This document shows, one piece after another, positions 1-36,071 of a stretch of DNA of 36,071 nt (position 1 is its first letter; each line of letters starts with the position of its first letter). A program made the translations under genes and the position numbers. Source of the DNA: a virus; IMG/VR virus record IMGVR_UViG_3300020392_000035, positions 1-36,071 of that record, one strand, 5' to 3'. Below the pieces are notes generated by a model that ran no database searches, had not been told where the DNA came from, and saw only the letters and a list, made by a program, of their open reading frames with translations.

Positions 1-1511
1 AATGCATACTCTTTAAAATCTTCATCAGACTTTACTTCTGCTTCGTTAGTTACTCCTTCTTCAGCAACTTCTTCCTCTTCGCCACCTTCTTCAGATTCTT
101 CTTCGTCCTCTTCTTTTTCAACTTCGATTTCATAATCGCCGTCTACTTTGATTTCGATTTCGTCTTCGGTAACTTCTTCGTTTTCAGTTTTAATACCTTC
201 TTCTTCGGCATATTCTTTTGCGTTCTCTTTATCGTCAGCATCAACACCTTCGACATCATATTCTTCATCGCCAACTTTGAATTTATCATCACCTTTAGCG
301 ATAGCCTCTGCTCTTGCAGCACCGAATGCATTTCCTTCTTCAACTTCTTCCTCTTCTTTTGTTAGAGGGAATTTCTTACCGTTAAATTCAAATTCATCAG
401 CACCTTCTTCCATTGCTTTAGCTCTTGCTGCAAAGAATGCATTACCTTCATTAATTACTGATTCGTTTTGGTAAATTAAATTGAAAGCATCTACGATTTT
501 CTGAGCATGTTTGCTTAATCCCCATCCATCTAAATAAAGTGCAATACCCTCAACGATACCAATACCTGACCATCCAGCTGCGCTAGATATTTTGACGTAG
601 TTATCATCTAAGAACCTCTTGATTGTCTTAGCACCTACTGGAATTTCTATACCACCTAGATTCTCTACTTTAATCATCACTGTTCTAATTTTACCGCCTA
701 ACGCCTTTCCTACGGGTTCAATGTAAGAATGGAAGTTAGCGTCTTGTAGTGCTTCCATAAGTAAATACTTGATTGCACCTAAGTGTGTAGTTTCATCTCC
801 AGTTAGAGCTGAACCTTCAATCATAATACCTTCTAAAGTCTTAGCAACTTTCTTTGCGTCTTTTACATTACCTTTAGATGGTACGAATTTTTCGTTAATA
901 ACAAGGTGTTCAAAAGCTGGTTTTAATTCTCTTGGCTCATCATAAGTATCTGCCATATACCATTTGCCATCTCTTTCGTCATATAGGTAGACAAATTCTG
1001 CGCCACCATCATACTCAGCATTTTTGATATACTTTGCAACATCCTTTGCGTCGCCTTTCATTGTAACTTTATCTCCGTAGAATTCTATTTCAGAAAACTT
1101 TGGTTTCAAGTAAGAGGCACCTCCTTTCTTAAGAATGTTCTTAACTGCACCAACATTCATGTAACCTTTCTTAATTGTAGGTAACATGTGGTCTGGATAA
1201 CCATCGTAGTGCATATACACTGATTCGATTTTTCCTCTCTTGTTGATAATACCGATTTGAGAACGTGTACCTTCTTCAATAATAGCAATTGATTCGCTAA
1301 TCTCTGAAGCACCTAATTTTCTATAGAAAGAGTTTCTCTCTTCTTCGTTTAGGTCTTTTATAGAAGTTACACCAAATTCGGCTAATAATGTTTTAAATTG
1401 ATCTGCTGCTTGATTTCTTGCAGCGCTTTGTTCTTCCTCTAATTTCAGAGCAGCGGCTTTTGCACTAGCTGTTGTGAAATCTTCAAAAGATTGTAGTTTT
1501 AATGAACCCAT
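1..1511 (-). CDS. Acidic-tailed phage protein of unknown function, 3' end outside window
   Basis: An open frame starts at the ATG at 1511 and stays open to the left edge, giving at least 503 residues; the C-terminus is missing. I do not recognise a family. The N-terminus reads MGSLKLQSFEDF followed by an Ala/Glu-rich helix. The middle is a mixed alpha/beta globular region. Two similar units of about 35 residues follow (roughly positions 361-453 and 256-345), each with the pattern EGNAF.AARA.A...G.D.F...(G/N).(K/E)(K/E)(F/Y). Below about position 350 the sequence is almost entirely Glu/Asp. A late-promoter-like element at 1546-1556 lies 34 nt upstream, inside the 3' end of the UvsW gene, so this gene is probably expressed as its own late transcript, which would suit a virion or assembly protein. 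No Shine-Dalgarno site is visible. The reading frame is solid; the function is unknown. Confidence 0.85.
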   Translation of the reverse strand, partial: MGSLKLQSFEDFTTASAKAAALKLEEEQSAARNQAADQFKTLLAEFGVTSIKDLNEEERNSFYRKLGASEISESIAIIEEGTRSQIGIINKRGKIESVYMHYDGYPDHMLPTIKKGYMNVGAVKNILKKGGASYLKPKFSEIEFYGDKVTMKGDAKDVAKYIKNAEYDGGAEFVYLYDERDGKWYMADTYDEPRELKPAFEHLVINEKFVPSKGNVKDAKKVAKTLEGIMIEGSALTGDETTHLGAIKYLLMEALQDANFHSYIEPVGKALGGKIRTVMIKVENLGGIEIPVGAKTIKRFLDDNYVKISSAAGWSGIGIVEGIALYLDGWGLSKHAQKIVDAFNLIYQNESVINEGNAFFAARAKAMEEGADEFEFNGKKFPLTKEEEEVEEGNAFGAARAEAIAKGDDKFKVGDEEYDVEGVDADDKENAKEYAEEEGIKTENEEVTEDEIEIKVDGDYEIEVEKEEDEEESEEGGEEEEVAEEGVTNEAEVKSDEDFKEYA

Positions 1512-1545
1512 TTTAAATAAATTTGTTTTTAATACTTTACTATTG

Positions 1546-1556
1546 TATTATATATC
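1546..1556 (-). promoter_or_regulatory. Late-promoter-like element GATATATAATA
   Basis: This is an exact copy of an 11-mer found five times on the minus strand. It ends 34 nt before the ATG at 1511 and overlaps the UvsW stop codon. It resembles the T4 late promoter (TATAAATA, no -35 box). The assignment is by position and recurrence only. Confidence 0.6.
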
Positions 1557-3056
1557 ACCGTCAAAAGTAACATTTTTTACCTCAAACGGGAACTTCTGCT
1601 CTCTATAGATCTTCTGGCGAGCCTTAGAGTGTCTAATTAGATAGTTATCCCAGTCTGGTGAGGATAAATCATCTACAAAGTCTATGATATTTACCTCAGA
1701 TTTAGTGTGGTGTTTTCTTAAACCACGACCAATTGATTGTCTAATAATTACTTCTGATTTGAATGATTCTGTGAAGAAGATATTGTGAATTTTCTTAATT
1801 GAAATACCTGTAGAGAAAGTACCATAAGATGCTACAATTACTACTTGCGCACCTGCTTCCATCTTCTTCTTGTACTCTTCTCTAATATCTTTATCGGTAT
1901 TACCATCCACATAATAAATCGGTTTGTCGGAGTCTTGTCTAAGCTTTTCATAGATTCTTTTACCATGTTCGATTCGGTGGAAAAGAACAAGGCTATTCCC
2001 ACGTACTCTGGCAATAATGTTACAAATGAAAGCCAAGCGACCTGTTGAATTGATGACATAGTTACTCTCGAACTTATATACGTCTTTACTCTCGTACCTG
2101 TTTTGCGACATTTCTCTAAAAGCATTCTTTGTTGCTTCTGGTGCATAATCCATCTTAATTACTTTCACATTACAACCAGCAATGTGTCCCTCTTGTTGTA
2201 GGAAATTTGCATTAATGTCAGTTACTACAGGACCTGTATGTGCCATTAACGTTAATCTATCTAACGTCTTTGGTTTTGGAATTGTCCCAGAAAGACCAAA
2301 TCTATAGTTTGCCGCTGTACATTTTTGTAGAATAGTCTTAATAGATTGAGATTTTGCTTTATGAGTTTCATCAATAACCACTGCATCAAACTGTCCGAAA
2401 TACTCTTTATCCTTCTTAACTAGAGATTGATATGTACCAATTACTACATTTCTACCAGGTCTAATTTTTTGACCAGAATAAATCTGTTGTATTTTGATAT
2501 TAGTTTGATTACGCCAATTGTAATCCATAAAGTCTTCAGAAGCCTGTACGACTAGAGATACATTAGGTACAATAAACAAGATTCTACCTGCTTTTTCTTT
2601 CTCTAACATATATGCTACTGCCATAAATGAAATTAGAGTCTTTCCTGCTGAAGTAGCTAATTCACTAAGACATCTTCTGAATTTTAAGATATTAAATGCT
2701 GCATCGAGCTGATAATCTCTAGGTTGTATATCATTACCTTCGAAATACTTAGATGCCCACTCTTCAAATTCTTCTTGCTTAATACTTTTATCAAACAATG
2801 AAGTTACACCATTTAATTTTAATTCGAACTTATACTCTTTAGCCAGATCCATTACGTCTTTCCATAAACCGGATGGGATCCATTTGTCATCTTTGATGTA
2901 CGAGATATAGCCATCCCATAACCCTTTCTTCACAAGTGGGTGGAATCTCCAGTTTTCAATTCTACGATTAAACGTGATGTTGAGCTGTTCTATCTCTAGC
3001 TCACTAGCCTCGTCTATACGCAGAAACTGCTTATTATCTGTAAGAGTAAGTTCCAT
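1548..3056 (-). CDS. uvsW: UvsW-like superfamily 2 DNA helicase
   Basis: The 502-residue length almost equals T4 UvsW (503). In T4 this ATP-dependent helicase unwinds R-loops, drives branch migration and fork reversal, and ends origin-dependent replication in favour of recombination-dependent replication. Visible SF2 motifs, in order: Q-motif-like QPRDYQLDAA (about 111-120), Walker A ATSAGKT (134-140), DETH (229-232), motif III SGT (256-258), and motif VI QSIGRGLRKH near the C-terminus. The stretch ASYGTFSTGIS matches the T4 ASYGVFSTGIS region. The roughly 100 residues before the helicase core correspond to the small N-terminal DNA-binding domain of UvsW. The gene begins 2 nt after the stop of the UvsY-like gene, and the two are neighbours in T4 too. 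The start has no Shine-Dalgarno site. Confidence 0.93.
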   Translation of the reverse strand: MELTLTDNKQFLRIDEASELEIEQLNITFNRRIENWRFHPLVKKGLWDGYISYIKDDKWIPSGLWKDVMDLAKEYKFELKLNGVTSLFDKSIKQEEFEEWASKYFEGNDIQPRDYQLDAAFNILKFRRCLSELATSAGKTLISFMAVAYMLEKEKAGRILFIVPNVSLVVQASEDFMDYNWRNQTNIKIQQIYSGQKIRPGRNVVIGTYQSLVKKDKEYFGQFDAVVIDETHKAKSQSIKTILQKCTAANYRFGLSGTIPKPKTLDRLTLMAHTGPVVTDINANFLQQEGHIAGCNVKVIKMDYAPEATKNAFREMSQNRYESKDVYKFESNYVINSTGRLAFICNIIARVRGNSLVLFHRIEHGKRIYEKLRQDSDKPIYYVDGNTDKDIREEYKKKMEAGAQVVIVASYGTFSTGISIKKIHNIFFTESFKSEVIIRQSIGRGLRKHHTKSEVNIIDFVDDLSSPDWDNYLIRHSKARQKIYREQKFPFEVKNVTFDGDI

Positions 3057-3058
3057 TT

Positions 3059-3481
3059 TTATAGTCCGTTCAGAGACAGTCTATTTCTGATAGCAAAGCC
3101 CATATTATCTAGGGTCTTCACAGAATCTCTATAAAATTCTAGTTGATTTTCTAAATGTGATAAAATCATATTCTCATCAGCTAAATCATTTTCAAGAAAC
3201 TTTTCTTTTTGTTTCTCACCTAGCTTATAGTCATAGTTATAGTATCTGATATATGCTTCTCTATACCTAGCAGATACCACTGTCTTTTGTTCCTTAATTT
3301 TTACGTTGAGATATGCAATCTGATCTACTATAGTCTGTCTAGTAGACAGAACATTAGCGATTACTTGTTCCATACCATCAACCTTCTTAAGACCTTTTGC
3401 AAGTGCTCTAATTGTATTAGACCATTCTAGTCTTTGTGCACTTAGCTTTTGGTCTAAGGCTTGAATCTTTTCTTTACTCAT
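3059..3481 (-). CDS. uvsY: UvsY-like recombination mediator
   Basis: The protein has 140 residues (T4 UvsY has 137). In T4, UvsY forms hexamers, binds gp32-coated single-stranded DNA and loads the UvsX recombinase. The sequence is almost entirely helical. It keeps the T4 pattern of an Arg/Tyr-rich central helix (YREAYIRYYNYDY), then an acidic turn before a helix with LENQLEFYRDSVKTLDN, and a C-terminal FAIRNR that parallels FAIKHI in T4. It lies between gp32/primase and UvsW, where a mediator is expected. Identity to T4 is low, so the call rests on length, the aligned C-terminal half and gene order. UvsX itself is not in this window. Confidence 0.75.
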   Translation of the reverse strand: MSKEKIQALDQKLSAQRLEWSNTIRALAKGLKKVDGMEQVIANVLSTRQTIVDQIAYLNVKIKEQKTVVSARYREAYIRYYNYDYKLGEKQKEKFLENDLADENMILSHLENQLEFYRDSVKTLDNMGFAIRNRLSLNGL

Positions 3482-3491
3482 ATTACTTATA

Positions 3492-3707
3492 TTAGAACAG
3501 AGACTTTTTGTTTGGATTATTCCTAATAAATTTTGCAGCCTTTTGGCCTTTCTTTAATTTAGGTTTCTTCACAACAAATTCAGCACTCTGAACATTATCC
3601 TCTAGGTCTTCTACATTAAAGTCAATAATTAACTTATTGTGTTTAAACCCGTCAGATCTCTTAAAAAAATCTTCTAATTTATCTTCCATATCTTTTAAAC
3701 GTACCAT
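3492..3707 (-). CDS. Small charged protein of unknown function (71 aa)
   Basis: This 71-residue protein starts at the ATG at 3707, overlapping the end of the primase gene by 13 nt, and stops 10 nt before the UvsY-like gene. The N-terminal half is acidic and probably helical (MEDKLEDFFKRSDGF), followed by a short strand-like stretch (KLIIDF) and a very basic C-terminal third ending KKSLF. I do not recognise a family. Its position inside the replication/recombination operon suggests a role there. The terminal SLF recalls short C-terminal clamp-binding peptides of phage and bacterial replication proteins, but that is only a guess. Overlap coupling to both neighbours supports it as a real gene. 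Confidence 0.7.
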   Translation of the reverse strand: MVRLKDMEDKLEDFFKRSDGFKHNKLIIDFNVEDLEDNVQSAEFVVKKPKLKKGQKAAKFIRNNPNKKSLF

Positions 3708-4774
3708 AAGTCTAATTGGCTTGATGTAAAATACTTTTCAATTTGTTTCCATGCATCTGATTTTTGCTGGTAACATACTTTCACCAAGTCATTTAGATCT
3801 TTGATGTTATATGTATCTAGCTTAAAATCATCTAGAAATTTAGACCACATAAATACTGGTCTACCTTTCCTTAGTTTCTCTGCCATTTTCTTTTTACCTG
3901 TAGCATCATTATCAAACATATATCTGACAGTTGCCATTTCATCAAATTCATCAGTACTTCGGCCGGCAGTAGCTAGTGCTAATGAGTTATGCATAAACTT
4001 AGCATCGAGTGGACCTTCAAATAGAGTAACTGGTTGTTGAAAATTAACCTGCATAATACCGAATAGTGTTGATGCCTTTGCTAGTTTATTTAATTCTTCT
4101 TGTGGTAAATCAAGTGGTTTATTCCACTCTTCATATAATTTAGGTAGGTCATAGGTTAAATACCTAGAACCATAGCCTTTCATTCTTCTGGATTGTGCGC
4201 CGATAATCTTACCTTCCATTCCCTTATTTAATATCCAGAGTCTATTGCCTTTAGGGGAGAATAAGAATTCATCTGCTTTATTATGTAATAATCTATCTTT
4301 AAGTTGGAACCATATCCAGTCACCTGGTTCAATTTCTTTAGCGCCAAATATACTTTTAAAATCTGCTATAGTTAATGACTTCTCTTGGACGCTTGCAAGT
4401 GAAGCATTTTGTAATACTTGTTCTTGAGTAACCTGAGTCTTATTGGCTTTAATATAGTCAATAATAGTAAATGAGTCACCTGTGTTAGGCATTCTCACTT
4501 GATGGTCTTTTAAGAATGTATGTAGATTTGTGTGGTGTGAACAGTTATAGCAGTGATACTGTAGAGTGTCCCAATACATATTGCCACGTTTCTTAGTGTC
4601 ATCTGTACTGGAATCACCACAATAAGGACACGCCAGGGTTATACGCCCTGGCATGTCTTTAAGTAGTTGCTTATTAGGAGTAGAATGGTGTTCTACACAA
4701 ACTTGTTTTAGTGCACCTTTTATTCTAGTCTTAAGCTCCTCTGTTAGTTGTATGTTCTTAGAGGTTGAGGTCAT
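3695..4774 (-). CDS. DnaG-type DNA primase, T4 gp61-like
   Basis: The 359-residue protein has the architecture of a phage primase that makes RNA primers for lagging-strand synthesis with the gp41-type helicase. An N-terminal zinc ribbon has CPYC (C49, C52) and CYNC (C75, C78), with a DSSTDD loop and an aromatic strand between them, typical of CHC2-type primase fingers. The TOPRIM catalytic domain shows the acidic motif FEGPLDAKF (about residue 250) and FDNDATGKKK (about 285), which supply the metal-binding Glu and Asp-x-Asp residues. T4 gp61 is 342 residues. The gene overlaps the gp32-like gene upstream by 17 nt and the 71-residue gene downstream by 13 nt, implying translational coupling. No helicase domain is present, so the helicase must be encoded elsewhere. 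Confidence 0.9.
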   Translation of the reverse strand: MTSTSKNIQLTEELKTRIKGALKQVCVEHHSTPNKQLLKDMPGRITLACPYCGDSSTDDTKKRGNMYWDTLQYHCYNCSHHTNLHTFLKDHQVRMPNTGDSFTIIDYIKANKTQVTQEQVLQNASLASVQEKSLTIADFKSIFGAKEIEPGDWIWFQLKDRLLHNKADEFLFSPKGNRLWILNKGMEGKIIGAQSRRMKGYGSRYLTYDLPKLYEEWNKPLDLPQEELNKLAKASTLFGIMQVNFQQPVTLFEGPLDAKFMHNSLALATAGRSTDEFDEMATVRYMFDNDATGKKKMAEKLRKGRPVFMWSKFLDDFKLDTYNIKDLNDLVKVCYQQKSDAWKQIEKYFTSSQLDLWYV

Positions 4775-5687
4775 TTAAGAACGAATCTAAATCATCATCT
4801 GTGTTAGCTTTCGCTGGCGCCTCTTCTGTTTTCGTAGCTGTTGCTGCTACTGCTGGTTCTGTTTTAGCCTTAGCTGGTTCAGCCTTTGCAGGAGCTTGCT
4901 TTGAAGCAGGAGTTGCAGTTACCTCAGCGATTGAGTCACCTGGATTAAGATACATTCTTAAGACGTTGTTAACGAATGCTCTTGTATCTTCATCCCATGC
5001 TTTGTAATCATAGCCTGCAAGTGAAGGAGCTGCGTCTAATTCTTCTTTGATAGAAGCCATCGTCTCTTTATTTCTTTCTGCTGGAGTTTCGCCCATTAAG
5101 ACTGCAGATTTATTAGAAGAGAATTTAGACTTGTCATAGTTATTATACTCACCTTGTCTTGTGATAACTAACTCAAAGTTCTTACCTTCGAAAAGGTCGA
5201 ATACTTGTGTTGGCTCACCAAAGTCAGGCTTTAACTCAGAGTCAATCTTCTCTTTAATCTTGTAACCGAATTTGAATACTTTGTAAGTACCCTCTAATTC
5301 TGGGTTCTGCGGATCTTTGATAATCTTAATAAGAGAATAGTATTGTTGACGTCTCTTAAGTTTCTCAGACGACTTTCTGTCTACGGCAGAGTCAGACTTT
5401 CTCAATTTCCAGAATACATCTGCAATTGGACAGTGCTCACCGATTGTCTGTGGAGAGTCAACTAATTTTCCGTCACCGTTTGAATTGGTCAACCAGTGTA
5501 CGTACTTTTGAATCAGAGATTTTCTTGGGTTCTCTGGATTAGGTACAAATCTAATTAAAGCTTTGTATGTGCCGTCTTTACCGTCGTCGGCTGTAGGTTT
5601 GTAAACTTCGTTTACGGTTGTTCTTTCAGGCTGATGCGTTTCTACGTCTTCTACGCCTAAGTTAAAAATGTCAAATGAATCACTCAT
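4758..5687 (-). CDS. Single-stranded DNA-binding protein, T4 gp32-like
   Basis: The protein has 309 residues (T4 gp32 has 301). It coats single-stranded DNA in replication, recombination and repair and recruits partners through its tail. The OB-fold core is recognisable: YSLIKIIKDPQNPELEG followed by VFKFGYKIKEKID parallels T4's ILVVKDPAAPENEG and VFKYRFGKKIWDKIN, and NYDKSKF parallels NYDESKF. The tail is an Ala/Pro/Lys/Glu-rich linker ending in acidic DDDLDSFLNDLNL, very like T4's DDTDLDDLLNDL. Two T4 hallmarks are absent: the zinc site (CPVC is replaced by CPIA, and the protein has only one Cys) and the basic N-terminal Lys-Arg-Lys-Ser-Thr cooperativity motif (here MSDSFDIFNLG). It heads the replication cluster, and its leader has no Shine-Dalgarno site. 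Confidence 0.93.
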   Translation of the reverse strand: MSDSFDIFNLGVEDVETHQPERTTVNEVYKPTADDGKDGTYKALIRFVPNPENPRKSLIQKYVHWLTNSNGDGKLVDSPQTIGEHCPIADVFWKLRKSDSAVDRKSSEKLKRRQQYYSLIKIIKDPQNPELEGTYKVFKFGYKIKEKIDSELKPDFGEPTQVFDLFEGKNFELVITRQGEYNNYDKSKFSSNKSAVLMGETPAERNKETMASIKEELDAAPSLAGYDYKAWDEDTRAFVNNVLRMYLNPGDSIAEVTATPASKQAPAKAEPAKAKTEPAVAATATKTEEAPAKANTDDDLDSFLNDLNL

Positions 5688-5776
5688 AATACTTAAAATT
5701 GTTTAATAAAATGTTAATACTCGAAATTACGTTAATGTTCTTTCAGTTCCTTATAGTTGTACAATAATCAATAGTT
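5688..5776. other. AT-rich leader of the gp32-like gene
   Basis: This 89-nt gap lies between the stop of the 64-residue gene and the ATG of the gp32-like gene. It is strongly AT-rich on both strands. I see no copy of either recurrent promoter element, no convincing hairpin and no Shine-Dalgarno sequence. It may hold a promoter or operator for the gp32 operon, but nothing specific can be named. Confidence 0.4.
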
Positions 5777-5971
5777 TCAGTCTAATGTCAAATAAGCTGG
5801 ATAGTTACCAGACCTTGGGTCTGTAGGTAATTCCTTCCATGTCCCGTTCTCTTGCTTAATCAGCCCTGATTTGTGTAGCAACTCCTCACGTTCTTGATTC
5901 GTGATTGCGTTGGCTTCCACCATTTGTTTGAGAATTCCACTGAGACGGAAGTAGTCCGCTGTAATCAACAT
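5777..5971 (-). CDS. Small protein of unknown function (64 aa)
   Basis: A 64-residue open frame starts at the ATG at 5971, 27 nt downstream of an exact GATATATAATA element, which is the best evidence that it is expressed. The protein looks like a small helical domain (FRLSGILKQMVEANAIT then QEREELLHKSGLI), followed by a short NGTWKELPTDPRSGNYPAY tail. There is no membrane segment and no Cys. I do not recognise a family. It precedes the gp32-like gene by 89 nt and could be cotranscribed with it. Confidence 0.6.
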   Translation of the reverse strand: MLITADYFRLSGILKQMVEANAITNQEREELLHKSGLIKQENGTWKELPTDPRSGNYPAYLTLD

Positions 5972-5998
5972 ATTGTCTGTACTTTTGTTTATTCTACT

Positions 5999-6009
5999 TA
6001 TTATATATC
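5999..6009 (-). promoter_or_regulatory. Late-promoter-like element GATATATAATA
   Basis: An exact copy of the recurrent minus-strand 11-mer, ending 27 nt before the ATG at 5971. It forms the leftward half of a divergent promoter region whose rightward half is the element at 6049-6089. Confidence 0.6.
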
Positions 6010-6030
6010 TGTATTTTAGTTTGTTTCTTG

Positions 6031-6110
6031 ATTAGTACTGTTAATAACTTTTGCAAAATAGTTGCCAAAAAGTTTTCTAGTGTCAGATATTTTTATTATA
6101 TTAGTACTGT
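6031..6110. repeat. 11-bp direct repeats flanking the rightward promoter
   Basis: The sequence ATTAGTACTGT occurs at 6031-6041 and again at 6100-6110, 69 bp apart and in the same orientation. Both copies are followed by AT-rich bases (TAATAA and AATTAA). They bracket the promoter-like element at 6049-6089, as paired operator sites might. Each copy contains the 6-bp palindrome AGTACT. Confidence 0.5.
6049..6089 (+). promoter_or_regulatory. Rightward promoter-like element, copy 1
   Basis: The element reads TTTTGCAAAATAGTTGCC, 14 nt of A/T-rich spacer, then TGTCAGATA, followed by TTTTTATTATATTAG. The same arrangement with identical spacing occurs at 36031-36071. TTTTGCAAAA is a perfect 10-bp palindrome. 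The TTG of TTGCC and the following TATTTTTA resemble the Bacteroidota primary-sigma promoter (-33 TTTG, -7 TAnnTTTG), with a spacing one or two nt longer than usual. The ATG at 6130 lies 40 nt downstream. It is probably used by the host polymerase for early genes. Confidence 0.6.
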
Positions 6111-6129
6111 AATTAAAACGTTAAACTAT

Positions 6130-6420
6130 ATGGAAAATATCGAATATCTAAGTTCAAGGAATAAAGACCTCCTTTTGATGGGGGCTAAGACCACTGGAAG
6201 CTTTCTAGAGGGTTTTCACTACGTAAATGAAAGTTTATACATCAACGAATCAGACGAGCTCTACGCGTTCTGTGAGTTCATTGAGAACGAGATTGGTGGA
6301 GCAGGTCCAATCAACATCGACATGCTTTGGTTAGGTTTTAAATATCCTGAGTCTGAGTACTTCTCTAATGAATGTGCTAAAATTAAAAAGGATATGGAAA
6401 GAATTAATGCATACTGTTAA
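6130..6420 (+). CDS. Small rightward-transcribed protein of unknown function (96 aa)
   Basis: I chose the ATG at 6130. The frame is open back to an ATG at 6028, but that start would run through the promoter-like element at 6049-6089, and the residues it adds look like translated non-coding sequence. The 96-residue product (MENIEYLSSRNKDLL at the start) has no membrane segment. It contains an acidic central helix (ESDELYAFCEFIENEIGG) and a C-terminal amphipathic helix, and I do not recognise it. It is the first of only two plus-strand genes in the window and is followed 1 nt later by the zinc-ribbon gene. Small proteins from a separate host-type promoter are often early host-interaction factors; that is inference. 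Confidence 0.7.
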   Translation: MENIEYLSSRNKDLLLMGAKTTGSFLEGFHYVNESLYINESDELYAFCEFIENEIGGAGPINIDMLWLGFKYPESEYFSNECAKIKKDMERINAYC

Positions 6421-6421
6421 T

Positions 6422-6580
6422 ATGAAGCAAGAAGAGAAACCATGTGTCATCTGCGGTGGAGAAATCGTAGATGACTGGGGACATAACCCACAACCTATTA
6501 AAGAAGAAGGTAGATGCTGTGATACTTGTAATTTCACTATCGTTCTACCTGAAAGAATTAAGTTAGCTTACTCAGCTTAA
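6422..6580 (+). CDS. Small zinc-ribbon protein (52 aa)
   Basis: I prefer the ATG at 6422, 1 nt after the previous stop; an in-frame ATG at 6368 would overlap the upstream gene by 53 nt. The protein has two paired-cysteine knuckles, CVICGG and CCDTC, separated by a conserved-looking DWGHNPQPI...GRC segment, and ends with VLPERIKLAYSA. This is a zinc-ribbon arrangement. Small phage proteins with a WGHNP...GRCC core are familiar to me from many tailed phages, where they are annotated as hypothetical. The function is unknown; a nucleic-acid or RNA-polymerase partner would be reasonable but unproven. It is cotranscribed with the 96-residue gene. Confidence 0.75.
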   Translation: MKQEEKPCVICGGEIVDDWGHNPQPIKEEGRCCDTCNFTIVLPERIKLAYSA

Positions 6581-6700
6581 AAACTTTTTTTGAGATTTAT
6601 TGTAGTTTTTTGAAACTGTTTCTGGGAAGTCGCATATAAGTTATGATTTTAACCCTCAGGGAAAGATTAGTACCCCAGGGGCTTGGAAGCAGAGACTAGG
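6581..6700. other. Convergent intergenic region with small palindromes
   Basis: These 120 nt separate the plus-strand pair from the minus-strand RuvC-like gene, so both transcripts must end here. Three short perfect dyads occur: GAAACTGTTTC (6612-6622), CCCTCAGGG (6653-6661) and CCCCAGGGG (6673-6681). The last two sit in a locally GC-richer patch. T-runs at about 6586-6592 and 6605-6611 follow the plus-strand stop. No classical long GC hairpin plus U-tract is present, so termination is suggested by position only. Confidence 0.4.
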
Positions 6701-7399
6701 TCAGTTTGGCAATTTTCCCTCGAGTTGAGTTAGCAAGTAATGGTTAAGAAACCAAGCGTCGACTAGGTCATCAAAAGGCTTCGGAACTTTTTTCACCTCG
6801 CCAATCTCAGAAACACAATACTTATATAGCGGAGTTTTAGCTAACTCAGGAGATTCGCAAACATTATTTAGAAACGCAGTCCAAAGTGCGGCTTTATTCA
6901 TATTACCTTTTCCAGCATGTTTCTTAATCGTAGTCGGTGCAACAGTTAGAATATCTTCGACACAAAGCATTTCCATCATTTGATGCTTTAAGATTGCAGC
7001 TCCTGCTGCCATGTCGATAATGTTATTTGTTCCCATCTTTGAACCGTAAGATGAGCCCTCGAAAGCAATATAATAATCTTTTGTTGAGCCGATTATATTG
7101 ACTATTTCAGATATAATATCTGTAGCCATTTCTCTGTATCTCTTGATTTTTGCGAACTCGTTCTTAGAGTAGTCACCAAATTTTGTTTTCCAATCTGGTT
7201 GATGAAATAGGGTTACGTCTGAGAATGTGCTTATTTCTTCTTGTCTTCGCTGTTCAGCTTTTGTGCCAGTGCCAGCTTTAAGATATGAGATAAATTGATA
7301 TTCATTCTTGTCAGATGTCCAGATACAGATACCAGGGGAATTAAGCGAGAAGTCAACTGTTACTAAATTCAAATTAGATTCTTTTACCCATTGCAGCAC
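6701..7399 (-). CDS. RuvC-like Holliday junction resolvase / RNase H-fold nuclease
   Basis: The 232-residue protein has the spaced acidic residues of the RuvC family: TVDFSLNSPG (D16) on the first strand, IAFEGSSYGS (E114) after the fourth, a basic HAGKGNMNKAALW segment, and the C-terminal helix PFDDLVDAWFL with D211 and D214. Such enzymes cleave branched DNA, which in a T4-like phage is needed to resolve recombination intermediates before packaging (in T4 this is done by the unrelated gp49). No ATG is available before the catalytic strand in this frame. The likely start is GTG at 7399, giving a 26-nt overlap with the upstream gene; a TTG nine codons further in is the alternative. It is the last gene of the leftward structural block. 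Confidence 0.8.
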   Translation of the reverse strand: MLQWVKESNLNLVTVDFSLNSPGICIWTSDKNEYQFISYLKAGTGTKAEQRRQEEISTFSDVTLFHQPDWKTKFGDYSKNEFAKIKRYREMATDIISEIVNIIGSTKDYYIAFEGSSYGSKMGTNNIIDMAAGAAILKHQMMEMLCVEDILTVAPTTIKKHAGKGNMNKAALWTAFLNNVCESPELAKTPLYKYCVSEIGEVKKVPKPFDDLVDAWFLNHYLLTQLEGKLPN

Positions 7400-7742
7400 C
7401 TAGGGCAGCGCCAACTAAACGGGAGGTTAATAAATCGTAGAATATACCTTTCTGAATACCAAGTACTTTAGCAACCATCTTACCCATAGATTTTCCTAGC
7501 GCGAAACCAGTTAAACCACCGATAATAGAACCTAGAAGACCTTCATTTACTATATCTTCTTCAAGTCTATCTAAGTCGAAAGAACCATCTTCATTTTGAT
7601 ATTGTTGTACGAACTCTTCTAGAGCTGCGTCAACTTTTTTCTCTAATTCAGGAGTCCAATCAGATTCTAAACCCTCTTGCAAGAGTTTCATATCTGTGTC
7701 CGTGATTTTAGCTTCAACTAAGTATTCATTAAATGTTTTCAT
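7374..7742 (-). CDS. Putative capsid-targeted internal head protein with glycine zipper
   Basis: The 122-residue protein begins MKTFNEYLVEA, which matches the T4 capsid-targeting sequence of internal proteins (MKTYQEFIAEA in IPIII), including the LxE/A site cut by the prohead protease. After an acidic helical region (about 12-67), the C-terminal half is Gly/Ala-rich and hydrophobic. It has glycines at 71, 75, 79, 83 and 87, a perfect GxxxG zipper, and a second set at 111, 115 and 119. Glycine zippers pack helices in membranes. By inference the protein is packaged in the head, processed, and possibly delivered with the DNA to act at a membrane. It lies 14 nt after the tube-fold gene and overlaps the RuvC-like gene. 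No function is known for a close relative. Confidence 0.6.
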   Translation of the reverse strand: MKTFNEYLVEAKITDTDMKLLQEGLESDWTPELEKKVDAALEEFVQQYQNEDGSFDLDRLEEDIVNEGLLGSIIGGLTGFALGKSMGKMVAKVLGIQKGIFYDLLTSRLVGAALGAAMGKRI

Positions 7743-7756
7743 AATGTATATATCTT

Positions 7757-8308
7757 TTAATCTATTTCCATTCTTAAGTTAAACTTATTGTAGAAGAAGT
7801 TAACTTCAAAAGTAGCGAAGTCAGCAACATTTTCTGCCATGTTAAGATTTAACTCGTTGATTGAATTCATAATTATTTTCTCGAATTGCATAAAAGCAAC
7901 TGATGAACCTTCAGCATCTAGAACTCTAAGAGTCATAGGTTCAATATAAGGTTTTTTAGTAGTTCGAGCATAATAGTGGAGTAGAGTATCTGTCATAATC
8001 CAGTAATTAATAAAACCATCTAATAACTGCATTGTTACCGTGAATTCTCTTTGTACTGTATTTTGAATTGGCACTGCGCCTCTATGATACCTAGTTGTAC
8101 CATCATTATCTGCTTGAGTAATTGGGTCAAAACTTATACCTGGAATACTTACACCTTGAATTGAGTAATTAATAAAGTCAATTGGCTCTGCTAATAGATT
8201 ACCAGGTACTTTGTTTAAATACTTCTTGTACTTCTCAGCTACTTCCTCAGGGACAAAACCTCTAGGGAATCTAAAATCGTATGAATTGTTTCTGCTATTT
8301 AAAATCAT
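7757..8308 (-). CDS. Tail tube-fold baseplate/tail protein
   Basis: The 183-residue protein looks like a small beta-rich tail protein. It has FINYSIQGVSIPG and REFTVTMQLLDGFINYWIM, then LRVLDAEGSSVAFMQFEKI and FATFEVNFFYNKF near the end. This pattern of an Ile/Gly-Pro-Gly strand, a strand and helix with an aromatic NYW, and a final beta pair resembles the tube fold shared by T4 gp19, gp48 and gp54. I cannot tell the major tube, tube initiator or another homologue apart. The preceding gene's stop overlaps this start by 1 nt. It is the last clearly virion-type gene before the capsid-targeted protein. The start has no Shine-Dalgarno site. Confidence 0.5.
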   Translation of the reverse strand: MILNSRNNSYDFRFPRGFVPEEVAEKYKKYLNKVPGNLLAEPIDFINYSIQGVSIPGISFDPITQADNDGTTRYHRGAVPIQNTVQREFTVTMQLLDGFINYWIMTDTLLHYYARTTKKPYIEPMTLRVLDAEGSSVAFMQFEKIIMNSINELNLNMAENVADFATFEVNFFYNKFNLRMEID

Positions 8309-10410
8309 TATCCAAGAGTGAATTTACCTTTAGTTACCATTGACTCGTCAGCTCCGTTATCTATACTGATATAGAAATCTCTGTTTACCATACCTCTAAT
8401 AGTATTAGCATTCTGTTCGTTAATCTTAAACAAGACTTCACCTTTACCCATATCTATTTCTTTATTGAAGACATGGTTGAACTTCAATTTAGTTTTACCA
8501 TCATTGAAAGTTAAGATAACTAGTTCTGCATTCTCAAATGATACTAATTCGAAATCATCACCTCTTTTCTTAGCGATTACAAATTTAATATATGTTGAAA
8601 AAGGAGGAATTGCGATTGTTAAATCACCCTCGTTTACAAACTCAGTTGTATCAAACTCTTCAACTTCAGCAAATAACTCTACACCTCTACCACCACCGAA
8701 ACCAGAACCAGCTCCAGAACTTATACTCTTAAGATCTACTCTAGCACTAGAAGCGATTACATTATGTCTCTCGATAAATGAAGGTACAAACTTAACTGAA
8801 CGTGGCAGGTTGTCTGTAATAAAACCAGAGATTGTTTTGTTAGAAGAAAGACTTGGCAATATATTGTAGACTTCTGTCATGATATTTGGATTATCAATCT
8901 TAAGTGCTGATAATCTCTTACCATATTTAGCAGGGTTGTTTACAGTTAAAGCTGCTTTCTTTACAATTTGTGTATTATCTGTTTGGTTGTAAATTCTCAT
9001 CGTAACATCTATTGAGAAGTTTACAGCCACATTAGCGTTTTGAATTACAGGTCTGAAAACTAAAGGAGTACTGAAATCTTCATATTGTGTAAATGTTGTT
9101 CCACCTGTTTTAATAAATGAAGTACCTACTTGTTCGAATACCTCTACTTCAAAGATAACCACTATGTCATCAGATGAAGTTTGTATTCTATCTAGTATAT
9201 GTCCCTCGAATGCTGCAATAGAATTATCTTTCTCTCCGTAGATATTAAAGTAATCTCCGTCTGTTGCATCTTCTACCGTAACTGTGAAATCTACAAACTC
9301 ATCTTCTCTAGGAACTGTAAATACATTTTCTTCTCCAGTATAAACATAGTCGAAACCATTAATAGTTTTTAAACTATCTAGAAGTGCAAATCTAATACCG
9401 TAATTTGAGAATGGGTCTAAATCACTTGAACCTACACTACCATCTCCATAAAATCTATCTGTGAATTCTGAGTTCTGTCCAATTAAACTAGGAATCTTAA
9501 TGTTAATAAACTTAGACCACAGAGTTTCACCTAAAATAAATGGCTTAGGATTAGAATGCTCATAGTTACTCTGATTTAAGTAGACTAATTGAGTTAAGAA
9601 ATTTTTAACACCAGTCGTTCTACCAGCAGTTACTTCAAATAGAAAGCCTTCATAACCTCTAGCTGAAAAACTAAAACCAGATCTTAAGTGTAGTCTTACA
9701 GTATCATAAAGAATAAAGTTGATATTCTGAGTTGCTTCTGTTTGATAATTTAAAAGATCTGCCTCATTACCTCCTGGCCAGTCAACTGAATTATTAATAA
9801 AGTTATGCATCTCATAGTTACCTGTAGAGTCATAACCTAAAAGTGCATATTTAGTTGCATCTTCTCCAGGTACATTAACTCCATGGTATCTACCAATAGT
9901 CTGATTAATATCGTTTCCAGTAGCTTCATCTGGTGAAGCAAATAGAGGATTAGCTCTAGTATCTACTATAACCTTACCACCGATTAAACCAGGATATGTA
10001 TATTCTACTGTACCGTTTGTGTTCGGAGTAAATTCACCTATTTGTGTTGTAGGTGAATAAGAGTAAATACCTAAACTACCTGTAATAGTAAATTGAGCAG
10101 GAGCAGCAAGAGCACTTAAGTCAAACTTATATGTCTTACCGTTCTGTAATAATAGAGTTCTAGCAGCAAAGTTTTCTACCGCTATATAACCAGACACACT
10201 AGTTACATCAAAATTCACTACAGCAGAACCTAGCTCATTAATTAAATGTCTAGTTTTAAATGGATCTTGGTCCACTGTGTCCAAGAACATTACTTCACTA
10301 CCATTATCATCTACCTCAATACGATACTTCTCTGCATCGCCTTGGTCATGGTAGATAAACTCAAGTAGAATGTCCTGGTCTATCTTATAGTATCTTGATG
10401 ATTGCGCCAT
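8308..10410 (-). CDS. Large beta-rich virion structural protein (700 aa), unknown
   Basis: This 700-residue protein starts MAQSSRYYKIDQDILLEFIYH. It is dominated by beta-strand patterns and Asn/Thr/Asp-rich loops, with no membrane segment, coiled coil or enzymatic motif that I can see. A Gly-rich loop (SSGAGSGFGGGRG) occurs around residues 560-575. Its C-terminal 150 residues look like a compact beta domain. It lies between the coiled-coil membrane protein and the tube-fold gene within an uninterrupted leftward run of structural genes, so a baseplate, tail or fibre role is likely. I cannot name a family. The gene ends 1 nt inside the start of the next gene, implying coupled translation. Confidence 0.7.
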   Translation of the reverse strand: MAQSSRYYKIDQDILLEFIYHDQGDAEKYRIEVDDNGSEVMFLDTVDQDPFKTRHLINELGSAVVNFDVTSVSGYIAVENFAARTLLLQNGKTYKFDLSALAAPAQFTITGSLGIYSYSPTTQIGEFTPNTNGTVEYTYPGLIGGKVIVDTRANPLFASPDEATGNDINQTIGRYHGVNVPGEDATKYALLGYDSTGNYEMHNFINNSVDWPGGNEADLLNYQTEATQNINFILYDTVRLHLRSGFSFSARGYEGFLFEVTAGRTTGVKNFLTQLVYLNQSNYEHSNPKPFILGETLWSKFINIKIPSLIGQNSEFTDRFYGDGSVGSSDLDPFSNYGIRFALLDSLKTINGFDYVYTGEENVFTVPREDEFVDFTVTVEDATDGDYFNIYGEKDNSIAAFEGHILDRIQTSSDDIVVIFEVEVFEQVGTSFIKTGGTTFTQYEDFSTPLVFRPVIQNANVAVNFSIDVTMRIYNQTDNTQIVKKAALTVNNPAKYGKRLSALKIDNPNIMTEVYNILPSLSSNKTISGFITDNLPRSVKFVPSFIERHNVIASSARVDLKSISSGAGSGFGGGRGVELFAEVEEFDTTEFVNEGDLTIAIPPFSTYIKFVIAKKRGDDFELVSFENAELVILTFNDGKTKLKFNHVFNKEIDMGKGEVLFKINEQNANTIRGMVNRDFYISIDNGADESMVTKGKFTLG

Positions 10411-10413
10411 GTT

Positions 10414-11223
10414 TTAAAATTGTAAAAATTTAGGTGACCAGTAAAGTCCAACACCAAGTGAAGGGCCGGTACTAATTACCTGATTATTATTTAAGTTAAC
10501 ACCATATCCAACACCAAAGCCTATTAACCATCTTGATTTCTTCTCAGCCTTTCTGTTTAATCTAGTATTGACTAAATTTATATTTTCAATATCTCTAATC
10601 ACTAACCCTGGATACGAAGTAGATAATTTAAGTCTGTCTGCTCCATCTTCACCAGCTTCAATTGCAGCCATCAGGCTTAGTGTTTGCTTTAATTCAAATT
10701 GTGTGTTTAAGACTTCGAATTTTCCAAAGTCATATTTTACCGTCGAGAAACCACTTAAGATTCTTGAGTTACCATTACCAAAATCTTTTTCTGAATTAAA
10801 AGTAATTCTAGTTGTAGTAGTATCAATTGTCTCTGTAGTTGTCGATACGTCTAGGCTATCTTTAATCTCTAATTCTGCAGAAATTAAAGAGTTAACCTCT
10901 TTCAAATCTTTATTTAACGCGAGAGCCTTTTGGTATCTCCTTGTTAAATTCTTCTGACTCTCTTCAAGCTGTGATAGGTCAAACTCAAAAGATCTAATCT
11001 CAGCTAGCTGGTCGCCATTCTCATTTCTTAGTACTTTAACAGAGTCTTGAGCTGCTTTGTAGTTATTTAAACTTCTATCAGCATCCTCTTGTGCAAACTT
11101 CACGTCTTGTTTAAGATTAGAAATTTGGTTACACTGTCTAAGAAATAGCATAACGAAAAGAGCTCCAGCAATAAATGTTACTAGAGTCTTATTCGAGAGT
11201 ATGTTTTTTATTTTGTCTTTCAT
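10414..11223 (-). CDS. Membrane-anchored coiled-coil protein, candidate single-molecule spanin
   Basis: The 269-residue protein has a short basic N-terminus, one hydrophobic helix (about 13-29, TLVTFIAGALFVMLFL) and then a long heptad-like coiled coil (about 35-120). A Thr-rich linker and a beta-rich part follow, ending in a Gly/aromatic segment (GFGVGYGVN ... GVGLYWSPKFLQF). This layout of an inner-membrane anchor, periplasmic coiled coil and C-terminal amphipathic beta segment ending in Phe is what a protein bridging inner and outer membranes would look like, as in spanins that complete lysis. Its position between fibre and tail genes is not a typical lysis cassette, so a virion or envelope-spanning tail role is possible. 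No lipobox is seen. The function is inferred from architecture only. Confidence 0.55.
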   Translation of the reverse strand: MKDKIKNILSNKTLVTFIAGALFVMLFLRQCNQISNLKQDVKFAQEDADRSLNNYKAAQDSVKVLRNENGDQLAEIRSFEFDLSQLEESQKNLTRRYQKALALNKDLKEVNSLISAELEIKDSLDVSTTTETIDTTTTRITFNSEKDFGNGNSRILSGFSTVKYDFGKFEVLNTQFELKQTLSLMAAIEAGEDGADRLKLSTSYPGLVIRDIENINLVNTRLNRKAEKKSRWLIGFGVGYGVNLNNNQVISTGPSLGVGLYWSPKFLQF

Positions 11224-11229
11224 AATTTA

Positions 11230-12156
11230 TTAATTCTGGAGTACTCCTTGGTCATCAAACGTTACGTCACTATTATCTGTCATAGCGATTGAGTTACCAG
11301 CTGGATAACCCGCTGCGTTCAAGTTCAGATCACCTGCAGGGATAATTTCAATTGAATATGAACTACCTCCTTGACCACATGGTGCTAAACAAACTTCTTT
11401 CCATTCAAAGTTACCCTGAACTGCTGAAGGTACTGAGACTTGCAAAACATTATTAGCAGTCCAACGTAATAGACCCGCTTCAGTTGCAGCAACGCTACTT
11501 GTTGGTAACTTGAATAAAGAAGTGGTACCTTGAAAATTCATCTTAGTACCTTCACCGATTTTGAATTGATCGGCATCAATCATAATTTGTGTTTCTAAAC
11601 CAGATGGATTATTGAATGAAGGTCCGAACTTATACCTTACACCAGCTCCTGTTTCATCATTTAATGCACTGTAATCTGCAGACTGAACATCTATTGCTGA
11701 ATTACCATTACCATCAGAGTCTCCGTGATAGAATGCTAGGTAAATGTCAGATGGTGCGTTACCACCAGCAGCATGTTTACCTATTGTTAAAGTAGATGAA
11801 AAGTTGATTATACCATCTTGGTTTTGTACTTCATCGAAAGTCTGGTCACCTAAGAAGATAGTTGGATGATATACATCTCCTTCTAGTTTAGGCTTAAGAA
11901 TATCATAATCACCTGAATTAGAAGCAATAACCTTCCAACGAGAAGTAACGGCTCCTGTTTCACCTTTCAGACCTGTGTCACCTTTTTGACCCTTTTGTCC
12001 CTGCGGTCCAGCTGCACCTTGTGCACCAAGTCCACCTTTCTGACCAGTAGGTCCGCCACCATTTGCAACAATCTGGTCGAAATTATAGTTTATCTTCTCA
12101 AACTTAATAGCATCAGAGTCACTAGGGTGTAGTATTTCTTGTATATTGATAGCCAT
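11230..12156 (-). CDS. Collagen-like fibre protein
   Basis: The 308-residue protein begins with a short module, MAINIQEILHPSDSDA ... INYNFDQIV, then about twelve Gly-X-Y triplets (about residues 35-70, e.g. GPQGQKGQKGDTG). A beta-rich domain and a C-terminal region with a CLAPCGQGG turn follow. Collagen-like triplets in phage proteins form trimeric stalks, so this is probably a fibre or whisker attached through its N-terminal module. A related N-terminal module occurs in the 185-residue protein at 26587-27144. A late-promoter-like element lies 55 nt upstream, inside the 3' end of the giant gene. It is followed 6 nt later by the coiled-coil membrane protein. Confidence 0.75.
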   Translation of the reverse strand: MAINIQEILHPSDSDAIKFEKINYNFDQIVANGGGPTGQKGGLGAQGAAGPQGQKGQKGDTGLKGETGAVTSRWKVIASNSGDYDILKPKLEGDVYHPTIFLGDQTFDEVQNQDGIINFSSTLTIGKHAAGGNAPSDIYLAFYHGDSDGNGNSAIDVQSADYSALNDETGAGVRYKFGPSFNNPSGLETQIMIDADQFKIGEGTKMNFQGTTSLFKLPTSSVAATEAGLLRWTANNVLQVSVPSAVQGNFEWKEVCLAPCGQGGSSYSIEIIPAGDLNLNAAGYPAGNSIAMTDNSDVTFDDQGVLQN

Positions 12157-12158
12157 CC

Positions 12159-15100
12159 TTACGACGTTATTTTTATCATAGGCTTAATTCTATAAGAATA
12201 ACCTAATCTTTTATTATATATCAATCTAAAATTAAGAGGCTTTTGCTCATGAGCTCTAAAAGAGAAGTTTTGGTCTTGTGCAAAACCTCCATCATCTAAA
12301 GCATCAACAGTGGCAGCAAGTTCTATACTAGAGTCCACACCTTTAATTCTTCGAGTGAATAGTTTTATTTGTTGAATTCCGAATAGATTTACTAAGTTTT
12401 CATCGATGTAAAGCTCGGCATCATCTTTCAGAGTAGTTTTATCTTCAGCAGAGTCACCAACCGCTACATAATCCTGAATAGTTGCTAAAACTCCGTCTGT
12501 AGAAAGTGCTTTTCTAATAGTTGTAGTAATATAGAAGTCCATCACAATTCTTGTTTTATCTTCAAATACAACTACATCTGCTTGATTAGTAGAATTTAAT
12601 AATATATCTTCTTGTTCTTCTTCTGAATCAACATTATTAATTGAGAAATTAAGTAATGTGTAAGAGTCTTTTATCTTCATAATTGTAGAAGATAGGTAAG
12701 ACTTTTCTTCTTTAGTTTCAAAAGTACCTGGTACTAATTCTGACTCTCCACCAGATAAAGACCTAGTGTAATAGTTTTTATCCCAAGAAGATCTGAATGT
12801 ATGTACGTCTTTCTTGTCAATTGCAATCTCACCAATTAGTGGGTATAATGGTGGTTTATCTGAAGTTGCAGATAATTTAGTTACACCACTCGCGTTAAAC
12901 TCATTTACTTTTCTGTAGAAGTGATTTCTAATTAAACCCCATCCTTTATCATGAGCTCCATCATCATAGATAAAGCCTAAGTTTAATGCAACACCACATC
13001 TATTGTATCTCTTATAGAAATCTCTAGCTAAAGAAATTTCATCAGCATCGCTTAGAGAATGTTTATACATTTGCTCTTCTAACAGTAATTCACCAGTGTT
13101 TGCAGTACTCTGTAGAGTGTTAGTTTTCATGTGAGTATAAACATCTGTAAATGTAATTACAGGTCTAGTATCAACTGTATAACTACTATTCTGTCTAATT
13201 AAGAACGGGAAATAAGTTAAACCTTGTGCTAAATCAAAACCGATATTACCAGAGAATAATTTAAAAGATTCTGGTTTGTCGTCATCTTCAACAGTAACTA
13301 TGAAGGACTCTTTTACAACTTCAGTACCATCTTCTAGCAAGATAATAAACCTATTGTTACTTGAAGTACCATCAGTATCAATTGTTGTATAAGTTACATT
13401 GTTAGGTTGTCTTAACAACATCTCTGCCACTTCTTTAGCCGCTAAGCTATCTAATATATTTCTATATGCATTTACACCACCATTTACATAAGTGTATTCA
13501 GCGTTATATTGGAATGAATAAGGCATATTACTGAAATCTGCAGCAACAGCATTATTTACACCATCCGTAATATCTAATGGTGGCTCAGATAAAAGTAATG
13601 TATCTTGTCCCTCAACAGAAAGTAATTTTAATTGGTATATTCTAGGACCAAACCAAGTTTGAACCTTAACTTCAATAGTACCAAACTCATCTTCTTCATT
13701 CTTGTTGATTTGCTCAAAGTATTGAGGTATTGTATCATTACCATGTACCAGACCATTTACCAATAAGTAGTCTGATGAGTTCGGATCCATATTTATATTA
13801 ATTAAGTCCATCGAACCATCTAACTTAATATCTGAGAAAGCAAAAGTATTTTGTTCACCTTTCCAAACTAGAGAGTGGTTTAACTCATAGAGTAATTTTC
13901 TATTCAAAGATCCATCTGACCATAAGTCATCTAAATTTAAGTTGATAAAGAATACAACATACTTGAACTTCTTGTTTTGAATTACTTCATAAGATACATC
14001 GTTTGTTTCTTGTGCAGTTCTAACGTTTAGTAGAATACTGAATCTATATCCGTTAAACTCTGGAGATCTTACGAAATCTGCTGGGTTATCTTCTATAAAT
14101 TCCTTTCTATTCTTAAAGATAACTTTTAAACCTTTAAATATAGTAGTTGCAAACGCTTTGTTATTACCACCATCTACTTTAGTATATTTCTTTTGTAAAT
14201 TAGTCTTAACAAAAGTCTTATACGTGTTAGGAGCTTTACACTCAAAACCTTCTGTTACAAAGAATCTATCAAAGTAATCAAAATTAGTATCTTTAAAAAT
14301 AGAAGGTGTAATTTCAAAACCATCCATAAAGTTAATATAGCTAAATGAATCATTTAATCTATAGAATGGACTTGAATTTGTACCTTGGTTTTCTTTTAAA
14401 TACTTTGGTAGATTATTAAGGTAGAACCATTCATGTGTCATACCTAATCTGTTTCTACCATCAGAAGTTAAATCTGGCGCGAAATTAGATCTACCGAAAG
14501 CTTCATTTGTATTTAAGTAATATGGTTGTTCTCTTACAGTCTTAGTATCTTTTAATACCCACTTATTAATTGTAGGTACTACTCTAGAAGTAACTGCATA
14601 TTGTTTTAAGTAGTTCTCTTGTAGTCTATCAAACTCACTAGTTACAATACTATTATTATCGGCATCAGTAACCTCCTCTTGTAGAATATCTTGTAGTCCA
14701 GTAAAGTAACTAACAGGATCTGTAGTAAACTCATTGTTTTGTTTATCACCGAATGGGTAAATATCATTTTGATTATCTGTCTCCGGTTCGTATGCTATAT
14801 TAGCTGGAGTCTCGTACTGTAACTCTTTTAAATCTGAGTTTGCAGTGTCATAGAAATCAAAGTTCATATCGTGAATATCAAATGCAGAGAACATACCCAG
14901 TCTTACTAGGTTATCTGCATATATCTCAATCTCACCAGACTCAATCGTGTTTACTTTTTCTAAAATTAATTTATTGTATTGTAAAGGTAATCTCTCAATA
15001 TCATCTACAATATCAACTATCTTGTTGTATATTCCCGAAGACTTAGTCTCAATAAAGTCGCCTACATTAACATCACTTACTGAATCTAAAGTAACTAGAG

Positions 15101-18100
15101 CAGATTTACCAGTGGCATTACCTCCTGAGAAATAATAAACTGCACTATCAGTTAACAATGTAGCACTACTTGTTGCATCTTTAAATAACCTTAGTTCATT
15201 TAATGTATCTAGGTTGTTTGAGTCTATACTAATCCATTGGTTGGCATTAGAGTTAGGTATTGCAATACCAGCCTGTAGTAATCTATAACCTTGTACATCC
15301 GTCTTAACATATAAATGATCTGCTCCATCATAGGTTAGAGCAGTAAAGCCATTATCAACTGAGTTAATAGACTTTGCAATTGCAGTTGCAATCTCAGCGT
15401 TTGTTCCTAGTGCTGAGAAATTAGTAGAATTAAAAGTACCAGCAGATAAAGTAGTAGAAGCTCTAAAAGTATTGTTCTCTAAATCATAAGGTATTTGTAG
15501 TTCTTCAAATCTAAAGATAGAATTGAAATTACCTTGACCAGCTATCTGCGGCATTAGAGGATATAGAGAAGCTTTCTTCTCATATAATACAATAGAAGTA
15601 TCAGTTTCCTTTTCGAAAACTACATTTAAGTTTTCTAATAATTCAGTATAAGTCCATGTAAGAGAAGATATACTAAAGAACATCATACCTAACTTAACAT
15701 TAAGGTCTTCAACTAGATCAGCAATATCTGCAGTTGTAGTTAATCCTGTCATATTGTATACACTTCCACTTCCAGGGTTTCTGAGCGATATTGTAAGCTG
15801 ATCTCCAGCCGAATATCTAGTAAACTTAAGTCTATATGCCTGTTCTTTAGAAGGGAAGATTGCAAACTGGTCATTAATTGCCGGTGCACCAAGTACTGTA
15901 ACTTTTACAAAGTCACTACCAGGGTCAACATTAGTTACCATGTCTATTGAATTACCAGTTCTAGCCAATTTAACTTCAGCAGGTATTGCATTACCACTGT
16001 CTTCTACATTTACCTCTAGATTACTAGTATCATAGAATGTATTAGCATTAATCTTATAGAACTTCTCAGATATATTAGCATAACCTAATGTAGGTAATTC
16101 ATCAATTAGTTTAAAAGATGGGATAGCCGACTTAGGGTCATTGTTAATATATGAGTTTAGAGTTTTAAATCTTAACTTACCACTATTAGCAGATTCTAGA
16201 GTACCATACCCTGAATCAATGTCGTTTACATATATTCCAAAATATCTATTAACAGAGTAGTCTGAAGTCGTATTATCATCAAACAAGAACTCTAAGTTCA
16301 TTAAATTAGCACAAGCTAATGAGTTTCTTTCAAAACCACCTGTGATTAAATTATTACTTGCGATTAGAGTTTGGTCTTGTCTTACAAAATCTTTATGTAG
16401 GTATTCACCTTTACTAGTGAAACCACCTTTCTTAATATCGATACCATTGAATGAAGTTCTTTCATTCTGATCAAAGTTTACAGTGATTGGGTTTTTAGGG
16501 AATGACTCAGACTGAACGTGGTTTCTAATATAAGTACCTAATTCAGAGTCTCTCGTTAAGTCAAACGTCTTTACAATCTCACTGTTATTTAGAATTTCTT
16601 TCATGTTAGCGAAGTTAGAGCGCGTATCAAAATCTAAAGTACCTACTGGATCTTTTACTCTGAAGATAACGAATTTCTGAGGGATATTTTTATCTAACCA
16701 GATTGGTGCCATCATTCTAAGGTCTTCCTCATGAAGTTTAGAATAGTTATACACCGTACCGTAGTGATAATCCTCTTCTATTTGATTTTCAAAAGTCTCT
16801 TGTACTGTTAGATTAGAGAAAGACTCTTTCGCTAAATATACTTGGTCTGACGGAGTATTAGTATTCATAAAGAATCTAGGTAAATCATAAGACCATTGTC
16901 CTGTTTTGCTTAAAGCAAATTTCTTATATTCAACTGATGCTAACTCTTTAGTAGCCTCAATAGATTCGATAAACATTTTACCGTTTGAGTTAACCACTAA
17001 TTTAGCATTAGTTGATAGTTTTGGGTTCGTTCTTAATAGAGGTTTAGATAAATCATCTAACTGATAGTTCTTCTCTAACTTAAAGTTAGGTACTGATCTG
17101 TTAATTATCTCAGCATTATCTACTGTAGCTAGAGTGTACGAGCCAAGAGGTGTCTGTCCAGTTACACATGCGTTACAGTCTGTATATCCATAGTTAATAA
17201 CAGCACCAGAAGTAAGACCTAAGTCTACTGCATTTATCTCTAGTGGTCGAACATCATTACCTTGATATTCTGCCATAAGGCTTATTTGCTCAACAGCATC
17301 TTCAATGTTTACTCCTTCAAGACGATGCATTATTTGCATACAACTTATTAGTGTATCTCCACCGATAGTCGATTGGTCCTCTGCATTCATGTTGCCAAAA
17401 CCGTTCGCATAGACTGCAGCATCTACAAACTCTTTAATATATGATGAAGAGCCAGCCTCTTTGGTATGTAGACCATCTACAATATACAGTGGCCAATAAG
17501 GTATTCCATTTTCTATTTTAGCAACACATGAGTAGAAAGCATAGAATATATTAACTCTTGAGTCAGAATTACCTTGAACTCGGTAAGTAGTATTACCTGC
17601 TGGTCTATCGAACTGCGTTGAGCAGCTTCCTAGCTGTATACCTGGACCTCCTACAGTTAGAGCTAAATAGTCTGGTGAGTTCGGATCCGTATTTACACCC
17701 AACCATCTGTAGTCAGTATTATAGCCAGATGAATTATCATTCTCAAAGATAGCAAATTTCGAGTTGGTTTGGTCAAAGGTCGGTAAGCCGTTGTTGTCTG
17801 TAGATGAAGGTAAGAAAACTGTTGTAGGCCAAGAGCCTTCATAATCTACCTGAGTAGCTAATTCTTGAGTAGTGTAAATCATTAGCTGATTTTGCAATGC
17901 ATACTCTAACTTCTCTTTATCGCCAAGTTGGTCAACACCATCTTGGTTGTCTGCTCTAAAGTAAATAGTAGCTAATGTTAATTCAGCTTGTTCACTAGTA
18001 CAACCAGTGTCTACTCGCTCTCTATCATTTGCGTTATACCATACTTTAGCTTCGTAAGTTTGGTAAACAATTTCATCAGGACATGTATTCTTATATAATG

Positions 18101-20873
18101 CAAGTCCATTCTGATCTGTTACTGGTTGGCCCTGTACATCTGTAACTTGAACGAATTGACCGTTAACTATCTCAAAGTAGGAGCCTCCTTCAGATGGAGT
18201 TCTATAAAAACCATCTGGAACAATTACCGAACTTGGTATAGAACTAATAGGATTGCCTGCATAAAAGTTTGCATTAGCCTCGTTTGTAAACAGAGTACCT
18301 GTAGGAATATCATTTACCCTAACATCAGTTACCTGTTCTAAAGTAGCATTATTTACATTTGTTGTATCTACGACATTTTGCCATAGGGTAGCCTGTTCAT
18401 AACCTCCAACATGACATACACCATCAGCATCGTCTGAATAATAACCTATAATTGGCCAAGCATTACCTGTAGATATAGAACAGTTAACAGTTGAAATAAT
18501 TACACCACTAGTATCAATTTGTAAAGAAATAGTTGTAGGAGTTCCACCTATATTTTGAAATACTGATAACCACTGTGCGTTAGTTGAACTAGAAGAAACC
18601 TCATTACTTACAGTTCCACCACTATTATTAGCGGTTTGGTAAATAGAATCTCCTGCTTGTAATTCTGCGATAGTGGTTGCTTGATTAGCAGCATCTAAAT
18701 ATGCTGCAGTAGTTGTAGGAGTTGTACATGCTATTTCAGCAGAACTAGCGAATACGTTTGCTCTTTGAATCTGTACAATTGGTACAGGAGTTACTTCATA
18801 AGAGAATGTGATAGGGTGGTTACTAGCAGGGCTTACACCATATTGATCTGCTACAGTAATTTCAAATGTTACAGTCTGAGTTTGACCCTGTGTCATTCCA
18901 GTTAAACTGGCTGCATAACTAACAACTAAACCATTGATAGAAACATTACCACCACCAACTTGGTTTTGAACCGCTAATGTAATGTTACCGTCTCCATCGT
19001 CATCGGAAATAAAAGGAGCTAGGTCAACATCATTTTGGTCGTATTGGTTAATTTGATATGAACCTGTAGTCGGAAAGTTCTGTTGTGAAACTACCGGAGG
19101 GTCATTACTCTCTGATAATAGAGTAAATGTAACTGTTGCAGGAGCAGCTGCAAACTCACCTTGGTCGTCCTCGACAGTAATATAAGCTGTTTCATTTATG
19201 TTACTTTGACCTACACCTAAATTAGTGCCACTAGGTTTTGATAACGTAAATACAGTGTTGCCGATGTTAGAGTTACTAGCTAAGTCTACTTGTGATAAAC
19301 TAGGTAATCCTGGAAATGCAATTCTTGCACTTGGATCGTCATTTGCATTAGTCCAGTAATAATTTAAAGTACCAAGACTCTCATCTTGTGGGTTTCCATT
19401 AACAACAGAAGCTACATTAAATTGAGTTGAAGTACCCTGAGTACCATAACCATTTACAGAAACACCAAAACTTGAAATTGTTGGAGCAGTGTTCGCCGGT
19501 GGACCAACTGTGATTGTAATAGTCTTTGTTAGAGTATTACCATCCGAGTCTTCTGCTGTATACGTGAATGAATCTGTGGCATTACCACTAGCACCAAAAG
19601 TTGGATTAGGAGTATAAATTACAGTAGGTTGTCCATTATTAGCATCTAAAAAATCACCTACACCTAGAGCTACTTGGTTAGCAGTTAAGTCATATAGAGT
19701 ACCATTTGGTGGTAAACTTGCTATCTTAATAGCCGGCATACCGTCTTGAACATCACTAACAGCTTGACCTCCTAGGTTGGTAAAGTCAATTTGTAAAGAG
19801 TTACCTGTAATTACGGAAGCACTTTGCCAATCCCATGCTACTAGTCCAGTACCTGATTGTGTAATAGTTATAGTACTAGAAGTTACACCATTATCATCTG
19901 GGTGTGATAGGATTATGTCGACACTTCTATCATTTGTGTTAGGATTACTGACTGAATATGTATATGCTGGAACGGTAATGTTTAATGAACCACCACTTGG
20001 AGTCCCTCCGTTTTGAACAAACCCAACATCACCTGCAGCAGTATTCCAGTTAGTCTGATTGGTAAAACCAATGTTGTTACTTATGCTTAACGCCTGGCTC
20101 GCCCCAGTCATCTGGAATGTTCTTATGTTACTTCCACCTGCTGTAGCAACAGTTAGAGCAGAATTATCATCCCATTCAATATCAAGTTGCGCCGTTGATG
20201 TATCAGCTATCGCAATAGACGCTAGCGTGCCATCTGTTAGTTGAACTGTAAAAGTCTCATTACCTTCATTTGTCTGGTCATCGGCTGTAACCAGGTTAAT
20301 CTCTATTGGGTTTGTACCCAGTGTAAAATCTAATTCTGCTTGAGTATTTGACGCATTGTATTGGAATGGCCATGAATTAAAATCAGCCGAAGTCGCACTA
20401 CCGCCAGTTGTTAGAATAGGTTTCATTGATGGAGTTCCGGTCTCTGTAACTATTATCTTAAAAGGTACATTCTCATTAACAGTAGAGACTTGATTACCAT
20501 TTAATAGTTCAGTACTAATCTGGTATGTTGGACCTAGTGTTACAGAAACAACTTCACCTAGAGCAGGTCCACCACTACCAGAGAGGTCTACACCAGATAT
20601 TTCAACAACCTTGTTTGTAGGGGTTGGCCCATCATTTGCATCATCCGATGTGTAAAAGAACTCATTACTACCACCATCACCACTAAATGCAGTTGTATAA
20701 CCTGTATCGGTATATAGAATATCTCCAACTGCTATTGAACTAATAGACTGGTAATGCAATGTAGTATCGGTAACGCCGAGACTATTTGCAGCTGCAGCTT
20801 TATCCGCAGGGCCATTTTCAAATGCTAGTGCAGATGAATTTCGTAGTGATCCGTGAAATATAATTTGTGCCAT
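12159..20873 (-). CDS. Giant multi-domain virion protein (2904 aa) with Calx-beta, BACON-like and cadherin-like domains
   Basis: This is the largest gene in the window. After an N-terminal module (1-110) come a Calx-beta-like domain (about 134-225, with VTADDQTNEGNETFTVQL), a BACON-like beta-sandwich (about 238-341, ending SSTITITQSG), and cadherin/Ig-like domains (about 350-700) with DSFTYTAEDSDGNT and DPPVVS-type joins. A Cys-containing region follows (about 700-1230), then about 1650 residues of beta-rich sequence without recognisable repeats, probably the part built into the tail or baseplate. BACON and cadherin-like domains typically bind carbohydrate or proteins at surfaces, so host adsorption is the likely role. 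A GATATATAATA element lies 32 nt upstream. Domain calls are by eye. The region past residue 1230 is unassigned. Confidence 0.85.
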   Translation of the reverse strand: MAQIIFHGSLRNSSALAFENGPADKAAAANSLGVTDTTLHYQSISSIAVGDILYTDTGYTTAFSGDGGSNEFFYTSDDANDGPTPTNKVVEISGVDLSGSGGPALGEVVSVTLGPTYQISTELLNGNQVSTVNENVPFKIIVTETGTPSMKPILTTGGSATSADFNSWPFQYNASNTQAELDFTLGTNPIEINLVTADDQTNEGNETFTVQLTDGTLASIAIADTSTAQLDIEWDDNSALTVATAGGSNIRTFQMTGASQALSISNNIGFTNQTNWNTAAGDVGFVQNGGTPSGGSLNITVPAYTYSVSNPNTNDRSVDIILSHPDDNGVTSSTITITQSGTGLVAWDWQSASVITGNSLQIDFTNLGGQAVSDVQDGMPAIKIASLPPNGTLYDLTANQVALGVGDFLDANNGQPTVIYTPNPTFGASGNATDSFTYTAEDSDGNTLTKTITITVGPPANTAPTISSFGVSVNGYGTQGTSTQFNVASVVNGNPQDESLGTLNYYWTNANDDPSARIAFPGLPSLSQVDLASNSNIGNTVFTLSKPSGTNLGVGQSNINETAYITVEDDQGEFAAAPATVTFTLLSESNDPPVVSQQNFPTTGSYQINQYDQNDVDLAPFISDDDGDGNITLAVQNQVGGGNVSINGLVVSYAASLTGMTQGQTQTVTFEITVADQYGVSPASNHPITFSYEVTPVPIVQIQRANVFASSAEIACTTPTTTAAYLDAANQATTIAELQAGDSIYQTANNSGGTVSNEVSSSSTNAQWLSVFQNIGGTPTTISLQIDTSGVIISTVNCSISTGNAWPIIGYYSDDADGVCHVGGYEQATLWQNVVDTTNVNNATLEQVTDVRVNDIPTGTLFTNEANANFYAGNPISSIPSSVIVPDGFYRTPSEGGSYFEIVNGQFVQVTDVQGQPVTDQNGLALYKNTCPDEIVYQTYEAKVWYNANDRERVDTGCTSEQAELTLATIYFRADNQDGVDQLGDKEKLEYALQNQLMIYTTQELATQVDYEGSWPTTVFLPSSTDNNGLPTFDQTNSKFAIFENDNSSGYNTDYRWLGVNTDPNSPDYLALTVGGPGIQLGSCSTQFDRPAGNTTYRVQGNSDSRVNIFYAFYSCVAKIENGIPYWPLYIVDGLHTKEAGSSSYIKEFVDAAVYANGFGNMNAEDQSTIGGDTLISCMQIMHRLEGVNIEDAVEQISLMAEYQGNDVRPLEINAVDLGLTSGAVINYGYTDCNACVTGQTPLGSYTLATVDNAEIINRSVPNFKLEKNYQLDDLSKPLLRTNPKLSTNAKLVVNSNGKMFIESIEATKELASVEYKKFALSKTGQWSYDLPRFFMNTNTPSDQVYLAKESFSNLTVQETFENQIEEDYHYGTVYNYSKLHEEDLRMMAPIWLDKNIPQKFVIFRVKDPVGTLDFDTRSNFANMKEILNNSEIVKTFDLTRDSELGTYIRNHVQSESFPKNPITVNFDQNERTSFNGIDIKKGGFTSKGEYLHKDFVRQDQTLIASNNLITGGFERNSLACANLMNLEFLFDDNTTSDYSVNRYFGIYVNDIDSGYGTLESANSGKLRFKTLNSYINNDPKSAIPSFKLIDELPTLGYANISEKFYKINANTFYDTSNLEVNVEDSGNAIPAEVKLARTGNSIDMVTNVDPGSDFVKVTVLGAPAINDQFAIFPSKEQAYRLKFTRYSAGDQLTISLRNPGSGSVYNMTGLTTTADIADLVEDLNVKLGMMFFSISSLTWTYTELLENLNVVFEKETDTSIVLYEKKASLYPLMPQIAGQGNFNSIFRFEELQIPYDLENNTFRASTTLSAGTFNSTNFSALGTNAEIATAIAKSINSVDNGFTALTYDGADHLYVKTDVQGYRLLQAGIAIPNSNANQWISIDSNNLDTLNELRLFKDATSSATLLTDSAVYYFSGGNATGKSALVTLDSVSDVNVGDFIETKSSGIYNKIVDIVDDIERLPLQYNKLILEKVNTIESGEIEIYADNLVRLGMFSAFDIHDMNFDFYDTANSDLKELQYETPANIAYEPETDNQNDIYPFGDKQNNEFTTDPVSYFTGLQDILQEEVTDADNNSIVTSEFDRLQENYLKQYAVTSRVVPTINKWVLKDTKTVREQPYYLNTNEAFGRSNFAPDLTSDGRNRLGMTHEWFYLNNLPKYLKENQGTNSSPFYRLNDSFSYINFMDGFEITPSIFKDTNFDYFDRFFVTEGFECKAPNTYKTFVKTNLQKKYTKVDGGNNKAFATTIFKGLKVIFKNRKEFIEDNPADFVRSPEFNGYRFSILLNVRTAQETNDVSYEVIQNKKFKYVVFFINLNLDDLWSDGSLNRKLLYELNHSLVWKGEQNTFAFSDIKLDGSMDLININMDPNSSDYLLVNGLVHGNDTIPQYFEQINKNEEDEFGTIEVKVQTWFGPRIYQLKLLSVEGQDTLLLSEPPLDITDGVNNAVAADFSNMPYSFQYNAEYTYVNGGVNAYRNILDSLAAKEVAEMLLRQPNNVTYTTIDTDGTSSNNRFIILLEDGTEVVKESFIVTVEDDDKPESFKLFSGNIGFDLAQGLTYFPFLIRQNSSYTVDTRPVITFTDVYTHMKTNTLQSTANTGELLLEEQMYKHSLSDADEISLARDFYKRYNRCGVALNLGFIYDDGAHDKGWGLIRNHFYRKVNEFNASGVTKLSATSDKPPLYPLIGEIAIDKKDVHTFRSSWDKNYYTRSLSGGESELVPGTFETKEEKSYLSSTIMKIKDSYTLLNFSINNVDSEEEQEDILLNSTNQADVVVFEDKTRIVMDFYITTTIRKALSTDGVLATIQDYVAVGDSAEDKTTLKDDAELYIDENLVNLFGIQQIKLFTRRIKGVDSSIELAATVDALDDGGFAQDQNFSFRAHEQKPLNFRLIYNKRLGYSYRIKPMIKITS
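12212..12222 (-). promoter_or_regulatory. Late-promoter-like element GATATATAATA inside the giant gene
   Basis: An exact copy of the recurrent 11-mer, located in the last codons of the giant gene (encoding part of RLIYNKRL) and 55 nt upstream of the ATG at 12156. It would let the collagen-like gene and those after it be transcribed independently of the 8.7-kb gene. Its distance is larger than for the other four copies. Confidence 0.5.
13768..17695. repeat. 28-bp imperfect direct repeat within the giant gene
   Basis: Positions 13768-13795 and 17668-17695 share 26 of 28 bases, centred on GAGTTCGGATCC. Both are read in the same coding frame and encode DPNSSDYL and DPNSPDYL respectively. Flanking protein sequence differs, and third codon positions are conserved too. 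Confidence 0.6.
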
Positions 20874-20905
20874 TCAGTTCTATTCTTATTTGAGAATTTC
20901 TTCTC

Positions 20906-20916
20906 TATTATATATC
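20906..20916 (-). promoter_or_regulatory. Late-promoter-like element GATATATAATA before the giant gene
   Basis: An exact copy of the recurrent 11-mer in the 68-nt gap before the giant gene, ending 32 nt upstream of its ATG at 20873. The gap holds little else apart from a small GAGAA-GAAA-TTCTC inverted repeat next to the element. Confidence 0.65.
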
Positions 20917-20941
20917 TACCTTAGCAGGCTGATACATTATA

Positions 20942-23900
20942 TTATCTGAGTAACTGAGCAGCTCTAATAGAGTTTAAGTTCTTACCTTTTGGACCATACT
21001 TAGCAAACACTTCTAAATCAAATGAGAATTGTTCACCAAACTTGTCAAAAATATCTAAACCTATTTTCTTAGTGTAAGTTAGGTTGTTGTATGCTAGTCT
21101 AGCAAAACCACCAATCCTTCCTGTATCTGTAGACTCGTTGTTGCCAAAGTAATCAGTCATTCTATATTGGAAAACAATATCTACAGAAACTGCGTTAGAC
21201 TCATTATCTTTTTTTGCGTTTATTTCTTTTTTAGATCTTTTAGTTTCACCACTTACTTTTAATGTGTCCGTGTTAACAGGAGACATGAATAAGAAAGCTC
21301 CACAAGATCTACCACCTAATAAATACTGGTCATTAGCATCAAAAGACATTTTAATTGGTCTAACAATTTCAGGTTTAGCTGCAGCTAGAGTAGCGTCATA
21401 TAAACCTTCACCATCGTGATATGCAACTTGTTGTTTTGCTTTTACCTGATTTGTATTAACATCATAACCAAAGATACTAAAGATAGTAGCACCTGTTGCT
21501 TGTGTTGCAGTCTTAGGCATTGAGAAAATCATAGACTTTCTAGTATTAGCTAAATTCATACCAGTACCCGGTACACCATTATAGTCAGTATAAGCAGATT
21601 GCCAGATATTTTCAATTAGCGGGTGGTCTTTATGTAAGAATAAACCAGTGTTGTATTGAGTTAGAGTTACGTTCGACGTGCTTGATACATTAATTTTATT
21701 CACATTCCAATCAGTTGCCGCAGCGCCTACGTTAGAGTTATTAAAGTTACCTGACCAAATAAAGTTATTTGTATTACCGTCATTCGCAGTTGCACCTGGC
21801 CATGGCTGATCGTTTGTATTAGTAGATAACTCATACTCATAGTCGTCAATCGTCGCTGTTTCACCTGCTGTTAGTATATTAAGAGGTGATAAAATGTAAT
21901 GTGGGTTTTGATTTGCAACATCCATAAATCTACTGTAGATAAACTGACCTCTTCTTTGAGCTGACTGATATGGAGCATCAGATGTTTTCTCAAAATTCTC
22001 AGTTGCTACATTTTGATATTGGATAGGAGTTAAATCATAGTTACCCTCTTCTTGATAATAATTATCTCTTTCTACTTTAGTATCAACAGCAGCACCACTT
22101 TGGTCATTTAATCCAATACCAAAACCATTTGTAGCAGCTTCACCTGCAGTAAACGATCTATAAGCTGGTTTGTTTCTATCACCAATTAATCTAGAAACTA
22201 ATTCTAGTTTAGTAGATTTACTATTTTCTAATTGTAGTTTAAATGTCTTAGTAACAATGTGTCCTTTTCTAATTGTTAAGTCTGCAACTTCATCCACATA
22301 GTAACCAGCGAATAATTGAGTTGTAGTATCTTTTACAATGTTTGTAACTGTTCCGTCTTCTGCAACAATCTTAACAACCAATTCTCCAACTTCAGCTTCA
22401 ACAGTACCTTTAAGTCCTGCAATCTGTGCTTCTAATTCAGCAATCTTGTCATATACTGAGATTGGTTTTTGCTCTGGTGATAGGAAACCAGATGCTATAT
22501 TAGTTGCAACGTGAGCATAATAATTTTCATTTGCAGTAAACGCATCGCCTAAGTGTGTGAATAGGCCTTGAGCAGTTAATTCTTCTGTGATTTGAACTTT
22601 AGCAAGTTCAGCAGTATTTTTCTCTACTACTTGCTCAACGTCAGTTGTATCTATTTCTTCTTCTGGGAATGCAACAGTTATTGACTCAGACCAATCAGAC
22701 ATTATTGGGTTTTGAGGATAACCTGCTTCAGAGATAGACTTAATTCTAACCTCTACTAATTCACCTTGGTTAACAGCAATATCTAATTGATTAAAGTTAA
22801 TTTCTTGTCCATCTTCAATTTTAGTATCTTGCCATGTAAACTTTTTAGAGATATTACCATTATTATCAATAGACTTAGCTCTTTCTCTTACTTTAGTTTT
22901 CTTTTCAACCCAGTTTGAGAAGATAGCCTGTTTCTCTCTACCGTTATCTGTAAACTTAAGCTGTGAAGCTTCGGCAGCCTTTCCTGAAGTGGATAGGTAT
23001 CTATATTGTACAACGAATTGTACTACATTCTGATCTAATGTATCTGCTACTTGTTTTGGAGCTGGAATTGCCCAGAAACCTCTAATTCTATATTTAGGTT
23101 TTACTTTAGTAGCATTTGACGCAGCAGCAAGAGATTGAATTTGAGTTACAATAGAGTTAAATAACTTAGCTTCAGAAGCTCTCTCCTCGATTAGAGCATT
23201 TAACTCATTCTTGTCTTTATCTTTCTGAACTTGTGACTCATATTTCTTACTTGCAATCTCAGCTCTCTTCTTAGTGATAGTATCATCTAACTTCTTAACA
23301 GCCTCATCGACAGCAATTTTATCAGCGTTTAATTTTCTAATTTTATCAGCAGTATCATTTTCACTAACGTGTTTATTGATTTGAACTACTTTAAAGTTAT
23401 CAGCAACTAGAAGGGGAGCATCTGGAGTTACACCAACTGTTGCTGGTGGGATATTGTCTTCTTTAATTGAAGTAATAAATTTACCAAAGTCTGCTACATT
23501 CTCTTTATAGAAGTCTGATAATAGGATAACAGAGCCATCGTCTTGTACGAGCTCTAAATCATTTGTGTAATAACCAATACCTGGTGACCATTTCTCTGCT
23601 AAGATCTTAGACTCAGGGTCAATTGCTTTTACGAATAGTAATACTCTTTCATCAAAACCAACTGGAGCCTCAATGTTTAAATTGTTATCTCCAGCTTTAA
23701 ATACTGCTAGAGAACCTGCACCAATCTTAATTGCTTCATAGCCCTCAACGAGTCTGAGTTCAACCTGACGAGTCGATGCATCCAGCTTGTCAATTACATA
23801 TCTTGTGTTTTTAGCGCCACCAGTAACCATCAGTTCGTCTCCAACGCGGAGTAATTCAGTCTGATCTAGGTCTTTCTCATTATCTGAGTAAGTTAATTTA

Positions 23901-24622
23901 TCTAAAGTATAAAGTTTGATAGCAGTTTTTATAGTTGCACCATTCTCTACAACTTCTCTCTTAGAGTTTGAGATTGATAGAACATCAAATGTACCAGTAT
24001 ACTGTTGGCTTCTATATGGCATATCTCTCGTCTCTTCATCTACGATATATGCTATATTGTTATTGACAATATCTCTAATTGCAGTTAGATAATCAATGTT
24101 ATCTTGGTTTCTATAATTATCATTAAAGAAATCTACTGCAACTTGATTTGTACCATCAAATAAAATTCTTTTAACGACAACTCTCTCAGTGTCGTTTGGT
24201 ATCTGTCCACTCACATCCATGGATGTAGTTAACATTGGGTTTAAGAAATCTTCTACAAAATAGTTAGGCTTAGTAGCAAAAAGAGTTGGTCTTGCTAAAG
24301 CTGTAATATCATTTGCTGGAGTCTTTAGAGAAGTAGTGATAATGTTTTGGAAAGTACCATCTGGTAATTTAACCCTAGTACTACCTTTACCTAATCCTGC
24401 AAGTGCTTTTAGATTATTGTCTAATCTCTCTAGCTCTTTCTTCATAAAACCAAACCCAGGTACAGATACTAGTTTAGTACCCTCGTCAGTTAAAATCTCT
24501 AACGGGATGTCCTTTTGGTTTGTAGTTATCGCTTCATTGATGCGCTCAAAAGTCTTTAGAGAATTAGTGTTAATCTCTAAAAGTTTCTTCAAGGAATTAG
24601 ATATGGAGTTGTTAGTGTTCAT
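20942..24622 (-). CDS. Large tail/baseplate structural protein (1226 aa)
   Basis: The 1226-residue protein starts MNTNNSISNSLKKLLEINTN with a helical N-terminus, then a long beta-rich region. A strongly charged coiled coil lies at about residues 410-490 (KIRKLNADKIAVDEAVKKL and onward). A fibronectin type III-like segment follows (VEVRIKSISEAGYPQNP ... MSDWSESITVAFP), then a second short coiled coil (KIAELEAQIAGLKG), and a C-terminal beta-rich half. There are no catalytic motifs. The mix suggests an elongated, probably trimeric structural component of the tail or baseplate periphery. I cannot match it to a T4 gene product. It starts 1 nt after the stop of the 645-residue gene and is followed by the giant gene with its own promoter-like element. 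Confidence 0.75.
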   Translation of the reverse strand: MNTNNSISNSLKKLLEINTNSLKTFERINEAITTNQKDIPLEILTDEGTKLVSVPGFGFMKKELERLDNNLKALAGLGKGSTRVKLPDGTFQNIITTSLKTPANDITALARPTLFATKPNYFVEDFLNPMLTTSMDVSGQIPNDTERVVVKRILFDGTNQVAVDFFNDNYRNQDNIDYLTAIRDIVNNNIAYIVDEETRDMPYRSQQYTGTFDVLSISNSKREVVENGATIKTAIKLYTLDKLTYSDNEKDLDQTELLRVGDELMVTGGAKNTRYVIDKLDASTRQVELRLVEGYEAIKIGAGSLAVFKAGDNNLNIEAPVGFDERVLLFVKAIDPESKILAEKWSPGIGYYTNDLELVQDDGSVILLSDFYKENVADFGKFITSIKEDNIPPATVGVTPDAPLLVADNFKVVQINKHVSENDTADKIRKLNADKIAVDEAVKKLDDTITKKRAEIASKKYESQVQKDKDKNELNALIEERASEAKLFNSIVTQIQSLAAASNATKVKPKYRIRGFWAIPAPKQVADTLDQNVVQFVVQYRYLSTSGKAAEASQLKFTDNGREKQAIFSNWVEKKTKVRERAKSIDNNGNISKKFTWQDTKIEDGQEINFNQLDIAVNQGELVEVRIKSISEAGYPQNPIMSDWSESITVAFPEEEIDTTDVEQVVEKNTAELAKVQITEELTAQGLFTHLGDAFTANENYYAHVATNIASGFLSPEQKPISVYDKIAELEAQIAGLKGTVEAEVGELVVKIVAEDGTVTNIVKDTTTQLFAGYYVDEVADLTIRKGHIVTKTFKLQLENSKSTKLELVSRLIGDRNKPAYRSFTAGEAATNGFGIGLNDQSGAAVDTKVERDNYYQEEGNYDLTPIQYQNVATENFEKTSDAPYQSAQRRGQFIYSRFMDVANQNPHYILSPLNILTAGETATIDDYEYELSTNTNDQPWPGATANDGNTNNFIWSGNFNNSNVGAAATDWNVNKINVSSTSNVTLTQYNTGLFLHKDHPLIENIWQSAYTDYNGVPGTGMNLANTRKSMIFSMPKTATQATGATIFSIFGYDVNTNQVKAKQQVAYHDGEGLYDATLAAAKPEIVRPIKMSFDANDQYLLGGRSCGAFLFMSPVNTDTLKVSGETKRSKKEINAKKDNESNAVSVDIVFQYRMTDYFGNNESTDTGRIGGFARLAYNNLTYTKKIGLDIFDKFGEQFSFDLEVFAKYGPKGKNLNSIRAAQLLR

Positions 24623-24623
24623 A

Positions 24624-26561
24624 TTATCTTAAAATATCTACTTCAAATACATAGTTAACTGGATCGATACAAACCAGCTCAATGTAAGGTTTATTAGTTA
24701 AAAGTTGAGACGGATCTATGTCTGCAATTGCTTGATAGCCGCCAGCTTGGTTAGTCCAAACTTTAATGTTATTGCCAGACACGTCAATAGTATCAATTGC
24801 AATCTTGAATACTTGACCAATCTTCCATCCTCTAGTAGAATCGTCAATGTATATATTTAGACTGCTATTAAGTGGGTCTGAACTCAGTAGGTTTATTAAG
24901 CTAAATCTATTTGTGTAATCATTTAGTTTAGCCCATACTCCATATTGGTTTGACTGTGTATTATCAAACTGTGCAGATGGAGTTATCTGACCTGTTGTAA
25001 TTTTTGAAGCTATATCCCACTTGTAAATATCAGATACTGCATAACCATCAACCTCATTGTTGATTTTAATTTTATCAGCAACTGATTTATCTACAGTAGT
25101 ACCTCTACCTGCAAAGATTACATCTGTATTATATTGTAACTCAACTGGAATTGTACCATCTACCAATTGGTTAATCTTATTATGTGCATTGTTAATTAGG
25201 TTTAACAGTGCATTTGAATCTTGTAGTTGTAGTGATGAAGCTGTAAAGTCATCTTCTAGTTCTTTTATTCTAGTCTCTAAAGCAGTAGCTTTCGCAGTAC
25301 CTAAGACTAGGTTTTCAATAGCATCTAATCTATCTACAACTTTACTATATCTGTTATTAGCTTGTAATAAAAGATCTGTAGCATTCTCTAACGCAGTAGT
25401 TGTGTCCATGAATAAGTCCATTGAGAAAGTAGTAAAGTCATTAATACTTGTCTCGACACCTACATTATCTAGAGATGAATTAAATTTAAGATTCAGTTTT
25501 AAAGAGAACGCATTACCATTTAAACCAGTAACTTCATTAGGTTTAAATTTAATTTGTTCATGAATTTTTGTACCTGGACCGAAGGCATCTGCAATATCAT
25601 CTAAGATTAAGATACCATATAGGTTGGTTGCTCTGTTTGCTGGTACAGAAGAGCTATATAAATCGTAATAAACTAAAACGGCATTAAATCTGAACTGTTG
25701 TCCAGTTTTTGCATAATCCAATAATGTTTGAACATCTGGATTGTTTTGAATAGCCACATAAGAGGCTGTATCGAAATCAATTTGTACCGAGTTTGTAGAA
25801 TTCGTTTGAATATCATAGAAAGGACCTGAGCCCAATGTATAATTATCTACTACTGGTAATAAATTGATATTTGGATCTGGATGTGATTGACCTTCTCTAC
25901 CCTCTACATTTTGTGCATTTACATCCGTAGGGTAAGCTTTAGTTGCAGATGTGTTATAGTCTGTTGGCTTAAACAGCACCTGAGGTGTGAAACCTACCGC
26001 TGTTGGCACGTTAATATAGACTTCATGGTAAGTATTGCCTTGATACGCTACGTCGTTCTCAGCGTCAATACTACCTAAATACTTGACTACAGGGTCGTAG
26101 TTCGCTCCGCCTAAGATTGCACTATTGTTCTCAGCGTAAGCACCATTTGTACTCTCATTAGAATCTGTCGCTCTAAAATCAATTGCTCCTAATGAAGATA
26201 ACCACTTAAAGAAAATCTTCTCTGCATCTGATTGCAGTAAGATTGGGTCATAGTCATCATCCTTCAGAAGAATCTCTTCTAAATTCAGAGCATAGTTTTG
26301 AAATGTTTGTGCGAAGTCCACATTAGGTTGACCTGCAACATACGCCTGCCCTGAAGGCTGCTTTAAGTTCAGCTCAAAGTCGATAGTATTAGAGTTGTTT
26401 ACAGACTGCGTGAAATCAGGTAAGTCTAGTAAAGCGAATTTACTAAACTCAAAATTGATGTCAGCACTGTTAAACGCTCTAGTAATATCTCTCGCTGCTG
26501 AAGCGAAAGCGTACATCGTGCCACCTTGTGGTTGTGGTATTCTTACTAATGGAGTTGCCAT
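24624..26561 (-). CDS. Baseplate/tail structural protein (645 aa), possibly at the gp8 position
   Basis: The 645-residue protein begins MATPLVRIPQPQGGTMYAFA. The first 370 residues are beta-rich and contain RFNAVLVYYDLYSS and ATNLYGILILDDIADAFG, then KFKPNEVTGLNGNAFSLKL. A helical segment with heptad character follows (about 400-470, RLDAIENLVLGTAKATALETR), then a C-terminal beta domain ending INYVFEVDILR-like sequence (PVNYVFEVDILR). No enzymatic motif is visible. Its place after gp6 and the gp7-position gene suggests a baseplate wedge component, and in T4 the next gene would be gene 8, but the sequence similarity to T4 gp8 is not clear to me. It starts 25 nt after the short fibre-like gene and has no Shine-Dalgarno site. 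Confidence 0.65.
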   Translation of the reverse strand: MATPLVRIPQPQGGTMYAFASAARDITRAFNSADINFEFSKFALLDLPDFTQSVNNSNTIDFELNLKQPSGQAYVAGQPNVDFAQTFQNYALNLEEILLKDDDYDPILLQSDAEKIFFKWLSSLGAIDFRATDSNESTNGAYAENNSAILGGANYDPVVKYLGSIDAENDVAYQGNTYHEVYINVPTAVGFTPQVLFKPTDYNTSATKAYPTDVNAQNVEGREGQSHPDPNINLLPVVDNYTLGSGPFYDIQTNSTNSVQIDFDTASYVAIQNNPDVQTLLDYAKTGQQFRFNAVLVYYDLYSSSVPANRATNLYGILILDDIADAFGPGTKIHEQIKFKPNEVTGLNGNAFSLKLNLKFNSSLDNVGVETSINDFTTFSMDLFMDTTTALENATDLLLQANNRYSKVVDRLDAIENLVLGTAKATALETRIKELEDDFTASSLQLQDSNALLNLINNAHNKINQLVDGTIPVELQYNTDVIFAGRGTTVDKSVADKIKINNEVDGYAVSDIYKWDIASKITTGQITPSAQFDNTQSNQYGVWAKLNDYTNRFSLINLLSSDPLNSSLNIYIDDSTRGWKIGQVFKIAIDTIDVSGNNIKVWTNQAGGYQAIADIDPSQLLTNKPYIELVCIDPVNYVFEVDILR

Positions 26562-26586
26562 CTACAGTTTCGGTTTAATTTAATTA

Positions 26587-27144
26587 TTATGATATTGTAG
26601 TAGCGTAAGCGCTAATTACATACCAAGTGTTCTCAAAGCATCTTAATGTTACAGTTGAGTTTAGTCCGTCTAAAGAAATAGAAGTTGCACCAAGCGTACC
26701 TGTTACGGCAGCTGCGGCAGCAGATCTATTAATTAAAGTTACTTCTTGTCCGTCACTTGCGTTTGGAAGTGTGAACGCTCCATCGATAAAGTAAGTACCT
26801 TTATCAATAGAAGTAGGAGTTAATTGAACTCCTGTTGCTGGAGCTGCAGCTGTACCAATTACACCTGATTTGATGATTTTACCACCAAAGCTTACAGATG
26901 ATGTAAAGTTAGCAGCAGTACCAATCGAAGCACCTGAAGAACTAACCGATAGTAAAGTTGTTCCGTCAACAACGTTGATAGCCTGTGCAGTAGCATTAGT
27001 TAAACCACTTAATACCGCAGTAGTAGGGTTTAACAATGCAGTTACAGAAGCTAACTCGTCGTTTAACAACTCAAAGTTACTATTGATAACTGGTCTAGAA
27101 GATGATACCGAGTCTGTACCTAAAATTTCAGTAATGTTTGCCAT
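26587..27144 (-). CDS. Short fibre-like protein (185 aa)
   Basis: The 185-residue protein begins with a module, NITEILGTDSVSS ... INSNFELLND, closely parallel to the start of the collagen-like protein (NIQEILHPSDSDA ... INYNFDQIV). A low-complexity Ala/Thr/Ser/Val-rich beta section follows. It ends with a compact domain containing ASDGQEVTLINRS and RCFENTWYVISAY, a pattern common at the ends of phage fibre and head-decoration proteins. I infer a small trimeric spike or fibre attached to the baseplate through the shared N-terminal module. It sits 7 nt after the 934-residue gene. A weaker promoter-like sequence (GATATATACT) occurs 129 nt upstream inside that gene. Confidence 0.65.
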   Translation of the reverse strand: MANITEILGTDSVSSSRPVINSNFELLNDELASVTALLNPTTAVLSGLTNATAQAINVVDGTTLLSVSSSGASIGTAANFTSSVSFGGKIIKSGVIGTAAAPATGVQLTPTSIDKGTYFIDGAFTLPNASDGQEVTLINRSAAAAAVTGTLGATSISLDGLNSTVTLRCFENTWYVISAYATTIS

Positions 27145-27151
27145 TTTTCGT

Positions 27152-29956
27152 TTATTTTACTTTTAACATGTTGCGTTTTACAACGTTCTTATTGCCATAC
27201 GTGTCTTCCGCTTCCAGTTGAATCGAGTAGTCACCCGGTTCCTGAAAAATGTACGTGAGCCACATATTATTATAGTATATATCATTGATTTCTGGGTTAG
27301 TTATATTCGTGATAGTCCATTTTGGTTTTCTCGCGCCCGGAAATTTAGAAATATCTGTTGATATGGTTAAATGAGTAGACCTTTCTACTTCAGCATAGTC
27401 ACTAAATACTTTTACATTATCCCAAGTTGGATTGTAATGTACTACATGAACTTCTCCACTGACATTAGATATTGCAGGGTTTGCAGCAGTAATAGTCGCG
27501 GTTTCAAAATCATATACTTTTGAATACTCTTGACCTACAGCAAGTATAAATTGAAATTGATCTAAGCCACCAGCATCTTCTGTATCTCCATCATTATCTC
27601 CATCTTTAAAAATAGGATTATAGTTAAATTTAGAAATAACAGGATCTGTACTTGCTTCTAATTCATTTGCAATAGTTTCCCAACCAGTTATATGTGTTGC
27701 ATTGTTTGGAGTTGCAGAAGTAATCGTATGAGTACCTGTACTAATTACATTAGTTACTGGATCTCTATGTGTGATTACTAATTTATCTCCTTGTTCAATC
27801 CAATTTATCTTGAACGATGCAGTTAAATCTGGTCCTACTCTCATATTATCCCACCAATTGTGCTCAGTGTCTTTCCATCTAAATGAGCATTCACCCCATT
27901 GATATGGTCCTGTTGACTCTGAGTAGCCTGTATCTGAGTAAATATCCATAAATCTTTTTACAGTTGAGAATCTTACACCCTGTTCTATACCTTTAGGGTA
28001 ATTAGCTCTATCTAAACTCAAATAAAAGGTTGCGATTGTATCTTCTACTTTCTGTGTATTGTCTTGTGGGAAATGCCAATAACCACCTGATTTATCCCAG
28101 TCTAAGAATTTAGAGTTCCATGTTGCCACGTTGCCTCTTGTATCTCTTTCTAAAGATTTGTAGATACCATACAATTCTAATTCTTTCAACTTAACATCAA
28201 ACATATCTTTCTCTTTATAGTAAGACATGTGTCCGAATAAGTCATACATTCTCATTTCTACCGTGTAGCTTCCAACGTATGGTAAAGTAATTGGTAATCT
28301 TCTATAGCCATCAATAACATTACCATTAGCATCTAAGTAATCTACAGGTCCTCTGTATTCTTGGTGGAAATCATTTGGTCCATCAATAATCCATTCAATT
28401 TCATATACCCATCTTTTATACCAATTGTTCCAAGTTACTTGTAAATTCTGATTTGCATCAACTGCATCATCCCATACAAAAACAGCCTCATCCCAAATAT
28501 CATCCCAAGACTCACCAGAATCTAAAATAACAGGACATCCGATTGGAATGTTTCTCTGGCCGAAGTTTTGATTGTAAGACTCCATTGCTCTATCATGGTA
28601 AGTTTCATAGAATGTCTCATAGATAGCTTTTAATTCTGTTCTTTGTGCATCAGTATAACTACCCTCGTTACCAATACCTGAAGTTAAGAATGGAACATAG
28701 CTATTAGTTAAGTCATTCTGGTCTAATACAGATTTTAAAACCATTGAAGTATCTTCAATGAATAAATCTCTGTCATTAGGAAATACATTAAACTTAACTC
28801 TATGTCCTTCACTAAAGAAACTAATTGGGTTTTGAATCTTCCAGATATTTACGTTCTTGTTAGTGAAATAGTCGCCTTCCCCTGTGATGTCTACGATTTT
28901 TGCTTCGAGGGGTAAAAAATCTCTTTGTAATCTATTCTTTAAACCGTATAATTTGATTAGGACTTCTTCTGGAGTATAATCAAACACTTCATCTACTTGT
29001 GCAAAATCAAATGCATCGAATTTACCATTAGGCTCATTTAATCTGTAGACTAAAGAGAATCTACTGGTTTTCTTCTGAGTATTAGAAGGTAACTTGAATT
29101 TAAGTTTCTTTCTAGTCATCTCACCTCTTACAGATGAGTTAGGTACTGGGATTGCATGTAGCTTACCGAAAGTCTTCGAGTCTTTATCTACATTAATCCA
29201 ATACTCTTTAAGTGTAATTTTATCATAGCCAAAGAAGTCGATTGCATTTAGGATAGCCTTATATGTACCGACAAAAGGCTTAATGTTATTCATCTCTAAT
29301 AAGAGTTCTCTTCTCTTTTGATTTAAGAGTTGATAGTCAGGATGCATCTCTGAAATGTCATGTGACTTGAATATCATAAAGTCCTCTTCCTCTAGCGAGT
29401 TACCTAAGTTGGCTAATAGAACTTTTAGTCTTTCATCTTCTGCTTCAACCTCACCGTAGAATTCAATTCTTGCTACTATATCTGTGTCCGCCTTAACTAA
29501 TAGAACTCTCTTATGAATACCTGCACTATCAGATGAGATAGCTACATTAACTTGCAGCGCGACATTCTCATGTGCATTAATAGTCTTAAAGTAGTTAGCG
29601 TCCTGTGAGATAATTGTATTCCAGTCTGCTAAGTCTTTCTCTTGAGTACTAAATTCTTTCACATAGGCTTTACCACCATCCATTCTCATACCATACATAA
29701 TTACATCCTTTGACTGATCTAGCTCTAGAGCTTCCCATTCAAATGTAAATTTAGTAATTAAGTTATCTGGTGAGATAGGTTTATTAATTACAGTAGCACC
29801 ATTGTGTAGACATTCTTCTAGAATAAAAAGATTAACAGTCTCATATAGACCAGTAGATACCTCAGGCATAAAGACTTTACCAGTCCAAATGCCATCCACT
29901 TGAACCAGCTGTATCTCTGAGATAGTACCATTAAAAAATCTTAAATTATTCCACAT
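27152..29956 (-). CDS. Large baseplate wedge protein at the gp7 position (934 aa)
   Basis: The 934-residue protein comes two genes after gp6, close to where T4 has gene 7 (gp7, 1032 residues). The N-terminus reads MWNNLRFFNGTISEIQLVQV. PKD/Ig-like beta-sandwich segments are visible around residues 520-600 (PYVGSYTVEMRMYDLFGHMS) and at the very C-terminus (EPGDYSIQLEAEDTYGNKN). The middle is Trp-rich (SFRWKDTEHNWWDNM). There are no catalytic motifs. By position and size it is probably the large wedge component linking the gp6 ring to the baseplate periphery. Similarity to T4 gp7 itself is not evident by eye. It starts 2 nt after the 91-residue gene ends. Confidence 0.7.
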   Translation of the reverse strand: MWNNLRFFNGTISEIQLVQVDGIWTGKVFMPEVSTGLYETVNLFILEECLHNGATVINKPISPDNLITKFTFEWEALELDQSKDVIMYGMRMDGGKAYVKEFSTQEKDLADWNTIISQDANYFKTINAHENVALQVNVAISSDSAGIHKRVLLVKADTDIVARIEFYGEVEAEDERLKVLLANLGNSLEEEDFMIFKSHDISEMHPDYQLLNQKRRELLLEMNNIKPFVGTYKAILNAIDFFGYDKITLKEYWINVDKDSKTFGKLHAIPVPNSSVRGEMTRKKLKFKLPSNTQKKTSRFSLVYRLNEPNGKFDAFDFAQVDEVFDYTPEEVLIKLYGLKNRLQRDFLPLEAKIVDITGEGDYFTNKNVNIWKIQNPISFFSEGHRVKFNVFPNDRDLFIEDTSMVLKSVLDQNDLTNSYVPFLTSGIGNEGSYTDAQRTELKAIYETFYETYHDRAMESYNQNFGQRNIPIGCPVILDSGESWDDIWDEAVFVWDDAVDANQNLQVTWNNWYKRWVYEIEWIIDGPNDFHQEYRGPVDYLDANGNVIDGYRRLPITLPYVGSYTVEMRMYDLFGHMSYYKEKDMFDVKLKELELYGIYKSLERDTRGNVATWNSKFLDWDKSGGYWHFPQDNTQKVEDTIATFYLSLDRANYPKGIEQGVRFSTVKRFMDIYSDTGYSESTGPYQWGECSFRWKDTEHNWWDNMRVGPDLTASFKINWIEQGDKLVITHRDPVTNVISTGTHTITSATPNNATHITGWETIANELEASTDPVISKFNYNPIFKDGDNDGDTEDAGGLDQFQFILAVGQEYSKVYDFETATITAANPAISNVSGEVHVVHYNPTWDNVKVFSDYAEVERSTHLTISTDISKFPGARKPKWTITNITNPEINDIYYNNMWLTYIFQEPGDYSIQLEAEDTYGNKNVVKRNMLKVK

Positions 29957-29958
29957 AA

Positions 29959-30234
29959 TTATCTAGTTGTATCGTCGTCTTTTTGTACTGTAAAGTTTGT
30001 AAAGTTTCTTAGAAATCTAACATTATCTAAAATACTTACAATATAGTCATTTATGAATAAGAGAAATTCTCTCATCGTTTGATTTCTTTGTATGTGATTT
30101 GAAAGCTGTTTACCGATTAAACCTCTATTACCAGACTTATAGTCATACTTAGTATTCTTAAGGTCATCTCTTCTGTGCTTAGCTATCTTATATAGCCTTT
30201 TACGCTTGTAAACTAATAGATCTTTAAATAACAT
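29959..30234 (-). CDS. Small basic protein between gp6 and gp7-position genes (91 aa)
   Basis: This 91-residue, Lys/Arg-rich protein (MLFKDLLVYKRKRLYKIAKH at the start) has a basic N-terminal half. A hydrophobic helix follows (MREFLLFINDYIVSILDNV), and then an NFTNFTVQKDDDTTR tail. I do not recognise it. Its ATG overlaps the last base of the gp6 stop codon, and its stop lies 2 nt before the next ATG, so it is translated as part of the baseplate operon. A small wedge-associated or assembly protein is the natural inference. The hydrophobic stretch is interrupted by charged residues and is unlikely to be a membrane segment. Confidence 0.65.
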   Translation of the reverse strand: MLFKDLLVYKRKRLYKIAKHRRDDLKNTKYDYKSGNRGLIGKQLSNHIQRNQTMREFLLFINDYIVSILDNVRFLRNFTNFTVQKDDDTTR

Positions 30235-32063
30235 TATTTCAAGGCTTTTCTATTTCCAGCCTGTACTCTAGTGTATATTGTTCTAGGTACCGGCGTTTCA
30301 TCAAAATTCACACTAAGCGCAGCTTCAGCATTTATCTTAGCATCATCTAGAATTTCATCACCATCTCGATCTTGCCATCCGCCTCTAAAGACAGCGACTT
30401 CTTCTTTCTCCATGATAATGTCTCCCCATTGATCTAAGCCTGCAACTGTATATGGAATGAATGTCGTCTCATCGACGTCTACGGTCTTAACTTCTTCCAC
30501 TTGCTTAAAGAAAATATATTTTTGTTTGCCGTTACCAATATCTTCTAATAGTACAGGTTCTTGAGGTACAACCGAAACAGTCTTAGACTCATAGTAACCT
30601 AATCGTCTAGCAGTCTCTTCTGTTTCTGAGATAAACCTCACGTTCACTGCATCAATGCCTTCAATTTCTTCTAAAATGTATACAATATCAGACTTAGGCA
30701 GTTTGTCTCTTCTTGTTACATTTAATAAATAGTCGCTAACTCTAGCTCTTACCTCTGAGAATATCTCTTGCTTTGTATAACCTTCAAAATATCTGATGTT
30801 AATATCCATACTGTATTTTCTAATCTGAGGTCTCACAAAGACAACTTCAGTGGTAACCATTTGTTGGCCACTATCTTGAATTACTTGTGACATCTTGTCA
30901 TATTCATTTTGGTCAAAGAACATCTCGTTCTGTGGAATCGAGAAGTAATCTTGACTTGCTAATAACTTTCTTTTCACATCTGGTACAGCAAAGATATAGA
31001 TAACATTATCATCATCTAAATACTCATCCGATGTGGTATTGTAGGCATCCACATACGAGAACATTCCATATCTTGATAGGAAATACTCGTAGTTATCTGG
31101 TGTCGCTAGAACAAAAGATTTGGACGTTAGTGGCGCCATTAATTTTGTAAACTCTGGGTTCTCTTTATCTGCTCCCATTTTAGGTGATGAAGTAATAGTC
31201 AATTCTAAATACTCATTCAAATCAAATTCATCTCCATTTGAATCAGTACCCTCTGCTTGCCATTGGAATACTAGGTCTTGTCCATCTGCTAAATTACCTA
31301 AAGCACCTGAATGTTTTACATATTCAACTTGAATATCACTTCCAGCTACTGGGATAGCTCCGAAATTACCAGTACCAAAGTAAACGTCTAGTCCACCTGC
31401 AATACCAGTCTTAAGTATAAACCCTTTCTCATTATTTAATAAGTCATACATGGACTCATGTTTAGTCCACTTCTCACCGTTAACAGAAACTGAAACCATT
31501 GAATGGTCAGTTAATTTATTTACTTTTACATTGTATGCCTGCATAGGTTCACCTGTTCCAGTAAAAGTCTGTTGTTCAAATTCACCCTGTACCATTGCAG
31601 TTTTAACTTTAGACTTACTAGACTTCTCTAATCTATATCTGTCGGAAGGAGTTAGTAAAGTATATTTTAATCCGTTTTGCTCACATTGCAGTTGAGCTCT
31701 ACCATCAATGTTTAAACCAGTACCTGCAATCTTACCAAGGTCTGCACCAACTTTCCATCTGAATTCAATCTCACCTGTTGCAGCAAAACCTCTTGTTGCA
31801 TCATGTCCAGTTAATCTTGATAAACCATAAATAGATTCTGGTTGTTGTGCAGTATAAATGTTTTGTTCTACTAGAGAGTCTTCTACATAGAACATAATTA
31901 ACTCACCAAGCTCTGACATTACATTTACTATCTGTGCAAATGGTGATGCTTCAGTAAACAAAGTATTAGCACGTTTGTATACTCTTGAAATATACGTACG
32001 TGCATCCGCCTTGATTTGCTCGGCGTTTGTTCTTAGTGTACTTAAAAATTTTAGTTCTGCCAT
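30234..32063 (-). CDS. Baseplate wedge protein gp6
   Basis: The 609-residue protein (T4 gp6 is 660) has the layout of the gp6 / baseplate J family. The helical N-terminus contains TEASPFAQIVNVMSELGELI and EDSLVEQNIYTAQQPESIYG, then LSRLTGHDATRGFAATGEIEF. The C-terminal part has YSMDINIRYFEGYTKQEI followed by RRDKLPKSDIVYILEEIEGI, the strand-helix pattern that forms the dimer contacts in the gp6 ring. gp6 holds the inner baseplate wedges together and drives the conformational switch on adsorption. It lies 7 nt after gp25, its direct partner in the wedge core. The leader (GATAAATAAATA) has no Shine-Dalgarno site. Confidence 0.88.
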   Translation of the reverse strand: MAELKFLSTLRTNAEQIKADARTYISRVYKRANTLFTEASPFAQIVNVMSELGELIMFYVEDSLVEQNIYTAQQPESIYGLSRLTGHDATRGFAATGEIEFRWKVGADLGKIAGTGLNIDGRAQLQCEQNGLKYTLLTPSDRYRLEKSSKSKVKTAMVQGEFEQQTFTGTGEPMQAYNVKVNKLTDHSMVSVSVNGEKWTKHESMYDLLNNEKGFILKTGIAGGLDVYFGTGNFGAIPVAGSDIQVEYVKHSGALGNLADGQDLVFQWQAEGTDSNGDEFDLNEYLELTITSSPKMGADKENPEFTKLMAPLTSKSFVLATPDNYEYFLSRYGMFSYVDAYNTTSDEYLDDDNVIYIFAVPDVKRKLLASQDYFSIPQNEMFFDQNEYDKMSQVIQDSGQQMVTTEVVFVRPQIRKYSMDINIRYFEGYTKQEIFSEVRARVSDYLLNVTRRDKLPKSDIVYILEEIEGIDAVNVRFISETEETARRLGYYESKTVSVVPQEPVLLEDIGNGKQKYIFFKQVEEVKTVDVDETTFIPYTVAGLDQWGDIIMEKEEVAVFRGGWQDRDGDEILDDAKINAEAALSVNFDETPVPRTIYTRVQAGNRKALK

Positions 32064-32070
32064 TATTTAT

Positions 32071-32427
32071 TTATCTTAGATTTACTTGGATTATATACTC
32101 ATTGTTAACTGTAATATCAACGTAACAAATATCTCTTACTTCACCTTTAAAAAACTTAACATCAACCTCGGTTGAATACTTTTGAGCTAAAGGTACATAA
32201 TTCATTAATTGACTTTCAATTTCATTTCTAATTTGGAACTCGCTTTGATTTAAACTGTATACCAAATCTTCTAAGTTACATCCAAAATTAGGTTCGCCTA
32301 ATACATCTCTCTTTCTAGTGAACAGTGTAGTTTCGATTTGAGTTAATAATTGCTCAATCTCACCAGTACTCTGAACTCTTTTAGTCTGATAGTTAGGGTC
32401 GCCTATGTGTTTAATGTAAAATTCCAT
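32071..32427 (-). CDS. Baseplate wedge protein gp25 (GPW/gp25 family)
   Basis: The 118-residue protein (T4 gp25 is 132) has the family core. After a short N-terminal strand and helix comes TLFTRKRDVLGEPNFGCNLEDLVY, in which L-x-x-x-G-E-P-x-F-G-C-x-L is the signature loop of gp25-like lysozyme-fold baseplate proteins. These proteins are structurally lysozyme-like but not enzymes. The C-terminal VDVKFFKGEVRDICYVDITV strands complete the fold. gp25 forms the wedge core with gp6 and gp53 and contacts the first sheath ring. It is followed 7 nt later by gp6 and preceded 20 nt earlier by the neck gene. Confidence 0.92.
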   Translation of the reverse strand: MEFYIKHIGDPNYQTKRVQSTGEIEQLLTQIETTLFTRKRDVLGEPNFGCNLEDLVYSLNQSEFQIRNEIESQLMNYVPLAQKYSTEVDVKFFKGEVRDICYVDITVNNEYIIQVNLR

Positions 32428-32447
32428 TTATATATGTATTCTACTTT

Positions 32448-33290
32448 TTACGAGTGGAACATGTAATCTACACCCTCGTCACCTTTAATTTCTTCAATAA
32501 TCGACTCTAATTCGGTGTCTCCCATGTCTTTTATTGCGTCATAGTCAAATTCTACATTACCAGGTAATGCAAACTTGAAGATACCTAATTTGGCACCTAG
32601 GGACTGCTTAATTTTAGCAGAACAATATCTGAAGAATATCTCATCTTCATACAATGCGCAGTCAGGTAGTGTTTCATAAACATGTAAGACCACGTCATCT
32701 TTTGGCTTGTCGCCTAATATCTTTAATTCACCAGTTAATCTAGAGTAGTTATATGAGATTGGGTTCTCAAGAATCATTCTAGACATATCTGCTAGTGATT
32801 GATTAAGAACATAGTATTGTAGTTCTTCTGCAGCTTCAGCACTACCAGCTCCTTCATACATACCTCTAAATAACATCTTCTCTAAAGCGAAATCACCTCC
32901 ACTTTGAAATCTAACATCTAGACCACCACCAGTCGATTGAAAACCAGAACCAGTGTCATATACACCGAATACTGAGAAGACTGAACCTGAACCATCTACG
33001 GCTGCATTGGGTAGGTTTAAAGATCTGTGATTTGTAAAATATGCTGAATCAAATACTGAAGTAGGAACAACAAAATAGTTCTCTCTTACAGCATCTTCAT
33101 AGTTTTTATAGAACCATTTTTTAGCTCTTTTAACTATGTTTAAAATTTCTCTTTGAGGCAGGTTAACAGGAACCATACAAGCACCAGTTAAGTCGTCTCC
33201 TAACTCTTGTAAGAATGCATTGAGGCAAGTTGCCCCAAAATCTCTCTCGGTACTTAAATCGTTTAGATTACCTTGTCTTATTTCACTCAT
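32448..33290 (-). CDS. Neck protein, T4 gp13-like
   Basis: The 280-residue protein matches the pattern of phage neck/head-completion proteins of the gp13 type. An N-terminal helix REILNIVKRAKKWFYKNYED is followed by a strand with YFVVP. A Gly/Ser-rich middle comes next, then SRLTGELKILGDKPKDDVVLHVYETLP, and a C-terminal helix (EIFFRYCSAKIKQSLGAKLG) ending in an acidic helical tail. T4 gp13 (309 residues) has the corresponding region [21 protein letters not shown] followed by a WVKDYATALAKELNG helix. Such proteins seal the filled head and connect it to the tail. It lies between the amidoligase-like gene and gp25. Identity is low, so the assignment is moderate. Confidence 0.62.
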   Translation of the reverse strand: MSEIRQGNLNDLSTERDFGATCLNAFLQELGDDLTGACMVPVNLPQREILNIVKRAKKWFYKNYEDAVRENYFVVPTSVFDSAYFTNHRSLNLPNAAVDGSGSVFSVFGVYDTGSGFQSTGGGLDVRFQSGGDFALEKMLFRGMYEGAGSAEAAEELQYYVLNQSLADMSRMILENPISYNYSRLTGELKILGDKPKDDVVLHVYETLPDCALYEDEIFFRYCSAKIKQSLGAKLGIFKFALPGNVEFDYDAIKDMGDTELESIIEEIKGDEGVDYMFHS

Positions 33291-33292
33291 TG

Positions 33293-34603
33293 TTATGTAT
33301 TTATTTTTGTGCTTACCACTATTTCTGTATCTTCAAATCTAGAGTTTGGTCCTATTCCACCCTCTCTAAAAATACCTCCGACCATTCTACCTTTGAAAAT
33401 ACCATCCTTTCCAAAGACATAACAGTTAGTCAGTGTGCAGCTACCGTGAACATAAGACGACTCTACTTTAGAATCTTTTATCTCACATCCTTGATAAAAT
33501 TGTGAGCGCAAGCACTGTGCTCCTTCAACTTTACCACCGTAAATTGAACTATTTTCAATGTTACCGGATAGCTCGCAATTGATAAACTCAAAGCCGTCTA
33601 GCAAATATGCTGTTTTAAAAACACCATCCTTAATTTGTACAGTTCCGTAGTCAGAATCATAATTGATAATACCCGACTCCATAGATCCGTTCGACAATAA
33701 TTCTAACACTTTGTGTTTAAATCTATTCCACTGTACATTAATAACTTGCTCATTGTCTGTTAAGTCTACTAATATATTTATCTGTCTCCAGTATTTATTT
33801 ACTGCTTTATAGTCTTTTAGCATCTCCATAAGAGGTCTATTCTTTTCTAAGATCCTCTTAAGCTCTATTTTATTCTCAGGTGTAAATTTAGGATTATTAC
33901 AAGATTTCCAAACTGACATAATAAACATTTCTGCTAAATGTAGAATATCATCTGTTCTTTTCTCGTAATTTTCACCACCTAAATATCTAAACTCTAAATA
34001 ATTCTTTTGTGCTTTCTCAAAGTTAATACCATAGTATTTAGTATTAGCATAAGTAAAGTTATCCGAACTAATTAAATCTTCATTATAGTAGAATGCTTCA
34101 TGTTTTGGCATAATCCATTTAACAGACTTAGCATAAGTTGAATGCTCTCTATTTGGAAAATACTTATAGACTCTTGCTTCATCAAACTCTAAGATAAACT
34201 TTAAGATTGACATGTGCGTAATCATGTATTTGTCCTCTAAGTAATCTGTATTAAAAGACATATTGAGATGAATAGAAGCTCGGTCATTAGTATAACCATT
34301 CTTCTCTATCCATCTTAACATCTTTTGAATTACAATTCTAGCACTACGGTACGGCATCGCACCAGTAACTAACTCAATAAGACCTTTACCACCAGACATA
34401 TCTGGTTCCATCTTAAAGACTTCCGCACTAGGTTGAAAGTCAGAATGAGCCTTTTCCTCTAATCGAATCTTCCTGTTTAATAATTCACTCAAAGACTTCT
34501 GTGTCTCTTCTAACTCTAGATTTGAGTAGAATTCAAACTCGACGCCTATTTGACTAGCGTTTAGGACAGATTGTCTCGATGAAGATCTGTTTAGTTTTTG
34601 CAT
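33293..34603 (-). CDS. Amidoligase-like protein with C-terminal beta-helix
   Basis: The first 300 residues (of 436) resemble the COOH-NH2 ligase (amidoligase) family, which has a glutamine synthetase-like fold. Visible motifs are IGVEFEFY (E22, E24), EPDMSGGKGLIELVTG (D68, E77) and SIHLNMSF (H112), in the order and spacing of the family's metal/ATP site. Such enzymes form amide or isopeptide bonds using ATP. Residues of about 315-430 are a run of short repeats (FINCELSGNIENSSIYGG, then similar turns with Gly, Ser, Cys and Phe at intervals) suggesting a right-handed beta-helix like pentapeptide-repeat or fibre domains. The gene sits between the S1-like and neck genes, with a variant promoter-like element 24 nt upstream. 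The substrate is unknown; modification of a virion or envelope protein is possible. Confidence 0.6.
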   Translation of the reverse strand: MQKLNRSSSRQSVLNASQIGVEFEFYSNLELEETQKSLSELLNRKIRLEEKAHSDFQPSAEVFKMEPDMSGGKGLIELVTGAMPYRSARIVIQKMLRWIEKNGYTNDRASIHLNMSFNTDYLEDKYMITHMSILKFILEFDEARVYKYFPNREHSTYAKSVKWIMPKHEAFYYNEDLISSDNFTYANTKYYGINFEKAQKNYLEFRYLGGENYEKRTDDILHLAEMFIMSVWKSCNNPKFTPENKIELKRILEKNRPLMEMLKDYKAVNKYWRQINILVDLTDNEQVINVQWNRFKHKVLELLSNGSMESGIINYDSDYGTVQIKDGVFKTAYLLDGFEFINCELSGNIENSSIYGGKVEGAQCLRSQFYQGCEIKDSKVESSYVHGSCTLTNCYVFGKDGIFKGRMVGGIFREGGIGPNSRFEDTEIVVSTKINT

Positions 34604-34627
34604 ATTAGGAGTATGATATTACTTTTC

Positions 34628-34637
34628 AATATATATC
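34628..34637 (-). promoter_or_regulatory. Variant late-promoter-like element GATATATATT
   Basis: It differs from the GATATATAAT core at one position and ends 24 nt before the ATG at 34603, in the same spacing range as the exact copies. The gap between the two genes is only 51 nt, so the element lies just downstream of the S1-like gene. Confidence 0.45.
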
Positions 34638-34654
34638 AAACTCTGTTGGGATAG

Positions 34655-35950
34655 TTATTGGGGTAATTTAAGAAACACCTTCATAGTAGCTTCATCAATC
34701 CTAGTGATTTGAACATTGATGTCATCTCCTATTTTATAGTCTCCTATTGAATTTTCCGGCAATTCACTAACATGTAGCAATCCAGTTACACCATCTTCGA
34801 TATTTACAAAGATACCATAGTCTTTTTTAGTCTTAACTTTAGCCTCGACTACAGATGGTATTGTATATCTAGATTGAATATCTAACCATGGATTAAAAGA
34901 ACTAACTTCTTTTTGAGTTAATGTAATTTTAGTGTTGCTAATAATATCCTTAACAAAGAATTTTATAGGGTCTCCTGGCTTTATCTCTCTAGATTTGAAT
35001 TTAGCTTGAGTCTCCTCATCTAATTCATTATTATGAATCATACCTGTTAGGCATTTATCAAATTCTACGAATACACCATATTTTGCAGTACCTGTAACAT
35101 TACCTGTTTTCTCAACACCTAATGTTTGTTTTAATTCTTGTATTGCACCTGGAATTAAAGCTTGTAGATATTTTCTATGTGAAACTACAATTGTACCTCT
35201 ATCTGGAGAGAAACTAACTGGTACTACATAAATCTCTTCGCCTACAATAGAACCAAAGTCTGATAATTTATTAATACCTGCAAGTGAACCTGGCATGAAA
35301 CAATCTACACCTTGAACTCTTACAATATAACCACCATTCTCAATCATACTCTTAACTAAACCAATCCAAGCAGTGTTACCTTCTTCGATACCAGCTCTAA
35401 GATCCATGAATGTTTTGTGTTTAACTCCTCCAGTGATTGTTCCACCTAAAGTACCTTTTGTGTCAGTAATTAAGACAGCAGTTTCTTCACCTGGTAATAA
35501 AGCTCTGACTTCTTCAGACTCTTTATTAGCTTTTACATAGACTAATTCTCTATAGTCAATATCTACAGTAATAAAGTTTTGGTCTACTCCGTAAACAACA
35601 CCTGTATGAATTTCACCCTCATTGATAACAGGTTTAATCTTAGCACTATGGCCTTCCATTAAATCATATAACTCTTGAGCATAAGCCTCTCTTGAGAATA
35701 CTCTATCTCCGTTATTTGTTTTAATATGTGGGTTATGAGTCCTGTTTTGAGTTGGACATGTGGCTTCGTACTTCTCCCATAAGAACTCTCCGTTCTCATC
35801 ATAGAATTCTGAGAAGTCATTGCCATTATCTTTGACTTCTTCTTTAGTTTCAGTAAATTCTTGGGTAGGGGTTTGAACTTTATCTAAAAGTTCGATCGAT
35901 TCGGCTTTTACACCAGCAGTCTTAATTCTGCGTCTTTTTTTCTCTGACAT
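34655..35950 (-). CDS. Ribosomal protein S1-like RNA-binding protein with four S1 domains
   Basis: The 431-residue protein has a basic N-terminus (MSEKKRRRIK) and an acidic, probably disordered stretch to about 100. Four OB-type S1 domains follow at about 111-175, 190-258, 280-348 and 366-430. The last two are clearest: TGTAKYGVFVEFDKCLTGMI and KTKKDYGIFVNIEDGVTGLL are the classical S1 strand 2-3 motif (YGxFVx...GxxGLxH). The second ends with VVSHRKY, like the SRR segment after S1-protein domains. Bacterial S1 has six domains and brings mRNA to the 30S subunit, so four domains make this a shortened form. A GATATATAATA element lies 27 nt upstream, suggesting late expression. Alternatives are a ribonuclease accessory or transcription factor. 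The S1-domain call is firm; the translational role is inference. Confidence 0.88.
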   Translation of the reverse strand: MSEKKRRRIKTAGVKAESIELLDKVQTPTQEFTETKEEVKDNGNDFSEFYDENGEFLWEKYEATCPTQNRTHNPHIKTNNGDRVFSREAYAQELYDLMEGHSAKIKPVINEGEIHTGVVYGVDQNFITVDIDYRELVYVKANKESEEVRALLPGEETAVLITDTKGTLGGTITGGVKHKTFMDLRAGIEEGNTAWIGLVKSMIENGGYIVRVQGVDCFMPGSLAGINKLSDFGSIVGEEIYVVPVSFSPDRGTIVVSHRKYLQALIPGAIQELKQTLGVEKTGNVTGTAKYGVFVEFDKCLTGMIHNNELDEETQAKFKSREIKPGDPIKFFVKDIISNTKITLTQKEVSSFNPWLDIQSRYTIPSVVEAKVKTKKDYGIFVNIEDGVTGLLHVSELPENSIGDYKIGDDINVQITRIDEATMKVFLKLPQ

Positions 35951-35977
35951 GTATTTTTTATTTAAAAGGTAATAACA

Positions 35978-35988
35978 TATTATATATC
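35978..35988 (-). promoter_or_regulatory. Late-promoter-like element GATATATAATA before the S1-like gene
   Basis: An exact copy of the recurrent minus-strand 11-mer, ending 27 nt before the ATG at 35950. It is the leftward half of the second divergent promoter region. Confidence 0.65.
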
Positions 35989-36030
35989 TGCTTTCGCACG
36001 AGTTTTATCCAGATACAAAAAAGTGGCATT

Positions 36031-36071
36031 TTTTGCAAAATAATTGCCTCTAGATTTTTTTATGTCAGATA
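36031..36071 (+). promoter_or_regulatory. Rightward promoter-like element, copy 2, cut by the window edge
   Basis: The sequence TTTTGCAAAATAATTGCC, 14 nt, then TGTCAGATA repeats copy 1 at 6049-6089 with the same spacing. The last A of the motif is the last base of the window. It implies a plus-strand gene starting just to the right. Confidence 0.6.

Follow-up and report, generated by a model that had tools for sequence, protein, structure and literature searches.

The stretch of DNA analysed here, a 36,071-base IMG/VR fragment (the window), encodes a tagged glycine-zipper protein that has about an even chance of being a core protein of the head interior in a large lineage of T4-related phages: targeted, processed, ejected and membrane-active at genome entry. 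Sequence comparisons lend good support to head targeting and gp21-type processing. For presence in virions, ejection together with the DNA and activity at the inner membrane we rely on inference; the injection and host-membrane role suggested in the earlier note are plausible. The gene, the parts of its product and its neighbours are located as follows.

7374-7742, minus strand: gene of the tagged glycine-zipper protein, 122 amino acids, ATG start (open reading frame and translation; 71 distinct homologues aligned; at least 576 IMG/VR loci)
7713-7742, minus strand: residues 1-10, MKTFNEYLVE, T4-like capsid-targeting peptide with LxE at residues 8-10 (LVE↓A)
7674-7682, minus strand: residues 21-23, LQE, then G24, second prohead-protease-type site (L/I)xE↓(G/S)
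7542-7712, minus strand: residues 11-67, acidic region preceding the zipper, with predicted helices (charge count; low-confidence AlphaFold model)
7539-7544, minus strand: residues 67-68, E-G, invariant junction leading into the glycine zipper, possible third cut
7377-7541, minus strand: residues 68-122, glycine zipper, basic, two hydrophobic helices
7757-8308, minus strand: upstream neighbour, tail-tube-like protein (phrog_45)
6701-7399, minus strand: downstream neighbour, RuvC-like resolvase (phrog_159), GTG start

The open reading frame and its translation were confirmed. In the window, baseplate and tail genes are followed by the zipper gene, RuvC, a ssDNA-binding protein, a primase and a helicase. 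The zipper gene sits in the tail/baseplate cluster, away from head genes; no head genes were found within this 36-kb fragment. The GTG start of the RuvC-like resolvase, as listed, overlaps the 3' end of the zipper gene. A conserved AAAGATATATAC box upstream of the zipper gene was considered and rejected, with no enrichment in the window.

The N-terminus MKTFNEYLVEA had been described as a near match to the targeting peptide of T4 internal proteins (IPs). This description held: the peptide shares 6 of 11 residues with MKTYQEFIAEA of IPII and IPIII, as read from the T4 record, and F4/Y, Y7/F and L8/I are conservative changes. T4 IPI begins MKTFKEF in the same record. Mutations in the T4 IPIII peptide assigned residues 4 and 7 to targeting and residues 8 and 10 to cleavage (PMC9026906). 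The window tag agrees with T4 at these four positions, including aromatic residues at 4 and 7. Conservation was counted in 71 distinct aligned relatives of the window protein. F4 and L8 are present in 71/71, Y7 and E10 in 69/71 (97%). K2 and T3 are conserved; positions 5, 6, 9 and 11 vary. Near-invariance at the positions mapped in T4 and freedom at the latter four mean that conservation follows the functional map of the T4 tag.

The T4 protease gp21 cleaves after (L/I)xE, and IP propeptides have 10-19 residues (PMC9026906). The window protein has an (L/I)xE site within this distance from the start and a second one slightly past residue 19. The LxE↓A cleavage site of the earlier note stands in its LxE part, with L8 and E10 conserved as above. 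Its alanine does not: only 3/71 relatives have A at residue 11, most others having Q, N, E or T, and the conserved site is reduced to LxE. As the sole conserved cut site LxE↓A was rejected, given this variable +1 residue and the better conservation of the site at residue 23. In the latter, E23 is found in 71/71, L or I at residue 21 in 70/71 and G or S at residue 24 in 66/71 relatives; a homologue from Lak phages keeps it as LFE↓G. Two relatives (L055, L056) have lost E10 and retain LTE↓S or INE↓S near residue 20. This position recalls T4 IPI, with ITE↓A at residue 19 in the T4 record. Several cut sites within one propeptide are known from phiKZ (PMC9026906). Cleavage after E10 and/or E23 is likely, judged from the conservation of both LxE sites and the phiKZ precedent. 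E67 and G68 are each present in 71/71 relatives, and E-G also occurs in the homologues of LR756500, the Lak phages, L298 and L299. This junction was considered as the main processing site for its invariance and rejected: most relatives have T or V at residue 65, a misfit to (L/I)xE. E67↓G68 is a possible third cut, usually with a poor gp21 consensus.

A search for a gp21-like protease, proposed as a check in the earlier note, was successful in relatives, the window itself being a 36-kb fragment. PF03420 (gp21-type peptidase S77) scored above cut-off in G001, G002, G003, G008, G010, G011, LR756500 and two Lak phages. Records without this match are fragments, so absence there says nothing. PF07068 (gp23) was above cut-off in G001-G003, LR756500 and Lak. 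The contigs with a zipper gene that extend to head genes carry S77 protease and gp23 homologues. The S77 protease of the relatives matched the structure of T4 gp21 (5jbl) with an E value of 2.8e-5. The G002 capsid protein aligns with unprocessed T4 gp23 from residue 7, so it seems to have retained a propeptide region. In the capsid protein, a conserved LYE near residue 43 is a possible cut site. Some S77 ORFs are long, with 630-736 amino acids (G001:28327-30222, G002:88733-90925, G003:1816-4023 and W01:226728-228632). In these, a gp21-like domain precedes repeats such as YLAEKLDxSIQYSEHLAEG, with a long acidic stretch as well in some ORFs; by sequence they are apparently gp21-gp22 (protease-scaffold) fusions.

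The tag is not restricted to the zipper protein. Among 2292 ORFs of 15 records, the tag motif occurred 34 times versus 2.2 times in shuffles. A slightly relaxed motif was present at 33 N-termini versus 0.2 expected, in 12 families mutually unmatched by BLAST; the relatives thus contain the other genes with a targeting peptide for which the earlier note had suggested looking. In the T4 segments read, the relaxed motif identified IPII, IPIII and one internal chance match. A tagged acidic core-type protein adjoins the S77 protease, at the place of T4 gp68. Another tagged protein has an HEHTH segment recalling metallopeptidases, and its first 17 residues weakly resemble the start of PHROG 2667 'internal head protein' (E 0.008). 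In the sister phages L298 (5665-9438) and L299 (5536-9051), the zipper gene is followed by small genes in tandem, several of which begin with M(K/R)(S/N)L..Y(L/I)xE. This row, flanked by the tail-tube-like gene and a ssDNA-binding-type gene, is likely a cargo locus of head-packaged proteins, since several of its genes start with a tag-like peptide. Unrelated proteins of the same phage have the tag in common, both in the 12 families and in this row; judged by these occurrences, it is a shared system and not one coincidence. The head loading predicted in the earlier note is favoured by the other tagged genes, by the S77 protease and gp23 in relatives and by the match of conservation to the T4 tag map.

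Two further ORFs have related starts. The tagged protein G017:150555-151019 (MKKVKSYNNFVNE) has a strongly hydrophobic, glycine-containing segment directly after the tag, with a Kyte-Doolittle maximum of 1.79. An ORF of a huge phage (L348:7634-8332; LR756501, 735 kb) begins with MKKYNEYLLEEK near the tail-tube-like gene and has a weak similarity to the tag region of the family profile.

An alignment-based search found relatives of the zipper protein encoded at no fewer than the 576 IMG/VR loci given above, up from 56 on an initial look. Distant homologues are present in the 462-kb huge phage LR756500 and in Prevotella Lak phages; the Lak homologue is without the KTFxEYL motif. In L298:5665-6315 and L299:5536-6192, the zipper domain is located on a different, longer N-terminal region (216-218 amino acids in total). 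These two homologues have no clear tag, KTFxEYL being absent, and the junction is LNE↓G. A genome collection covering 84,980 species yielded no cellular or prophage relatives, and the zipper gene was not found in any cultured phage of the collection searched. All 11 large contigs (126-429 kb) have one zipper gene each, which makes a core function probable. Single-copy conservation across the clade also favours a core step over superinfection exclusion, a use considered in the earlier note that found no specific support.

The zipper domain (residues 68-122) contains 12 glycines, at positions 68, 71, 75, 76, 79, 83, 87, 95, 99, 111, 115 and 119. The four-residue spacing noticed before at 71, 75, 79, 83, 87 and 111, 115, 119 was confirmed, with the additional glycines at 68, 76, 95 and 99. 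Runs of five (71-87) and three (111-119) glycines at spacing four had P = 0.0005 on shuffling residues 68-122. These GxxxGxxxG runs are conserved: G71, G75, G76, G79, G83, G95, G99, G115 and G119 are present in 71/71 relatives, G87 and G111 in 69/71. A near-invariant D-L-L-T-S-R segment connects the two hydrophobic helices. The best 19-residue Kyte-Doolittle mean is 1.42, borderline versus the usual transmembrane cut-off of 1.6. Lysines 84, 88 and 92 render one helix amphipathic. The net charge is -14 for residues 1-67 and +6 for residues 68-122. Searches of Pfam, PHROGs, NCBIfam and PDB with the zipper protein gave nothing above cut-off or significant. The N-terminal peptides by themselves had no PHROG match, probably being too short to pass the filters. 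The weak Pfam matches were mostly glycine-zipper families linked to membranes. Gly-zipper_Omp (PF13488) reached 20.6 bits over 22 residues of the window protein, below the curated cut-off of 25, and matched weakly in 52/71 members. AlphaFold models from 22 and 71 sequences had low confidence (mean pLDDT 65 and 61), with helices at 15-24, 31-46 and 57-66.

In the proposed mechanism, residues 1-10 would target the protein to the capsid by binding the prohead core. The S77 (gp21-type) prohead protease would cut after E10 and/or E23 and free the remainder in the head. At infection, the processed protein would exit with the DNA. Its basic two-helix glycine-zipper domain would insert into or permeabilise the host inner membrane and aid genome entry; insertion might take the form of a hairpin or an oligomer. 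Points against this mechanism are the location of the gene in the tail/baseplate cluster, the borderline hydrophobicity and lysines of the zipper, the poor AlphaFold models, and the homologues of L298/L299 and Lak, which lack the KTFxEYL tag. More tentatively, and with a clearly lower probability, the protein may be the first recognised example, among T4-superfamily myophages, of a core ejection protein stored in the head: a tagged zipper peptide, released by the protease, that forms or primes an inner-membrane genome passage. If true, this would be the inner-membrane passage peptide of a very common lineage of marine and huge phages. The T4 targeting peptide is usually viewed as packing variable, dispensable counter-defence proteins. 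Here it occurs, at hundreds of metagenomic loci, on a single-copy protein that is strongly conserved and has a membrane-type motif, which would indicate a core delivery function of head-packaged proteins. The shared tag would also provide a simple rule to list head-packaged, possibly ejected proteins in uncultured phages of the group.

Among known systems, T4 IPI, IPII and IPIII are the closest in design. They are small and have an MKT(F/Y)xE(F/Y)-type N-terminal peptide with (L/I)xE at residue 10 (IPII, IPIII) or 19 (IPI). No sequence similarity to the zipper protein was seen past the tag, and the mature part had no significant PHROG match and no PDB match that would relate it to IPI, IPII or IPIII. 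Such homology is not a defining feature, because IPs share only the tag. In its sequence, the zipper protein appears to have the testable defining features of T4 internal proteins, with a mature part that matches none known. The whole unprocessed protein is acidic and T4 IPs are basic, a point against an internal head protein. T4 IPs are variable and dispensable, whereas the zipper protein is a single-copy core gene product with a conserved zipper domain and two conserved LxE sites. The T4 ADP-ribosyltransferase Alt is likewise head-packaged, processed and ejected, and its gene is near the tail-tube initiator gene 54. In contrast to the zipper protein, Alt is a large enzyme encoded on the strand opposite gene 54, and no family-library match links the two.

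Podophages of the P22 and T7 types have short tails and no T4-type targeting tag. Their ejection proteins (P22 gp7, gp16 and gp20; T7 gp14, gp15 and gp16) are similar in proposed role, being delivered with the DNA and providing a path through the envelope (PMC8402733), but show no sequence relation to the zipper protein. The N-terminus of the T6SS effector Tde1 has repeated GxxxG, a glycine zipper reported to make the target cytoplasmic membrane permeable, as proposed for cargo entry (PMC10240207). The GxxxG pattern is the sole resemblance; Tde1 is a DNase effector without a head tag. PF13488 and PF05433 (Rick_17kDa_Anti) share the GxxxG spacing in weak matches, but the window protein scores below their curated cut-offs. 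The literature searched contained no phage glycine-zipper ejection protein.

A head-packaged protein may also have a non-membrane job, such as DNA binding or counter-defence like T4 IPI, with the glycines packing the helices of a soluble oligomer. The basic charge of the zipper domain (+6), its conserved lysines and its borderline hydrophobicity are in agreement with this, as are T4 internal proteins, which are small and basic and include the restriction enzyme inhibitor IPI (PMC9026906). However, the counter-defence internal proteins of T4 are variable and dispensable (PMC9026906), unlike the strongly conserved, single-copy zipper protein, and its weak Pfam matches are mostly to membrane-linked families. 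A non-membrane job is unlikely.

The main rival is a prohead membrane tether, since proheads of the T4 type form on the inner membrane and are later released from it. The tag would bind the scaffold core, with the zipper in the inner membrane of the host; the prohead would be released by cuts at E10, E23 and perhaps E67, and the C-terminal part would remain in the cell and not in virions. Proheads of T4 and SPN3US assemble on the inner membrane and are freed after proteolysis (PMC9026906; PMC4493910). The location of the cut sites between tag and zipper, together with the invariant E-G junction, fits a tether, which would also account for a core single-copy gene. T4, however, uses its portal with gp40 and YidC and no tagged protein for this purpose (PMC4493910). 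The T4 tag peptides mark proteins retained in the head, and the E67 site is usually without L/I at P3. A tether is considered unlikely, and ejection from the head is preferred.

The position of the gene could indicate a tail or baseplate component or a tail-assembly factor with a T4-like start by chance. The tail-tube-like gene is syntenic with the zipper gene in the window and LR756500, and apparently also in L298/L299. In Lak-C1, however, it is absent among the neighbours of the zipper gene, and an S77 protease gene begins about 4.2 kb downstream. Cultured Tenacibaculum phages were examined as carriers and rejected: their capsid protein is similar and a tail-tube-like gene is present, but no zipper gene follows it. 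Both the tag and the second LxE site show conservation at the positions of processing, and the tag is common to head-core-type proteins. A tail function is quite improbable. A holin-like or other lysis membrane protein is far less probable still: the small size and two hydrophobic helices would suit one, but Foldseek with the AlphaFold models gave no significant match, only very weak ones that include holins (E above 1), a holin has no need of a head tag, and the surrounding gene cluster is structural.

Other genes of the window also drew attention. The protein encoded at 34655-35950 has several S1 RNA-binding domains and resembles ribosomal protein S1; similar-looking proteins adjoin the tail-tube-like gene in the huge phages L348 and L349. 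A protein with one N-terminal membrane-type segment and then a probable coiled coil (window 10414-11223; L058:16267-17112; L298:1959-2717) has a conserved location between fibre-type genes and the tail-tube-like gene. A 436-aa protein (33293-34603) had no match in Pfam and NCBIfam searches; a GVEFEF segment near its start recalls amidoligases. The first half of a 2904-aa protein (12159-20873) resembles Ig-like or cadherin-like repeats, and this protein is probably a giant adhesin or fibre.
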